Of a DNA stretch of 64,000 bases, positions 1-64,000 are shown piece by piece. The DNA lies in assembly GCF_000378185.1 (NCBI RefSeq), contig NZ_KB899381.1, positions 1 to 64,000 on the forward strand. Direction: 5' to 3'. The first letter of the stretch is position 1, and each line of letters begins with the position of its first letter. Made by a program: the position numbers and the translations under genes. The DNA is from Salinimonas chungwhensis DSM 16280 (GTDB lineage Bacteria; Pseudomonadota; Gammaproteobacteria; Enterobacterales; Alteromonadaceae). Below the pieces are notes generated by a model. It was given only the letters and a program-made list of their open reading frames with translations, was not told the origin of the DNA and ran no database searches.

Positions 1-50
1 ACTTTGTCGAGCCCCTTAACGATTCTTTTATAAAACCTACAGATATAAAA

Positions 51-76
51 AAACCCACCAGATGGTGGGTTTTCTT
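51..76 (-). terminator. Intrinsic terminator of the tRNA operon
   Basis: An inverted repeat, AAACCCACCA then TGGTGGGTTT, is separated by two bases. Read on the minus strand it is followed by a T-rich run. It lies directly downstream of the first tRNA-Arg gene and should end the tRNA transcript. Confidence 0.85.
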
Positions 77-79
77 GAA

Positions 80-156
80 TGGCGCGTGTGGAAGGATTCG
101 AACCTCCGACCGCCTGGTTCGTAGCCAGGTACTCTATCCAGCTGAGCTACACACGC
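80..156 (-). tRNA. tRNA-Arg (anticodon ACG), copy 1
   Basis: A 77-nt cloverleaf is readable on the minus strand: acceptor stem GCGTGTG/CACACGC, D-arm with AGCTCAGCTGGA, anticodon loop CTACGAA giving ACG, T-arm GGTTCGAATCC, and an encoded CCA. ACG is normally edited to ICG by TadA and reads CGU/CGC/CGA. It is the promoter-distal gene of a three-tRNA operon and is essentially identical to the copy at 201-277. Confidence 0.97.
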
Positions 157-200
157 GAAAAACAGATATTATGCACAAGCATAATGTGACAAATAGTAAG

Positions 201-277
201 TGGCGCGTGTGGAAGGATTCGAACCTCCGACCGCCTGGTTCGTAGCCAGGTACTCTATCCAGCTGAGCTACACACGC
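201..277 (-). tRNA. tRNA-Arg (anticodon ACG), copy 2
   Basis: A 77-nt minus-strand tRNA with the same body as the copy at 80-156, encoded CCA included. The near-perfect identity and the short spacer point to a local tandem duplication. It is cotranscribed with tRNA-Ser upstream and the other tRNA-Arg downstream. Confidence 0.97.
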
Positions 278-311
278 GCAAAACTTGTGTTGGTTGCCAC
301 CACCAACTAAA

Positions 312-404
<93 letters not shown>

Positions 405-419
405 GGAATGTGGTGCTGC

Positions 420-447
420 ATTTTACGGATTCACCTGATGGTGTCAA
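420..447 (-). promoter_or_regulatory. Sigma-70 promoter of the tRNA-Ser/Arg/Arg operon
   Basis: On the minus strand a perfect -35 TTGACA (442-447) and a -10 TAAAAT (420-425) are separated by 16 bp. The predicted start is about 8 nt before the tRNA-Ser 5' end. The rest of the 405-766 gap holds only this promoter and the csrA terminator; no gene is convincing there. Confidence 0.8.
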
Positions 448-723
448 ACGTTTTTTAAATAAAAATGCTCACCTGGCGGGATTTTCAACATTTTGTATAA
501 AACAGGCTCAAACCCTTAATTTTTATACAATAAGCTCATATGAGCTTCGTTTGCGCCGGACTCCATACGGGCCCTGGTGCGCTTCCCGACCAACAGCGAC
601 AAGATAGCAAAAATCTGCCCGGAAGAAAATCAATAACTCACTTTAAATAATCTGAACGCACAGACTTTAAGCAGTCGGGCTTGTAATGGTATAAAAACCC
701 AGCGATATCCGATTACAAATATA

Positions 724-753
724 AAAAAGGCTGGTTTTCACCAGCCTTTTTTA
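724..753 (-). terminator. Intrinsic terminator of csrA
   Basis: The inverted repeat AAAAGGCTGG/CCAGCCTTTT with a short loop is followed on the minus strand by a T tract. It lies 14 nt beyond the csrA stop codon. Confidence 0.85.
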
Positions 754-766
754 TCGTCAAAGAAAT

Positions 767-964
767 TTATTCTTTATCAGAATTATCCGCGTCTCCGCCT
801 TTCTCAGCCTGAATCCGCATATAGATTTCTTCACGATGAACCGATACTTCTTTAGGGGCATTTACCCCGATACGCACTTGATTTCCCTTAACGCCCAAGA
901 CAGTGACAGTGACTTCATCACCCACCATCAAAGTTTCACCTACACGACGAGTCAAAATAAGCAT
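767..964 (-). CDS. csrA: Carbon storage regulator CsrA
   Basis: This is the 65-aa global post-transcriptional regulator that binds GGA motifs in mRNA leaders and controls motility, biofilm and carbon metabolism. The canonical N-terminus [10 protein letters not shown] is present, as is the RNA-contacting VHREEIY segment (Arg44 region), so the dimeric beta-strand core is intact. Length matches the family (about 61-65 aa). The C-terminal tail is acidic and variable, as is usual. It lies downstream of alaS in the order recX-alaS-csrA common in gammaproteobacteria and has its own terminator. CsrA often controls flagellar genes, and a large flagellar locus is in this window, but a link is only inferred. 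Confidence 0.97.
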
Positions 965-1098
965 TCGCTTGCTCCTGTTCCTTACTTATGAACATATCCC
1001 TTCATTTTGCTTCAACGCCGGCACGACCCGGCGATAGCAGCAGCGACTCCCTGTTCTTGTGTCACATCAAAAACCCGCTGTTTAACCGATAAACTAGA

Positions 1099-3696
1099 TT
1101 ATAGCTTATCTGATAGCCAAGAGGTAACAGAGTCTAACGCTGCCCCCAGATTTTCCGGCTGATCACCACCCGCCTGAGCCATATCAGGCCGGCCACCACC
1201 TTTACCGCCAACCTGTCCGGCGACAAAATTAACCAGCTCTCCGGCCTTGACCTTAGAGGTAAGTTGTTTGGTCACGCCCGCTATCAAACTGACTTTATTG
1301 TCACCTGCTACACCAAGTACTACGATACCTTCGCCAATTCGGTTTTTAAGATCGTCAACCATTCCGCGTAATGCTTTGGGTTCTATCCCATCCAGCCGGG
1401 TAACCAGCACTTTTACACCGTTGATGGTTTGCGCCTGCTCCAGCATGTCCGCACCCTGCTGACTGGCTAACTTCTGTTTTGTTGCACTGAGCGTCTTTTC
1501 CAATTCTTTGGTTTGAGCCTGCAGTGCACTAAGTCTGTTCACCACATTACTGGTATCAGTCTTGAGCAAGACAGCAGCTTCATTAAGCAGGGTTTGCTGT
1601 CGCTGGACAACGTCAATTGCCGCCTCACCTGTTACCGCCTCAATTCGGCGCACCCCGGAAGCAATACCGCTTTCGGCAACGATTTTAAATAAACCAATAT
1701 CACCGGTTCGCGCTACGTGGGTGCCGCCGCAAAGCTCAATAGAAAACGGCCCCATTGTCACAACCCGTACTTTTTCATCGTACTTTTCGCCAAACAGTGC
1801 CATCGCCCCTGACGATTTTGCTTCCTCCAGATCCATCAGCTCGGTGGACAAGGCGTGATTAGCGCAAATTTCCTGATTAACCCGTCGTTCCAGGGTAGCC
1901 AGTTGTTCTGCAGTAACAGGTTCAAAGTGAGAAAAGTCGAAACGCATACGCTGCGCCTGAACCAGGGAACCTTTTTGTGAAACATGCTCACCTAAAACTT
2001 CGCGCAAGGCTGCGTGAAGAAGATGGGTGGCGCTGTGGTTCTTCTTGATCGCCTCGCGGTTGTTGCTGTCTATCTTAGCGGTCGCCGTATCTCCCTTTTC
2101 AATTCGCCCAACAGCTTTACCGTAATGCGCAAAGGCATTCCCCAGCGTTTGAGTGTCAGTAACCACAAATTCACCACCGGCGACTTCCAATATTCCTCTA
2201 TCCCCACTTTGACCGCCGGCTTCTGCATAAAACGGTGTACTGTCCAGCACCACCACACCCTCTTCTCCGTCATTGAGCGTGTCAGTAAGCGTATTGTCTT
2301 TAATCAGTTCCAGAACATTTCCCTGGCCCTCGGCATCTGTATAGCCGGTGAACTTGGTGACATGCTCAACCCGCAGTTGCTCATTATAGTCCATGCCAAA
2401 ATTGCTGGCTTTCTGAGCCCGCTGGCGCTGGGCCTGCATGGCTTTTTCAAAGCCTTCTTCATCAATTTTGTAATTATGTTCGCGCGCCACATCGCCGGTT
2501 AAATCAGCCGGAAAGCCATAGGTGTCATAAAGTTTAAAGACAACCTCGCCCGGGACGGTGTCGCCTTCCAGATTTTCAAGTACATCGTTGAGCATCGCGA
2601 TGCCGCGAGATAGCGTTTTACTGAATTGCTCTTCCTCTACACGCAATACTTTTTCGATTACCGGTTGCTGATCAGCAAGCTCTGGATAGGCTTCGCCCAT
2701 TTCTTTGGTCAGCGCCTGAACCAATTTATAGAAGAAAATATCATTGGCGCCCATCTTATAGCCATGCCGCACCGCCCGACGAATAATACGCCGAAGCACA
2801 TAACCACGGCCTTCGTTGCCTGGCATCACCCCATCACAGATTAAAAAGCTGCATGAACGGATATGGTCAGCAATTACCCGTAATGACTTGTTTTCAAGGT
2901 CATCACTGCCGACCACGTCAGCAGCGGCCTGAATAAGATTTGCAAAAAGATCGATTTCATAGTTACTGTGCACGTCCTGCATAATAGCGGCAATACGCTC
3001 CAGCCCCATGCCGGTATCTATCGAAGGTTTTGGCAGTGGTTCCATGGTCCCGTCAGACTGCTTGTTGTACTGCATGAAAACCAGATTCCAGATTTCGATA
3101 AAACGATCGCCATCTTCTTCCGGTGTTCCCGGCGGTCCGCCCCAGATATGCTCGCCGTGATCGTAGAAAATCTCGGAGCAAGGTCCACACGGGCCGGTAT
3201 CTCCCATTGACCAGAAATTATCTGCAGTATCAATGCGCAAGATCTTGTCTTTAGGCACACCGATGTGTTTTTCCCAGATATCAAATGCTTCATCATCGGT
3301 ATGAAAAATAGTCACCAGGAGTTTATCTTTGGCCAGCCCCAGTTCCTCGGTCAAAAACTTCCAGGCAAACGTTATTGCCTCTTTTTTAAAGTAGTCGCCA
3401 AAACTGAAATTACCCATCATTTCGAAAAATGTATGGTGACGCGCGGTGTAGCCGACATTCTCTAAATCATTATGTTTACCGCCGGCGCGTACGCACCGCT
3501 GGGAAGAAACCGCACGGGTGTAACTGCGTTTCTCAGTACCAAGAAATACATCTTTAAACTGATTCATGCCGGCATTAGTGAAAAGCAGGGTTGGATCGTC
3601 TGCCGGAACTAAAGAACTACTTGCCACGGGCTGATGACCATGACTTTTATAATAGTCGAAAAACTTTTGGCGAATGTCAGCAGTTGATAATGTCAT
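1099..3696 (-). CDS. alaS: Alanine--tRNA ligase
   Basis: This 865-aa class II aminoacyl-tRNA synthetase charges tRNA-Ala in the cytoplasm. The N-terminal catalytic core starts with [21 protein letters not shown] and includes the class II motifs ([31 protein letters not shown]). The editing domain is recognised from its zinc ligands in NHSATHLLH and [11 protein letters not shown]. The glycine-rich C-terminal C-Ala domain ends with [16 protein letters not shown]. Length is normal (E. coli 876). It lies between recX and csrA on the same strand, with gaps of about 127 and 134 bp, so it may have its own promoter. No anomaly was seen. Confidence 0.98.
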
Positions 3697-3823
3697 TGAG
3701 ATCCAAACTTCCTATTTAATTTCTGTTACTGTGGCAGGTGAACTATGCTTAAGGCACCGCGCTGACTGGCGTCAGACGTGTGGAACAATACCACGAAACA
3801 ACGGCGCTTGTTAAGCTGCCTGA

Positions 3824-4279
3824 TTAGTCCTTGTGGCCTTGCATGGCGTAATCTATATGCGCCTGCAGAAAACCACGATATTGTAAAAACTGCATTTGCT
3901 TTTGACGGCGCTTAAAATCACTTGGTTCAGCCAGGCCAAACTTTTTTTCACGCACCGACAAAGCCAGTTCGAACCAGTCGGGCTCAACCTCAGCCACAGC
4001 GGCATCGACAAGACTTTCGCTGATATCATGACGCGTCAGGTCGGCCGACAAGCGGCGCGGCCCACGGCCCTTACTGAGCGCACTTCGCACCATGGCTTCG
4101 GCAAAACGCTGGTCAGACTGAATATCAGCTTCACGAAACTCTTCGATTATCGGGGCAACCTGAGACTCCGCATAGCCTTTTTGGGTAAGCTTTGCGGTAA
4201 TCTCCATATAGCTGTGCTCTCGTCGCGCCAACATGCGGGTAATCGCGTCAACAATGATTTTTCTGTTAAACTCTGACAT
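3824..4279 (-). CDS. recX: Regulatory protein RecX
   Basis: RecX modulates RecA by binding the filament groove and limiting filament extension. The 151-aa protein has the family's all-helical three-repeat layout: ITRMLARREHSYMEIT at the N-terminus, the RFAEAMVRSALSKGRGPRRL block in the middle and FLQYRGFLQAHIDYAM at the end. Length is normal. In many relatives recX directly follows recA and precedes alaS. Here alaS is in place downstream, but the gene upstream is a divergent FemAB-like gene and recA is absent from the window. recX must therefore use a promoter in the 75-bp divergent gap. Confidence 0.93.
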   Translation of the reverse strand: MSEFNRKIIVDAITRMLARREHSYMEITAKLTQKGYAESQVAPIIEEFREADIQSDQRFAEAMVRSALSKGRGPRRLSADLTRHDISESLVDAAVAEVEPDWFELALSVREKKFGLAEPSDFKRRQKQMQFLQYRGFLQAHIDYAMQGHKD

Positions 4280-4354
4280 GTTTCAAACTATTTGGTGCCC
4301 TTGACATCAATGCCCCGATAACAAAACCAACTGAAGTGGTGCTTCGCTCTCTTT

Positions 4355-5569
4355 ATGGGATATCAAACCGTATTTTTCAATAGCATATCGCAAATTCCTG
4401 CAGTCCAGTGGCAACAGCTGGCTGCAAAGGCCGGCCCGTTTTTGCAGCATGCATTTCTGCAACTGCTCGAAACTACTGGCTGCGTGGGTAATAATAGCGG
4501 ATGGCAGCCGTGCCATCTGGCGTTATTTGATGATGAACAACTTATTGCAGCAGCGCCTGGCTATCTGAAATCCGACAGCTACGGCGAATATGTTTTTGAT
4601 CAAAGCTGGGCTAATGCGTATCACCAACACAACCTGGCTTATTACCCTAAGTGGATTAGTGCTGTGCCTTTTACCCCGGTAACCGGCCCGCGTTTTCTGA
4701 CGCATCCTGATCGCGAGCCAGCGCCCCTGTGGCAGCAGATGTCAGATGAATTACAGACGAGATTAAAAAATACAGTCTCTTCACTGCATGTGCTGTTTCC
4801 CCCAATCAGTATGGCTACAGCGCTAAAGCAACAGCAGGAATTTGCACAGCGCTATAGCGTTCAGTTTCAATGGCATAACTACGGGTACCATAGCTTTGAT
4901 GATTTTCTTGGAGCGTTGACATCCCGAAAACGCAAGACCATAAAAAAGGCGCGAAAAAGTCTCGATGCGCGGGACATCACCATTGAAAGAAAAGTTGGTC
5001 AGGCAATTCAACCCGCCGATATGGCATTTTTTATCCGGTGTTATCAGCAAACTTATCTAAAACGAAGCGGGCATACGGGTTACTTAAATGAAGCTTTCTT
5101 TTATGGTCTGGCCGAACAGATGGGTGAGCAGATGCTTCTGATCATAGCCAGTACGCCAACGGGGGCGTGTGCCAGTGCGTTGCTTTTTTTCGATGACGAG
5201 GCATTGTACGGACGCTACTGGGGGGCACTGGAGAACATCAGCGAACTGCATTTTGAGTGTTGCTATTACCAGGGAATCGCCTTTGCGATCGACAATAAAT
5301 TGTCTTACTTCAATCCTGGCACCCAGGGCGAACACAAATTAATCCGGGGGTTCGAACCCATTTACTGTACCTCCGCTCATTTTCTCTACGAGCCTGTGTT
5401 TCACGATGCTGTAAAGGATTTTCTACAGCGGGAAACGCCGGCTATACAAAGCTATTTCCAACAAGCTGTAGATGTATTACCTTACAACAATGATAAAAAA
5501 CAAAAACTTAGCGTTTTTAATACACCCGGTGTCGATGCTGACACAATAACAACTAGAACAGAGAACTGA
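4355..5569 (+). CDS. FemAB-like GNAT-fold acyltransferase (DUF482/PF04339 type)
   Basis: This 404-aa protein resembles the PF04339 family, often labelled peptidogalycan biosynthesis or GNAT N-acetyltransferase, whose substrate is not established. Recognisable family features are GPFLQHAFLQLLE near the N-terminus, AAPGYLKSDSYGEYVFDQSWANAY around residues 65-90, the PVTGPRF segment, the basic TSRKRKTIKKARK stretch near 190-203, and FNPGTQGEHKLIRGFEP near the C-terminus. The ATG at 4355 has no strong Shine-Dalgarno. It is followed after 2 nt by the M13 peptidase gene, so the two are almost certainly cotranscribed. A role in cell-envelope or peptide acylation is inferred only. Confidence 0.85.
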   Translation: MGYQTVFFNSISQIPAVQWQQLAAKAGPFLQHAFLQLLETTGCVGNNSGWQPCHLALFDDEQLIAAAPGYLKSDSYGEYVFDQSWANAYHQHNLAYYPKWISAVPFTPVTGPRFLTHPDREPAPLWQQMSDELQTRLKNTVSSLHVLFPPISMATALKQQQEFAQRYSVQFQWHNYGYHSFDDFLGALTSRKRKTIKKARKSLDARDITIERKVGQAIQPADMAFFIRCYQQTYLKRSGHTGYLNEAFFYGLAEQMGEQMLLIIASTPTGACASALLFFDDEALYGRYWGALENISELHFECCYYQGIAFAIDNKLSYFNPGTQGEHKLIRGFEPIYCTSAHFLYEPVFHDAVKDFLQRETPAIQSYFQQAVDVLPYNNDKKQKLSVFNTPGVDADTITTRTEN

Positions 5570-5571
5570 CA

Positions 5572-7665
5572 ATGAAATACAATCTTATCGCCGCGATGGT
5601 TGCGGCATCGCTTGGTCTTGCAGGCTGTGGACAGGCAGATCAGACCAACGAACAGCAGTCTGAACAACAAAAAGAAGCGTCTGCCAAGACAGCGCAAAAT
5701 AATGGTGAGCCGGAACTGGGTAGCTTCGGCGTTGATCTATCAGCCCGCGATGAGTCAGTCCGCCCGGGCGATGATTTTTTCCGCTATGCTGGCGGTACCT
5801 GGTATGACAATTTTGAGCTTCCTGCAGACAAAGTAAGGTACGGTGCCTTTAGTAAACTTTACGACCGGAGCCAGGATCAGGTTAAAGCCATTATCGACGA
5901 CATTATGTCTCGCGACGATCTGAATAAAGAAGAACAGATGGTCCATGACTTCTATAAAGCCTATATGGATACCGATGCAATTAACAAAAAGGGAATCGCG
6001 CCAATCTCTGATGTTATGAGCAAAATCGATGAGCTTGAAAATCATCAGCAGCTGACCGAATTGTTTGGTAGTGCATGGCTGTATGGTAACGCCTCCCCAT
6101 TATATGCCGGACTTTGGTATAACCGTCTGGATCCTAATGAGTATCAGGTCACTGTTGGCGTGGGTGGTCTTGGCCTGCCTGATCGTGATTATTATTTAGG
6201 TGATCAGGAACGCTTTACAGAGATTCGAAAGGCGTACCTGGCTCATGTTGAAGAGATGCTGACGCTGGCAAATGAAGAAAATGCCGCTGAAAAAGCAAAA
6301 CATATTCTTGACCTGGAAACCCAAATTGCTGAAATTCAGTGGCCTCGTGAAAAACGTCGTGACCGCGAACTGACGTTAAACCAGATCGAACGTTCTAAGC
6401 TTTCTGATGAGTACGCCGGTTTCGACTGGGATGCGTTTTTCAAATCAAGCGGCCTGAAAGCGCCTGAGCTGAACATGACCACGCCAGAGCCGATTAAAAA
6501 TGTCATTAAAATAGTTAATGATACTGATTTGGATGTGTGGAAAAGCTATCTGACCTATCACACTATTTCCAACAACGCTGATTTGTTGTCTGAAGATGTG
6601 TTTATGTCAAATTTTAATTTTTACGGCAAGACACTAAATGGTCAGCAGGAACCGCGTCCACGCTGGAAACGTGCGCTATCACAAATGTCAGGGACCGAGT
6701 CTTTAGGTTTTGCTATCGGTAAAATCTACGTCGATGAATATTTCCCTGAAAGCTCAAAAGAGCAAATGAAAGAGTTGGTAGAGAATCTGCGTGCGGCACT
6801 GAAAAAGCGCATCGAGAATCTCGACTGGATGGGTGAGGATACAAAAGAAGCAGCAAAAGAAAAACTGGCCGCTTTCCGCCCAAAAATTGGCTATCCAGAT
6901 GAGTGGGTTGACTTAGAAGGTGTCACAATCACTGAAGACCAGCTGGTCCAGAATGTGCGCAATCTGCGTGAGTTTTTCCAACAGCGTGATGTTGAAAAAG
7001 AACTGGAGCCGACTGATCGTGAACGTTGGGGGATGACACCACAAACCGTCAATGCGTATTACAATTCGTCGTTCAACGAAATTGTATTTCCTGCCGCAAT
7101 TTTGCAACCGCCATTTTTTGATCCCAATGCTGATCCTGCTGTAAATTACGGCGCTATTGGTGCCGTTATTGGTCACGAAATGGGGCATGGCTTTGATGAC
7201 CAGGGATCGAAATCGGATGCTAAAGGCATTCAGCGCAACTGGTGGACAGAAAAAGATTTAGAAGCATTTAATGCCAAAGTTGATAAGTTGGACGAGCAGT
7301 ACAGCCAGTACGAACCCATCGAAGGCAACAATGTGAATGGCCGCTTAACCCTGGGTGAAAATATTGGTGATGTTGGCGGTCTTTCTATGGCCTACGAGGC
7401 TTACAAAATAAGCCTTGATGGTGAAGAGCCACCAGTTATTGATGGCCTGACCGGCGATCAGCGATTCTTCCTGGCGTGGGCTCAGGTATGGCGTGAAAAG
7501 CGCACCGAGCAAAGCCTGATGAATCAGCTTCGTTCTGACCCTCATGCCCCTGCACGTTATCGCACCATGGCACCGCGTAACCTGGACGCCTGGTATAAAG
7601 CATTTGATGTAAAACCTGACGATGAACTGTACCTGCCAAAAGAAGAGCGTGTACAAATCTGGTAA
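5572..7665 (+). CDS. M13 family zinc metallopeptidase lipoprotein (PepO/neprilysin-like)
   Basis: A 697-aa exported peptidase. The N-terminus is a lipoprotein signal with lipobox LAGC (Cys19), followed by a Gln/Glu-rich linker. The M13 N-terminal domain then runs through LPDRDYYLG and similar motifs to the catalytic domain. Zinc motif HEMGH is at 535-539, and the third ligand is in ENIGD (Glu596, Asp600). Family substrate motifs NAYYNSSFNEIVFPAAILQ and the C-terminal VW end are present. Length is typical (650-700 aa). M13 enzymes cleave small peptides. Lipobox position suggests outer-membrane or periplasmic anchoring. It follows the FemAB-like gene by 2 nt and ends at a strong terminator. Confidence 0.95.
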   Translation: MKYNLIAAMVAASLGLAGCGQADQTNEQQSEQQKEASAKTAQNNGEPELGSFGVDLSARDESVRPGDDFFRYAGGTWYDNFELPADKVRYGAFSKLYDRSQDQVKAIIDDIMSRDDLNKEEQMVHDFYKAYMDTDAINKKGIAPISDVMSKIDELENHQQLTELFGSAWLYGNASPLYAGLWYNRLDPNEYQVTVGVGGLGLPDRDYYLGDQERFTEIRKAYLAHVEEMLTLANEENAAEKAKHILDLETQIAEIQWPREKRRDRELTLNQIERSKLSDEYAGFDWDAFFKSSGLKAPELNMTTPEPIKNVIKIVNDTDLDVWKSYLTYHTISNNADLLSEDVFMSNFNFYGKTLNGQQEPRPRWKRALSQMSGTESLGFAIGKIYVDEYFPESSKEQMKELVENLRAALKKRIENLDWMGEDTKEAAKEKLAAFRPKIGYPDEWVDLEGVTITEDQLVQNVRNLREFFQQRDVEKELEPTDRERWGMTPQTVNAYYNSSFNEIVFPAAILQPPFFDPNADPAVNYGAIGAVIGHEMGHGFDDQGSKSDAKGIQRNWWTEKDLEAFNAKVDKLDEQYSQYEPIEGNNVNGRLTLGENIGDVGGLSMAYEAYKISLDGEEPPVIDGLTGDQRFFLAWAQVWREKRTEQSLMNQLRSDPHAPARYRTMAPRNLDAWYKAFDVKPDDELYLPKEERVQIW

Positions 7666-7691
7666 CGTTACAGATAAATGTTTATTAGTGC

Positions 7692-7719
7692 AAAAGGCTG
7701 CCAAAGGGCAGCCTTTTTT
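7692..7719 (+). terminator. Intrinsic terminator of the FemAB-like/M13 operon
   Basis: The stem AAAAGGCTGCC/GGCAGCCTTTT has a 4-nt loop and runs into six T residues on the plus strand, 27 nt after the M13 peptidase stop. Confidence 0.9.
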
Positions 7720-7858
7720 GATCATATCATCGCCCGCTTTTCCAGTTGGGGTCTTTTTACCCGCCACTTTTGCAGCTTTTCAGCGTAGCGTGAGCAACGG
7801 GCACATATATAATGACAGAAACTTGATATGACGCGGCTATATGTCATTTCAGGGGCCG

Positions 7859-8086
7859 TTATTTTTCATCCAGGCTGGTATATTGAAAAACATCATCAAT
7901 TGGCTTATTAAATATTCGCGCAATCTTAAATGCGACTTCAAGGGAAGGTGAATACTTCCCCTTTTCTATTGCCATTACTGTCTGGCGCGTCACACCTATT
8001 TTCGAAGCCAACTCCTGCTGAGTCATTTCGTTCGAGAAAAAACGTAACGTCCTGATATTGTTCTTTAGTGTCAAAGTTTCGGCCAT
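7859..8086 (-). CDS. XRE-family HTH transcriptional regulator (small, YozG-like)
   Basis: A 75-aa single-domain Cro/CI-type helix-turn-helix protein. The HTH is visible as MTQQELASKIGVTRQTVMAIEKGKYSPSL (shown here by its ends: MTQQELA at about 21-27 and KGKYSPS at about 43-49), followed by AFKIARIFNKPIDDVF. No ligand-binding domain is present. Its ATG overlaps the TAA stop of the upstream membrane-protein gene by one base (TAATG), so translation is coupled. Small XRE proteins paired with a short multi-TM protein are common in bacteria, with the regulator usually acting on its own operon. The regulated target is unknown. Confidence 0.88.
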   Translation of the reverse strand: MAETLTLKNNIRTLRFFSNEMTQQELASKIGVTRQTVMAIEKGKYSPSLEVAFKIARIFNKPIDDVFQYTSLDEK

Positions 8087-8553
8087 TAACTTTCCTGCCG
8101 GTAATAATAAAGCTCAGTGGCAAAGCGAGCTACCTCGGATAGCCAGAAAATAACTACCAGTTTCAGTTCGAAAGGTGCCAGGGCAAGGTTTGTGTATTCA
8201 TTTTGTACTTCAAAACCAAAGCTGCTGTTTATCATCTGTTGAGATATACAGGCAATGACCCCGATTGATAATACCCAGTAGCCGACATTGTTCGCCAGCA
8301 GCCGGTAGTTACGCTCTCTTTCATCTTCTGGTAATCCTGAGCCTTCCTGCTCCTTCATTGCCAATGCGATATGCAATACCACTTCAAGTACAATAAACGC
8401 TATGACAACACGGAAAATTAAGCCACTTATATCCTGTCCGGATACCGCCTCCCCCGCTGCCAGAAATGCAAGAATGTTATCGCCATAAACCGACGCGATA
8501 ACCAAAGATATTAATAAAGAAACCCACAAACTTTTTTCTCTGAAAGAAATCAT
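8086..8553 (-). CDS. Small four-TM membrane protein of unknown function
   Basis: A 155-aa hydrophobic protein with four predicted membrane segments at about residues 9-31, 44-64, 90-108 and 128-146. A charged cytoplasmic loop (MKEQEGSGLPEDERERNYR, about 66-84) separates the two halves. I do not recognise a named family with certainty; it resembles the DUF2178/DUF2975-like proteins often encoded before an XRE regulator. It is coupled by a TAATG overlap to the XRE gene downstream. The pair probably forms an independent transcription unit, and the membrane protein may modulate the regulator or be its target. Function unassigned. Confidence 0.75.
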   Translation of the reverse strand: MISFREKSLWVSLLISLVIASVYGDNILAFLAAGEAVSGQDISGLIFRVVIAFIVLEVVLHIALAMKEQEGSGLPEDERERNYRLLANNVGYWVLSIGVIACISQQMINSSFGFEVQNEYTNLALAPFELKLVVIFWLSEVARFATELYYYRQES

Positions 8554-8786
8554 AATTTTGCTCTATTGTCAGATTTTTCAAACTCAGAGTAAATAATTAA
8601 TGACAAAATGTTAAGTATTTTATACATCAAAATGTAACCGGATATTAGCAGGTGGAATTCTTCTCAGCTAAGATCTGCTACTACCTTGTGCTGATAGCCC
8701 CGGTTTGTCGGGCTGTAGTGCATGTGGTAAGACGTATTATTGAAAATTGCGCTCAGCAAAGCGTCACAGTCATTTAGTTCGGATAC

Positions 8787-8812
8787 AAAAAAGCCACCCG
8801 AAGGTGGCTTTT
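8787..8812 (-). terminator. Intrinsic terminator of the carbonic anhydrase/SulP operon 1
   Basis: The stem AAAAGCCACC/GGTGGCTTTT with loop CGAA is followed on the minus strand by a T-rich run, 12 nt after the SulP stop codon. Confidence 0.88.
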
Positions 8813-8824
8813 AGCATATTTACG

Positions 8825-10462
8825 TTATGCGTTAACGGGTTTGCTATCCCCTCGCGAGTTGTTCTCATTATCTTCTATAATGCGCAGCGCGCAGTCCAAA
8901 GCCTCCAACCGGGTTTTGAACATGCGCACGTTAGCCTGATGTGTGTTAATGCTATCCAAAACCTTTATAACATTGGCAGTAGCACCACAGATAACCAGCT
9001 CTCTTCCCGCTGCCTGCGCGTCTGATGTGATAGTTTCAACCGCCATAGCTGCAGAAACATCAACCACCGGTACGCGGGTAAAATCAAGGATAAGAACTTG
9101 TGAACGCTCACGGACCCGCTCACGAACATGATGTCCCAAATCCGCCGCAGCACCAAAGCTTAGTGGTCCACCAAAACTAAAGATACTGACTTTGCCACCT
9201 GCTTTTTCCAGCAATTCGTTTTCTTCGGGATCATCCAGACCTTCTGGCAACTGGTTCAGCTCTTCCAGTTGCAACTGAGCAACCTGACGAACATAAGCGA
9301 GAGCGGCTAGTACCACACCAACACCCACCGCCGTGATAAGGTCAACAAACACAGTCAGTCCAAGTACCAGCGCCATTAGCGCAAAGTCCCAGCGCGGACC
9401 GGTGTGCGCTCGTTTGAGGTAGCCCCAGTCAATAATATCCAGACCGACTTTGACCAAAATACCAGCTAATACCGCGTGTGGTATTTTTGCCGCCAGCGGG
9501 CTAAGGCCCAGCACAATAGCAAGTAGCACCAGCGCGTGGGTCATACCCGAGATACGGTCTTTACCACCACTACGAATATTCACTACTGTGCGCATGGTTG
9601 CGCCTGCACCAGCAATACCACCAATCAGGCCGGCAACGGTGTTACCGATCCCCTGACCAATCAGTTCGCGATTGCTATCATGCCGTGTGCGGGTCATGTT
9701 GTCCGCAACGAGGGAGGTTAGCAAACTATCAATAGCCCCCAGAATAGCCAGAATAAATGCCGCTTCCAGCACTAAAAATGTATTCCCCTCGGTAAAGGTC
9801 GGCCAGTGAATACTGGGCAAGCCGGTAGGAATATCGCCCAGTACAGGAACACTCAATGCCAAACTTACCAGCGTACCAATAATAAGCGCAGCAAGCGCAC
9901 CAGGGACATATTTTCCTAAAGCTGCCGGCCATTTATAGGCGATCAATAGTGTTCCTATTCCTAGCGCCAGGGTGACAAAGTTGATATCGGCAAGCGCCTG
10001 AGGCAGATATTCCAACGCTCCGATGGTTCCACCTGGGGGCTCATGACCCATCAATCGCCCCAACTGCAGGATGATGATAATTGCACCAATGCCGGACATA
10101 AAACCGGATATAACCGGGTAAGGGACCAGTCTGATATATTGCCCTACGCCAAGAAGGCCGAAGACAATCTGGAACACACCGGCCATGACTACCGCAGTGA
10201 GAATTAACTCGACATTGCCGGATAAACTGGCAAACAATCCGGCCAGCACAACCACCATGGGCCCCGTTGGACCGGAGATTTGCGACGGCGTGCCACCAAA
10301 CAGTGAAGCAAAGAAGCCAACGGCAATGGCGCCGTAAAGTCCCGCCATGGGGCCCAGACCAGAGGCAACACCCAGGGCCAACGCCAGTGGCAACGCCACA
10401 ATACCTGCCGTAAGACCGCCGGTTAGATCGCCCCGTAAATTAGAGGTACTGATTTTTAACAT
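8825..10462 (-). CDS. SulP family anion transporter with STAS domain (BicA-like, probable bicarbonate)
   Basis: A 545-aa SLC26/SulP transporter. Multiple membrane segments start at about residue 12 (GGLTAGIVALPLALALGVASG), with the SulP signature GPTGPMVVVLAGLFASL near 64-80. A cytoplasmic STAS domain (about 430-525) contains ILDFTRVPVVDVSAAMA. Genetic linkage to a beta-carbonic anhydrase 9 nt upstream suggests bicarbonate rather than sulfate as substrate, by analogy with BicA; this is inference. It is the second gene of operon 1, driven from the OxyR-type promoter at 11183-11217. It differs in sequence from the second SulP at 11285-12829, so the pair is not a simple tandem duplication. Confidence 0.92.
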   Translation of the reverse strand: MLKISTSNLRGDLTGGLTAGIVALPLALALGVASGLGPMAGLYGAIAVGFFASLFGGTPSQISGPTGPMVVVLAGLFASLSGNVELILTAVVMAGVFQIVFGLLGVGQYIRLVPYPVISGFMSGIGAIIIILQLGRLMGHEPPGGTIGALEYLPQALADINFVTLALGIGTLLIAYKWPAALGKYVPGALAALIIGTLVSLALSVPVLGDIPTGLPSIHWPTFTEGNTFLVLEAAFILAILGAIDSLLTSLVADNMTRTRHDSNRELIGQGIGNTVAGLIGGIAGAGATMRTVVNIRSGGKDRISGMTHALVLLAIVLGLSPLAAKIPHAVLAGILVKVGLDIIDWGYLKRAHTGPRWDFALMALVLGLTVFVDLITAVGVGVVLAALAYVRQVAQLQLEELNQLPEGLDDPEENELLEKAGGKVSIFSFGGPLSFGAAADLGHHVRERVRERSQVLILDFTRVPVVDVSAAMAVETITSDAQAAGRELVICGATANVIKVLDSINTHQANVRMFKTRLEALDCALRIIEDNENNSRGDSKPVNA

Positions 10463-10471
10463 GAATGCTGC

Positions 10472-11116
10472 TTATTTTTTAGTTAGTTTTTGTTCTGCGT
10501 AAGCTTCGCTCATGCGCTCAAAAGTTTTGCTGGATTCGTCATAACAAAGCACTTCACCAGAGCCGATATTATATACCCAGCCATGCAGCTTGACTTTACC
10601 AGTGGCAATTTTTGCTGCTACAGACGGGTGAGTACGCAAATGCTGTAACTGCTGAAGAACATTTTCCTGCGTCACTTCTTCAAGATTTTCATGATCGACA
10701 CTGCCTCGTCGCTCTTTGACGACTTCAGTAGCGCAACGACAATGACCAAGCCACTCTTTCACGTGGGGCAGACCATCTAACGCTTCCGGGTTCAAAGCAC
10801 CTTTCATGGCACCACAGTCGGTATGCCCGCAGATAACAATATGGCTCACCCCAAGCGCGGCGACAGCAAATTCTATAGAAGCTGTCATTCCACCAGTTTG
10901 GTTTGAATGAGGAGGAACTACATTACCGGCGTTTCTGCAAATAAACAGTTCACCGGGATCGGTTTGTGTGACCAGATTTGGATCGATTCGTGAGTCAGAA
11001 CAAGTGATAAAAAGAACTTCGGGATTCTGCCCGTTGGCAAGCTTTTGAAAAGTGGCTTTTTTTGTTGGGTAAACTTCGTCCTGAAATTTGGCAACGCCAG
11101 AAATAACATGATCCAT
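10472..11116 (-). CDS. can: Beta-class carbonic anhydrase, copy 1
   Basis: A 214-aa zinc enzyme interconverting CO2 and bicarbonate in the cytoplasm. Zinc ligands are Cys39 (in CSDSR), His98 and Cys101 (in HTDCGA). The Asp41-Arg43 dyad is present, and GWVYNI near 180 is the family C-terminal strand. Length matches Can/CynT-type enzymes. It is nearly identical over long stretches to the copy at 12839-13486 (the first 17 residues are the same). It is followed after 9 nt by a SulP gene. The promoter region carries an OxyR-like palindrome shared with the second copy. Confidence 0.97.
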   Translation of the reverse strand: MDHVISGVAKFQDEVYPTKKATFQKLANGQNPEVLFITCSDSRIDPNLVTQTDPGELFICRNAGNVVPPHSNQTGGMTASIEFAVAALGVSHIVICGHTDCGAMKGALNPEALDGLPHVKEWLGHCRCATEVVKERRGSVDHENLEEVTQENVLQQLQHLRTHPSVAAKIATGKVKLHGWVYNIGSGEVLCYDESSKTFERMSEAYAEQKLTKK

Positions 11117-11182
11117 TTTTTACTCCGCTTGTTTACAAGTTTGTATAGTTGTTAACGGAGTTTTAACTGATAGTCTAATAGA

Positions 11183-11217
11183 ATTATATAGATTCTCATG
11201 ATAGTGAAAAACTATCA
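11183..11217 (-). promoter_or_regulatory. Promoter and OxyR-type operator of carbonic anhydrase operon 1
   Basis: The palindrome TGATAG-N7-CTATCA (11199-11217) contains ATAG-N7-CTAT, half of the classical OxyR site and also a LysR-type T-N11-A. A -10 TATAAT lies at 11183-11188 on the minus strand, 18 bp from ATAG start to box start, so the palindrome overlaps the -35 region as expected for activation. Further ATAG elements lie downstream at 11170 and 11178. The same arrangement, at the same distances, is found before the second carbonic anhydrase. The likely ligand is the LysR protein encoded at 14057. Confidence 0.72.
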
Positions 11218-11249
11218 GAGCTATAACCCTTGTGTAGCATGAGAAGGTC

Positions 11250-11273
11250 AGGAGACGGGCCAAGCCCGCTCCT
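11250..11273 (-). terminator. GC-rich hairpin after SulP 2 (weak terminator or mRNA stabiliser)
   Basis: AGGAG-A-CGGGC, loop CAA, GCCCG-CTCCT form a strong bulged stem just 12 nt beyond the SulP 2 stop. There is no T tract on the minus strand, so a standard intrinsic terminator is uncertain. It would separate operon 2 from the promoter of operon 1. Confidence 0.4.
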
Positions 11274-11284
11274 GTGTAAGAAAG

Positions 11285-12829
11285 TTAAGTGGTCTGATTA
11301 AATGCGATCGTTTCCACCTCTATGTTTTTTGACTTGGCATGCTCGAGAAAGTCCCGGACGGTTTCTTTCACATCATAAGCAACGGATTTTGAATTGGAAA
11401 AGTCCAGGATGACTTTTGCATCATCGGGAATGGAGTCCAGTTTCTTTAAAATTCGTGGCTTATTGAAAAAGGTGACATCTTCTGCCATTACAATGTGGTG
11501 TGTCTCTTTACCGTGATCATGATCAACCGTATCTATGAAGTGATATGAATTACGGTAACTGTGACGTAATGTGAAGAACAAGCTAAGCACGAGCCCTGCA
11601 ATTACACCCGTTAGCAGGTCGGTCACTACCATCACTGCAATAGTCAGAATAAAGGGTAAGAATTGTTCCAGCCCGTTTTTATACATCTTTCTGAACGTCG
11701 CCGGTTTCATCAGTTTATAGCCAACGGTGACAAGAATAGCTGCCAGGGATGCAAGGGGTATTTGATTCAGCAGCGAAGCCATGACGAATACTGAGATGAC
11801 CAGAAAAACACCGTGTAATATCGCCGACATTTTGGTCTTACCACCAAACGCGATATTTGCCGAACTGCGAACGATTACCTGAGTAATAGGTAGCCCTCCG
11901 ATTAAACCAGAGCAAATATTACCAATACCCTGCGCCTTCAACTCACGATTGGTTGGCGTAACGTTCTTGTCCGGGTCCAGTTTGTCGGTGGCTTCCACAC
12001 ACAATAATGTTTCTATACTGGCGACGGCCGCCATTACCAGGGCGATGGTAATAACCTCAATACTGAACATCTGGGAAAAAGCAGGAAATGACATTTCACT
12101 GGCAAAGCTGTCAAAACTATCAATTACCGGTAACGTCACCAACTGGTCAGGACTAAGTGGCATACCCGCCTGCGAAAGCGCCATTGATGTCACAATGCCC
12201 AGCAATACCACAACGATGGGGCCCTGAAGCAGACGAAATATCTTATGGGCGTGAGTTAAGTACTTATCCCATATGACCAGTAATATAATCGATACAACGG
12301 AAATAGCCACTGCTGCTGGAGACATGACAGATAAGGCGTGGGAGATCGCAGAAAAGGTATTCTCACCATTTAGCTGCTGAAATGCTTCTTCGCCCAAAAA
12401 GTCTGCGTGCCAGCCAAACAGATAAGGTATCTGCTTAAGTATGATAAGCAAACCGATCCCCGCCAACATACCGGTTATCACCGAAGATGGAATAAAGTAT
12501 GCGACAAATCCGGCTCTGGCAAAACCCAGAATAAGTTGGAATACGCCCGATAATACGACAGCGCAAAGAAACAGCTCCCAGCTGCCCAGCGTTGCAATTG
12601 CATCAAACACAATTACCGCCAGACCTGCGGCGGGCCCGCTGACACCTAATCGGGAGCCACTGAATAGACCGACAACAATACCACCGACGATTCCGGCGAT
12701 AATGCCGGAAAATAACGGAGCACCTGAAGCCAACGCAATACCCAGACACAGCGGTAACGCGACAAAAAATACAACAATACTTGCCGGGAGATCATTTTTG
12801 ATCTCCGCAAAACTTAATTCTGACTTCAT
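11285..12829 (-). CDS. SulP family anion transporter, second subtype
   Basis: A 514-aa SulP transporter. The N-terminal ALPLCLGIALASGAPL motif and SGPAAGLAVIVFD at about residues 64-76 mark the SulP core. A short C-terminal STAS domain (about 415-510) contains VILDFSNSKSVAYDVKE. The large loop with HADFLGEEAFQQLNG and the shorter STAS part set it apart from the 545-aa SulP of operon 1. This subtype is frequently adjacent or fused to carbonic anhydrases, so bicarbonate uptake is a reasonable inference. It starts 9 nt after carbonic anhydrase 2, with AGGA before the ATG. Substrate is not shown by the sequence. Confidence 0.9.
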   Translation of the reverse strand: MKSELSFAEIKNDLPASIVVFFVALPLCLGIALASGAPLFSGIIAGIVGGIVVGLFSGSRLGVSGPAAGLAVIVFDAIATLGSWELFLCAVVLSGVFQLILGFARAGFVAYFIPSSVITGMLAGIGLLIILKQIPYLFGWHADFLGEEAFQQLNGENTFSAISHALSVMSPAAVAISVVSIILLVIWDKYLTHAHKIFRLLQGPIVVVLLGIVTSMALSQAGMPLSPDQLVTLPVIDSFDSFASEMSFPAFSQMFSIEVITIALVMAAVASIETLLCVEATDKLDPDKNVTPTNRELKAQGIGNICSGLIGGLPITQVIVRSSANIAFGGKTKMSAILHGVFLVISVFVMASLLNQIPLASLAAILVTVGYKLMKPATFRKMYKNGLEQFLPFILTIAVMVVTDLLTGVIAGLVLSLFFTLRHSYRNSYHFIDTVDHDHGKETHHIVMAEDVTFFNKPRILKKLDSIPDDAKVILDFSNSKSVAYDVKETVRDFLEHAKSKNIEVETIAFNQTT

Positions 12830-12838
12830 GGCTGGATC

Positions 12839-13486
12839 CTACTTACCCTTAGCCAGTTTGCGTTCGGCATACACTTCTTCCATCTCTTTAAAGACGCCTG
12901 TTTCCGGTTGATAACAAAGCACGGTCCCTGTCTCAATGTTATATACCCAGCCATGAAGCTCAACTTTACCCGTCGCCAGCTTGGCAGCAACTGCAGGATG
13001 CGTGCGCAGATGTTGCATTTGTTGAATGACATTTTCTTTGGTCAATTCTTCCAGATTGTCAGCTGTCAGTTCGCCATGTTTTTCTTTAACCACCTCGCTG
13101 GCACAGCGACAATGGCCTAACCATTCTTTGACATGGGGCAGCGAATCCAGCTTTTCAGGATTTAGTGCGCCCTTCATCGCACCACAATCGGTGTGTCCGC
13201 ACACTACGATGTGCTCAACACCCAGCGCTGCTACAGCAAATTCAATTGATGCGGTCATACCACCAGTTTGATTAGAGTGCGGTGGTACAATATTGCCCGC
13301 GTTGCGGCAAATAAACAGCTCCCCCGGATCCGTTTGCGTCACCATATTGGGGTCGATGCGGGAATCGGAGCAGGTAATGAAAAGTACTTCGGGATTCTGG
13401 CCGTTTGCCAGTTTTTGGAAAGTGGCCTTTTTGCCCGGGTATACTTCATCCTGGAACTTGGCTACACCGGATATAACATGATCCAT
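12839..13486 (-). CDS. can: Beta-class carbonic anhydrase, copy 2
   Basis: A 215-aa cytoplasmic CO2/bicarbonate-interconverting zinc enzyme. It has the same catalytic set as copy 1: Cys39, Asp41, Arg43, His98, Cys101. Divergence from copy 1 is concentrated in the helical region near 130-155 and the C-terminal 25 residues; the active-site half is almost unchanged. It is first in an operon with SulP 2. The divergently oriented LysR gene begins 570 bp away. Near-identity of the enzymes beside dissimilar transporters suggests recent duplication of the enzyme and promoter only, or gene conversion. Confidence 0.97.
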   Translation of the reverse strand: MDHVISGVAKFQDEVYPGKKATFQKLANGQNPEVLFITCSDSRIDPNMVTQTDPGELFICRNAGNIVPPHSNQTGGMTASIEFAVAALGVEHIVVCGHTDCGAMKGALNPEKLDSLPHVKEWLGHCRCASEVVKEKHGELTADNLEELTKENVIQQMQHLRTHPAVAAKLATGKVELHGWVYNIETGTVLCYQPETGVFKEMEEVYAERKLAKGK

Positions 13487-13563
13487 AAAAAATACTCCAC
13501 TGAATTAATTGAGATACGATATTACTTATAATACGAACGAGTCTCACCTGATAGGCATATAGA

Positions 13564-13597
13564 AGAATACAGTTTTCTTAGATAGATAGAAACTATC
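13564..13597 (-). promoter_or_regulatory. Promoter and OxyR-type operator of carbonic anhydrase operon 2
   Basis: GATAG-N7-CTATC (13581-13597) again contains ATAG-N7-CTAT. The aligned -10 is TATTCT (minus strand, 13564-13569), at exactly the same distance as in operon 1. ATAG elements at 13551 and 13559 keep the same 31- and 23-bp offsets from the palindrome as in operon 1. The remainder of the 13487-14056 gap has a 12-bp palindrome GCCTTTAAAGGC (13701-13712), two more TGATAG half-sites (13761, 14000) and no convincing gene. Confidence 0.7.
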
Positions 13598-14056
13598 AGC
13601 TCACTCATAACTCCACAGAAATGTGGCGCAAGACACTGATGCTTGCTCCTAGACAGTTGAGGGTGGTGGCTTACAATCAGGCAACCTTTGCCTACTCACA
13701 GCCTTTAAAGGCAGGGTAAACGTCAGGTTTGTCCTTTTAATTACTGTTAACGCCATTGCCTGATAGCCAGTCGGATATATATGACACGAACAGGTTTGCG
13801 ACTAAGGTTTGGTATTACCAATGCGTATCATAAAGGTTACATTTTTTTCATAATGCCCGCCTGGGATATGGCAAGTGAGAGTAAACCATCAGGATATTAT
13901 GACCACACCCATGCTGAAGTACTACTCGCCCTATTTCGTGCAAGAATAAGTTGCTTTCATCCGGGTCGTTCGAGGTGATATGTGAGCACAGTCAATTTGT
14001 GATAGGTAAAACCCTGACTCATAGTCATAGTCACGTTTAAGCATTGGTGATAACCT

Positions 14057-15064
14057 TTGTCTATCAGAAAAATCACGACTTATCACGAGAGTATGTTAGG
14101 TAATTCTAAAGCACCTTCAATAAGCCAGATCCGGTATTTTGTCACTGTTGCTAAGCATCTGAATTTTCGCAATGCCGCTCAGGCTTTAGGTATCAGCCAG
14201 CCAACACTTACCACGCAAATAAATGCGCTGGAGTCTAATCTTGGACTAAAATTATTTGAACGCTCCCGCTCAGGAACGCTGCTAAGTGCTCATGGACATG
14301 CACTTTTATTTAGTGCTGAAAAAGTACTTACTGCCAATCTTCAGTTTGCCGAAGTAGCCAGAAACTTATCAGACGGTGAAAATACGATGTATCGACTGGG
14401 TATCCCGCCTACTCTCGGCCCGTATTTACTGCCCTATGTGCTGCCAGACATTCATACATTAAAGCCTAATCTTAAGTTTTATGTGCGCGAGGCAGCACCT
14501 ACCCAATTGCAACAGGGGCTACTGGCCGGCGAATATGACCTAGTACTCACTCCTATGTCAGACGCCAACTCACAAATACAAAGTCAGCCGCTTTTTTACG
14601 AACCACTTAAATTTGTTATGCCTTCGGATCATCCGCTCGCCGGAAAGCCTTTCATCGACCCGCAACTGCTTCGCGATGAGCAAGTGCTGACTTTAGAAGA
14701 TCGCCATCATTTTCATCATCAGGTTCATGATATTTGTAAGCGATTAGGGGCTAAAGTGGCGCGGGATTATGAAGGTACCAGTTTGGATACGCTTCGACAG
14801 ATGGTGGTCATGGGAATGGGCGTTGCGTTCCTGCCAGGGCTGTACATTCACTCTGAATTACATAAACCAGAAGCGCTGCATGTTTGTGAACTGGCTGACA
14901 TGCCTATCGTCAGGCAACATGTGCTGGCCTGGCGCAATACCTCACCATCCCGTACGTTCTTTCGTGAGTTGTCATCCACCATGCGAAATATTATCCAGAA
15001 GCGCCTTGAAGGTGCAGTTACACTGGCTGAGCCTCTTTCTTGCGAGGATAAAGCGCCAGAGTAG
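14057..15064 (+). CDS. LysR-type regulator of the OxyR subfamily, peroxidatic Cys replaced
   Basis: A 335-aa LysR protein. The winged HTH lies at about 23-80 (FRNAAQALGISQPTLTTQI). The effector domain aligns with OxyR through GIPPTLGPYLLPYVLP and EGTSLDTLRQMV. At the OxyR redox site (EDGHC...C in E. coli, Cys199/Cys208) this protein has His218 and Cys227, within the His cluster HHFHHQVH (217-224). Peroxide sensing by the OxyR disulfide is therefore not possible as known. The TTG at 14057 has GGTGA 6 nt upstream; the ATG at 14093 is an alternative. It is divergent from carbonic anhydrase operon 2, whose promoters carry OxyR-type half-sites, so it is the likely regulator of both. Signal unknown; zinc, bicarbonate or pH are only hypotheses. 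Confidence 0.88.
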   Translation: MSIRKITTYHESMLGNSKAPSISQIRYFVTVAKHLNFRNAAQALGISQPTLTTQINALESNLGLKLFERSRSGTLLSAHGHALLFSAEKVLTANLQFAEVARNLSDGENTMYRLGIPPTLGPYLLPYVLPDIHTLKPNLKFYVREAAPTQLQQGLLAGEYDLVLTPMSDANSQIQSQPLFYEPLKFVMPSDHPLAGKPFIDPQLLRDEQVLTLEDRHHFHHQVHDICKRLGAKVARDYEGTSLDTLRQMVVMGMGVAFLPGLYIHSELHKPEALHVCELADMPIVRQHVLAWRNTSPSRTFFRELSSTMRNIIQKRLEGAVTLAEPLSCEDKAPE

Positions 15065-15076
15065 GCGCTTTTTTGA
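15051..15076 (+). terminator. Intrinsic terminator overlapping the end of the LysR gene
   Basis: The stem AAGCGCC/GGCGCTT with a 6-nt loop is followed by six T residues on the plus strand. The TAG stop codon (15062-15064) lies in the hairpin loop. Confidence 0.82.
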
Positions 15077-15102
15077 TATTTGATCTGGCGCTCATCGAAA
15101 AT

Positions 15103-17124
15103 CTAGATTTTAAACTGATTAACCACTTTTTGTAGTTCATTAGCCACGCCGCTTAACTGGGTTGCCTGCGCAGCCAGTTCAAAGGCATGTTCGCTGGTGC
15201 GATCACTCAAGCCCGTGATTTTCACTAAAGAACGATTTATATCTTCGGCTACCACACTTTGCTGCTCTGTGGCATTTGCGATATGACCGCTCTGTGATTG
15301 CACTGTACCGATTGATTCACTAATGCGTTCCAGCGCAGCAACCACCGAAGCGGTTTTTTCCACGCCTTTTTCAGACCGCTCCTTACCTTGCTGCATCACT
15401 TTGTCTGTCTGGCTGGCCATACCCTGCAAACGCTCGACCATTCGACGGATATCATCGGTGGAATCCTGGGTACGGCTGGCCAGCGACCTCACCTCATCGG
15501 CCACCACGGCAAAACCTCTACCCTGATCGCCTGCCCGGGCTGCTTCGATGGCAGCATTGAGCGCAAGTAAATTAGTTTGCTCAGCAATACTGTTAATGAC
15601 ATCAATAACTGCACCAATATTATTCGATTCCTGACTTAGCTCATTGACTACCGAGACAGCATCATTGATCGCCTGTGCCAGCGCTCTGATCTCTGTCATT
15701 GTATCCTGCGCTTGCGATGTTCCGCTGCGTACTTCTGCATCCGCCCTGGTGGCAGCACTGCTGGACTGCGCGGCATTATCAGATATTTCGGTTACTGTGG
15801 CCGCCATTTCGGTCACTGCGGTGCTGACATTATCGACCTGATCCCGCTCCTGGGAGATTTCAGCGCTGGTATTCTGTGAGACATCTTTCAACTGCTGGGC
15901 AGCTGCTGCCACCGCTTCAGTGTTCATGGCTGTCTGATTGAGTAACTCTCTCAGTTTGTCGGTAAAGCGATTAAATTCTGTGGCAAGCTGACCAATTTCA
16001 TCATTAGAGCGTACCTCCAGGCGTTTGGTAAGATCACCATCACCTCTGGCAATATCCGCCATTGCGTGCTTCATCTTTACAATAGGCGCTACCACGCTGG
16101 AGCCCGTGGCATAGGTGATCAATAGCACCAGCACAATAATCACCAGCGCCACAATAATTGCAGTAATAAATGCCTGTTCCACCGGGTTTGTTATCAACGC
16201 CTGTGGCACCAGTAGTCCCATAGACCAGTCCATCTTTGCCCCATCCAGGGTGACATGTTCAAATACCAGCACATATTCCTCACCCTGCCAGTTAACTTGC
16301 ACCATGCCCTTAGGCTGCCGACTGATGGCGCTGGCTGCGGTATTAAAGCCACTGGATTGGGAGAATTCTGTATTGAACTGTGACAGCGGTGTATGCAACG
16401 GCAGCGTTTTAGCTGCGGTGGGAAAGTAGACGATATTTTGCTGTTCATCCAGCAAAAAAGCAGTGCCCTGCTGTTGATATTTTACCTGATTCAGTACTTC
16501 GCCCAGCGTGCTGATAAGAATGTCGATACCGCCAACCCCGAGTAACTCTCCGTTTCTGATCACCGGTGCCTGAATAACAGCAGAAACACTACCATCTTGT
16601 GAGTCTACAGCAGGCTTACTGACATACAGGGTGCCCTCTTCCACGGCCTGATTAAACCAGGGGCGTTGGGTGGCAAAATAACCTTTGGTGGGGTCATTGG
16701 CGTCCGGCCCGTCGATGTCCACGCCCACGCGACCAGCTTCATAAAAGTACTCACTGGTTAGCGCAGAGGCGAAAAAAGCTGATTTAATATTTGCATCCGC
16801 ATCACTGATATTACTGAATAATTCAAATATCGATGCGGATGCGCGAAGATTTGCGTCCGGTGTTCCACGCTCGGTGTGGTTAGCAAAAAAGTCCTGCAGA
16901 AAAGGATTGCTGAGAAAAGTTCTGGCAACTTCAGCATAGCGCGCAAAAAAGCCTTCAACTTTTTCAGCCTCTAAAGTGACCCGGGCAGACAGATCATTTT
17001 CCACTGATGCTCTTGCCATCTGGCCGATGTAAGTAACCATCACGATAGCAACAACTGCCAAAAGGGCCGCGATGCTCCCACCCACAATCACCATAAACTT
17101 CTTACGCAAAGATAACGACATCAT
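15103..17124 (-). CDS. Methyl-accepting chemotaxis protein with dCache sensor
   Basis: A 673-aa transmembrane chemoreceptor. TM1 is at about 12-33, the periplasmic dCache_1 sensor at about 40-312, TM2 at about 318-339, HAMP next, then the signalling domain with the hairpin tip [20 protein letters not shown]. The sensor carries residues resembling the amino-acid/amine recognition motif of dCache domains: Arg154, Trp156, Phe157 (QRPWF), Tyr167 and Asp201 (GGIDI). A free amino acid or amine ligand is therefore plausible, but Phe replaces the usual Tyr at one position. No C-terminal CheR-tethering pentapeptide is present. A 14-bp palindrome lies in its promoter region. Confidence 0.95.
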
Positions 17125-17151
17125 AATTTTTCTTTTTATTTCACTTATCTA

Positions 17152-17165
17152 TAATGTCGACATTA
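17152..17165. promoter_or_regulatory. 14-bp perfect palindrome before the chemoreceptor gene
   Basis: TAATGTCGACATTA is a perfect palindrome 28 bp upstream of the chemoreceptor start. On the minus strand it overlaps a TATAGAT sequence that could serve as a -10. Placement suggests an operator; the protein that binds it is unknown. Confidence 0.45.
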
Positions 17166-17222
17166 GCACAGGAAACTTTATTAAAACCAGCGGATGCTGT
17201 GGCCGGTTTTTGTATTTCTGTA

Positions 17223-17807
17223 TCAGTTTTTACGCCATTGCAGCAATAAATTATGCGCGGGCATCGGATGGATACCGCAAAGTATTAAAGGTTCAGCCCA
17301 CTGGATTAACTCATCAATATCGCGATATCCCCCATAGCCCTGCGCGACAAGTTTATGATGAAAATCCTCATTGCTTTGGCTATTAAACACCCCTTGCTGC
17401 GTAAAGGGCCCGTATTGACAAAATACGCCTCCTGAGGGAAGCGCTTCAGCAATTTGCGCAAGCATGATTTTCACCTCATCTGGCTGCATGATATGTGCAG
17501 TATTTGCTGTAAATACACCATCAAACCGCTGAGATGGAAAGAGATCCTGGCCTACTGTAAATGCTATCGGGCGCTGTAAATTAGCGTTGCCGAATTCATC
17601 GATCCAACTATTGATACCTTCGTGGTACTGCGGCTGGTCGCTGCTGTACCACTTTAAAAACGGTAATTTTTGCGCAAACCAGACAGCATGCTGGCCGGTA
17701 CCACTACCAATCTCCAGCACGCTCGAGCATTGTGCAAAGGCATTTTTTAAAATCGCCAGTATGGGGTGCTTATTGTTCTCGCACGCCTGACTATATGGTT
17801 TATTCAT
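17223..17807 (-). CDS. DUF938 family SAM-dependent methyltransferase
   Basis: A class I methyltransferase-fold protein of the DUF938 family (about 195-205 aa). SAM motif I is [11 protein letters not shown] near residue 30. NTAHIM and the QYGPFTQQG segment are DUF938 hallmarks. The open frame extends upstream to 17900, but the ATG at 17807 fits: the protein then begins [17 protein letters not shown] as relatives do, with an 8-bp overlap with the metH stop. The longer form would add 31 residues inside metH. It is the last gene of the methionine operon, so a link to the methyl cycle is plausible; the substrate is unknown. Confidence 0.88.
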
Positions 17808-20424
17808 TGATATTCGGCGCCAGCCATTTTCTGGCAGTCTGTTCATCCCAGTTTTTGCGTTGCGCATAATCCTGAAGTTGATCTTTTTGAATTTGTGCAA
17901 CAGCGAAATAACGGGACTCGGGGTGAGAAAAATACCAACCGGATACCGCTGCGCCGGGCCACATGGCGTAGCTTTCAGTTAGCCGCATCTGAGTGTGCTT
18001 TTCAGCCTCCAGCAAATCCCATATCAATTGCTTTTCAGTATGTTCCGGGCAGGCAGCGTAGCCAGGCGCAGGCCGTATTCCCTGGTATTTTTCCCGGATA
18101 AGCGCGTCATTATCCAGCGTTTCATCGCTGGCATAGCCCCAATAGTGTTTACGCACCTGTTCGTGCAGGTATTCGGCAAATGCTTCGGCTAAGCGATCTG
18201 CAACCGCCTTGACCATGATGGCATTATAATCATCACCGTCTTTGATGAACTTGTCAGCCAGCGCCTGTTCGCCAATTCCCGCGGTCACTGCAAAGGCGCC
18301 AATGTAATCATCGATGCCGCTATCTTTGGGTGCAATGAAATCAGCCAGGCAATAATTAGGGAATTTTTCTTTACGGGTTTGTTGCCGCAAATGATGAGAC
18401 ACGCCGATAACCTGCTGACGCGTGTCGTCGGCATATATCTCAATATCATCCAGCAAACGGTTTGCCGCAAACAGACCGATAACACCTTTGGCCTGCAGGC
18501 TGTCATTGGCTATCACCTCGTCCAGCATCGCATTGGCATCGTCAAACAAACTTCTGGCTTGCTCCCCCACAACATCATCATTAAGGATGCGCGGGTATTT
18601 GCCAGCTAAAGACCAGGTTAAGAAAAACGGTGTCCAGTCAATATAGTGCCGTAATGTTTCAAGTCCGGCGGTCACTGGGGTTACGCCTAATTGCCTGGGC
18701 ACAACCGGTGGTGTAGAAAAGTCAGGCGTAGCGGCATTATCACGAGCCTCCTGTAGAGAAACCGGTTTGGAGCGGGGTTTCTTACGCGCATGCTGATCGC
18801 GGACGGTATCATACTCTTTAGCTAATTCAGCGGCATAGATATCGCGACTTTTTCGATTCAATAATTTCTGACAGACCCCTACTGCACGGCTGGCATTAGC
18901 GACATAGGCAACTGGTGCATGATAATTTTGTTCAATTTTAACCGCGGTATGCGCTTTTGATGTTGTCGCGCCGCCAATTAATAACGGTAAATCAAAACCC
19001 TGGCGTTCCATTTCTTTGGCCACATGTACCATTTCATCCAGTGACGGGGTAATCAGGCCCGATAAACCGATCATATCAACATTTTCGTCCCTGGCTGTTT
19101 GCAGAATCTTTTCGGTAGGAACCATGACCCCTAAATCGATCACCTGGAAGTTATTGCATTGCAGTACCACACCCACAATATTTTTTCCGATATCGTGAAC
19201 ATCCCCTTTAACCGTTGCCAGCAATATTTTACCTGCGCTTTTATTATCGTCGCTTTTCTCTGCTTCTATATACGGCTGCAGATGTGCCACTGCTTTTTTC
19301 ATTACCCGGGCAGACTTGACCACCTGGGGCAGGAACATCTTCCCTTCGCCAAACAGATCGCCGACGATATTCATGCCATCCATGAGCGGCCCCTCAATCA
19401 CATGCAGTGGGCGTTCAGCTTGTTGGCGGGCTTCTTCCGTATCATCGATAATATAGTCAGTAATGCCTTTGACCAGCGCATGTGCGAGCCTTTTTGACAC
19501 CGGTGCGTCGCGCCAGGACAAATCTTCTTTGGCCGCTTCTTTGCCCTCCCCCTGGTACTTTGGTGCAAGGTCAAGCAGACGTTCTGTGGCATCGTCACGG
19601 CGATTTAAAATGACATCCTCAACAGCTTCGCGCAGCTCGTTAGGTATTTCATCATAGACTTCAAGCTGCCCTGCATTCACGATGCCCATATCCATTCCCG
19701 CTCGTATGGCATGATAAAGAAAGACAGAATGCATGGCCTCCCGAACCGGATTATTACCACGAAAGGAAAATGAAATATTTGAGAGGCCGCCGGAGATGTG
19801 TGCGTGAGGACAGGTCTGACGAATAATTCTGGTAGCTTCAATAAAATCTACCGCATAGTTATTATGCTCTTCAATGCCGGTAGCCACGGCAAAAATATTC
19901 GGATCAAAGATAATATCCTCAGGCGCAAAACCTACTTTCTCGGTCAGAATTTTATAGCTGCGCTGACATATCTCGACTTTTCGTTTCTGTGTGTCGGCCT
20001 GACCTTTTTCATCAAACGCCATTACGACGGTGGCAGCGCCGTAGCGTTTTATCAACGTAGCTTGATGAATGAACTGTGCTTCACCCTCTTTAATACTAAT
20101 CGAGTTAACAATGGCCTTGCCCTGAACACACTTAAGGCCTGCCTCAATCACTTCCCATTTAGACGAGTCGATCATAATAGGGACACGGCTTATGTCCGGT
20201 TCAGAAGCGATTAGCTTGAGAAACGTCTGCATTGCCTCGACTGAATCCAACATGGCTTCATCCATGTTGATATCGATAATTTGCGCGCCGTTTTCAACTT
20301 GCTGACGAGCAACATCAAGTGCAGTCTCGTAATCACCATCCATTATGAGGCGTTTGAAGCGGGCAGATCCCGTAACGTTGGTCCGTTCGCCGATATTAAT
20401 AAACGTAGAAAATTCAGCTGTCAC
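17800..20424 (-). CDS. metH: Methionine synthase, C-terminal polypeptide (folate, B12 and activation domains)
   Basis: An 874-aa product covering the last three modules of cobalamin-dependent methionine synthase. The pterin-binding domain starts at [15 protein letters not shown]. The B12 cap and Rossmann domain has DVHDIG with Asp408 and axial ligand His410. The reactivation domain contains [12 protein letters not shown] for SAM binding. The homocysteine-binding module is absent here and is encoded separately upstream (20433-21488) in another reading frame. The GTG start has a strong Shine-Dalgarno (AGGGGGAA), which argues for a genuine split gene rather than a sequencing frameshift. The two proteins should act together to transfer methyl from methyl-THF to homocysteine. 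Confidence 0.94.
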
Positions 20425-20432
20425 GCTTCCCC

Positions 20433-21488
20433 CTAGTGAACAAATGGTTCTAAACCGGATAAACGCATTTTAACGTCAAACCGGGGAATGGATCGTGGTG
20501 GCTGCCCGGCCACCGCATCTGCCAGAGCTTTAATATGTTCAGGTGTACTACCGCAACATCCGCCCACAATATTGACCAGCCCCGCCTGGGCCCACTCTTT
20601 AATGTGAGCTGCCATCTCGTCAGCTTCCATATCGTATTCGCCAAATTCGTTGGGCAATCCGGCGTTAGGATGCGCCGATACCAGACATTCAGCTACTCCT
20701 GCAATTTCTGCTACATACTGGCGCAGTAAATCCGGACCCAGTGCACAGTTAAGTCCAAAGGAGAAAGGGCTGATATGGCGTAACGAATAGTAGAAAGCTT
20801 CAGCGGTCTGACCTGACAATGTTCTGCCCGATGCGTCAGTAATCGTGCCCGATACCATGACTGGCAAAGTCAGTCCCAGCCGGTCGAAAACGTCATGTAC
20901 GGCAAACGCAGCCGCTTTAGCGTTGAGTGTATCAAAGATGGTTTCAAGCATTAGAATATCGACGCCGCCTTCAATCAGCGCTTCGCATGATTCTGTGTAA
21001 GCCTCGACCAGTTGCTCAAATGTAACGTTTCGTTTGCCCGGATCATTGACATCCGGTGATATGGACGCCGTGCGGTTAGTTGGCCCTAACACACCAGCAA
21101 CAAAACGCGGTTTCTGCGGATTTTCACTGGTGAACTTATCTGCAGCCCGACGCGCAAGCCTGGCAGATTCTACATTAATAAGATGCGCTTCGTTTTGCAT
21201 CTTGTAATCGGCCATGGCAATAGAAGTCGCATTAAACGTATTTGTCTCAATAATATCGGCACCGGCAGCAAGATAATCACAATGAATCTGATAAATCAGA
21301 TCTGGCTGAGTTACCGAAAGTAAATCATTGTTCCCTTTGAGATCGCAGTCCCAGTCAGCATATTGCTGACCGCGATAGTCAGCTTCATCCAGGTGATGTT
21401 GTTGAATCATGGTTCCCATGGCGCCATCCAGTACCAAAATGGCAGATTGTGCAGCCTGGGCAAGTTGTTCTGAGCGGTTACTGTTCAC
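20433..21488 (-). CDS. metH: Methionine synthase, N-terminal polypeptide (homocysteine methyltransferase module)
   Basis: A 351-aa barrel domain that binds homocysteine through zinc. Zinc cysteines are Cys248, Cys311 and Cys312 (GLNCALGPD and [10 protein letters not shown]), nearly the same numbering as E. coli MetH. The protein stops at [10 protein letters not shown], within the interdomain linker. A GTG at 21515 opens the frame, but the GTG at 21488 is preferred: it has GAGG 7 nt upstream and begins 1 nt after the metA stop. The C-terminal polypeptide starts 8 nt downstream in another frame. A stand-alone betaine or SAM-dependent homocysteine methyltransferase is possible but less likely given the exact linker fit. 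Confidence 0.92.
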
Positions 21489-21489
21489 A

Positions 21490-22434
21490 TCATACCTCGT
21501 TGTTGGGGCGAACACCCTGGTTCAGTGAGTTCAAATCAAATGGAGTTGTCTGATAAACATGATAATTAAGCCAGTTGGTAAATAACAAACTACCATGAGA
21601 GCGCCATCGTACCATGGGCGGCTTTTTGGGATTATTCTGCGGGTAGTAATTTTCAGGAATCTGCGGCGACTGCCCCGCTTCAGTGTCACGGAGAAACTCC
21701 TCGTGCAATGTTTCAGGGTCGTATTCGGGGTGACCGGTAATAAAAACTTTGCGTTTGTCATTCGTGGCAGCGATATAGGTTCCTGCATCTGCAGAGCGCG
21801 CCAGAACTTTCAATCCGGCGACATCTTCATACTGTTTGGTGGCGATGTGCCCGAAACGCGAGTGGGGCGCAAAAAAAGTAGGATCAAATCCTCTGAGCAA
21901 TTCATTGTGCGGGGTCAGTACCTGATGTTCAAAAACGCCTGAGATTTTATGCTCTCGCAAATGACGGTTTACACCATAAAAGTGAAACATAGCGGCATGC
22001 GCTGCCCAGCAGGAATAAAGCGTAGACTGAACGTTTTGCTCTGACCAATCAAATATTTCAGTCATCTTCGACCAATATTTTACCTGGGTGTACTCCAGAT
22101 GCGCCAGAGGAGCCCCCGTGACCATAAGTCCATCATAACGTTTATTTTCGACGGCGGAAAACGGATGGTAGAATGCATCCATATGCGACTGTGGTGTATT
22201 CTTAGGCGCCTGATCGTCAATGCGGATCAAATCCACATTAATTTGCAACGGCGTATTGGACAGTAGCCGAAGTAACTGTACCTCGGTTTCTATTTTGTTA
22301 GGCATTAGATTCAGAATACCGACTTCAAGAGGGCGAATATCCTGATGCGAGGCCCGCTGACTGTCCATAGTAAATATGTTTTCTCCCAGCAATACATCCT
22401 GTGCCGGAAGCTGTTCGGGAATTCTGATTGGCAT
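21490..22434 (-). CDS. metA: Homoserine O-acyltransferase MetA
   Basis: A 314-aa enzyme activating homoserine for methionine synthesis. The catalytic cysteine is Cys142 (YSCWAAHAA), with His235 and Glu237 in GHPEYD completing the triad. Residue 111, which decides the acyl donor in this family (Gly favours succinyl-CoA, Glu favours acetyl-CoA), is Ala here (GAPLAHLEY). A small residue fits succinyl-CoA better, but the assignment is not certain. It is the first gene of the operon metA - metH(N) - metH(C) - DUF938. A MetJ box lies 63-78 bp upstream of its start. Confidence 0.95.
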
Positions 22435-22496
22435 GGTGACTCCACACGATAATGCGTGTGTTCATTGTGGCGTGCTGAACGAAGATGTCAACTTAT

Positions 22497-22512
22497 TTAC
22501 GTCTAGACGTCT
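22497..22512. promoter_or_regulatory. MetJ operator of the methionine operon
   Basis: Two adjacent 8-bp met boxes are present: TTACGTCT (6/8) and AGACGTCT (perfect). They stand 63-78 bp upstream of metA. MetJ binds tandem met boxes with SAM as co-repressor, so the operon should be repressed when methionine is plentiful. Confidence 0.85.
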
Positions 22513-22600
22513 AAACTAACTTAAGAAAAAGAGGTGTCGGACTCAATCAACTTGTTCCACCATAAACTATATTCCTGTAGGTCAGTCGGGAGTCTGTTTT

Positions 22601-23020
22601 CTAATGATTATTTTTGTGAATAGTAACAATGAGCTCTGCTTCAGCGCGGGGGATATCACAGGATTCCATCACTTCTTCGATAGAGGCTCCCTGCTTAACG
22701 AGTTCGGCAGCACGCTGGTAAAGGCGCATTGAGGGGTCCTGTAGTTTCACCTCTCTTATCTGATTCTCAAACTGCCTGATAGCATCTTCCAATGATTGCA
22801 TATGCGTACTTTGTACTACCGACCGGCTTTGTAATTCTTCCATCTGATGTCTGACATCTCTGGTTTGGGCTTCGGTATTCTCAAGCTGCCGGGTAAGTGC
22901 GGAAATAGCAAAGTCTGCGCGTTTTCGGTACTGGCGAAAATGAATGCCCAGCGCCACTAGCAGTACCACTGAAATGGCAGCCAGAGCTAATGCCAGTACA
23001 GAAAATTGTGATGCATTCAT
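22601..23020 (-). CDS. DUF2802 protein, chemotaxis-operon-associated
   Basis: A 139-aa protein with one N-terminal membrane segment (about 7-27), a coiled-coil stretch (about 38-90) and a C-terminal DUF2802 domain containing LYQRAAELVKQGASIEEV (about 100-117), a small HTH-like fold. DUF2802 genes follow cheW at the end of polar che clusters in Vibrio, Shewanella and Pseudomonas. Their role is not established. Here a strong terminator lies between cheW and this gene, so expression may depend on read-through or on its own promoter. Confidence 0.87.
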   Translation of the reverse strand: MNASQFSVLALALAAISVVLLVALGIHFRQYRKRADFAISALTRQLENTEAQTRDVRHQMEELQSRSVVQSTHMQSLEDAIRQFENQIREVKLQDPSMRLYQRAAELVKQGASIEEVMESCDIPRAEAELIVTIHKNNH

Positions 23021-23081
23021 AAAAAATACCGTAAGATCTTATCGATCAAGAGATTAGCAAGTGATGATGTGGGAAAGCAGT

Positions 23082-23106
23082 AAAAAAGCAGGCTTGCAGC
23101 CTGCTT
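23082..23106 (-). terminator. Intrinsic terminator after cheW
   Basis: The stem AAGCAGGC/GCCTGCTT with a 5-nt loop is followed by six T on the minus strand. It lies 19 nt beyond the cheW stop and before the DUF2802 gene. Confidence 0.85.
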
Positions 23107-23124
23107 CATCGGTCGCTGAACTTA

Positions 23125-23616
23125 TCAAAGATTGGCAAGTTCATCCCATTCATCATCACTAAGCAGCTTATTGAGATCAACCAATATAAGCAACTCACCA
23201 TCGCGATTACTGACACCCTGGATAAATTTGGCACTTTCTTCCGTACCCACATTTGGCGCGCTGTCGATCTCAGAACTTTTCAGATAAACCACCTCTGCAA
23301 CGCTATCGACCAGAATACCTACCACCTGCTCATCCGACTCAATGATTACAATACGAGTATTATCTGTCGTCTCTGAGCCAGGCAAACCAAACCGGGCGCG
23401 GGTATCGATAACCGTAACCACGTTGCCCCGCAAATTAATGATACCCAGTACATAGTCCGGTGCTCCGGGTACGGGCGCTATTTCGTTGTAGCGAAGTACT
23501 TCCTGCACCTGCATTACATTGATTCCAAAGGTCTCATCGCCTAAGCGAAAGGTGACCCACTGTAATACTTCATCGTTACTATCTGGTGTATTGTTGGTTG
23601 TTCTTTCTTCACTCAT
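23125..23616 (-). CDS. cheW: Chemotaxis adaptor CheW
   Basis: A 163-aa scaffold that joins chemoreceptors to CheA. The CheW fold covers about 15-160, with the QWVTFRLGDETFGINVMQVQEVL start and the INLRGNVVTVIDTR receptor-contact strand. An N-terminal polar tail of about 18 residues is typical of this branch. It is the last gene before a terminator. Upstream are parP and parC, an arrangement known from Vibrio. Confidence 0.96.
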   Translation of the reverse strand: MSEERTTNNTPDSNDEVLQWVTFRLGDETFGINVMQVQEVLRYNEIAPVPGAPDYVLGIINLRGNVVTVIDTRARFGLPGSETTDNTRIVIIESDEQVVGILVDSVAEVVYLKSSEIDSAPNVGTEESAKFIQGVSNRDGELLILVDLNKLLSDDEWDELANL

Positions 23617-23642
23617 GAACCTGGCTCCGATTGCTAAGGCGA

Positions 23643-24419
23643 CTAATCCTGACTGCCTAAGCCATTGTTTAGCATTAATATTAGCTGGTTTACATCAACT
23701 AACGCACACATTTTTTCTTTCACGGTCCCTGCCAGCCAGGGCCGTCGGGAGTTGGCGCCGCGCCACTTAACCTCATCCTTTGCTAATGTTGTGGTATTTA
23801 CCAGTTTGTCGCTGGCTAGCCCCCACAGGCTGTCACCCAACATTATCAGGTATTGATAGTTTAGTGTCTCCGACATATTTTGATCATATTTTTCGGGCAT
23901 AACCCACATGGCGGTGTCTACTACATTGATCTTTTGATCGCGATGTAGCATCACTCCTTTAAACCAGGCCGGCTTACCAAATAACGGGCCGACTTTCTCA
24001 AGTTGGTGAATACCACCCAACGTAATAAGCGGTACCGCTAGTGTCAGCCCTGCCACCTCGAAAAACAGGGCCTGAAATCGCTCTTCAAGCTGATCTTTAA
24101 GGGCCAGCACAGAGTTAGTCGGTGCATGATGACCAGCCGCAGAAGCCGCAGAGTGGACGTCCGTCTGATCCGACTCAGCCGGGACTGGAACGTCCACGGG
24201 CTGCAAAACCTGGGCGGGCTCAAAATTCGTCGGCTCAGCGCGGCGAATAGTGGTATCAACCGGCTCGACCTGTGATTCATCAGCAAGTTGTTCAGCGGCC
24301 TTTTTCAACAGGCGTGCTGTGGTATGGCTGACGGGATCGGCGTTCGCAGGTTCGGTCAAAAGACTATCCAGATAGTCTTCCATCACCGCGTCCTGCATAT
24401 TTCGGCTGTGGTTAGTCAT
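23643..24419 (-). CDS. parP: ParP-like chemotaxis coupling protein with CheW-like domain
   Basis: A 258-aa protein. The N-terminal 100 residues are Pro/Ala-rich and disordered. A C-terminal CheW-like (AIF) domain spans about 110-250 and contains LEERFQALFFEVAGLTLAVPL. In Vibrio, ParP binds CheA and ParC and keeps chemoreceptor arrays at the pole. It overlaps parC by 8 bp and lies 26 nt before cheW, so the three are coexpressed. The assignment rests on domain layout and position; sequence identity to Vibrio ParP could not be measured. Confidence 0.85.
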   Translation of the reverse strand: MTNHSRNMQDAVMEDYLDSLLTEPANADPVSHTTARLLKKAAEQLADESQVEPVDTTIRRAEPTNFEPAQVLQPVDVPVPAESDQTDVHSAASAAGHHAPTNSVLALKDQLEERFQALFFEVAGLTLAVPLITLGGIHQLEKVGPLFGKPAWFKGVMLHRDQKINVVDTAMWVMPEKYDQNMSETLNYQYLIMLGDSLWGLASDKLVNTTTLAKDEVKWRGANSRRPWLAGTVKEKMCALVDVNQLILMLNNGLGSQD

Positions 24420-25191
24420 TGCTTGATCTCACACCGAGCGCTTTAAGCAATTGCTGATAAGCATGCACGCCCCGCGTTCGGGGAAATGCAATGGATGCTG
24501 GCAATTGAGCAAGGCTGGCATCGCGAAAACGCGTGTCTACCGGTATCATGCCTTGCCATACATCATTTTTATAATCAGTCATCAGTTTTGCCTGAGCTTT
24601 AATCGCCGCATTAGTCCGTCGGTCAAACATTGTAGGTACGATAAGCGTGTCGAACTGCTTATCCAGTGACCGCCCCATAATTGTTAACGTCTTCATCATC
24701 CTGTCCAGCCCTTTTAAAGCCAGAAACTCTGTCTGCACAGGTACGATTACCTTATCGCAGGCAGCGAGAGCATTAACCATCAACACACCCAGAACCGGCG
24801 GGCAATCAATCAGCGCTACATCAAAACGGTGCTTGACCGTTGCTAGCGCTTTTTTAAGGATGAGGCCCATCCCAGGTTCGCTACCCATCTGTCGATCCAG
24901 CGTGGCAAGTCCCATGGTTGCAGGTAGCACATACAACCCGTCCACTTTGGTCGGAGACAGGCAATTCAGTACTGTATCGGCATCGATAGTCGCTTTATTA
25001 ATAAAAATATCGTAAACAGAGCTGGTCAACCCATCCACATCGACACCAAAATAATAGCTCAACGATGCATGAGGGTCTGTGTCGATTAACAGAACCTGTT
25101 TTCCCTGCTGAGCAAGCAATCCGCCAAGGCTTACAGTGGTAGTGGTTTTGCCCACGCCGCCTTTTTGATTTGCTACAGTCCAAATCTTCAA
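24412..25191 (-). CDS. parC: ParA-like ATPase ParC (polar localisation of chemotaxis arrays)
   Basis: A 259-aa MinD/ParA-type ATPase. The deviant Walker A motif KGGVGKTTT is at 10-18, and LLIDTDPHASLSYYFG follows. The CPPVLGVLMVNAL segment and the RTNAAIKAQ region match the chromosomal ParA group found in che operons. In Vibrio this protein positions chemotaxis proteins at the flagellated pole and hands them to daughter cells. It is unrelated to topoisomerase ParC despite the shared name. No parB partner is near, which fits the polar rather than segregation role. Confidence 0.88.
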   Translation of the reverse strand: MKIWTVANQKGGVGKTTTTVSLGGLLAQQGKQVLLIDTDPHASLSYYFGVDVDGLTSSVYDIFINKATIDADTVLNCLSPTKVDGLYVLPATMGLATLDRQMGSEPGMGLILKKALATVKHRFDVALIDCPPVLGVLMVNALAACDKVIVPVQTEFLALKGLDRMMKTLTIMGRSLDKQFDTLIVPTMFDRRTNAAIKAQAKLMTDYKNDVWQGMIPVDTRFRDASLAQLPASIAFPRTRGVHAYQQLLKALGVRSSND

Positions 25192-25201
25192 CCACTGCCC
25201 C

Positions 25202-26347
25202 CTAAGATGCCGGCATCATTTCGCTGCAAACACAATCTGCCATATGGTCAATCGCAATACTTTTTTGCGCGATACTGGCTTTTGTCACCGCCTGAGGCAT
25301 ACCGAAAACCACACAGGACGCCTGGTCCTGTGCCCATATACTGGCGCCCAGCTGTCTGAGCTTGTCACAACCGTCTTTACCATCGGCGCCCATGCCGGTC
25401 AGAATTATGCCCAACACATCACCGCCATAAACCTCTGCTAAACTGGCAAAGGTCACATCTACACTGGGTTTGTATGCATTTGAAACATCGTCGGCGTTAG
25501 TTATTTGAAGTATCACCTCAGATTGTCGGCGCTGAACGCGCATTTGCTTACCGCCTGGTGCCAGATAGGCATGGCCAGGTTTTAACACATCGCCCGGTTG
25601 CGCTTCTTTAATCTGAATAGCGCACTGATTATTTAAACGTTGTGCAAAGGCGGAGGTAAAGGTGCCGGGCATATGCTGAACCAACAGCACGGGGTAAGGA
25701 AAATTTGCTGGTAGTGGTGTTAATAATTTTTGCAGTGCTACTGGCCCACCGGTAGAAGCGCCTACCGCCAAACATTGATAGTGTTTGCCGGATTTAATGA
25801 CTGAAGAGACAGTAGGAATAACGGCGGCATCTTTCTGTCCGGTCAACACCGACGATGAGCGTAAGAATGTAGACTTTGGGGCACTGCGCGCTACCGCCGG
25901 AGGCACTGACCGACTGGCAGTGCTGATGGCAGGTCTTCGCATACCGACGCCGCGACGCGCAATTAATCTGACTTTTGTTCGCAGTACAGCGGCTGCCTGT
26001 TCACGTTCTGAAGCGATGTCATCAAACTTCTTGGGCAAGAAATCCAACGCGCCGGCCTCAAGAGCATCCAGTGTCGCTTGCGCTCCCTGATGCGTGAGTG
26101 ATGAAAACATCAAAATAGGCACAGGTCGCTGCTGCATAATTGCTTTAACTGCGCTGATGCCATCCATAACCGGCATTTCCACATCCATGGTTACCACATC
26201 AGGTGACAGGCGCATTAACATCTCTAATGCTTCCTGACCATCTCTGGCCTCGCCGATAACTTCAAGTTCCCGATCGGCATTTAAGATTTCACGAACACGA
26301 CGGCGATAGAAGGTTGAATCATCCACCACCAGAACTTTAAAAGCCAT
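25202..26347 (-). CDS. cheB: Chemotaxis protein-glutamate methylesterase CheB
   Basis: A 381-aa response regulator-methylesterase that removes methyl groups from chemoreceptors. The receiver domain (1-120) has phospho-acceptor Asp55 (TMDVEMP). A variable linker of about 70 residues leads to the CheB methylesterase domain (about 190-375), with catalytic Ser in GASTGGP, His in LVQHMPG and Asp in GMGADG. It lies between cheA (30 nt) and parC (10 nt). No cheR is present in this window. Confidence 0.97.
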   Translation of the reverse strand: MAFKVLVVDDSTFYRRRVREILNADRELEVIGEARDGQEALEMLMRLSPDVVTMDVEMPVMDGISAVKAIMQQRPVPILMFSSLTHQGAQATLDALEAGALDFLPKKFDDIASEREQAAAVLRTKVRLIARRGVGMRRPAISTASRSVPPAVARSAPKSTFLRSSSVLTGQKDAAVIPTVSSVIKSGKHYQCLAVGASTGGPVALQKLLTPLPANFPYPVLLVQHMPGTFTSAFAQRLNNQCAIQIKEAQPGDVLKPGHAYLAPGGKQMRVQRRQSEVILQITNADDVSNAYKPSVDVTFASLAEVYGGDVLGIILTGMGADGKDGCDKLRQLGASIWAQDQASCVVFGMPQAVTKASIAQKSIAIDHMADCVCSEMMPAS

Positions 26348-26377
26348 GAATTACAGAATCCTTGGTCCAGTTATCGC

Positions 26378-28648
26378 TTAGTGCTTACGCGCGTAGCGCT
26401 TGAGCAATCCGGGAATATCCAGAATCAGCGCAATCCCACCATCAGACGTAATTGTCGCGCCGGCCATACCAGGTGTGCCTTGCAATAAAGCATCCAGAGG
26501 TTTGATGACCACCTCTTCCTGACCGATAAGGGCGTCCACCACAAAACCAACCTGCTGAGTGCCAATTTGAACGACCACTACATGGCCTTTCTCTCTGTTC
26601 TCAGCTTTGCCACCCCGAATAAGCCAGTCACCCAGGAAAAACAGCGGTATAGCTTTGGAGCGCACGATCATAGTCAGTTGCCCGTCTACCGTGTTGGTTT
26701 TCTGAACATCCATATTAATAATTTCGCTGACCGCACCAAGCGGCAATGCGAATGTTTGCTTACCGACAATGATCATCAAGGTCGGCAAAATGGCCAGCGT
26801 CAGTGGTACTTTAATATCAAGACGCGTGCCTTTGCCTAATTGAGAATCGATACTAATGGTACCGTTAAGCTGAGTAATTTTAGTTTTGACCACGTCCATA
26901 CCAACGCCGCGGCCAGAAATATCGCTGATCTCTGTTTTAGTAGAAAATCCAGGGGCAAAAATTAAATTGAAGGCGTCTACATCAGACATGCGCGCGGCAG
27001 CATCAGCATCCATCACCCCGCGGCTTATGGCAATTTCTTTAAGCTTTTCCGGGTCCATGCCTTTACCATCATCTTTGATAGTAAGCATAATATGATCACC
27101 TTCCTGCGCAGCTGACAGGCGCACGGTACCCATACGATCTTTACCATTTTCCTGACGCTCATCAGGCATCTCAATACCGTGATCGACAGAGTTTCTGACC
27201 AGATGCACTAATGGATCGGCCAGAGCCTCCACCAGATTTTTATCCAGATCAGTATCTTCCCCATCCATCTCTAAGGTTATTTCTTTTTTCAGACTACGGG
27301 CCAGATCTCTGACAACCCGAGGAAAGCGACCAAACACTTTCTTGATAGGCTGCATACGCGTTTTCATAACCGCGCCCTGCAAATCGCCGGTCACCACATC
27401 AAGATTTGCTATCGCTTTGGTCATTGCCTCATCATTAGTGCTGATACCAAGACTGAGCAGACGATTACGCACCAGCACCAGTTCACCGACCATGTTCATA
27501 ATCTGGTCCAGCCGTTTGGTATCGACCCGAACGGTGGTTTCAGCCGGTGGGGGGGTTGCAGCCGCTTTTTTATCATCTTTTTTCGGCGCCGGGCCAGAAG
27601 GGGCTGCTGGTTTGCTGTTCTGTGGAGCAGATGCTGTTGTATCCGGCTGTCGGGCCTGCTGTTGCTGACGTGCTTCGCTAACTGCTTTGGTCGCCTCAAC
27701 ATCTACTCTGACACGTGGTTTATCGCTGGCTGACTGTGAATCACCCGCTGCCGGCTCTTTCAGTGACGGTGCCTGACCTTTGCCATGTAACTGATCAAGC
27801 AACGCTTCAAATTCGTCATCGGTAATTTCATCATCACCGCTTGGGCTGTGTGATGAGGCTGTCGGGTTTTCCGTTTGTGCGGTTTTTTGCGCACTAAACT
27901 GACCTTTCCCATGCAAATCATCGAGCAATGCTTCAAATTCATCATCGGTGATATCATCGCCACCAGCTGGAGCTGCCGTAGGGGCTACGGGTTGGTTTTC
28001 CGTTTTGGCTGCAGCATTTTCCGGCGTGGCAGGTTTTCCCGGGGCGCCGGCGCCATGCAGCTCATCTAACAGTTTTTCAAACTCATCTTCAGTGATTTGA
28101 TCGATATTACCGCCATTATTTCCACCGGTCACAGCAGTAACTTCAGGCGGCTGCGGTGTTTCTTCGACAACCAGCTCAGGCTCGTCGTCCATATTCACGT
28201 CGGCGGCGGGCTGTTGGCCAACGCTTGTCTGGTCATCAAAGATATTCTCTTCAGGTGATTCAGGCTGACTGAGCTTATGCAGAAGGTCAACTAAAGCAGG
28301 GTTTGCAGGTTCCAGGGGCTCACGGGCTTTGACACTTTCGAACATTGCCACAACCACATCGGTGGCTTGCAAAATCACGTCCATAAGCTCTGGTGTTAAT
28401 GTTCGCTGTCTGTTACGCATTACGTCGAACACATTTTCCGCACCATGACAGATTTCCACAAGTTCTGTCAGCGCCAGAAATCCGGCACCACCTTTGACCG
28501 TGTGGTAACCACGGAAAATGGCGTTTAGAAGATCCCCATCATCCGGGTGATTTTCCAGATCAACAAGCTGTTCCTGAAGTTGCTCCAGAATTTCTCCGGC
28601 CTCAACCAGAAAGTCCTGTAAAATATCTTCATCAAGATCAAACGACAT
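26378..28648 (-). CDS. cheA: Chemotaxis histidine kinase CheA with triple linker repeat
   Basis: A 756-aa kinase. The P1 HPt domain has phospho-acceptor His49 (GYHTVKGGAG). Next is a long acidic/Pro-rich linker holding three copies of the motif [DE]EFE.LLD.LHG at about 185, 233 and 275. Then come P3 dimerisation (starting near VRVDTKRLDQIMNMVGE), the P4 ATPase with N box LVRNSVDHGIE and G boxes, and the CheW-like P5 regulatory domain. No canonical P2 CheY-binding domain is obvious between the repeats and P3. In ParP-bearing species the linker includes the segment that binds ParP, so the repeats are candidates for that role. It is longer than E. coli CheA (654 aa). Confidence 0.96.
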   Translation of the reverse strand: MSFDLDEDILQDFLVEAGEILEQLQEQLVDLENHPDDGDLLNAIFRGYHTVKGGAGFLALTELVEICHGAENVFDVMRNRQRTLTPELMDVILQATDVVVAMFESVKAREPLEPANPALVDLLHKLSQPESPEENIFDDQTSVGQQPAADVNMDDEPELVVEETPQPPEVTAVTGGNNGGNIDQITEDEFEKLLDELHGAGAPGKPATPENAAAKTENQPVAPTAAPAGGDDITDDEFEALLDDLHGKGQFSAQKTAQTENPTASSHSPSGDDEITDDEFEALLDQLHGKGQAPSLKEPAAGDSQSASDKPRVRVDVEATKAVSEARQQQQARQPDTTASAPQNSKPAAPSGPAPKKDDKKAAATPPPAETTVRVDTKRLDQIMNMVGELVLVRNRLLSLGISTNDEAMTKAIANLDVVTGDLQGAVMKTRMQPIKKVFGRFPRVVRDLARSLKKEITLEMDGEDTDLDKNLVEALADPLVHLVRNSVDHGIEMPDERQENGKDRMGTVRLSAAQEGDHIMLTIKDDGKGMDPEKLKEIAISRGVMDADAAARMSDVDAFNLIFAPGFSTKTEISDISGRGVGMDVVKTKITQLNGTISIDSQLGKGTRLDIKVPLTLAILPTLMIIVGKQTFALPLGAVSEIINMDVQKTNTVDGQLTMIVRSKAIPLFFLGDWLIRGGKAENREKGHVVVVQIGTQQVGFVVDALIGQEEVVIKPLDALLQGTPGMAGATITSDGGIALILDIPGLLKRYARKH

Positions 28649-28661
28649 CAGCCCCTACTCC

Positions 28662-29411
28662 TTAAAAACCTAAGCTAGACAAAAGGTCATCAACATCGTC
28701 CTGACCTTTTACAACGTCGCTGCGTTCTTCGGCATTGATAATAGGCCCTTCAGCTTCGACTTTGTCATTCTGTTTTTTGTGGCTCTGCGCCGGAACTGAT
28801 TCGCCCTCACGCTCGCCGAACATGGTTAGCATATTAACCAGGCTATCTTCGACTTCTTTAACCAGTTCGATAACCCGACGAATAACCTGACCGGTAAGAT
28901 CCTGATAGCCTTGGGCCATGAGCACTTCGGTAAGTAAAGAGGTTAAGCGATCGGATTCTGAAGATGCATCGTTAAGCAGATTATCCAAATCTGCACACAA
29001 TGTTTTAAACTCACCCACTTCAATCTGACGTGTCATAAGCTTTTTCCACTCTGGCATCAGCAAATCAATGCGCTGAGAGAGCGATTCAGCAATAGGCATA
29101 CTTGCCTCAACAGCATCCATCGTAGTGTTGGCCGCTTTTTCCGTTTCTTCGATAACGTAGGTTAAACGTGTCTGTGCATCGGGAATTTCATCATTGGCCA
29201 GACCTGCAATGCGTTCATCCAGCTGAAAGTTATTGAGAGCATCATGCAACTGCCGGGTGAGTTTGCCTACTTCTGCAAATAACTCTATGGATTCCTTCAT
29301 TGACACTGCCTCAAGCAGCGCGTGAGCAGATTCGTTATCGCCCTGCTCCAGGTACGTTACAAGTTGCCGTGCTTCTTCCAATGAAATAGGAACATTGACA
29401 TTCGTAGTCAT
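28662..29411 (-). CDS. cheZ: CheY-P phosphatase CheZ
   Basis: A 249-aa helical protein that dephosphorylates CheY-P. The catalytic helix segment AQGYQDLTGQVIRRV (about 172-186) contains the conserved Gln. The long four-helix-bundle core precedes it. The C-terminal CheY-binding peptide DDVDDLLSSLGF is intact. It lies between cheY and cheA with short gaps, the usual gammaproteobacterial order. Confidence 0.95.
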   Translation of the reverse strand: MTTNVNVPISLEEARQLVTYLEQGDNESAHALLEAVSMKESIELFAEVGKLTRQLHDALNNFQLDERIAGLANDEIPDAQTRLTYVIEETEKAANTTMDAVEASMPIAESLSQRIDLLMPEWKKLMTRQIEVGEFKTLCADLDNLLNDASSESDRLTSLLTEVLMAQGYQDLTGQVIRRVIELVKEVEDSLVNMLTMFGEREGESVPAQSHKKQNDKVEAEGPIINAEERSDVVKGQDDVDDLLSSLGF

Positions 29412-29445
29412 CCAGTTTTCCTCTTGATGGCCGGGATCGCCTGGA

Positions 29446-29829
29446 TCAACCTAAACGTTCGAAAATTTTATCGAGCTTTTCTTTCAACGTCGCGGCTGTA
29501 AACGGCTTCACAACATAACCATTAACACCTGCCTGAGCAGCGGCTACAATTTGCTCTTTCTTAGCCTCTGCAGTTACCATCAATACCGGCAAATGCTTAA
29601 GCTTTTCATCAGCCCGAATGTTGCGCAGCAAATCGATGCCCTGCATACCCGGCATGTTCCAGTCTGTAACCACAAAATCAAAGTCGCCTTGCTGTAACAT
29701 GGGAAGCGCGGTACTTCCGTCATCGGCTTCCTGGATGTTGGAAAACCCCAAGTCTTTAAGCAAATTCTTTATGATTCGTCTCATAGTAGAGAAATCATCT
29801 ACCACAAGAATTTTCATATTTTTGTCCAA
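29446..29829 (-). CDS. cheY: Chemotaxis response regulator CheY
   Basis: A single receiver domain that binds the flagellar switch when phosphorylated. The acidic pocket VDDFSTMRR, phospho-acceptor Asp in VVTDWNMPG, the Thr in MVTAEA and the Lys in VVKPF are all present. The open frame starts at GTG 29841, but TTG 29829 is preferred: it has a perfect GGAGG 5 nt upstream and gives a 127-aa protein starting [12 protein letters not shown], as in Vibrio and Shewanella. The upstream GTG is part of that Shine-Dalgarno region. Confidence 0.96.
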
Positions 29830-29881
29830 AATGGCCTCCACTGGGGACTAGTAAATTGTTATTAGTAATTATTCTTCGTGT

Positions 29882-30610
29882 TTAGTTATCGGCACGCCAC
29901 GATTGCATTTTAGCTTTTAATTTTAACATGGCCTGACTGTGAATCTGGCTAACGCGGGATTCGCTTACATCCAGCACTTCACCAATTTCACGCAAATTTA
30001 ATTCTTCATCATAGTACAACGACAGGACAATTGCTTCACGTTCTGGCAATGTCGTTATCGACTGAGCAAGTGCCTTTTGAAACGCTCCCTGCATCAGGTC
30101 TTCTAATGGTGTATCAGCGCTTTGATTAGCGGGGGTAGTGATAACATCTTCCGATACGCCCAGATCCTCTATACCCACCAGCTTGCCAGCGTTTACCTCA
30201 TTGAGCATCTGGTGATAACTATCTATATCAACATTGAGTTTGGCGGCAATTTCTGTGTCCCGGGCGTCGCGCCCAGTTTCCCGTTCCACTTCATTGATCG
30301 CTTCAGTAATCGCCCGTCCGTTCTTGTGCACTGAACGTGGCGTCCAGTCGCCTTTTCGAATCTCATCGAGCATAGCGCCGCGAATTCTAATTCCGGCAAA
30401 GGTCTCAAAACTGGCACCTTTTGAGCCATCAAAATTGCGGGCAGCTTCAAGCAATCCAATCATTCCAGCCTGAATTAAGTCGTCTACCAGCACACTGGCA
30501 GGTAATCTCGCCATCAGGTGATGGGCTATGCGCTTAACTAAAGCAGCATGTCTTTCAACAAGCTGGGTTTTGTCGTTTTGCTGTGAGTATGCCGCCGCTT
30601 TATTATTCAA
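29882..30610 (-). CDS. fliA: Flagellar sigma factor FliA (sigma-28)
   Basis: A 242-aa RNA polymerase sigma factor for late flagellar and chemotaxis genes. Region 2 includes DLIQAGMIGLLEAARNFD and RIRGAMLDEIRKGDW. Region 4 has NLREIGEVLDVSESRVSQIHSQA at the C-terminus. Start is a TTG that overlaps the flhG stop as TTGA, so translation is coupled. Two good FliA promoters occur in this window, before the tandem flagellins (58503-58529, 60229-60255). Confidence 0.97.
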   Translation of the reverse strand: MNNKAAAYSQQNDKTQLVERHAALVKRIAHHLMARLPASVLVDDLIQAGMIGLLEAARNFDGSKGASFETFAGIRIRGAMLDEIRKGDWTPRSVHKNGRAITEAINEVERETGRDARDTEIAAKLNVDIDSYHQMLNEVNAGKLVGIEDLGVSEDVITTPANQSADTPLEDLMQGAFQKALAQSITTLPEREAIVLSLYYDEELNLREIGEVLDVSESRVSQIHSQAMLKLKAKMQSWRADN

Positions 30611-31473
30611 CGTTGCGTTCCCGTGGCTTTTTGAGAAATTAACTGTTCGATAAAAAATTCCAGGTGCCCGCCAGGCTGATTGGGAATAGGCCAGCTGGCA
30701 GCATTTTTTGCCAGCCTTGTAATGGCTACGGATGCCGGCGACCCGGGGTAAGCATCCACAATGGCTGTTTGCTTGCGCACCGCGCGGCGAATATTTTCAT
30801 CAAACGGAATAGTGGCAACCAGCTCAAGTGCCACGTCAAGAAACCGACCTGTGACTTTGGATAGTTTGCTGAACAACTCCTGCCCTTCTCTGGCATCGCG
30901 GACCATGTTCGCAACAATCTTGAATCTGAAAACACCATGCTCGCGATTGAGTATCTTTATCAGTGCGTAAGCATCGGTCAGTGACGTTGGCTCATCGCAA
31001 ACTACAACCATAATATCCTGCGATGCTTTGGAAAAACTGAGCACCATGTCAGAAATACCAGCGGCGGTATCCACTAAAAGAACATCAATTGGAGTACGTA
31101 ACTCACTAAATGCCCGGATAAGCCCTGCATGTTCGGTGGGTGACAGCTCAGCCATCGACTGCGTTCCGGACGTGGCAGGGGCTATCTTAATGCCGTGAGG
31201 ACCAGTAACCAATACTTCGTCCAGCGTGCATTCACCTGACAGCACATGAGCCAGGTTTTTTTCGACGCGCAGCCCCAGCATAACGTCTACGTTCGCCAAT
31301 CCCAGGTCAGCGTCGAGCACCATGACGCGCTTGCCCTGCCTGGCCATAGAAATAGCGGTATTGAGAGTAATATTGGTTTTACCCACTCCACCTTTACCAC
31401 CGGTGACGGCGATAACTTTGATTAACCGTGACTGATTCATCTTTCGTAAGCTACTCGCTTGATCTTCAATCAT
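30607..31473 (-). CDS. flhG: Flagellar number regulator FlhG (FleN, MinD-like ATPase)
   Basis: A 288-aa ParA/MinD-superfamily ATPase that limits flagellar number in polar flagellates and antagonises FlrA/FleQ. The deviant Walker A KGGVGKTN is at 27-34. The N-terminal DQASSLRKM segment matches the FlhG activator helix that stimulates the FlhF GTPase. It overlaps flhF (ATGA) and fliA (TTGA) by 4 bp each. Confidence 0.95.
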   Translation of the reverse strand: MIEDQASSLRKMNQSRLIKVIAVTGGKGGVGKTNITLNTAISMARQGKRVMVLDADLGLANVDVMLGLRVEKNLAHVLSGECTLDEVLVTGPHGIKIAPATSGTQSMAELSPTEHAGLIRAFSELRTPIDVLLVDTAAGISDMVLSFSKASQDIMVVVCDEPTSLTDAYALIKILNREHGVFRFKIVANMVRDAREGQELFSKLSKVTGRFLDVALELVATIPFDENIRRAVRKQTAIVDAYPGSPASVAITRLAKNAASWPIPNQPGGHLEFFIEQLISQKATGTQR

Positions 31474-32933
31474 ACTGCCTGCGCTGAGTTTCCAAGGTGA
31501 TTGCCGTTAGTATGATTCAAACCGTACTTTTTATAAAGCTTTGCAGCGGCTGATACCAGAGATTTCGCATCGGCGACTTTAATATCTTCAGGGACTTGCT
31601 GACCATCGGTTACATAACTCACCGGTAGCGCATGTTCAATTGCTACACTGAGCACCTCACCCAGACTGTAGCATTCATCCAGTTTTGTGAAGATACAACC
31701 ATCCAGCTTCACTGCATCGAAGGCGTTAACTATACGTTGTAACGCCGGGTATTGAGTATTGGCCTGCGCAACAAGGTACTTTTTCACCGGTTGCATCTGA
31801 CCGCCTTCAAATTTTGACAACTGTTTGATCAGGCGGCTATCGCGCTGACTAAATCCAGCTGTATCTATCAGCACCATACGCTTATGGCGCAACTGAAACA
31901 ATAGCTCAGCCAACTCTTCACTGGACTGGGCTTTTCGTACTGTACACCCTATGATTTTGCCATAGGTCGCCAGTTGTTCGTACGCCGCGATACGGTAAGT
32001 ATCAATCGTGATCATCGCAACTTCATCAGCACCATACTTCTGTGCGTAGCGAGCCGCCAGCTTTGCAACCGTGGTGGTTTTACCGGTTCCGGTTGGTCCC
32101 ACCAGGGCAACTGCGCCAGTCTGCTGTAGAATATCATTACCTGATACATGAAGGCGATTAGCCAAAAGGTTGAGTAGATAAACCCAGGCTTCTCGCTCGT
32201 TGTATTCTTTAGGCGTATAACTGACCAGTTGTTCGGCCAGCGAAAAGCTCAGGCCCATACCTTCCAGACATTGCGTAAGATAACTTTGTGTGGGTCCCTG
32301 ACGCTGCTGCTTATCGCTCATCAGCCCGGCCACCTGAAACTGCAGTACGTTGCGTAGCGAGGCCAGTTCTTCTTTTATAGCATCCAAGTCAGACTGGCTG
32401 GATGAGGTCTGGTCAGCAGTCTGACCAGTAAACTGGGTTGGCGCGTCATTATGTTGTTGGGGGCCATCGAGATCCAGATCGCCATCATCTTCAAAAAAGT
32501 TAATATGCTGGCCACGGGGGGCGGTATTTTCAGCAGCTGTGCGCTGAGGTACTGTACGCGAAGATAGGGTCTGGTCGGAGGCGGCTGCGCTATGTTTATT
32601 AACTGCTTCAGACACCGGATGTGCGGGCGCCTGACGCTGCGCCTGTCCTACTTGTTTTTCCAGCAAGGCCCGCAGGCTGTCGGGGCCTTCATCGCCGATT
32701 ATCTCACTCAGACTGGGAACAGAGCGGCCTTTAGCTGCAGCGGGTTGCTTTTCTGCGGTTCTGGTGCGGTTGCCGGAAAGGTTCACCTCTGGTTCTTTAT
32801 CGTATGCTGCAACCAGCTCGATACCGTCAGCTACCTTGCGGTTTGACATGATAACAGCTTCGCCGCCAAGTTCTGCTTTTACCGCATTCATTGCTTCGCG
32901 CATATCTTTGCCAAAAAAACGTCTGATTTTCAT
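31470..32933 (-). CDS. flhF: Flagellar placement GTPase FlhF
   Basis: A 487-aa SRP-type GTPase that marks the cell pole for flagellar assembly. The N-terminal basic B region begins MKIRRFFGKDMREAM. A Gln/Ser-rich disordered stretch runs to about 200. The N domain follows, then the G domain with P-loop GPTGTGKTTT (279-288) and DTAGFSQRD. The disordered part is longer than usual but the catalytic core is intact. It lies 30 nt after flhA and overlaps flhG. Confidence 0.95.
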   Translation of the reverse strand: MKIRRFFGKDMREAMNAVKAELGGEAVIMSNRKVADGIELVAAYDKEPEVNLSGNRTRTAEKQPAAAKGRSVPSLSEIIGDEGPDSLRALLEKQVGQAQRQAPAHPVSEAVNKHSAAASDQTLSSRTVPQRTAAENTAPRGQHINFFEDDGDLDLDGPQQHNDAPTQFTGQTADQTSSSQSDLDAIKEELASLRNVLQFQVAGLMSDKQQRQGPTQSYLTQCLEGMGLSFSLAEQLVSYTPKEYNEREAWVYLLNLLANRLHVSGNDILQQTGAVALVGPTGTGKTTTVAKLAARYAQKYGADEVAMITIDTYRIAAYEQLATYGKIIGCTVRKAQSSEELAELLFQLRHKRMVLIDTAGFSQRDSRLIKQLSKFEGGQMQPVKKYLVAQANTQYPALQRIVNAFDAVKLDGCIFTKLDECYSLGEVLSVAIEHALPVSYVTDGQQVPEDIKVADAKSLVSAAAKLYKKYGLNHTNGNHLGNSAQAV

Positions 32934-32962
32934 TGCAACCTCTTCACAAGCCGTGTGTCAGA

Positions 32963-35062
32963 TTATTGACCCACTGAACTGACAATTCTTATCTGTTTGT
33001 CATCTGGCACTTCCTGATAAGACAGGACATTTAAGCCATTGACTGAATATTTAAAGAAGCGGGAAAGAACGGGCCTCAACATACCTGATGTAAGTAGTAC
33101 CGCGGGCTCACCGGCTAACTCTTGTTGCTGACTGGCTTGTTGTAATGATTTTTGTAGTCTGTCTGCCAGCCCCGGTTCGATGCCTGCGCCATCTTCTCCA
33201 CCTGCTTGTAAGGACTGGTGCAACATCTGTTCCAACTCTGGCGCCAGAGTTATGACGGGGATTTCAGGGGTTCCCTGGCAAATTTCCTGAGTGATAAGCC
33301 GTTTAAGGGCAATACGCACCGCAGATACCAGTACATCTGGGTCCTGGCTCTTGGTACCGTATTCACTTAACGTCTGCACAATGGTGCGCATATCCCGGAT
33401 CGGCACACCTTCAAAAAGCAGTGTCTGCAGCACCTTGACCACTGTGCTTAAGGGCAGAATATCCGGTACCAGTCCTTCAACCAGTTTGGGGCTGGATTTA
33501 GCCAGCATATCCAGAAGCTGCTGAACTTCTTCGTGACCCAACAGCTGATACGCATTATTGGTCAGCAATTGCGATAAGTGGGTGGCCACGACAGTGGCTG
33601 CATCAACCACGGTATAACCCAGAGTTTGAGCATGTTCACGCTGAGCGGGCTTGATCCACACGGCATCCAGACCAAATGCGGGATCCTGTGTAGCCTGCCC
33701 TTCCAGCTGACCGAAAACCTGACCGGGATTAATTGCTAATTCCTGGTCGTGACTGATCTGGGCATCACCTATTGTTACGCCCAGCATCGCGATATTATAG
33801 GCATTGGGGTCTAAATCGAGGTTGTCCCGAATGTGTACAGGCGGAATAAGAAAGCCCAGCTCTTGCGACAATTTTTTACGTACACCCTTTATACGCGTTA
33901 GCAACTCACCGCCTTGTGACTTATCTACCAGCGGGATCAACCGGTAACCCACCTCCAGCCCGACAGTATCGACCTGATGAACATCATCCCAGCCCAACTC
34001 TTTGACTTCGCTGGATTCGATAGCATCTTGTGCGGGTAGCGTTGTGCTGACAGGTTCCTGCTCTGCTTTTTGCGCCTGCCGGGTTTGCCAGTAAGCATAG
34101 CCGCCCACGATGGCCGAAAACCCTAAGAAGGCAACGTGGGGCATACCGGGAATGATGCCCATGACAAACAGTACCGCTGACGCTATATACAGTGCCTGCT
34201 GATTACCCAACTGATTGCGAATCTCTTTACCCATTTCCTGGGTTTCATTTTCGCGGGTAACGATGATGGCGGTGGCTACTGACAAAAGTAATGAGGGAAT
34301 TTGCGCAACGAGCCCGTCACCGATGGTCAGGATGGTATAGACTTCTACGGCATTGCCGAACGAAAGGTCGTGCTGAATCATACCAATGAAAAGCCCGCCC
34401 ACAATATTTATCAGCATGATAAATAAACCGGCGATGGCATCCCCTTTAACAAATTTTGACGCACCGTCCATGGAGCCGTAAAAGTCTGCTTCCCCGGTAA
34501 TTTCCTGACGACGCCGGCGTGCCTCGTCCTGATCAATATAACCGGCGTTCAAATCAGCATCGATGGCCATTTGCTTACCCGGCATAGCGTCAAGGGTGAA
34601 CCGGGCATTGACCTCAGAAATTCGGCCAGCACCGGCGGTAACTACCTTAAAGTTGATAATAAGTAAGATGGCAAAAACCACCACACCCACTGCGTAGTTA
34701 CCGCCTATGACGACTTCACCAAATGCTTCGATGACTTTTCCGGCCGCATCACCGCCTTCGTGGCCGTACAACAGTACCACCCGCGTGGAGGCTACATTGA
34801 GCGCCAGCCTGAGGACCGTGGCAATAAGCAGGATTAACGGGAAAATACCAAAATCGATGGGCCGCTGGGTAAACACCGCCACCAAAATGATGACCAGTGA
34901 CAGCGCGATATTAAAACTGAATAAGACATCCAGAAGAAACGGCGGCATGGGCAGAATGACCATACCCATAATAGCCAGAAGCACGATAGGTGCGCCAAGA
35001 CCGGCGGTAAATTTTTGCAGCTGGTTTTTATCAAACCGCTGTAGATAACCTGCTAACTGCAT
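32963..35062 (-). CDS. flhA: Flagellar type III export protein FlhA
   Basis: A 699-aa integral membrane component of the export gate. Eight membrane segments occupy roughly residues 20-330. The conserved cytoplasmic FHIPEP loop contains GRISEVNARFTLDAMPGKQMAIDAD. A large C-terminal cytoplasmic domain (about 360-690) forms the nonameric ring that docks export chaperones. Length is typical. It has its own sigma-54-type promoter at 35120-35135, separated from flhB by a 165-bp gap with a long inverted repeat. Confidence 0.97.
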   Translation of the reverse strand: MQLAGYLQRFDKNQLQKFTAGLGAPIVLLAIMGMVILPMPPFLLDVLFSFNIALSLVIILVAVFTQRPIDFGIFPLILLIATVLRLALNVASTRVVLLYGHEGGDAAGKVIEAFGEVVIGGNYAVGVVVFAILLIINFKVVTAGAGRISEVNARFTLDAMPGKQMAIDADLNAGYIDQDEARRRRQEITGEADFYGSMDGASKFVKGDAIAGLFIMLINIVGGLFIGMIQHDLSFGNAVEVYTILTIGDGLVAQIPSLLLSVATAIIVTRENETQEMGKEIRNQLGNQQALYIASAVLFVMGIIPGMPHVAFLGFSAIVGGYAYWQTRQAQKAEQEPVSTTLPAQDAIESSEVKELGWDDVHQVDTVGLEVGYRLIPLVDKSQGGELLTRIKGVRKKLSQELGFLIPPVHIRDNLDLDPNAYNIAMLGVTIGDAQISHDQELAINPGQVFGQLEGQATQDPAFGLDAVWIKPAQREHAQTLGYTVVDAATVVATHLSQLLTNNAYQLLGHEEVQQLLDMLAKSSPKLVEGLVPDILPLSTVVKVLQTLLFEGVPIRDMRTIVQTLSEYGTKSQDPDVLVSAVRIALKRLITQEICQGTPEIPVITLAPELEQMLHQSLQAGGEDGAGIEPGLADRLQKSLQQASQQQELAGEPAVLLTSGMLRPVLSRFFKYSVNGLNVLSYQEVPDDKQIRIVSSVGQ

Positions 35063-35119
35063 CGCGTATTATCTCACTATCAGAATTTTGACGCTAAAAG
35101 ACTGCTCTGGCTAAGATAG

Positions 35120-35135
35120 TTCAACTACCGTGCCA
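35120..35135 (-). promoter_or_regulatory. Sigma-54 promoter before flhA
   Basis: On the minus strand TGGCACGGTAGTTGAA matches the -24 element TGGCACG perfectly and the -12 element with GA in place of GC, spacing N10 from GG. It lies 58 bp upstream of flhA. FlrA or FlrC is the likely activator. Confidence 0.75.
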
Positions 35136-35164
35136 TAATTAAGCATCGATTTTTGACAGCCAGG

Positions 35165-35199
35165 AACCTGCTATTATTTTAATTAAATAACAGCAGGTT
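35165..35199. repeat. Long inverted repeat between flhB and flhA
   Basis: AACCTGCT-A-TTATTT, loop TAATT, AAATAA-C-AGCAGGTT: 14 of 15 positions pair. Neither strand has a T tract next to the stem, so it is not a standard terminator. It lies between flhB and the sigma-54 promoter of flhA and could be an operator, an insulator or an mRNA-stabilising hairpin. Confidence 0.6.
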
Positions 35200-35227
35200 A
35201 GAATAAACACATGACGCCACGGCGTCC

Positions 35228-36352
35228 CTAACGACGCAGTTCTTCGGGGATGGGTAAATCTTTTTTCAATGGTTTGGGTCGCTTGGCCTTGCCTGCTTTA
35301 TAAGCGCGTAGCTGATATACATAGGCCAGCACCTGGGCGACCGCCATAAACAGTTTGTTGGGTACTTCATCATTAACTTCTGTAGAATAAAAAATCGCCC
35401 GTGCCAGCATGGGTGAAGGAATAAGGGGGACATCGTGGGCGGTGGCAATTTTTCGGATATGCATAGCCAGCTGGTCCTGCCCCTTGGCTACCACGACAGG
35501 CGCCCGGTTACCGTCTTCTTCATACTTAATGGCTACAGAGTAATGCGTCGGGTTGGTGACCACCACGTCAGCGTCGGGTACATCCTGCATCATCCGGTTC
35601 GCTGCGGCCTGGAACTGCAGATTTCTGATACGCCCTTTTACCTGAGGATCACCTTCAGCATTTTTATGTTCATCTTTGATTTCCTGCTTGGACATCTTCA
35701 TTTCTTTATTATGCTTAAATGATTGATAAGGAACATCAATCAATGCAATGGGAATCATTCCCAGGGTTAGGAAGAGAAACGCCCATTCCAGCATGCCCAT
35801 GGCATGAAAAAGATTCAGTGGATACAACTCCTGGTCGAGGTGAAGTGCTTCATCTTTGAAGAAAATTAATGCACCTACGGCGATGGCGCCAATCACAAAA
35901 AATTTGGCGATCGCTTTAAACATCTCCACCAGCGCATTGGGCCCAAGCATACGTTTAAAACCGCTAACAGGGCTTAGCTTACTGGCTTTCGGCGCTGCCG
36001 ACTTCCAGCTGAAATTATAGCCGCCCAGCGCCACGCTGCCATACACGCCAGCCAGCATGGAAACAATCATGTATGCTACCACAGGCCAGGCCACCGACAT
36101 CAACGCCTCGCCACTGGCAGAAAACATATGCGATACGTCATAGGTTTCATCCCTGGATAAGGTGAACATACGTTGGGTCATCAGGTAAATATCTTCCGCT
36201 ATAACGTTACCCATCATTAAAAACATGAAGGCACTGACAATAAGAACCAGCGCAGTCGATAGTTCTTTGGAACGGGCAAGCTGGCCTTTCTCCCTGGCAT
36301 CCTTGAGTTTCTTCTCCGTGGGTTCTTCTGTTTTTTCCTGTGCATCAGACAT
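35228..36352 (-). CDS. flhB: Flagellar type III export switch protein FlhB
   Basis: A 374-aa protein that sets the switch from rod/hook to filament export. The N-terminal cytoplasmic helix EKTEEPTEKKLKDAREKGQ is followed by four membrane segments. The autocleavage site NPTH lies at 267-270 in VVVTNPTHYSVA. The C-terminal cytoplasmic part is complete and Lys-rich. It is the last gene of the fliK-to-flhB run. Confidence 0.97.
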   Translation of the reverse strand: MSDAQEKTEEPTEKKLKDAREKGQLARSKELSTALVLIVSAFMFLMMGNVIAEDIYLMTQRMFTLSRDETYDVSHMFSASGEALMSVAWPVVAYMIVSMLAGVYGSVALGGYNFSWKSAAPKASKLSPVSGFKRMLGPNALVEMFKAIAKFFVIGAIAVGALIFFKDEALHLDQELYPLNLFHAMGMLEWAFLFLTLGMIPIALIDVPYQSFKHNKEMKMSKQEIKDEHKNAEGDPQVKGRIRNLQFQAAANRMMQDVPDADVVVTNPTHYSVAIKYEEDGNRAPVVVAKGQDQLAMHIRKIATAHDVPLIPSPMLARAIFYSTEVNDEVPNKLFMAVAQVLAYVYQLRAYKAGKAKRPKPLKKDLPIPEELRR

Positions 36353-36364
36353 GGTGCAACCTCC

Positions 36365-37147
36365 TTACCCCGGACAAATGCGCAATAATTCGCACATAAA
36401 CTGTTGCGCTCTGTCCCATTGCGCGGAAAAGTGGACAATAAAATTGTCCAGCGTAATCCAGATAACCAGCAGCCCGGTAATCTGAGCGATTGAAAAACCG
36501 ATACTGAAAATATTCAACTGTGGCGCGGCCTTAGTCATAACACCAAAGGCCAGATTGACGATCAACAGTGAAACAATAGGTGCCAGCGATAGTGTCACGG
36601 CAGAAACAAACATCCAGGCGCCCCAGTGCGCGATCTCGCGCATTTGTTCACCGGTAAACCATGCATCGCCAATCGGAAACGCATCAAAACTCATAACAAT
36701 CATCTGAATCATGGAAAGATGTCCATCCATCGCCCAGAATAACAGCGTGGCCAGAATAAGATAAAACTGACCAACCGCCGGCACGTTAATGCCATTAACG
36801 GGATCAACAATTGACGCAAAGCCCAGACCAGTCTGCATCGCGACAATCTGCCCCGCCAGTACAAAGGTATTTAGTACCATCATGGAGATAAATCCCATCG
36901 CGATACCAATCAGCAGCTGAAGGATAATTTCCATAAATGCCCCCAGCCCCACTAAATTGTCAAAGGGAACCGGCTCAATAACAGGGACAATTATCAGGGT
37001 TAAAAAGATGGCCAGCAGCGCGCGAACAGTTGGGGAGATTGAGTTGGCACTAAGACCAATCATGGCGACAAACATACCGCTTATGCGCATGAACGGTAGT
37101 GTCATATCCGCCATAAACTGCGTAATGACGCCATAGTCAAACTGCAT
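36365..37147 (-). CDS. fliR: Flagellar export gate protein FliR
   Basis: A 260-aa membrane protein of the FliPQR export gate. It has the typical hydrophobic profile with about six membrane segments, including FVAMIGLSANSISPTVRALLA at the N-terminus. It lies between fliQ (2 nt) and flhB. Confidence 0.95.
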   Translation of the reverse strand: MQFDYGVITQFMADMTLPFMRISGMFVAMIGLSANSISPTVRALLAIFLTLIIVPVIEPVPFDNLVGLGAFMEIILQLLIGIAMGFISMMVLNTFVLAGQIVAMQTGLGFASIVDPVNGINVPAVGQFYLILATLLFWAMDGHLSMIQMIVMSFDAFPIGDAWFTGEQMREIAHWGAWMFVSAVTLSLAPIVSLLIVNLAFGVMTKAAPQLNIFSIGFSIAQITGLLVIWITLDNFIVHFSAQWDRAQQFMCELLRICPG

Positions 37148-37149
37148 GA

Positions 37150-37419
37150 TTAACCGACAACCTGGGGAATTTGTTCAACCATATGGTAGAAAAAGTCCAT
37201 CAGCTTTTTCACCAGCCAGTTGCCCCCCCAGCTTAGCGCCAATAGGGTGACGATAAGACGGGGCAGAAAGCTCATGGTTTGCTCGTTGATAGAGGTAGCG
37301 GCCTGAAAAACCGCCACAATCAGGCCAACGATCAAACTTGGCACAATCACAGCAGAAACCAGCAGAATTACCATAAACATGGATTCACGGAGTATCTCAA
37401 CAAAAACCTCGGGTGACAT
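37150..37419 (-). CDS. fliQ: Flagellar export gate protein FliQ
   Basis: An 89-aa two-helix membrane protein of the export gate. Family start MSPEVFVEILRESMFMVI and QAATSINEQTMSFLPR are present. Length is canonical (89 aa). Confidence 0.96.
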   Translation of the reverse strand: MSPEVFVEILRESMFMVILLVSAVIVPSLIVGLIVAVFQAATSINEQTMSFLPRLIVTLLALSWGGNWLVKKLMDFFYHMVEQIPQVVG

Positions 37420-37427
37420 AACGCCTC

Positions 37428-38189
37428 CTAGACCCCCATCCCAAAACTGGTGGCCAGTGTGCCAAAAACCAGGTTCCAGCCATCCACCAACACGAATAGC
37501 ATTAACTTAAACGGCAACGACACAATCATAGGAGACAGCATCATCATCCCCATCGCCATGAGTATGGAAGCCACCACCAGATCGATAATCAGAAAAGGTA
37601 TAAACAGCATAAAACCAATTTGAAATGCAGTTTTTAGTTCGCTGGTAACAAATGATGGAATTAGTATTGTCAGGGGCACCTCAGACGGCTCCTGATATTT
37701 ATCCTCGTCCCCGGCAATGCGAACAAACGTTTCCAGATCCTTAACCCGAGTTTGCGAGAGCATAAATGCGCGCATGGGTGCCTTGGCTTCCTCGAACGCC
37801 TGCTTGCTGGTCATTTCCTCATCCAGATAAGGCTGTAATGCTCTTTCATTTATCTGATCAAATACCGGTCGCATGATGAACAGAGATAAAAACAGGCTAA
37901 CGCCAATGAGGATCTGGTTGGAGGGCGACTGCTGAAGACCGATGGCCTGGCGCAGAATAGACAACACCACGATGATCCGGGTAAACGAGGTCATCATCAT
38001 AATAAATGCAGGAATCAGACTTAGCGCCGTCATAATAAATAGCGCTTGCAGCGTCATCGAGTAATCTTCGCTGCCGTCAGGGTTAGTCGTTACGGTGACC
38101 GCTGAAATGCCTTGCTGCCCATAAGCAGGAAGGGCAAATAATCCAACAGCAAGAAGACTTAAGAACACCCACAATCGTTTATTTTGCAT
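37428..38189 (-). CDS. fliP: Flagellar export gate protein FliP
   Basis: A 253-aa export-gate subunit with a cleavable signal peptide (about 1-24, ending in YGQQG). The [22 protein letters not shown] motif and C-terminal membrane helices are typical. It overlaps fliO by 11 bp. Confidence 0.96.
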
Positions 38190-38664
38190 TGTTATTGTCC
38201 TCCTTCACCGCAGGATTGATTTTTCCGGCCATGGCTTTGACCAATTTTTCTTTAAACTGACTGCCGCTGGTAATGGCCTGTTGATTAGGCGCAATATTTT
38301 TATCCAGCTTGCATAAGTGGGAAATATTGTGACTGGTAACACCAATCATATGCTGCTCGTCGCCCACTTCAATTACCATAATTCGTTCTTTGGCCCCGGC
38401 CACCATACTGGCCACAACTTTAAGCTGGCCGCCGCCACCGTGAGTGACATTAAATCGACGCATCACATAAGCAAGAGCGAAAATGATTGCTACCACCAGT
38501 AAAAGTGATAGAAAAATTGACAGTACAGAAGTGGGATTGGTGATGGACTGGGTGCTTTGGGCCACTGCATCAAAGGATAGTATCAGGGGTAGCGTAGCGC
38601 AACCCCCTGATAAGATTAATGATCTAGCGAAGCTTTTTGATTCTCTCGATTTGACTAATAACAT
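38179..38664 (-). CDS. fliO: Flagellar biosynthesis protein FliO
   Basis: A small export-gate assembly factor. A positively charged N-terminus and hydrophobic signal-like segment (ending near FDAVAQ) are followed by one membrane segment at about 48-65 ([21 protein letters not shown] as marked by its ends) and a cytoplasmic domain with [12 protein letters not shown]. The open frame opens at TTG 38682, but the ATG at 38664 is preferred. Either start overlaps the end of fliN (by 41 or 59 bp). No strong Shine-Dalgarno is visible, so coupling with fliN is likely. Confidence 0.88.
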
Positions 38665-39034
38665 CGGTGAGTCGGATACCAAATTTGTCGTTAACTACTA
38701 CTACCTCACCATGAGCAATCAACGTGCCATTTACTAAAACATCCAATGGTTCTCCGGCTACCCGATCCAACTCGACCACCGAGCCCTGGTTGAGCTGTAA
38801 CAGATTTCGAATACTAATCTGACTGCGACCCACTTCCATAGAAATGGTCACCGGAATATCCAAAATGGTATCCAACTTGCGTTTTTCTTCTGAACTCATA
38901 GGCGCATCTTCGGAAAACTCGTCCAATTCAGCAGGCTGCACATCGTGCTCGCCGCTGTTTTGCTCGCCGTCTTCAGTTTCTGCCTGTTCCGCCATCGCGG
39001 CAGCCCAGTCGTCCATGCCGTCTTGTTCACTCAT
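38624..39034 (-). CDS. fliN: Flagellar motor switch protein FliN
   Basis: A 136-aa C-ring subunit. A variable acidic N-terminal part (about 1-55) precedes the conserved SpoA/FliN domain with ILDIPVTISMEVGRSQISI and DVLVNGTLIAHGEVVVVN. It follows fliM by 29 nt and overlaps fliO. Confidence 0.96.
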   Translation of the reverse strand: MSEQDGMDDWAAAMAEQAETEDGEQNSGEHDVQPAELDEFSEDAPMSSEEKRKLDTILDIPVTISMEVGRSQISIRNLLQLNQGSVVELDRVAGEPLDVLVNGTLIAHGEVVVVNDKFGIRLTDVISQIERIKKLR

Positions 39035-39063
39035 AACAATGCCTCTTGTTGCTAAGGCCTGGG

Positions 39064-40122
39064 TTACAGGTCTTCTTCAAGTACTTGCAGTTCCGCATCA
39101 TTATCGATGATACGGCCCCCGCGGGTTAAAAGTTGTAGCTCTGATTTTACCGAGGTTGGTCGTGGTATTTTCTCGATAATTTTGAGCGCCAGATTATCTC
39201 TGGAGCGCCCGAGCTTGGCTCTGAATGTTGGCAGATCCTCAATCATTACCGTTATATGCTCTGGCATCTCCACCGGAATAATATCCCCGGCTTTAAATTC
39301 CATGACCTGCTTTAATGAGACTTCTACGTCCAGCATGTGGGTGGATAGTGCCACATCCACATCCATAATTTCATCGCGCAGTGCCTTGCTCCAACGCAAA
39401 TCTGTATCTTCTTTATCGCTTTGTACACCGGCATCCAGTAACTCCCGGATAGGCTCAAGCATCGAGTATGGCAATGACACATGAAAATCGCCACCACCTC
39501 CGTCCAGCTCTATATGAAACGAGCTGATCACCACCACCTCCGTGGGACTAACAATGTTTGCCATGGCCGGATTCACTTCTGAGTCAAGATACTCAAACGA
39601 CACGTCCATAACAGGTGCCCAGGCTTCTTTGTAATCCTCGAAAATAATTTTCAGCAGCATCTGGATAATACGACGTTCAGTAGGCGTAAATTCCCGCCCC
39701 TCAATTTTGGCGTGGTAACGGCCATCGCCGCCAAAAAAGTTGTCTACCAGAATAAACACCAGTCGCGCTTCCATGGTGATAAGCCCGGTTCCTTTTAAGG
39801 GGCGAAACCGCACCATATTTAAACTGGTAGGCACAAATAAGGTGTGAATGTACTCACCAAATTTGATCATCTGGATGCCGTTAATTGAGACCTCGGCGGA
39901 TCGTCGCATCATATTAAAAAGGCTTACCCGCAAATGCCGGGCGAAGCGTTCGTTGACGATTTCCAGCGTTGGCATTCGCCCGCGTACAATTCTATCCTGT
40001 GAGGAGAAGTCATACTCGAGCGCCGAAGAATCGGAGGGCGACTCGCTGGCCTCTTCTTCTTCAACATCATCAACACCGTGTAAGAGGGCGTCAATTTCAT
40101 CCTGAGATAATAAATCGCTCAC
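39064..40122 (-). CDS. fliM: Flagellar motor switch protein FliM
   Basis: A 352-aa C-ring protein that binds CheY-P. The N-terminal CheY-binding peptide LLSQDEIDALLHGVDD is present, followed by the CheC-like middle domain and the FliN-like C-terminal domain. GGG(D)GRYH and the GDIIPVEMPEHI segment are diagnostic. Length is typical. Confidence 0.97.
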   Translation of the reverse strand: MSDLLSQDEIDALLHGVDDVEEEEASESPSDSSALEYDFSSQDRIVRGRMPTLEIVNERFARHLRVSLFNMMRRSAEVSINGIQMIKFGEYIHTLFVPTSLNMVRFRPLKGTGLITMEARLVFILVDNFFGGDGRYHAKIEGREFTPTERRIIQMLLKIIFEDYKEAWAPVMDVSFEYLDSEVNPAMANIVSPTEVVVISSFHIELDGGGGDFHVSLPYSMLEPIRELLDAGVQSDKEDTDLRWSKALRDEIMDVDVALSTHMLDVEVSLKQVMEFKAGDIIPVEMPEHITVMIEDLPTFRAKLGRSRDNLALKIIEKIPRPTSVKSELQLLTRGGRIIDNDAELQVLEEDL

Positions 40123-40136
40123 AGTCTTTTCCTGAT

Positions 40137-40670
40137 TTATTGCATGACGAAGCCAGTGAACAGCACCTGTTCAACTACATCGGCTCCAACGGTTTCATTT
40201 AATACTTTTTGCACTTCGGTGACAGCACGCTCGCGCAAGGCAACTTTGCCAGCTTCCGTAATCAATTCATCGGCACTGCTGGCGCTGAAAACCTGTAACA
40301 GGGTACCTTCTATCAGCGGTATATGCATTTTTGCCATTTCTTCGTTGTCGCTACCGCGTACCATCAACTGCACTTTAATCTCAACCAGGCGATCCCGCCC
40401 TGTGCCGGGCACATTAAAGGTAAACGGACGTGGCATTGGCACATAAAGCGCACTTCCCATTTTGGCTTTGTCTCCCGCCGGGGCCTCATCGCTGACGCCA
40501 GCCTCCTGCTGGGTTAACTCACTGTCCTGAGGCACTGGCTCGTCGCTGCCAGAAAATAAAAAATACCAGGCCGCGCCCCCCGCACCCAATAGTGCAACAA
40601 CAACGATAACAATCAGGGGTAACTTACTTTTCTTACCGCTTTCTTCAATTTGTAATTCTTCTTCAGCCAT
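40137..40670 (-). CDS. fliL: Flagellar basal body-associated protein FliL
   Basis: A 177-aa inner-membrane protein near the stator. One membrane segment at about 17-38 (LPLIVIVVVALLGAGG) and a periplasmic stomatin-like domain with ALYVPMPRPFTFNVPG. The C-terminus VEQVLFTGFVMQ is typical of FliL. Confidence 0.94.
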   Translation of the reverse strand: MAEEELQIEESGKKSKLPLIVIVVVALLGAGGAAWYFLFSGSDEPVPQDSELTQQEAGVSDEAPAGDKAKMGSALYVPMPRPFTFNVPGTGRDRLVEIKVQLMVRGSDNEEMAKMHIPLIEGTLLQVFSASSADELITEAGKVALRERAVTEVQKVLNETVGADVVEQVLFTGFVMQ

Positions 40671-40751
40671 TTTTTAACCGCTCAGGTAACATCTTCAGGA
40701 AGCCGCCATTATCAGGGTTCACCGGCAAATCGCAATAATCCAAAAGGCCAA

Positions 40752-42563
40752 TTAGGCATAGTAATCTATACCGCCCTGCGCCTGACGAGTCAAAGGCTGT
40801 TCAATAACCTGCACCGACTCATCGCTATCAGTCTGGGCGCCACCATGTTTAGCAAATCCTCCCTGGCTGTCGCTTTGATTATCTGACTGGCCACTATTAT
40901 GTTGATGCACTGCAGATTCGCCCAGTTCGATTCCCTGCTCTGCTAGCATTTCTTTAAGGCGCGGCTCGGCCTGAGATAGGGCTTCACGCGCTTGCTGAGA
41001 CTGTACAACAAAGCTGACCGATGCTGCATCGCCCTGCACATTAACTCTGACCTGCATGCTGCCCATTTCAGGCGGATCCATACGAATTTCAGCCATCATA
41101 TTGCGGCTGTTGACCATCCAGCGAATTTTCTCCGTCAGTTGTTTCTGCCCTTCTGGCTGATGAATATTGACGGGCTGTGAAAGTCCTTCGGACTGCCGTG
41201 CCGCGGCGCTGCTTTCACTGCGGGCCTGCGAATTTTCCACCATCGTCACATCTGGCGTGGTTAGCTGCGTCGCCTGAGAGATCGCTGCGCTGGTTGCCTG
41301 TGCTGCATTAAGCAGACTATTGACCTGGGTCAGCTGCTGATCAATGCCCTGGCGTAACGCCGGGGTCACAGTCACCTCTGCCTGTTGCAGGGCATCTGTC
41401 ACCAGCGCCTTCAGGCTCAGACCCGGTTCATGCCCCTGCGCTACCTGATTTTTCATTTCCGCCATACCGGCTGCGATAGCATCGGTGACTTGTTTTTTAG
41501 CGCCCTCAGTCAGGCCGGGTACCAGTTCGGTTATACGCTGTGTCACATTCTGAGTAACCGCATCAGTTTGTTTCTTATCAAGACTGACAATATTGTCTGA
41601 CAATGAACGTGCTTTTTCACTCAATCCCTCGCCAGCTGCCATTGCAGTGTCTAACTGACCAACCGATGATTGCCCGGGCTGAGGTGCTGTCTTTCCCTGA
41701 ATTAGGGATACAAGCAGTTCGGCGTCACTGCCACCCACTAAGGTACTTTCGTCACCTTTTAACTGTGCTGTTAACGCAGCTAAATTATCAGCGTCAGACG
41801 AACTTTGTACCCCGGTTGTAGTTTTACCCTGTAAAGCATCGGCTATGGCGGTAGCCAGTTGTTTGAGCGCCGCAGGTGTCTGCTGGCCGTCAGGCAGGCC
41901 AGCTGTCTGATTACCAGATGCTTGTTCGAGCATTTGCTGGCCCAGTTTCGCAATGAGCTCAGGAATTTTAGGAATCTTATCGTGCCCGCGGCGGGTTTCA
42001 CTGCCCTGGCTGCTCAACAACTCAGCCAGTTCCTGCCCCAACGAGCTGGCTTCTCCAACCTCACCCTTGACGGTGCCTTCCAGTTTGCTCATCTGCGCGG
42101 CTGATATTGCGTTATTTTCACCGTCTTGCGCAATTGCACGTACTTGCTCTACATAAGCAAGCCAGTCGATGTCATCAGTTTCTGCCTGGCTTGCAGCAAT
42201 TCCATTAGACGATGTTTCATCAAGTTTTGATGGCTCGGCAGAATCAGCATCAACGGACTTTACGTGATCGCAGATTCTGCTCTTCTCAGAATCTGCGCCG
42301 CGCGCCGACGGTGCAGCTGGCGCGTTTGCTGCTTCATGGCCTGCCCGCTTTTGCTCCCGGCGTTTTGAAGCCTGGCGAGTATCAGCATCATTCCCGGTCG
42401 ACAATACAGGTTTGTCATCACGAGTGGTGTTCTGTTCCGAGCGCCTGAATGTTTCTGAAAAGGCTGCGCCGTTTTGGCTGTCACGACGCATAGAAACATC
42501 AGCATCGGTATCAATCGGTAAGGCGGCAACGTCCTGGCGCTTAGTGGCAATGTGTTGCATCAT
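40752..42563 (-). CDS. fliK: Flagellar hook-length control protein FliK
   Basis: A 603-aa secreted ruler. A long, polar, low-complexity N-terminal region (1 to about 480, rich in Gln, Ala, Asp and Ser) precedes the conserved Flg_hook domain with LTEKIRWMVNSRNMMAEIRM-type signature and PPEMGSMQVRV. It is longer than Salmonella FliK (405 aa), as is common in marine gammaproteobacteria. It opens the fliK-flhB transcription unit behind a sigma-54-type promoter. Confidence 0.92.
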   Translation of the reverse strand: MMQHIATKRQDVAALPIDTDADVSMRRDSQNGAAFSETFRRSEQNTTRDDKPVLSTGNDADTRQASKRREQKRAGHEAANAPAAPSARGADSEKSRICDHVKSVDADSAEPSKLDETSSNGIAASQAETDDIDWLAYVEQVRAIAQDGENNAISAAQMSKLEGTVKGEVGEASSLGQELAELLSSQGSETRRGHDKIPKIPELIAKLGQQMLEQASGNQTAGLPDGQQTPAALKQLATAIADALQGKTTTGVQSSSDADNLAALTAQLKGDESTLVGGSDAELLVSLIQGKTAPQPGQSSVGQLDTAMAAGEGLSEKARSLSDNIVSLDKKQTDAVTQNVTQRITELVPGLTEGAKKQVTDAIAAGMAEMKNQVAQGHEPGLSLKALVTDALQQAEVTVTPALRQGIDQQLTQVNSLLNAAQATSAAISQATQLTTPDVTMVENSQARSESSAAARQSEGLSQPVNIHQPEGQKQLTEKIRWMVNSRNMMAEIRMDPPEMGSMQVRVNVQGDAASVSFVVQSQQAREALSQAEPRLKEMLAEQGIELGESAVHQHNSGQSDNQSDSQGGFAKHGGAQTDSDESVQVIEQPLTRQAQGGIDYYA

Positions 42564-42660
42564 AACCTTTATTCCTTTTACTAAATATCCCGCCTAAGCC
42601 TTGCAAACTGTGATTTGCAGACTGTTGTCAGGGGAGGTAAAACCGTCACTGATTTTTTAC

Positions 42661-42676
42661 AGCAAGTCGTGTTCCA
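42661..42676 (-). promoter_or_regulatory. Sigma-54 promoter before fliK
   Basis: On the minus strand TGGAACACGACTTGCT has the invariant GG-N10-GC spacing and matches TTGCT at -12. It lies about 98 bp upstream of fliK, just beyond fliJ. The remaining gap contains the inverted repeat TGCAAA/TTTGCA (42602-42619). Confidence 0.72.
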
Positions 42677-42714
42677 GAAATGAAAAAAAGACTAAATCTA
42701 TCTGTTTGGAAAAC

Positions 42715-43158
42715 TTAATAACCTGATTTTGCGCGTAAAAATCGCTGTGCAGCGAATTCGTCAAGTTGATCCTGCTCGCGACGGTTACTTGCCACTGCAG
42801 CCTCGTGCTGTCTTTTTTCAATGAGCAGGTCGACGGCTTTTCGACGTTTTTGTTGCTGCAGATATTGTTGCCGGCGCTGGTCAACTACCAACGAAGCTCG
42901 CGAGATAACCTGATTTTGCTGTTCGCAGGCTTTATCGAGCTTAGCGACAAATTGCAGATGCTGATGATAATCCCGAGCGTCCAGGCCGCCTTGCTTGCCG
43001 TTTTGCTGCAGGTTTCTCAGGTAATCCAGGCGGTATTGCTGCAAACTGGCAAGTTTCTGACGTTGTTGATTCAACGTTTGCTGGGCCATTTGGTAGGCCT
43101 GTGCGGCTTTATCTTCACGATTTTGCTCTACGCGGATAACCGTATCAAGCTGCCCCAT
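42715..43158 (-). CDS. fliJ: Flagellar export chaperone/stalk protein FliJ
   Basis: A 147-aa all-helical coiled-coil protein that forms the central stalk of the export ATPase. The sequence is rich in Gln, Arg and Glu with continuous heptads (e.g. MAQQTLNQQRQKLASLQQYR). It follows fliI by 5 nt and ends the fliE-J unit. Confidence 0.92.
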   Translation of the reverse strand: MGQLDTVIRVEQNREDKAAQAYQMAQQTLNQQRQKLASLQQYRLDYLRNLQQNGKQGGLDARDYHQHLQFVAKLDKACEQQNQVISRASLVVDQRRQQYLQQQKRRKAVDLLIEKRQHEAAVASNRREQDQLDEFAAQRFLRAKSGY

Positions 43159-43163
43159 ATTCG

Positions 43164-44498
43164 TTACCCATTACCCAGGCCGCTGGCAAGCGCCTGCATG
43201 GCCTCATGACATTGCTCAAACGGCAGGGTTTGTTTCATTCCCTGCTGCAAAAATGCATTAATAGCCGGTTCCGCTTGTATCGCTAAATCAATGCGAGGAT
43301 CCGAGCCCCGCGCATACGCGCCTATCGCGATCAAATCCTGATTTTGCTTGTATGTAGAATAAACCTGGCGAATTCGACGGGCCTGAAACTGGTGTTCTTC
43401 GCTAACTACCATGGGCATCACCCGACTGATGGATGCTTCGATATCAATCGCCGGATAATGACCACTATCGGCCAGTTTCCTTGACAAAACCACATGGCCG
43501 TCCAGTATTGCCCGCGCTGCATCAGCAATAGGATCCTGTAAATCGTCACCTTCGGTAAGCACAGTATAAAAGGCGGTAATAGAGCCCTGATTTTCAGTGC
43601 CGTTGCCAGCACGTTCGACCAACGCCGGCAGTCGCGCAAAAACGGATGGCGGATAGCCCTTGGTGGCCGGCGGTTCGCCCACCGCCAGCGCAATTTCACG
43701 CTGAGCCATGGCATATCTGGTCAGTGAGTCCACCAACAGCAAGACATTTTTGCCCTGGTCACGAAAGTATTCTGCGATGGTGACAGCTGTCTCACAGGCT
43801 TTCAAACGCATAAGGGGCGAAGTGTCTGCCGGGGCTGCCACAATAACGGCGCGCTGGCGCTCTTCCTCGGTCAGGATTTCATGAATAAACTCTTTGACCT
43901 CACGGCCCCTTTCGCCGACCAGACCAACCACTACCACGTCGGCTTCACTACCCCGGGTCATCATGCCCAGTAACACGCTTTTGCCCACGCCGCTGCCAGC
44001 AAACAGGCCCATTCTCTGCCCTATGCCCACCGTATTGAGCGCATTGATTGACCGCACCCCCACATCCATCGGCTGGGAAATCGGCTTGCGTAGCAAAGGA
44101 TTCATTGCCGCGCGCGTAGTAGGCATTCGCTTTTCTGTTTTTATCGCACCCAGACCATCTAACGGCTGACCATTGCCATCCACCACCCGACCCAGCAAGT
44201 CCATGCCTACAGCTAGGCCACTTTCACGATTAAGCGGTGTGACCCGTGAGCCGGGAACTATGCCGCGCACCGCCTCGGTTGGCATCAGATAAGTGATATT
44301 ATCGCCAAAACCGACAACTTCCGCTTCAATCTCTCCTTCGATGGTTTGTACTTTGCACTGGCTGCCGACCGGTAGCTGGCAACCTACTGCCTCCAGGGTC
44401 AAACCAATGCCACGCACCAGCTTGCCGGACGCCAGAATCGGTGGCTCGGGAATCTGATCCTTTAAATCACTAAAATATCTGCCAAAGGGATCAGTCAC
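43164..44498 (-). CDS. fliI: Flagellum-specific export ATPase FliI
   Basis: A 444-aa hexameric ATPase related to F1-beta. Walker A AGSGVGKS is at 167-174, and [18 protein letters not shown] is the Walker B/arginine region. It overlaps fliH by 8 bp. Length is typical. Confidence 0.97.
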
Positions 44499-45267
44499 GG
44501 GTCAGGCCCTGCTCTGTCAAAAATTTGTCCAGTACTTCCCGGGTCCGTCTTTCTATTGAGTTGTCCACCGCGTTAGTCGTGGTAACAATGTCACATCCAC
44601 CCCGCGATAGTGCAGGTGATTCAACAAGCTGCCAGTGCTTTTGAGCTATCGTTTCTGCGCCAAAATGCGCTTCCACCAGCGCAATATCTTCCGGATGCAT
44701 ATGGATCTGATATTCTTTTTCATTAACCGGCAGCGCTTTTATGCCTTCAGCAAGCGCCTGCAAAATAACCTGTTCGTTGGTTTGTACTTCGTGGCGGATA
44801 ACTGTTCTGGCTAATGCTACTGCCAATTGCACCAATTGTTGACGCGATTCGTCGGTAACCTGACTGAGCGGATCTTGCAGACTATCTGCCAGTGACTGCC
44901 AGATTTCGCTCTGCGCATCAATGTGGATTTTTGCTTCATCCAGCCCCTGTTGAAGTCCTTCAGCATGGCCGGCCGCGCGACCTTCTTCAAACCCCTGCTC
45001 CAGACCCTCTGCTTTGCCTTCTTCGAACCCCGCCTGCTTACCTTCAGCATAGCCCTCATCCTGAGCAGACTGCCTGATAGCTTCAATTTCCTGAAGTGTC
45101 GGCGGCTTTATCTCTTCTTCTTCCTCAGGTGGCTCGTATTTCCAGTCACTGCGCCGGTTTAACGCATTCGTTTTACGCGCCTGCTCAGCATCCTTTGCGG
45201 TATCGTCAACAAAAGGTAAATCCCATAATTTGGCGTTTGACGCCGATACATCATCATAATCAGACAT
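44491..45267 (-). CDS. fliH: Flagellar export ATPase regulator FliH
   Basis: A 258-aa peripheral stalk-like protein. The centre contains the GxxxG repeat run [18 protein letters not shown] and continuation (about 76-110), a hallmark of FliH. The C-terminal part resembles the F1 delta subunit. It lies between fliG and fliI. Confidence 0.93.
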
Positions 45268-45288
45268 TATTTCAGGGCCAGAGTCGTA

Positions 45289-46332
45289 TTACAGGAATTC
45301 ATCGCCGCCACCGCCGCCAAGCATAACTTCGCCAGCGTCGGCCAGTCGGCGCGCCACAGAAAGTATTTCTTTTTGAGCTGTTTCAACCTCGGAAACCCGC
45401 ACAGGGCCCATTGCCTCCAAATCATCAGTCAGCATTTCTGCAGCACGCTTGGACATGTTGCTGGTAATTTTTTCTTTGAGCTCATCATCTGCGCCTTTAA
45501 TCGCTTTGAGCAATGCATCCTGCTGAACTTCCCGCAATATCGCCTGAATACCTTTGTCGTCTACATCCACCAGGTTATCAAACACAAACATCAGATCCTG
45601 AATTTGTTGGCTCATCTCCTCATCCTGCTCCCGGATTGCGTCCATCAACTGACCTTCAATCGCGGTATCCAGATAATTCATAATGTCAGCAGCAGATTTC
45701 AGGCCGCCCATTTTGGCTGCCTGGGTACCAGCCTGGCCAGCAAACTGTTTCTCCATGATTTCATTAAGCTCCTGGAGTGCGGCAGGTTGAACCTCTTCGA
45801 GGTTGGCAATACGCATAAGTAAATCCAGGCGCACTTTTTCAGAAAACTGCGCCAGAATTTCGGCGCTCTGGTCTGGCTCAAGGTATGACAAAACAATCGT
45901 CTGGATTTGCGGGTGCTCGTTACGAATGATAGACGCCACCTGCTTTGAGTCCATCCATTTTAATGAATCAAGACCTTTAGCGCCGTTTCCTAACAGGATC
46001 TGGTCAATAAGGTTGGCCGCCTTATCTTCACCTAATGCTGCGGTGAGGGCACGTTTGACAAAATCCTGACTCTGGAACCCGATAGTGCTATAGTTTTGAA
46101 TTTCTTCTATAAAATGCTTGTGCACCGCCGTTATTTTGCTCTGGGTCATATCATCGACTTTGGCCATCTCGGCCCCCAGCTTTTGCACCTGTTTTGGTTC
46201 CAGATGTTTAAGGATCTGTGCCGCATCTTCTTCCGACAGACTCAACAGTAAGATTCCCGCTTTTTCAACACCCTCCAGTTTTCCTACATCGTAACCGGGG
46301 CTTTCGCCGTTTGTTGCCAATTCTTCAGCCAT
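45289..46332 (-). CDS. fliG: Flagellar motor switch protein FliG
   Basis: A 347-aa C-ring protein transmitting torque from the stators. The middle-domain EHPQ motif is in IIRNEHPQIQT, and the C-terminal charged torque helix includes DALLKAIKGADDELKEKI. Length is typical. It follows fliF by 15 nt. Confidence 0.97.
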   Translation of the reverse strand: MAEELATNGESPGYDVGKLEGVEKAGILLLSLSEEDAAQILKHLEPKQVQKLGAEMAKVDDMTQSKITAVHKHFIEEIQNYSTIGFQSQDFVKRALTAALGEDKAANLIDQILLGNGAKGLDSLKWMDSKQVASIIRNEHPQIQTIVLSYLEPDQSAEILAQFSEKVRLDLLMRIANLEEVQPAALQELNEIMEKQFAGQAGTQAAKMGGLKSAADIMNYLDTAIEGQLMDAIREQDEEMSQQIQDLMFVFDNLVDVDDKGIQAILREVQQDALLKAIKGADDELKEKITSNMSKRAAEMLTDDLEAMGPVRVSEVETAQKEILSVARRLADAGEVMLGGGGGDEFL

Positions 46333-46347
46333 TTTATTGCGCTCCTA

Positions 46348-48048
46348 CTACTCGTCCTGCATCAGCCAACCTTTCACTACCTGTGCAGATAGTTCGGGTT
46401 CGTTGGCTACCAATGCGCGTACCGCTTTCAATACATCTTCATCTTTGTGTAAGTCAGGTAACATCAGTGAGCCATCTGAATCAAAGCCCACCTGTCCTTC
46501 GTCAAAATCAGAACTGAGCATGCTGATAGTATCATCACCCAGATCCAACCCTTCGTCGGCATCATAATCATCGCTATCCTGTGCAGTATCCGGATTTATC
46601 AGACGACGCAGCATCGGGCGTATAACAAAGATGATCAAAACAATAATCACCAACGCGCCCATAACCAGCTTCAGTATAGGTAAAAACTTTGGATCTTCCC
46701 AAATCGGCATGTCCTCGACCACGCCGGCATCGACCCGGGTAAATGGCACACTGACAACTTCCAGCGAATCTCCACGGGTAACATCAAACCCCAGGCCGCC
46801 CTGCAACAGTCGACGAATATCCAGCAGCGCACTTTGTGCTCTGGGGGCCGATTCTGTAGTGCCGTCTTCCGCTGTGCTGTGGGCATAATCCACTGCCACG
46901 GAAACACTCAGGCGACGAATAACCCCGGTTTGTTTTTTGGTATGGCTGATAGTGGTATCAAGTTCGTAATTACGGGTTTCTTCTTTACTGTTAGAACCCG
47001 GCACCGGCGTTGCCCGTCCCCCCTGACCCGTCGCATCCTCAGGGATGTTTGAATCCAGCGGCGGCTGATTGGTCAGTGCACCAGGTATCCCACCGTTGAC
47101 GCCACCGACGGTGTTTTGTTCTATCACCATTTCGCTGCGCACGGCGGGTAAATCAGGGTTGTAGCTTCGCTGAGTCTGCTCCATGGCAGTAAAGTCCATA
47201 GAAACATCAACTTGCGCTGTATAATTGCCCAGCCCCAGTACCGGAATAAGAATGGCGTCAATTTTTTCCAGATACTCCTGCTCGCGCTTACGCTCCAGCT
47301 CGTATTCTTTACGGGCCCGGGCGCTCATTGAATTCTGCGATCCTGAATTAAGTAATCGTCCGTTACTGTCCGTTACCGTGACATTCTGAGGATCCATCAT
47401 CTGTACAGCTGATGCCACGATATCCACCACCGCATCAACCTCTTCGCCAGTAATTGATTTGCCTCTTTGAGGTGTCAGTACAATAGTCGCACTGGCTTTT
47501 TTCTCTCGGCGGGCAAACACGTTTTCTTTGGGCATGGCCAGAAGAACACGGGCTTTTTTAATGCTGGACATATCTTCGATGGTAGAGGCGATTTGTTTCT
47601 CACGGGCATGTTTGAGTCGCTCTGACTCCACCCGCTGGCTGACGCCAAATCCCATGTCCTGCATGATGATGTCAGACCCGGAATCTGTAGACTGGGTCAG
47701 GCCCTGACGCGTCATTCCTAAACGAATGTTCTGAAATTCATCGTTACGGACGTAGACTGTATTGCCCTCAAGTTTGTAGTCAACCTGATTGGCATCAAAA
47801 TAATCCAACGTTTCAATAAGTTCTTCGGTAGGCATTTTAGCCAGAGGGCGGTAGTCGGGCTCCTGCGCCCAAATCATTATGAAAACAGCAATAGCCACAC
47901 AGATAACCAGCACGATCACCAGCGCCATCTGACGCATCATATCCGCACTACCCAGGGTATCCATAAATCCGGATTTGTTGTCTGTCTGAGACCCGGCGTT
48001 TCCGACCTCGGAGTCAGCCACAGTAAGGTTAGTTCCTGTTTCAGCCAT
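46348..48048 (-). CDS. fliF: Flagellar MS-ring protein FliF
   Basis: A 566-aa protein with two membrane segments at about 38-60 and 463-482, flanking the periplasmic ring-building motifs. YRPLAKMP and the GMTRQGLTQSTDSGSDIMQ-type region are typical. The C-terminus (GWLMQDE) carries the FliG-binding tail. It follows fliE by 16 nt. Confidence 0.97.
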   Translation of the reverse strand: MAETGTNLTVADSEVGNAGSQTDNKSGFMDTLGSADMMRQMALVIVLVICVAIAVFIMIWAQEPDYRPLAKMPTEELIETLDYFDANQVDYKLEGNTVYVRNDEFQNIRLGMTRQGLTQSTDSGSDIIMQDMGFGVSQRVESERLKHAREKQIASTIEDMSSIKKARVLLAMPKENVFARREKKASATIVLTPQRGKSITGEEVDAVVDIVASAVQMMDPQNVTVTDSNGRLLNSGSQNSMSARARKEYELERKREQEYLEKIDAILIPVLGLGNYTAQVDVSMDFTAMEQTQRSYNPDLPAVRSEMVIEQNTVGGVNGGIPGALTNQPPLDSNIPEDATGQGGRATPVPGSNSKEETRNYELDTTISHTKKQTGVIRRLSVSVAVDYAHSTAEDGTTESAPRAQSALLDIRRLLQGGLGFDVTRGDSLEVVSVPFTRVDAGVVEDMPIWEDPKFLPILKLVMGALVIIVLIIFVIRPMLRRLINPDTAQDSDDYDADEGLDLGDDTISMLSSDFDEGQVGFDSDGSLMLPDLHKDEDVLKAVRALVANEPELSAQVVKGWLMQDE

Positions 48049-48064
48049 TTGAGTGATTCCTTAC

Positions 48065-48403
48065 CTATACCGGCATATTCATGACTTGCTTGTACGCTTC
48101 AAGCACTTTATTGCGAACCTGCACAGTCGCTTCAAACGCGATACCGGATTTTTCTTTCGCTACCATCACGTCAGCCAGACTTACGGACTGATCACCCATT
48201 TCAAAGGCGCGCTGCAATTCTTTCGATTGCATCTGCATATCGTTGACACCCTCAATAGCACCTTTAAGCATGCTGGAAAATTCATTAGCCGAATTCTGAG
48301 ATTCCTGTATTTGCTGCGGCTGAGGCATTTCTGATGCCTGCAGGCGGGCTTGCCCAATCATGGATTGCATCTCTTGATACAGGCTGTTCGCTTTTACGTC
48401 CAT
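48065..48403 (-). CDS. fliE: Flagellar hook-basal body protein FliE
   Basis: A 112-aa rod-base protein joining the MS ring to the rod. The conserved C-terminal part FEATVQVRNKVLEAYKQVMNMPV is present. It is first in the fliEFGHIJ run, behind a sigma-54 promoter. Confidence 0.95.
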   Translation of the reverse strand: MDVKANSLYQEMQSMIGQARLQASEMPQPQQIQESQNSANEFSSMLKGAIEGVNDMQMQSKELQRAFEMGDQSVSLADVMVAKEKSGIAFEATVQVRNKVLEAYKQVMNMPV

Positions 48404-48469
48404 CGCAACTCTCCGGGAAAACTATGGAAGTCAGAAATCTGTCTGACAACACTTCTTGGTTACTAGCAA

Positions 48470-48485
48470 AGCAACTAACAGGCCA
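48470..48485 (-). promoter_or_regulatory. Sigma-54 promoter before fliE
   Basis: On the minus strand TGGCCTGTTAGTTGCT shows the -24 GG and -12 GC with N10 spacing and a perfect TTGCT. It lies about 67 bp upstream of fliE. FlrC, encoded just upstream, is the expected activator. Confidence 0.85.
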
Positions 48486-48617
48486 GTTTTAAAAATTAAT
48501 ATAAATCAATAATTTGTAGATTATCAGCCAAAAAAATGACAGGGAAAGACGCGGAAGGGAAGTAGTGGTGATTGAACTGACCGGGTCGAGCACCCGGCCA
48601 GTATTGAACATGAAAAA

Positions 48618-49964
48618 TCAGGCGGGTAGTTCGATTCCGTCTTCGCGCATACGAGCCAGCTTGTAACGTAATGTTCTGGGGCTGATGCCCAGTTTTTCCG
48701 CCACATCCTTACGCTTGCCGTTACAGGCTTCCAATGTATCCAATATTATTTGATGCTCTTGTTGACGTAATTCAGAGCCTAAGCGACTTGGATCTTCCTC
48801 AACGGCAGGCTGAGAGTGAGAATGACTGGCCAGGGTTGCAGCCATATCCAGCATCAAATCACCCGCATCAATGGTATTACCGTCACACAGAATAAGCGCC
48901 CGCTGAACCACATTTTCCAGTTCCCGGACATTGCCCGGCCACTCATACTGGCTAAGCTTATTTCGCGCTGCAGCATTTAACGAAATAGTGTTCATCCCCT
49001 GCTGCACCGCATGCCGCGCAATAAGATGTTCAGCTAACGGAACAATATCACCGGGCCGGGCTGCCAGCGGCTGCCAGGTAATAGGGAAAACATTCAGGCG
49101 GTAAAATAAATCCTCGCGGAATGTGCCAGCTTCAACAGCACCTTTGAGATCCCGGTTACTGGTAGCAATAACACGTACATCCAGCTGGACGGTTTTACGG
49201 CCGCCCAGTCTTTCCACCTCTTTTTCCTGCAACACCCGAAGCAGCTTGGCCTGCAGAGCTAAATCCATTTCGGTAATTTCGTCAAGCAACAACGTGCCAC
49301 CCTGAGCTTGCTCAAATTTACCCGGGCACGCCTGAACTGCACCGGTGAAGGCACCCTTCTCATAGCCGAATAATGTCGCCTCAAGCATATTCTCCGGAAT
49401 CGCGGCACAATTGATGGCCACAAAAGTTCCTTCGCTGCGGTTCGACTGATCGTGAATATAGCGCGATAATACCTCTTTGCCCGACCCACTGGGCCCAAGC
49501 ACCATTACCGTAGCATCAGAACGGGCGACCCGCCGTGCCAGCTCCAGAAGCTGAACACTACTTGGGTCGGCGACAATAGGCGTGGTCGATTCAATTTTAC
49601 GGGCCGGAGCGTAACGCTCCACCAGATTCAGCAATACTTCCGGGGCAAAGGGTTTTGATAGATAATCCGTAGCACCATCACGCATTGCCTGCACCGCGTC
49701 ATCAATGGTGGCATACGCGGTCATTAGCAGAACCGGCATTTGTGGAAAACGGGATTTAATATTTTTAAGTAATACCAGACCGCTCATTTTGGCCATCTGA
49801 ATATCGCTGACCACCAGGTCCACTGTATTTTGACCAAGACACACCATTGCTTCTTCTGCACTTTGGGCCGAGACAACCCGGTAATGAGCCAGCGACAAAG
49901 TATCAATGAGCGCCTCTCGCAGACCGGCATCATCTTCTACAATTAAAATCGTGGTGTTGTTCAT
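48618..49964 (-). CDS. flrC: Sigma-54-dependent response regulator FlrC (FleR)
   Basis: A 448-aa NtrC-type activator of middle flagellar genes. Receiver domain with phospho-acceptor Asp54 (VVSDIQM). AAA+ domain with Walker A GPSGSGKE and the sigma-54 contact loop GAFTGA. C-terminal Fis-type HTH (KRKDVAEKLGISPRTLRYKL). It overlaps flrB by 4 bp and lies just upstream of the fliE promoter. Confidence 0.96.
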   Translation of the reverse strand: MNNTTILIVEDDAGLREALIDTLSLAHYRVVSAQSAEEAMVCLGQNTVDLVVSDIQMAKMSGLVLLKNIKSRFPQMPVLLMTAYATIDDAVQAMRDGATDYLSKPFAPEVLLNLVERYAPARKIESTTPIVADPSSVQLLELARRVARSDATVMVLGPSGSGKEVLSRYIHDQSNRSEGTFVAINCAAIPENMLEATLFGYEKGAFTGAVQACPGKFEQAQGGTLLLDEITEMDLALQAKLLRVLQEKEVERLGGRKTVQLDVRVIATSNRDLKGAVEAGTFREDLFYRLNVFPITWQPLAARPGDIVPLAEHLIARHAVQQGMNTISLNAAARNKLSQYEWPGNVRELENVVQRALILCDGNTIDAGDLMLDMAATLASHSHSQPAVEEDPSRLGSELRQQEHQIILDTLEACNGKRKDVAEKLGISPRTLRYKLARMREDGIELPA

Positions 49965-51118
49965 ACCTGTTCTCCCTCAGGATGTTTCGCAGGAATAAAA
50001 GGTTGATTCGCCTGGGTCGTTAACGTCAGGGTAAAGCAGGCACCACCCGTCGGATTATTTTCAACAGCAAGGTTTCCCTTGTGCGCTGTCACGACGGATT
50101 TGACCACAGCAAGTCCAAGCCCGGTACCATGTGTTTTGGTGGTAAAGAACGGCTCAAAAATTTTGTCCTTTATCTCTTCGCTGACGCCCGGGCCGCTATC
50201 CTGAACACTAACAGAAAGGGTTTCACCGGCAACCGTTGCCCGTACGATGATTGTTGTGCCCGCGGCACTGACCTGGCAGGCGTTGTGAATCAGATTAAGC
50301 AGCGCGCCCTGCAATGCTGTCAGGTTCCCAACTATACAGGCAGGCTGCTCAAACCCTTCTAAAATCAGCGTCAGTTGCGCCTGATCAGCCAGCGTAAGCG
50401 CGTTTGGTGCTATAGCCATTTTCAGGTCTGTCAGCGAAAGTTTACTGACCACCTGATCTTCACCTGATTTGGCAAACAACAGCATATCGTTGACCTGACC
50501 TTCAAGATCATGAAGACGAGCGGTAAGTTTCTCGGCAAATCCGCAGGTAGCGTCTTTGCTTAAATCGGCGCGGGTCAGATTTGCCGCATACAGCATTGCG
50601 GCTGACAGGGGCGTGCGAATTTGGTGAGCAAGGGAGGCAACCATTTTGCCCAGGGCAGACAGACGTTGCATATGACTGACCCTGGCCTGCAACTGTCGAG
50701 TTTCGGTCAAATCAGTTAAAACAATCAGCTGGCCCGGTTCATTTTGCAAAGGCGTGATAGAAAGTTTAACGCGCCGTCCGTCAATGAGCGACACCTCGTG
50801 GCCGTCATCGGCACGGGGTTTGAAGGAGCGAGCAATGATAGTTCGCCATAGCTGGTTTTCGAGAGGCTCACCTAATAAATCTTTGGCCTGATTGTTCGCC
50901 TGCCGCACCATACCAAGGCCGTCCAGTACGATAACGCCGGCTGGCATAACTTGCAAAAGATGAGATAACCGATCAGCCTGCTGACGAAGCGCGGTGACAT
51001 CATCCCCATCCAGCTCGGAGGAAGAACCAGGTTTGGTGTGTGAGAAATGAAGCTCATTATCGCTTTGCGCAAACGGTATGTCGTTTGTTGTAAAATGACC
51101 ACTGCTGTCATATGCCAT
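49961..51118 (-). CDS. flrB: Sensor histidine kinase FlrB (FleS)
   Basis: A 385-aa soluble kinase partner of FlrC. A PAS-like segment (about 50-150, AGVIVLDGLGMVRQANNQA) precedes the DHp domain with phospho-acceptor His in SLAHQIRTPL and the HATPase domain with N box LIHNACQ, G1 DSGPGVS and G2 GTGLGLAV. No membrane segment is seen, as in other FlrB/FleS proteins. Confidence 0.95.
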   Translation of the reverse strand: MAYDSSGHFTTNDIPFAQSDNELHFSHTKPGSSSELDGDDVTALRQQADRLSHLLQVMPAGVIVLDGLGMVRQANNQAKDLLGEPLENQLWRTIIARSFKPRADDGHEVSLIDGRRVKLSITPLQNEPGQLIVLTDLTETRQLQARVSHMQRLSALGKMVASLAHQIRTPLSAAMLYAANLTRADLSKDATCGFAEKLTARLHDLEGQVNDMLLFAKSGEDQVVSKLSLTDLKMAIAPNALTLADQAQLTLILEGFEQPACIVGNLTALQGALLNLIHNACQVSAAGTTIIVRATVAGETLSVSVQDSGPGVSEEIKDKIFEPFFTTKTHGTGLGLAVVKSVVTAHKGNLAVENNPTGGACFTLTLTTQANQPFIPAKHPEGEQV

Positions 51119-51163
51119 ATCGACCTCGTCAAAAAGCAGACGTAATAACTATGACATGTTACT

Positions 51164-51179
51164 AGCATTTTTCAGGCCA
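51164..51179 (-). promoter_or_regulatory. Sigma-54 promoter before flrBC
   Basis: On the minus strand TGGCCTGAAAAATGCT keeps GG-N10-GC. It shares the -24 TGGCCTG with the fliE promoter. It starts 46 bp upstream of flrB and lies just after the hairpin at 51184-51209. FlrA is the expected activator. Confidence 0.8.
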
Positions 51180-51183
51180 AAAA

Positions 51184-51209
51184 TTAACCTATAACATTCA
51201 ATAGGTTAA
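51184..51209 (-). terminator. Hairpin terminator between flrA and flrB
   Basis: TTAACCTAT and ATAGGTTAA pair perfectly over 9 bp around an 8-nt loop. On the minus strand the stem runs into TTTTT. The stem is AT-rich, so termination may be partial. It separates the flrA transcript from the sigma-54 promoter of flrBC. Confidence 0.65.
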
Positions 51210-51235
51210 AGGAAAATGTTGGCAAAGAACCGTTG

Positions 51236-52705
51236 TCAATTATCTGACGAGGGGCTTTCGTCTCGCTGGATATTATACTTACGCATTTTTTCCACCAACG
51301 TGGTTCTGCGCATTCCGAGTTTATCGGCGGCACGTGCGACAACCCAATCCTGCTGCTCCAGCGCCTGAATGATAAGATTGATTTCAAGCTCTGATAAGTA
51401 TTCTTTCAGATTGACACCATGTTCTGGTAAGTCCGAGCTCAGCGTTTCCGGCTCGCTGGCATCTTCTTCAGATGGCGCCGGTGCGTTTTCCTGTAGCGCT
51501 GATTCTGCGAACAGCGCATTGAATGCATCACGCTCCAGCAATTCTTCCGGGTATTCAGGCTGATATACCTGAACATCACCATACTGGTATTTAGGCGGCA
51601 GATCCTGAATATCGACGATTTGACCCGGATACAAAATACTCAGGCGTTCAACCAGGTTTGACAACTCTCTGACATTTCCCGCCCATGAGTGCTCCATCAA
51701 CGAGGCGATAGCCATTTCGGTAAACTTAACCCCTTCCACACCATCACCCTGAATACGGGAGATTAGTTCTTGTAATAGTAAAGGAATATCTTCACGGCGT
51801 TCGCGCAGGGCAGGGCTATCGATGGGGAAAACATTCAGACGGTAAAACAAATCTTCGCGAAACTTATTTTCCTGGATCATGGTTTCCAGATTGCGGTGTG
51901 TTGCAGCCACAATCCGAACATTGCACTTGATAGGTGTACTTCCCCCTACCCGCTCAAATGTGCGCTCCTGCAGAACCCGCAAAAGCTTCACCTGCATTTG
52001 CATCGGCATATCGCCTATTTCATCCAGAAATAAAGTGCCATTTTCGGCTAACTCAAAACGACCTTTACGGGCACTGATGGCGCCGGTAAACGCCCCTTTT
52101 TCATGACCAAACAGTTCACTTTCCAACAGCTCACCAGGGATAGCGCCGCAGTTAACCGGAATAAACGGGCCATCTTTTCGTTCTGAGAAAAAGTGAACGT
52201 TACGTGCCACCACCTCTTTGCCCGTACCTGATTCGCCCAATATAAGTACGGTAGCATCGGTGGGGGCGACCTGTTCGACCAGACGTCGAACCGTCTGAAT
52301 TTCCTCACTGCGCCCTACCAGAGAGCGGAAGAGACGGGTTTTAACACCAGAGGGTTTTGTAGAGCCAGGCCGACGGCGACTGTACTCCTGACAACGGTGG
52401 ATCGCCTGAGTTAGAACAGGGTACGACAGCGGCAAAATGCAGGCACCGACTAAATTACGTTCCGGGTTCACTGTACCGTCTTCTGCAACTACTGCCACAA
52501 AAGGAATGTGTGGAAACTGCAGCACCAACGCCTGCGCAGACGATGCAGAAAAATCCACCAACACAGCATCTACCGAATGCGTTTTTAAATACTCAGTACT
52601 GCTTTTGAACGTACAGCTTGAACAAGGCTCACCAATAAACGAAACAATGGTTTCAAGCTTATGAATAAGATCGCCGTCATCGCTAACGAGCAGAATATCC
52701 TTCAT
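51236..52705 (-). CDS. flrA: Flagellar master regulator FlrA (FleQ)
   Basis: A 489-aa sigma-54 activator at the top of the flagellar cascade. The divergent receiver-like N-terminus ([13 protein letters not shown]) is followed by the AAA+ domain with Walker A GESGTGKE and GAFTGA loop, and a Fis-type HTH ending [18 protein letters not shown]. In relatives its activity is antagonised by FlhG and c-di-GMP. It lies between flagellin 3 and flrB, with its own transcript. Confidence 0.95.
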
Positions 52706-52810
52706 TAAATCCCCGAAAAGATGCGATTTTATTTTTACAGTCTAGCGCATCTGCATGATTGTAGCGGTAATCACCGGTAGCGCAACAACTGATCGCGTAA
52801 ATTTGGTCAG

Positions 52811-52834
52811 AAAAAAAGCAGGCAAGCCTGCTTT
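52811..52834 (-). terminator. Intrinsic terminator after flagellin 3
   Basis: AAAGCAGGC/GCCTGCTTT form a stem followed by seven T on the minus strand, 27 nt beyond the flagellin 3 stop. Confidence 0.88.
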
Positions 52835-52861
52835 GTTAGTTGTAGGATACGCCACAACGAA

Positions 52862-53659
52862 TCAACTTAACAGCGCTAACACCTGACCTTCCTGTTGATT
52901 TGCCATAGATTGTACTGATATGGCTGCCTGGCTTTGTATATTGAGGGTAGCTTGTTGCGACGCTGCCTGGGCATAGTTCAAATCCTGCAGACGTCCACGA
53001 GACTCGGCTGTGTTAACCTCAGACTGGGTCAGATTTCTGGCAATCCCCGCCAGTTGATTCTGCGTTGCACCTAATTCGCTCTGGTAGGCACCAAGTGTCT
53101 CCAGCGCTGCGTCTGATGCTGCCAGAGCGTCACTGACACTGCCTGCAGTCACATCAACACTCAGCACCGCAGCGATATCCCTGACCACATCGTTGGTCTG
53201 GACATCAACAGTTTGGCCAGCGTTTGCGCCCGCCTGAATATTTAGTGCCCCCTCCTCGCTTAGCAATGGCTTACCACCAAAGGTGGTTTGCTCAGCGGTT
53301 TGAGTGATATTTTCCTGCAGCGCTGTGATTTCGGCCTGAATAGCGCCTTTGTCAACCTCGCTTAAACTACCGTAACCGGCCTGCACAGACAATTCCCGTA
53401 TACGAGTAACATCGTCGTTAATTCCCTGCATTCCGCCCTCTGCAACCTGTGCTAAGGAAATGCCGCTATATACATTACCAAGGGCCTGTCGATTACCCTC
53501 AATCTCAGAGGTAAGGCGGTCAATAATTTGCTGTGCGGCTGCACCGTCAGATGCGCTATTTACCTGCTTGCCGGTGGCCAGCTTTTCCATCAGGTCAGTC
53601 TTTTTTTCCTGAACCTGATTAAGTATGCCGGGCGCGGAAGTAGAATCAAAGTTAATCAT
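52862..53659 (-). CDS. Divergent flagellin (third flagellin paralogue)
   Basis: A 265-aa flagellin family protein. The N-terminal D0/D1 helices (QVEKKTDLMEKLATGKQV-like start, then SASDGAAAQQIIDRL and GISLAQVAEGGMQGI) and the C-terminal helix (LNYAQAASQQATLNIQSQA) match the flagellin fold. The usual start NTNVSSLNAQR is replaced by INFDSTSAPGILNQV. It is far more divergent than the two tandem flagellins, which resemble each other closely. It lacks a recognisable FliA promoter. It may be a minor filament, cap-proximal or hook-proximal subunit; this is inference. Confidence 0.85.
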   Translation of the reverse strand: MINFDSTSAPGILNQVQEKKTDLMEKLATGKQVNSASDGAAAQQIIDRLTSEIEGNRQALGNVYSGISLAQVAEGGMQGINDDVTRIRELSVQAGYGSLSEVDKGAIQAEITALQENITQTAEQTTFGGKPLLSEEGALNIQAGANAGQTVDVQTNDVVRDIAAVLSVDVTAGSVSDALAASDAALETLGAYQSELGATQNQLAGIARNLTQSEVNTAESRGRLQDLNYAQAASQQATLNIQSQAAISVQSMANQQEGQVLALLS

Positions 53660-54003
53660 AACGCGCTGTACTCCTTTGTTATATCATCAGCATAGCATTG
53701 ACTGGTTAAATTCGCACCGCCCAATGGGTATGCGTGTTTATAACTCTATTGCCGGTTGCCAAATGACAAGGCCGTGATTTTTTTACTGCTAACATCTTCA
53801 ATAACCAATATAAAACTGACCGAGTTGAGATTAAAATAAAAATTTAATAGGTATTGAATGCACAGACAGTTCTTGTCGGAAACGTCAGGCTGTACACAGA
53901 CAAATATAGAAAACAAAAATAGTCCGGGATCAAGTAGCCAGCATGCAGAACAATGCAAAACACGACAAACCATCGGCATTGCCTTTGATTACAGGAGATA
54001 ACA

Positions 54004-54744
54004 GTGAAAAGTAAGATTTCTTGGCTATGGGTCTGCCTGCTAGCCATTTTTTTGTGGGCCTCGTTTGGCTCTATTCCTTACATTCTCGATGCGTATGGCA
54101 TAATTGATAATGCTCAAATAAAACGGATATCCCCATTTGGTGGCATATTTGGCGCAGCGGAGGCTTTTTTCTCTGGATTTGCGCTCATTGCGGTAATTAT
54201 AAGTATTCAGCAGCAACGAGAAGCGCTTGCTCTTCAGGCTCATGAGTTAAAACTTGCTACCCAAGAAATGAAAACCTCAGCCGATGCACAGACTGAAATG
54301 GCAAGACATCAAAAAAATGCCATTAGTCTTGAAGTCATCATGCCATGCATGAACGAACTGGCCTCAGAGGAGATGCGTCAAGCAATCATCAGTTTATCGT
54401 CGTTATATACGACGCCTGATTTTGCTGTTACTTATAAAGCGTTACTGAACAAACGAAAAGCCGGAACTTTAGACGATAAAGAAAATGAAAAACTGGAAAA
54501 CATGGACCGCTCACGCAGAAGATTTTCCGGGTTTTTTCATAAAATTCAAAGATTGGCGAGAACCGGTGTAGTAGACGATAAGATTGTTAAGGTTGTTATC
54601 GGCCCAGATCACTGCTGGTTACTGCTTAATGTAGTAGAGCCTTTGGAGCAGCAAATCAGAGCTAACTACTCCACCACGACTTTTGATTTTGCCCGCAGAC
54701 TTTATTCTTCCCAGGTATTGGAACAGGACGGAAAGTATCGATAA
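54004..54744 (+). CDS. Two-TM protein of unknown function inserted in the flagellar cluster
   Basis: A 246-aa protein on the strand opposite to all neighbouring motility genes. TM1 is at about 5-25 and TM2 at about 46-67. A coiled coil (QQREALALQAHELKLATQE and on, about 69-105) leads to a soluble domain of about 140 residues. The layout resembles DUF4760-like or other two-TM/coiled-coil proteins of unknown function. The GTG start at 54004 has AGGAG 8 nt upstream. The upstream gap (53660-54003) is AT-rich and holds the divergent promoters only. Possibly an acquired accessory gene; no flagellar function can be assigned. Confidence 0.8.
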   Translation: MKSKISWLWVCLLAIFLWASFGSIPYILDAYGIIDNAQIKRISPFGGIFGAAEAFFSGFALIAVIISIQQQREALALQAHELKLATQEMKTSADAQTEMARHQKNAISLEVIMPCMNELASEEMRQAIISLSSLYTTPDFAVTYKALLNKRKAGTLDDKENEKLENMDRSRRRFSGFFHKIQRLARTGVVDDKIVKVVIGPDHCWLLLNVVEPLEQQIRANYSTTTFDFARRLYSSQVLEQDGKYR

Positions 54745-54797
54745 AAATGCGGAGACTCACGGAGTGAAGAGCCTGCCCCATATACTCACTGGCGGCT

Positions 54798-55112
54798 CTA
54801 CTTATATTGTTTGATGGCTTTTTTGCTTTGGGCAAGCTGTTGCAGGTCTGTTTGAGCTTCGCTTTTAAAAGGTGCTATAGCACTGACGAGCTGAGCGTTT
54901 ATTTCCAGTTCTTTAGTAGCAAAACTGACCGCCTCGTCCGCCGATAATTCTTTTATGTGCCCCTTAATAAATGTATCACGCGCTTCGATAAGCAACTGCA
55001 GCTGCCTGACAAAGTTGTCATTAGTCGGGTCTGCAAGCAGCGCTGCCAGTTTTGTATTGATAGCACGTAACGCATCAGGCGTTTTTTTATGATTCAATTG
55101 AGAAATCTTCAC
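54798..55112 (-). CDS. FliT-like flagellar export chaperone (putative)
   Basis: A 104-aa, mostly helical, charged protein directly downstream of fliS (4-bp ATGA overlap), where many gammaproteobacteria encode FliT or an equivalent FliD chaperone. Sequence similarity to classical FliT is weak by eye. The assignment depends on position, size and helical content. Confidence 0.65.
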   Translation of the reverse strand: MKISQLNHKKTPDALRAINTKLAALLADPTNDNFVRQLQLLIEARDTFIKGHIKELSADEAVSFATKELEINAQLVSAIAPFKSEAQTDLQQLAQSKKAIKQYK

Positions 55113-55537
55113 ACTGCCTGCTGTCTTTGTCGCTGCATGGCATACGCTTCTTGTTTGGCGGCTTCAGGGATTTGAACCCATGCATCACGGATTGGCGTCA
55201 GCAATCCAGATACTTCGTCCAGAATATCGGGGTTGTTATCCATATGGGCAGTAGTCAGGCGCTCAATCATATACTCATATAGAGCAAACATGTTCGCTGA
55301 GATTTCATTTGTTGCATCACCGTCCAGAGTGTCTCTTAGGTGCATCAGGATAGCGCTGGTTCGCGAAATAAAGTCTGCTTTACGGTCATATTCCTTTCGT
55401 TCCATCGCACCTTTTGCATAGGCAATGCGATCCAAAGCACCTTGCAACAACAATAGTGTAATTTTATGTGGGTCAGCCGACTCTATATCCTGTTTAACAC
55501 TTCCCTTGCGGTACGCGTTAATGCCTTTCAAAGCCAT
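55109..55537 (-). CDS. fliS: Flagellin export chaperone FliS
   Basis: A 142-aa four-helix chaperone that binds flagellin C-termini. INAYRKGSVKQDIESADPHKITLLLLQGALD at the N-terminus (here identified by its ends INAYRKG and LLLLQGALD) is the FliS signature. MFALYEYMIERL is also typical. It follows fliD by 15 nt. Confidence 0.95.
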   Translation of the reverse strand: MALKGINAYRKGSVKQDIESADPHKITLLLLQGALDRIAYAKGAMERKEYDRKADFISRTSAILMHLRDTLDGDATNEISANMFALYEYMIERLTTAHMDNNPDILDEVSGLLTPIRDAWVQIPEAAKQEAYAMQRQRQQAV

Positions 55538-55552
55538 AAATACTCCTGAACC

Positions 55553-56980
55553 TTACTGATTTAATGCCGCGAATAATGCAGAGCCTGTTTGATTGAGCTT
55601 GGTAATAGTCTGGTCAAGGCTTGTATATCTGTCCCGTAGCGTTTTCTCAAACGAATCCATTCGGATCTCGAGTCTTGCCCGGTCATCAGCGATATCTCCC
55701 TTTTCCTCTCTGGCAGCTTTTTCTCTGGTCGAAATCAACCCGCTACTTTTGGTAAATTGGTCGGCAAAATCAAATAATCTTTCTGCAATACCATTCTCAT
55801 CGTCACCAAACAATACCGTAATGTCATCGAAATTATCATCTAACGCTGCTTTTAGACGATCTTCACCTGATCCTAAACCAAAGTCGGACGTGCCGATTTC
55901 AAGTTCACCATCTTTATTCAGGTCAATCCCCAGTTGGAATAACCCGCCAAGATTAGAGTTTGCAACACTATCACCTACTATCGCCGACAACTCTCGCTTA
56001 ATACTTCTTAGCATCGAGTCGCCTGCCAGTGCACCTGCTTTATCATCTTCTGATTCACTGTATCGGCCCAGCTTATCAATTTCTTTAATGATAGCGTTGT
56101 ATCCTTCCACAAATTCTTTAATTTTTTCTTCAGCGGCCTCTTTATCAAACCCAATTTTTACTCGGGTGGCTTCCCGGGTAACGCCATCGCTGGCTAACGG
56201 AGAAAGTTCGTTAACCTCAAACGAGACATTAGAGATTGTGTTTTCGAATTTGTTAGTGGCACTTTCTACCTCAATACCATCAATGGTAGCTTTGGCATTG
56301 GTTGCATCAGTAATATTTTCCGCCGCAATACCGCCAGTGGATAATTTATCCAATTCAGCATTGCCTGAATCGTTAGTAATGGTTAAATTATTTCCAGTGC
56401 CGGTAACAGAGGATGAATAAACTAACCTGGGGCCATCAGCGGTTCCGGTATCAATTATGTTCGCACTGACGCCAAAGTTATCAGCATGATCATTCACGGC
56501 TTCACGCAGTTGCGCCAATGTCATCCCTGCAGTCACATCCACAGAGAAACTTTGCCCATCCGGAACCGCAAAGGTTAGTGAACCGGTTCCGGCAGTCAGT
56601 AAAGCATCATCCGCCGAACCGAAGGCTCCTTTATCAGTGATGACCCGGCTACCCGAAGCCAGGCTGGTAACCGCAATTTCATACTGGCCGGATACCGCCT
56701 GAGAGGTGGCATCAGCAGACAAAATGTCATCATCTTCTGACGGATTGATGATTGTTGGCGTTCTGCTATTAAGACCGGTCTCTCCGCGCAGCTCATCAAC
56801 CAATTCTTTAAAATCAGACAATTTTGATTTTATCTGACCTAATCCTGAGATTTCTGCCTCAACGCTTTTTTCGCGTTTATCCAGCCGCGCTTCTTTAGGC
56901 TGACGCTCCGCCTGGAGAAGCTGACTAACAAGATCATTTAATGCCAGACCTGACCCTACACCTAAAGAGCTAACAGCCAT
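55553..56980 (-). CDS. fliD: Flagellar filament cap protein FliD
   Basis: A 475-aa cap protein. The N-terminal D0 region SSLGVGSGLALNDLVSQLL and the C-terminal coiled-coil region with LRDRYTSLDQTITKLNQTGS bracket the family domains. Length is typical. It lies between flaG and fliS. Confidence 0.95.
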   Translation of the reverse strand: MAVSSLGVGSGLALNDLVSQLLQAERQPKEARLDKREKSVEAEISGLGQIKSKLSDFKELVDELRGETGLNSRTPTIINPSEDDDILSADATSQAVSGQYEIAVTSLASGSRVITDKGAFGSADDALLTAGTGSLTFAVPDGQSFSVDVTAGMTLAQLREAVNDHADNFGVSANIIDTGTADGPRLVYSSSVTGTGNNLTITNDSGNAELDKLSTGGIAAENITDATNAKATIDGIEVESATNKFENTISNVSFEVNELSPLASDGVTREATRVKIGFDKEAAEEKIKEFVEGYNAIIKEIDKLGRYSESEDDKAGALAGDSMLRSIKRELSAIVGDSVANSNLGGLFQLGIDLNKDGELEIGTSDFGLGSGEDRLKAALDDNFDDITVLFGDDENGIAERLFDFADQFTKSSGLISTREKAAREEKGDIADDRARLEIRMDSFEKTLRDRYTSLDQTITKLNQTGSALFAALNQ

Positions 56981-56996
56981 TTTCTTACCTCATTAT

Positions 56997-57470
56997 TCAA
57001 ACTTCGTTATTAATTAGTACGCCAACCCGACTGCCAATGTCGTCATGCAAAGATTTGATGCGCTCCGCCAGCGCAAGTACTTCTTCTGAAGGAATTTGAC
57101 GAATTAGCTTACCTGACTGCGAATCGACCACTTTGACAATTGACCGTTCGGTTTCCTCATCAATAGAAAAGGTTAAATCACGATTCTTTGCCTGCAGAAA
57201 ATCACTGACAGCGTTTACAGCTTCAGGTAACGCCACTGAAGTACGCGCCTGTCTATCCTCTGCCGATGTTTCCTGTGACAAACCTTGCGATAATTCCTTT
57301 CCCAAGCTGGTATCTTGCGTCGCTCCGCCAAACGAATGTGGTCCGCTTTTTACCCCTACGCCTACGCTTTCATCACTGATACTTTCATCACTGGGTGCTA
57401 CTTTCTCGACCCGGGGATAATCAGTTTTGAATGCAATATTTTGACCACCCTGTGTTATGAAGCTACTCAT
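56997..57470 (-). CDS. flaG: Flagellar protein FlaG
   Basis: A small protein linked to filament length and FliD function. The conserved C-terminal FlaG domain includes LTFSIDEETERSIVKVVDSQ and LIRQIPSEEVLALAERIK. The open frame begins at ATG 57494, but the ATG at 57470 is preferred because AGGAT lies 7 nt upstream; it gives a 157-aa protein starting MSSFITQGG. The low-complexity N-terminal half is usual for FlaG. Confidence 0.9.
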   Translation of the reverse strand: MSSFITQGGQNIAFKTDYPRVEKVAPSDESISDESVGVGVKSGPHSFGGATQDTSLGKELSQGLSQETSAEDRQARTSVALPEAVNAVSDFLQAKNRDLTFSIDEETERSIVKVVDSQSGKLIRQIPSEEVLALAERIKSLHDDIGSRVGVLINNEV

Positions 57471-57493
57471 CTTACACATCCTCAAAATAAACA

Positions 57494-57521
57494 ACGGGCA
57501 CCTGCAAAAACAGACGCCCGA
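57494..57521 (-). terminator. Intrinsic terminator after flagellin 1
   Basis: CGGGC-acCTGC / GCAG-acGCCCG-type stem with an A/T loop, followed on the minus strand by a T-rich run. It separates the flagellin from flaG. Confidence 0.7.
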
Positions 57522-57551
57522 TTGATATTATAGCAAAGGTAACACTATCGC

Positions 57552-58382
57552 TTATCCAAGCAGTGACAAGGCTGCCTGCGGACGTTGGTTTGCCTGACTT
57601 AATACAGACAGCGAAGCCTGTTGCATAATCTGGTTTCTGGTCAGATTCGCTGTTTCTGTCGCAAAGTCGGTATCCTTGATGCGTGAACGGGCGCCTGAAA
57701 GATTCTCAGATATGTTGCTCAGATTACGAATGCTGGACTCAAAACGGTTCTGGGTAGCACCCATTTCCGCGCGCGCAGCGCCTACGAGCTCTAATGCTGC
57801 ATCTACTTCACCTATCAATGTGTCCGCACCGCCAGCAGCAGTTACATCGCCAGCTATAGCAAGGTCGGTAGAATCAAAACCAGTTGAAGCAGTCCCATTG
57901 TCGATGGTGACATTTATAGACTGACCACCTTCAGCGCCAACCTGAAAGTCAGCACCATAGGAGCCATCAAGCAATGCTACACCGTTGAATTCGGTATCTG
58001 TGGCTATACGGTCCATTTCCAATTTTAATGCATCAATTTCTTGTTTTAGCGCTTCCTTATCTTCGGTGCTGTTTACGCCATTGTTTGACTGAACCGCCAA
58101 CTGACGAATACGTTGCAAAGAGTTGGTGGTCTCATCCAGCGCGCCTTCAGCAGTTTGCAGTACTGAGATACCATCATTGGCGTTTCTTACACCCTGGTTC
58201 AACCCCTGAATCTGGGCGGTCATACGGTTGCTGATTTGCAAGCCCGCCGCATCATCAGATGCACTGTTGATTCTTGAACCAGATGATAAGCGCTCAAACG
58301 AGGTGTTTAGCGAGTTACTTGTATTGAATAATTGCCGCTGTGCATTTAATGAAGACACATTGGTGTTTACGTACATAGACAT
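57552..58382 (-). CDS. Flagellin 1 (tandem copy)
   Basis: A 276-aa filament subunit lacking large D2/D3 domains. N-terminal NTNVSSLNAQRQLF and C-terminal NQIMQQASLSVLSQANQRPQ match gammaproteobacterial flagellins. It is very similar to the 275-aa flagellin 2 at 59288-60115, differing mainly in the central region. A perfect-spacing FliA promoter precedes it. Confidence 0.97.
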   Translation of the reverse strand: MSMYVNTNVSSLNAQRQLFNTSNSLNTSFERLSSGSRINSASDDAAGLQISNRMTAQIQGLNQGVRNANDGISVLQTAEGALDETTNSLQRIRQLAVQSNNGVNSTEDKEALKQEIDALKLEMDRIATDTEFNGVALLDGSYGADFQVGAEGGQSINVTIDNGTASTGFDSTDLAIAGDVTAAGGADTLIGEVDAALELVGAARAEMGATQNRFESSIRNLSNISENLSGARSRIKDTDFATETANLTRNQIMQQASLSVLSQANQRPQAALSLLG

Positions 58383-58502
58383 GGTACTACCTCCAATGAA
58401 TAAAGCGCATAAAAAACGCTAAATCCAACCAGTTAATGTTAGTAAGGTCACTACTCCGAACTAACTTCCTCAATAAGTAAATAAATTACCCCTCGACAAT
58501 AT

Positions 58503-58529
58503 TTATCGACGCGGTGTATCGAATCTTTA
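58503..58529 (-). promoter_or_regulatory. FliA (sigma-28) promoter of flagellin 1
   Basis: On the minus strand TAAAGATT-N11-GTCGATAA fits the sigma-28 consensus TAAAGTTT-N11-GCCGATAA in both halves and spacing. It starts 121 bp upstream of the flagellin 1 start. Confidence 0.9.
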
Positions 58530-58539
58530 GAACTTTTTC

Positions 58540-59190
58540 ATGAGGGTAGATTTAAAAGGTGTTTCTGCTCATAGCGACAAGATCCCAAAAAAAATAAAAC
58601 ATACCTTTAACTATCAATAGGTTAAATTTAATCGCGACCCAATAGTATTGAACCAGACCCCGCGCTACCTGGCAATGCGCTGCCCCATAACCTGCAATAT
58701 TCTGCCGTAATACCGCGGCTTAGCGACAAACGTATACAACTTAGAACCTATGTATGAATCCGATGCCAAACTATGCTTCAAGCCTGAAATTAAAAACCAT
58801 GAGTTTGTTTGAGGCTGCATAGAACGCGAGCGAGCTTGACCAAGCTCAAATTACACCAAACGATTAAAACTGGCACTAAAAGTGCTTTATAGTAATGGTC
58901 GAAGCACACTACTTTGACTTTAACTCTTAGTTGAGTTGGAACGTCAGAAAGACTAATTGCTTTTTGACTGCTGGCAGCGGGAGTGATGTACCAGACCTCA
59001 TACCTCTCACTACCTCCTGGCGTTATTTCCGCTGGCCAGCTTTTCTCTTTATCCCCCGCCATAAAATTGGCAGCTTTTCTTGCGGCGACATCAAACCGAC
59101 ACCTTTTTTTTGACGGATTTTTTTACACTTTGACCTGTTCATTAAAGTCGAATGGAATTCATGAATGAAAAAACAGACAAAGGTAAATAA
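58540..59190. other. Non-coding or degenerate spacer between tandem flagellins
   Basis: About 650 bp with no convincing gene. Open frames on both strands are short and lack good start signals. The longest (minus, 58790-59062) encodes a 90-aa peptide with no recognisable family. It has a 16-bp exact direct repeat (59006-59021 and 59250-59265, on the minus strand GCCAGGAGGTAGTGAG), one copy of which lies next to the flagellin 2 stop. Confidence 0.5.
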
Positions 59191-59191
59191 T

Positions 59192-59222
59192 AAAACAAAA
59201 AAAGGCCGGGATTATCCCGACC
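59192..59222 (-). terminator. Intrinsic terminator after flagellin 2
   Basis: AGGCCGGG/CCCGACCT with a 5-nt loop (one G-T pair) followed by a long T tract on the minus strand. It lies 66 nt beyond the flagellin 2 stop. Confidence 0.88.
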
Positions 59223-59287
59223 TTCCTATTTCGCTTAGAAACAACCTGGCTCACTACCTCCTGGCTATGACTTCCTGTTGCGAATGA

Positions 59288-60115
59288 TTAACCTAACAGA
59301 GACAAAGCTGCCTGAGGACGCTGGTTAGCCTGCGCTAGTACGGTAGTACTGGCCTGCTGTAGAATCTGGTTTTTAGACAAATTAGCCGTTTCGGTTGCAA
59401 AGTCTGCATCTTTGATTCTTGAACGAGCAGCAGAGACATTTTCAGAGATGTTGCTCAGATTACGAATACTGGACTCGAAACGGTTTTGCGTTGCACCCAT
59501 TTCTGCCCGCGCAGCACCAACTCTCTCTAATGCCGCATCAACTTCGGTGATAAGTGCATCCGCGCCACCAGTAGTTACATCGCCCGCAATTCCCAGGTCA
59601 GTAGAATTAAAACCCGTAGTCGCCGTACCACTGTCTATCGTGACATTTATTGACTGACCACCTTCGGCGCCTACCTGAAAATCAGCCCCATAGTTGCCGT
59701 CAAGCAGTGCTACGCCGTTAAATTCTGTGTCTGAAGCGATACGGTCAATTTCTTCTTTCAGCGCGTCAATTTCTTGTTTCAACGCTGTTTGGTCAGCGCC
59801 ATCGTTTACGCCATTGTTTGACTGAACTGCCAGCTGACGGATACGTTGTAAAGAATTGGTGGTTTCATCCAGCGCACCTTCAGCAGTTTGCAGTACTGAG
59901 ATACCATCATTCGCGTTTCTTACGCCCTGGTTCAGCCCCTGAATCTGGGCAGTCATACGGTTGCTGATTTGCAGACCGGCCGCGTCATCTGCCGCACTGT
60001 TGATACGTGAGCCAGAAGACAACCGCTCGAAAGATGTTGTCAGTGCATTGCCAGAACTAAACAGTTGACGTTGCGCATTGAGTGAAGATACATTGGTATT
60101 TACAAATAAAGACAT
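59288..60115 (-). CDS. Flagellin 2 (tandem copy)
   Basis: A 275-aa filament subunit. Its ends are nearly the same as those of flagellin 1 (NTNVSSLNAQRQLF at the N-terminus; LAQANQRPQAALSLLG at the C-terminus). Minor substitutions cluster in the middle (e.g. GVNDGADQTALKQEI). It has its own FliA promoter and terminator, so each flagellin forms a separate transcript. Confidence 0.97.
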   Translation of the reverse strand: MSLFVNTNVSSLNAQRQLFSSGNALTTSFERLSSGSRINSAADDAAGLQISNRMTAQIQGLNQGVRNANDGISVLQTAEGALDETTNSLQRIRQLAVQSNNGVNDGADQTALKQEIDALKEEIDRIASDTEFNGVALLDGNYGADFQVGAEGGQSINVTIDSGTATTGFNSTDLGIAGDVTTGGADALITEVDAALERVGAARAEMGATQNRFESSIRNLSNISENVSAARSRIKDADFATETANLSKNQILQQASTTVLAQANQRPQAALSLLG

Positions 60116-60228
60116 GGGTCTCTCCTACACTTCAGTCCAGCAATTTGTTGAACCAGACTTTTCGGCGGTTTACAATTTCTGCAGTTATCACTTTGTTTTG
60201 TTTAAGTGAGCTGCCCTTCTTAAATACT

Positions 60229-60255
60229 TTATCGACGCATTGAAAAATCCCTTTA
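60229..60255 (-). promoter_or_regulatory. FliA (sigma-28) promoter of flagellin 2
   Basis: On the minus strand TAAAGGGA-N11-GTCGATAA. The -10 GTCGATAA is identical to that of flagellin 1. It starts 114 bp upstream of flagellin 2. The rest of the 60116-60529 gap is AT-rich and holds an inverted repeat (60457-60486) near the flgL end. Confidence 0.9.
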
Positions 60256-60456
60256 GGAAAAAACACGATTAATTTCACTAAATTCATAGAAAAACCATTA
60301 ATCGGATAAATTTTCTTTTAAATCAAAACCTTGAAATAAAAGGCAGTGTTTTGAAGTTAAAAGAGTAGAAGAGTTAACGCTGCGACAGCGTTTATATTTA
60401 TCGGCAACAATTGAGGCCGGAAGGTATAATGTAGGCGTAGAGGGCTGGTTTCGCTT

Positions 60457-60486
60457 GACAGCGCTAAGCGCAATTTTTGCGCTGTC
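60457..60486. repeat. Inverted repeat downstream of flgL
   Basis: GACAGCGC (60457-60464) and GCGCTGTC (60479-60486) pair perfectly, and the loop contains a second GCGC. No clear T tract follows on either strand. It probably ends or stabilises the flgKL transcript. Confidence 0.5.
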
Positions 60487-60529
60487 TGAGAGACTGTATC
60501 AAAAAGTAATAACTATTGAGGCTATATAA

Positions 60530-61753
60530 TTATCTTATATAGTCAAATAGGGACAAATTAGCTAATTTAGGGAAGGTCGCCATAGCAGCATTAAGTGCGG
60601 CTTCCTGTTTTGCAAAGTCTGCCGAGGCTTTAGCATAGTCAGTATCTTCAATAGACGACCGCGCGTCTTTAGCTGCTATTTCTAAATCAAGGTTGGTTTG
60701 ATATATGGAACTGGCAATATTCAGCCGACCTCCCACCGAAGAGCGCTCAAGACCCACTTTTTCCATCCCGTTATCTAACCCGACCAATGCGTCATCCATG
60801 GCATTTTTAACGGCGCTTTCAGGCTGTGTGTCATCCAAAAGAATGGTGGAAATTTCATGCAGTGTTTCCGCGATATTCTTTTTCTGTGGCGCTTCAAGCG
60901 TGAATTCTACTGAATCACCAGGGCTTCCATTCAGGGTAAAGGACATTCCCTGGATGGAAAAAGGCTCCGACGCTGAAAAAGACGTACTACCTATCACTGC
61001 CCCGGTGTTGGGGTTAGTCAACTCCACCTGATTGGGTCCGGTGATTTCCAATTGAAATGTATTATTAGCCGGAGTTACAGGATCGTAATTCGCTTTACTG
61101 AAAGCATCAAAGGATTGCTGGCTATCGATACTACTATCTTCTACTGTCGCAGTAGGGGTGCCGGCAATACTAAAAGTACGGCGAGCAAAAACATTCTCAA
61201 ATACCTCCTGACCACTGACAGAGCGCTGAACATTTACGCCGTCTGCCAGTTTTACAGTATTGTAGCCACCATCGCCCTGATAGGTCACAGAGTCTACAGA
61301 CCCACCGTTGAACACAAATGGCTGAGTTTGTGACTGATGGCCGGCAAAAATATAATTGCCGTTGGCATCCTGGGTATTCATCATGCCCAGCATTTCATCG
61401 CGAATTTGTGCCAGCTCTGTGCCAATGGCTTTTCTGTCGCCATCGTTGATCACCCCAGAGCCAGCACGCAAAATAAGCGTTCGGGCACGTAACGCAGTAT
61501 TATTGATGTTATCTAATACGGCTTCCTGCTGTTCTAAGGAGTTCGTCAACAGGTCGTTATTGCGTTGATATTGTTCAAGCTTATCCAGCTCTTCCGTCAG
61601 GCGAATCACTTTGGCAGCGCCAACCGGATCGTCAGAGGGTTTGTTCAGCTGTTTTCCTGTGCTCAGCGCATTTTGCGTTTCCGATAGATCACGCTGGTTA
61701 TCCATAATAGATCGGATATTCCTATCAAAAAGCTGATTTGTTGAAATACGCAT
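60530..61753 (-). CDS. flgL: Flagellar hook-filament junction protein FlgL
   Basis: A 407-aa junction protein. N-terminal RISTNQLFDRNIRSIMDNQRDLS and the C-terminal flagellin-like helix are diagnostic (identified by RISTNQLF and LANLSLFDYIR). It follows flgK by 6 nt. Length is typical of marine gammaproteobacteria. Confidence 0.96.
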   Translation of the reverse strand: MRISTNQLFDRNIRSIMDNQRDLSETQNALSTGKQLNKPSDDPVGAAKVIRLTEELDKLEQYQRNNDLLTNSLEQQEAVLDNINNTALRARTLILRAGSGVINDGDRKAIGTELAQIRDEMLGMMNTQDANGNYIFAGHQSQTQPFVFNGGSVDSVTYQGDGGYNTVKLADGVNVQRSVSGQEVFENVFARRTFSIAGTPTATVEDSSIDSQQSFDAFSKANYDPVTPANNTFQLEITGPNQVELTNPNTGAVIGSTSFSASEPFSIQGMSFTLNGSPGDSVEFTLEAPQKKNIAETLHEISTILLDDTQPESAVKNAMDDALVGLDNGMEKVGLERSSVGGRLNIASSIYQTNLDLEIAAKDARSSIEDTDYAKASADFAKQEAALNAAMATFPKLANLSLFDYIR

Positions 61754-61759
61754 AAACTG

Positions 61760-63811
61760 TTACCTGGCTGCTGATAATATTGTGTCAAAGAGCTCCTGCG
61801 CTGTGGACAGAATCCGCGCCGATGCCGCATATGACTGCTGATACCGAATCAGGTTGGCCGCCTCTTCATCCAGGCTTACCCCTGACACTGAATCAAACCA
61901 CGACTGTGACTGATTTTTCATTGCCTCAGCAGCTTGTAAGGATATATCCGCTGTAGAGGATTTTTCGCCCACCCGCCCCACTAATGAAGAGTACGCTTCA
62001 TGCAGACTGCGAGGTGCATTAGCGTTGTTTGTACTCAATTGTACCACGCCTTTTTTCTGGATCTCTGCGAGCTTTACAGCGTTGGTATTATCATTTATAC
62101 CCTGTGAATTGTAGCTTAGGGTAAAGCTATCTCCGGCGGTTGGCTTGCCTGAGAGCGAAAAATCATAGCCGGGGTAATCTGCACCAAAACCTGCCTGTTC
62201 CAGCAGGTTATTGTAATTATCCCCCACTGTAGCAGATGTAATGGTGTTACCAGCGCTATCTATCACATTGAAATCTGTATCTGAGGTGAATACAACTGCT
62301 ACCGGTGCTTCTGTTGCAGCACTGGGTGGTGTCGCTATGCCTCCGGCGCCATCAAATGCGGATATATCGTAGTCTGTGTTGGTCACCCTTATCGAGGCGA
62401 CTCTGGCATCCCCAAGGTTAGCCGTTGCCGGCTCTGCCCGTAACGGTGAGGCAAACGCTAATGTTTCAGCCCGCTGCGTGGTAAGAGTGAGTTCTGAAGC
62501 CGTTGCTTTTGCAGGTTGCAATAAGAATGCATCGTCAACTGCATAGGCACCGGGTGAATCAAAATTGATTTCCACACCGCCGGGAATTTCAGTAAATCCG
62601 GTTGGTGCAACGGCCTGACCTGTATGAATAATAGCATCGCCATTAGAATCGAGCTTGGGTGAGCCGTCCGCGTTTAGCATATGAACATCGAAGGTCAACG
62701 GCGCACCGACGCCATCGACTGACTGAACAACCACTTTAACGTCAGCGTCTGTCACTTCACTGCCCTTGCCCGGGGTGAATTGTCCGGCCATGGTCAGCGA
62801 GTTGTCGGAGTTATCGAAGTTTAACCCGGTAAGTGACGGCAGACTAAAAATATCCCCGCCCAGCTGCATATCCATGTCCATGCCCAGACGGTTCTGGGTA
62901 TTAACCGCATCGGCCATGGCAACGGCGATTTGGCCGATATCCCGCTGGGCCGGGCTCAATACCTCGTTTCGGAAACGAAACAGACCACCCAGACTGCCAC
63001 CGAGACGGTCCTCGGTAATCGGCACACCAACAGGATTTGCCTGGTTTTCTTTGTTTAATGCAAGCTGAAGATGCTTTTGCCCTGTATCGGCGCCGGTTTT
63101 TAGTTGTAATACACTGAAGCTGCCATTTTCCAGGACCAGTGACTCACCGGAGCTAAGGTTTACTGCTTTGGCACCATTTTTTGTTTCCCGCACCTCGATG
63201 GACATAATGTCGGCAAGCTTGTTAATTGCCTTATCCCGTTCATTGAGTAATGCATTGGGCTGATCATTACTCCCTCCCTTCGAACTAAGGATTTTGCGGT
63301 TTAAATCTCCGATATTTTGAATTAGCTCGTTGGCCTCGCTGATTTGCGCATCGAACTCCAGATTAAGCTCGTCTTCTTTAGCCAGCAAATAGTCAGAGGT
63401 GGTGCCCATCCGATGCAACAGACCTTGCGCTTCGCCTAATACAGCTCCACGGGAGGCAAGGTTAGTAGGGTCATCCGCCGCTGTCTGTAATGCCGAAAAA
63501 AACTTACTCAGACCAGTAGATAATGCGTTGGCCTCGCTGGCCAGAAGATTATCAATTGCACTGGTTTTTTGTGTGAATGCTTCCAGCTCACCCACTGCAG
63601 TAATATCGCGGCGTAGCTGGTTTTGGGCAAAGGTATTAATAACCCGTTCAGTGGCTCCCCGACCTACCCCCATTACATTGTCATTAGTAAAGATGGTTTG
63701 TTCGCGGACGTACCCGTCGGTATTGACGTTGGCAATATTATTGGAGGTAGTCTGCAGCAATTTGTTACTGGCATTTACCCCACTGCTGGCAATCGAAAAC
63801 AAGTCAATCAT
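61760..63811 (-). CDS. flgK: Flagellar hook-filament junction protein FlgK
   Basis: A 683-aa junction protein. The N-terminal LFSIASSGVNASNKLLQTTSNNIANVNTDGY (marked by LFSIASSGVNA and NNIANVNTDGY) is the rod/hook-type start, and the C-terminus has the SLDEEAANLIRYQQSYAASA motif. It is longer than the enteric form (547 aa), with an expanded middle domain, as in Vibrio. It starts 5 nt after flgJ. Confidence 0.96.
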   Translation of the reverse strand: MIDLFSIASSGVNASNKLLQTTSNNIANVNTDGYVREQTIFTNDNVMGVGRGATERVINTFAQNQLRRDITAVGELEAFTQKTSAIDNLLASEANALSTGLSKFFSALQTAADDPTNLASRGAVLGEAQGLLHRMGTTSDYLLAKEDELNLEFDAQISEANELIQNIGDLNRKILSSKGGSNDQPNALLNERDKAINKLADIMSIEVRETKNGAKAVNLSSGESLVLENGSFSVLQLKTGADTGQKHLQLALNKENQANPVGVPITEDRLGGSLGGLFRFRNEVLSPAQRDIGQIAVAMADAVNTQNRLGMDMDMQLGGDIFSLPSLTGLNFDNSDNSLTMAGQFTPGKGSEVTDADVKVVVQSVDGVGAPLTFDVHMLNADGSPKLDSNGDAIIHTGQAVAPTGFTEIPGGVEINFDSPGAYAVDDAFLLQPAKATASELTLTTQRAETLAFASPLRAEPATANLGDARVASIRVTNTDYDISAFDGAGGIATPPSAATEAPVAVVFTSDTDFNVIDSAGNTITSATVGDNYNNLLEQAGFGADYPGYDFSLSGKPTAGDSFTLSYNSQGINDNTNAVKLAEIQKKGVVQLSTNNANAPRSLHEAYSSLVGRVGEKSSTADISLQAAEAMKNQSQSWFDSVSGVSLDEEAANLIRYQQSYAASARILSTAQELFDTILSAAR

Positions 63812-63816
63812 TGAAT

Positions 63817-64000
63817 TTATCCTTTACCAGCTTGAGGCTGAAAGCCATTGAGTGTCCGGCCACGGTACACTGACTTAAGTTTATCTGCATATGCCGGGTC
63901 GGTCGCATAGCCGGCTTGCTGTAATGCCTCGAAATAGGCATGACTGTTCTGGCTTTCTGATACCGCCTTTTCATAGCGCGGGCTGGACTGCAAGAAGCTC
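63817..64000 (-). CDS. flgJ: Peptidoglycan hydrolase FlgJ (3' part only)
   Basis: The window ends inside this gene. The last 60 codons read SFLQSSPRYEKAV ... DPAYADKLKSVYRGRTLNGF then a Gly/Lys tail and TAA. This matches the C-terminal muramidase domain of FlgJ, which digests peptidoglycan for the growing rod. Position before flgK is the standard order. Confidence 0.9.
   Translation of the reverse strand, partial: SFLQSSPRYEKAVSESQNSHAYFEALQQAGYATDPAYADKLKSVYRGRTLNGFQPQAGKG

Follow-up and report, generated by a model that had tools for sequence, protein, structure and literature searches.

A survey of 13,673 CheA proteins found that over half of them lack the P2 domain and have an unstructured linker instead, and P2 is held there to be dispensable (PMC10542144; journal version of this survey of CheA architecture, PMC10782961). 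The accessible parts of the survey name no substitute for P2 (PMC10542144). One element that has been described in the CheA linker is LID, a region located between P2 and P3, just before P3, which binds ParP and has been reported only in CheAs that are accompanied by ParC/ParP (PMC5706961, PMC7534058). CheY, on the other side of the reaction, is bound by short peptides: EIDALL is the CheY-binding motif of FliM and sits in the groove between alpha4 and alpha5 of CheY, 1F4V being a CheY entry with a peptide of this kind (PMC9126983), and one face of CheY is common to CheZ and FliM (PMC3774744).

The window analyzed here is a stretch of 64,000 nucleotides of Salinimonas chungwhensis DSM 16280 (contig NZ_KB899381.1, positions 1 to 64,000). 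It includes a minus-strand flagellar and chemotaxis operon with fliM, fliN and further genes up to fliA, followed by cheY, cheZ, cheA, cheB, a parC-like gene, a parP-like gene, cheW and a DUF2802 gene. The order cheY-cheZ-cheA-cheB-parC-parP-cheW next to flagellar genes is that of the ParP/ParC (F6) type of CheA. The F6 label presumably applies beyond Pseudomonas, including to the window operon; for the Pseudomonas system it was taken from PMC12410967.

All genes that matter to the comparison are on the minus strand. The products of cheW (23125..23616) and cheB (25202..26347) were identified with Pfam, as were the parP-like gene (23643..24419), which has a C-terminal CheW-like domain (Pfam CheW, 1.8e-13, at 116-247), and the parC-like gene (24412..25191), which encodes a ParA-family ATPase (Pfam AAA_31, 2.6e-46). 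CheZ (28662..29411; Pfam CheZ, 1.6e-77) was aligned to the C-terminus of the E. coli-type CheZ 1kmi_Z; it ends in GQDDVDDLLSSLGF, and its C-terminal 13-mer, KGQDDVDDLLSSL (28671-28709), served as a comparison peptide. FliM (39064..40122) begins with MSDLLSQDEIDALLHG and has the N-terminus MSDLLSQDEIDALLHGV, from which the comparison 13-mer at 40072-40110 was taken. The product of cheY (29446..29841), the proposed ligand, scored above the NCBIfam CheY cut-off and matched CheY chains in the PDB with E values of 1e-74 and below, the 1f4v sequence being matched at about 1e-55. We take it to be a close relative of the CheYs that were solved with FliM- or CheZ-type peptides. Elsewhere in the window, methionine synthase (17800-21515) is present as two ORFs, 20433-21515 and 17800-20424, and the split presumably falls between the homocysteine and the pterin parts of the enzyme.

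The gene cheA (26378..28648, minus strand) encodes a 756-amino acid protein that consists of an Hpt domain at residues 8-97, which is P1, a disordered linker at about 143-371, and P3-P4-P5, with no P2. Pfam matched Hpt, H-kinase_dim, HATPase_c and CheW, and left residues 98-370 unmatched. The initial annotation had pointed to three copies of an acidic helix motif in the linker, spaced by 48 and 42 residues, and these could be located precisely as three copies of IT[DE]DEFExLLDxLHG with that spacing, each with a core of 13 residues, on the minus strand. Repeat 1 (28043..28102, DQITEDEFEKLLDELHGAGA) has its core, ITEDEFEKLLDEL, at residues 185-197 (window 28058-28096); repeat 2 (27899..27958, DDITDDEFEALLDDLHGKGQ) has ITDDEFEALLDDL at residues 233-245 (27914-27952); and repeat 3 (27773..27832, DEITDDEFEALLDQLHGKGQ) has ITDDEFEALLDQL at residues 275-287 (27788-27826). 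The motif scores of repeats 1, 2 and 3 were 32.2, 34.8 and 36.6 bits with a profile whose 73 rows include these three repeats themselves, and the best of 20,000 shuffles of the linker reached 18.2 bits. The close similarity of repeats 2 and 3 at the DNA level that had been noted before is borne out by 51 identical bases out of 60, the values being 40/60 for repeats 1 and 2 and 38/60 for repeats 1 and 3.

The repeats stand where a P2 domain would be expected, and P2 is missing, as the initial annotation had implied. At an E value of 0.01, Pfam profiles of the P2/CheY-binding domain (PF07194, PF09078) had no match in two sets of 38 and 48 rows, which comprise 84 distinct repeat-type CheAs; HMMER is not very sensitive for P2, since it found the domain in 4 of 30 repeat-less CheAs. 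An AlphaFold model of the window CheA, made with 48 aligned CheAs, has well folded P1 and P3-P5, and pLDDT is below 50 over most of residues 143-371. Apart from a short helix at 138-142, the linker helices of this model are three segments of 11 residues each that fall on repeats 1, 2 and 3 (187-197, 235-245 and 277-287, respectively). A disordered linker, with three short helices at 145-158, 176-186 and 208-219, was likewise predicted for a CheA of Dyella whose genome yielded no ParC ortholog. Neither of the two models has a folded P2 domain in the stretch from P1 to P3. Such a fold at the repeats, which would have spoken against the annotation, was thus looked for and not seen, and a P2 domain hidden in the linker was rejected on the basis of the Pfam results for the window CheA and the 84 sequences together with AlphaFold. 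What the repeats share with P2 is the place between P1 and P3 and the proposed job; they differ from it in that P2 is a folded domain, while the repeats are short helices only, with neither a Pfam match nor a fold.

The array is old and fixed in the genus, because exactly three copies with position-specific signatures were present in all 30 same-genus CheAs read (59 genomes were searched) and because the repeats match the catalytic domains in conservation: the mean fraction of the majority residue across the 30 proteins is 0.96 for the repeats, 0.96 for P1, 0.97 for P3-P5 and 0.56 for the remaining linker. The earlier suggestion that the array may vary in number therefore fails within the genus and holds between families. 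In a class sample of 38 CheAs, one per family, copies scoring at least 18 bits numbered zero in 2 proteins, one in 3, two in 13, three in 18 and four in 2. The zero-copy pair consists of a CheA of another type (L102) and one with two divergent copies (L100). Two loci had been removed before copies were counted, one cut by a contig end (L086) and one with a gap in cheA (L088), the N-terminal fragment of which has two repeat variants; the 73 rows of the repeat alignment (A1) omit two weak CheA windows and L100, and the CheAs of L075 and L164 are identical. In most related CheAs from further families of the Gammaproteobacteria (Vibrio, Shewanella, Pseudomonas, Xanthomonadales) the number is 1-4, and repeats are present in CheA of Vibrio, Shewanella, Pseudomonas, Moritella, Aeromonas, Dyella and Stenotrophomonas; in the Pseudomonas CheAs examined, 3-4 repeats were counted and Pfam detected no P2. 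Among the matches listed for the window CheA, the best named one is the Alteromonas gracilis CheA (77% identical), and 80 named CheAs from among these listed best matches divide into 48 with 1-4 copies and 32 with none. The CheAs without copies belong to other kinds (Helicobacter, betaproteobacteria, Nitrospirae and others), with the exception of a Lysobacter CheA (L215) that has one divergent copy.

Two observations were made in the course of this comparison. In a same-genus genome, cheA is broken into two frames with stops inside the match (G020:C1:1155758-1157979), and a contig labelled as a Klebsiella pneumoniae MAG (L171) carries a ParC-type cheA locus and is probably mislabelled or a contaminant.

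The core of the CheA repeat, EFEALL, resembles those of the FliM peptide, EIDALL, and of the CheZ C-terminus, DVDDLL. Profiles of 13 columns were built from 73 CheA repeats, 37 FliM peptides and 35 CheZ peptides, and used in six-frame scans of the window (63,072 positions) and of 79 loci of other families (415,558 positions). In the window, CheZ came fourth with the FliM profile and the three repeats second, fifth and ninth; with the CheZ profile, FliM came second and repeats 2 and 3 fifth and eighth. With the CheA profile FliM came sixth, since all three repeats and a pair of unrelated positions scored higher, and it was hence third outside CheA; CheZ was absent from the first 12 of this profile among the 63,072 positions. 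In the 79 loci, where the 39 FliM peptides include two with variant letters, the CheA profile at a threshold of at least 11 bits recovered 39/39 FliM and 5/35 CheZ peptides along with 27 other positions, and at least 8 bits were reached by 21/35 CheZ peptides alongside 127 other positions. With the FliM profile and a threshold of 10 bits, 34/35 CheZ peptides, 71 CheA positions and 58 others were recovered, and the CheZ profile, at 12 bits or more, recovered 39/39 FliM peptides, 27 CheA positions and 9 others. The CheA profile thus recovers CheZ weakly. BLASTP of repeat 3 against FliM gave 6/12 identical and 9/12 similar residues (E 0.032, for a single comparison), and the 20-column HMM of the repeats (A1), at E values up to 10, gave no match to FliM or CheZ in the genome of origin, nor to any chain in the PDB, CheZ 1kmi included.

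The repeats have the acidic flank and the hydrophobic-x-x-L-L core of the FliM N-terminal and CheZ C-terminal motifs, the match being weak in the direction from the CheA profile to CheZ, and in both AlphaFold models they are short helices on a flexible tether. With the FliM N-terminal peptide they share the short helix, the cap residue, the acidic flank, the core and the tether (LSQDEIDALL in FliM, ITDDEFEALL in CheA); they differ from it in being internal to a linker and present in 1-4 copies, in having Phe where FliM has Ile, and in the DxLHGKG that follows. The CheZ C-terminal peptide, encoded by the gene before cheA, has a similar core, D[DE]VDDLL, and differs in being terminal and single, in its SSLGF end and in being weakly matched by the CheA profile. 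The LHGKG tail and the Phe of the CheA repeats are found in neither FliM nor CheZ.

These similarities have to be weighed against the possibility that the helices are spacers or serve SHOCT-like oligomerization or intramolecular contacts, the likeness to FliM being a convergence of short, amphipathic, acidic helices. Generic helix-cap features are indeed present, and Pfam SHOCT gave sub-threshold matches to the repeats in 19/38 and 33/48 rows at E 0.01. An identity with SHOCT was rejected, the window CheA scoring 17.4 bits against a cut-off of 27 with half of the profile covered. Because helices of this type share a generic cap, cap-matched windows were compared as a control: 84.9% of 86 CheA repeat windows reached at least 9 bits on the FliM profile, versus 0.9% of 760 other windows. 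The likeness to FliM is therefore more than a helix cap. Furthermore, the repeats are isolated short helices in a low-confidence linker in both AlphaFold models, and their spacing of 29-68 residues (median 41, 146 spacings) is too varied for a rigid spacer. We consider this explanation very improbable.

Several other occurrences of such motifs were noted. Outside the flagellar and che genes of the window, the second-best match to the FliM profile (5866-5904) is in an ORF that by eye encodes a peptidase-like lipoprotein, and was set aside as chance. The sequence RIDDDEFDALLNDL occurs in the same genome near the N-terminus of what appears by eye to be an AraC-type regulator with an HDOD-like region (G000:C15:42658-42702, L136; E 0.0056); this match was taken as chance because it showed no non-CheA recurrence in 20 relatives. 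In one genome (G065) L-L is replaced by V/I-L in CheA as well as in CheZ but not in FliM, so no covariation is claimed. The N-terminus of a FliN (L142:1890-2426, plus strand) contains ISQDDVDSLMDGG, a FliM-like CheY motif, and judging by this motif the FliN of that family may also bind CheY through a peptide. A stretch EVEAEI[EQ]RLL, a conceivable CheY peptide, is present in the linker of Campylobacterota CheAs (L197, L198, L201).

We propose, with a probability that we put at roughly 0.7, that the repeats are CheY-docking peptides that substitute for P2 and vie with FliM and CheZ for a shared groove of CheY, a reading that is based on the repeats and their conservation, the missing P2, the predicted linker structure and the sequence similarity. 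The three repeats would act as short helices that are tethered by a disordered linker and dock CheY in place of a folded P2, each of them (ITDDEFEALLDxLHG) imitating the FliM (LSQDEIDALL) or CheZ (QDDVDDLL) peptide that grips the alpha4-alpha5 groove. A series of weak sites placed between P1, the phospho-donor, and the kinase core could concentrate CheY at the polar array, and their multiplicity on a flexible tether could allow a fast exchange of CheY and a quicker phosphotransfer from P1. As CheA, CheZ and FliM would all occupy one and the same groove, a given CheY molecule could undergo docking, dephosphorylation or motor binding, but only one of these at a time. In the F6 system of P. aeruginosa, CheY-eYFP is seen at the pole in overlap with CheA-CFP (PMC12410967), as would be expected if the array holds CheY.

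FliM-type peptides prefer CheY-P over CheY about 20-fold (PMC7355467), a preference that, by analogy, would fit a substrate dock less well. Because of it, a store of CheY-P is a live alternative within the same general scheme: the FliM-like repeats could bind CheY-P after the transfer, as a polar reservoir or brake beside the flagellum, rather than dock the unphosphorylated substrate. Nevertheless, a FliM peptide also binds unphosphorylated CheY (a structure of this kind is named in the reference list of PMC7355467), and a reservoir would leave CheA with no substrate dock, so that we regard this version as quite improbable.

The docking role that the initial annotation had left open between ParP, CheY and another polar protein is tilted by the likeness to FliM and CheZ and by the place of P2 toward CheY as the probable ligand. 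The repeats could also be LID, or part of it, and bind the AIF domain of ParP, thereby tethering the arrays to the polar anchor ParC, with additional copies providing avidity. They resemble the LID of Vibrio CheA in their location in the linker and in belonging to ParP/ParC-type systems, LID being compared here by its published description, and the window operon contains both parC and parP. In addition, loci with ParC have more copies than those without it (means of 2.85, n=67, and 2.11, n=18; Mann-Whitney p 0.0015, uncorrected for relatedness, several of the 18 loci ending at a contig edge); a CheA of another type (L102) and a partial one (L180) had been removed before this comparison. The extra copies may serve ParP.

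However, this explanation leaves the likeness to FliM unaccounted for, and repeats were found where ParC and ParP were not. Sixteen genomes, drafts included, were chosen because ParC or ParP was seemingly absent or doubtful at the cheA locus; in 7 of them a ParC-like match of 176-268 bits was obtained, and in the other 9 the best match was below 140 bits, which we take to represent other ParA proteins. All nine genomes in which neither a ParC ortholog nor ParP was found (G065, G076, G078, G079, G173 (Allochromatium), G174 and G175 (Dyella), G177 (Acidithiobacillus) and G178 (Hydrocarboniphaga)) bear 1-3 copies, those of G078 being two weak ones only. The ParP search found the gene in 2 of 15 genomes (the genome of origin and G147) and is insensitive, since it also missed ParP in genomes where ParC is present. 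The repeats are thus not confined to CheAs with ParC/ParP, as LID is reported to be, to the extent that a weak ParP query and draft genomes define this set. ParP is not needed to explain the repeats, because these nine genomes bear them; ParP as the sole ligand is disfavoured for the same reason, and we consider the LID explanation unlikely. One further locus (G085; L068, L139, L140) has a che operon in which cheA encodes three repeats and is accompanied by cheZ and parC/parP, with a FlhB-like fragment upstream of cheY; no FliM was found in this genome, which has either lost its flagellar genes or been misassembled.

No description of these repeats, or of FliM-like motifs within CheA, was found in the open-licence papers searched. 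We rate the kind of docking peptide as known, and its place in the CheA linker and its copy number as new. We give an even chance to the wider proposal that a P2-less class of gammaproteobacterial CheAs docks its substrate through an array of motifs that mimic FliM and CheZ, so that kinase, phosphatase and motor compete and the copy number tunes polar CheY. The reading of the repeats as CheY-docking peptides predicts a direct competition of CheA, CheZ and FliM for CheY. If the linker holds such motifs, the docking function would have been moved into short peptides in this class rather than lost, which would account for the polar location of CheY in Pseudomonas-type systems, and peptide docking would be one general answer to the question of how P2-less CheAs find CheY.
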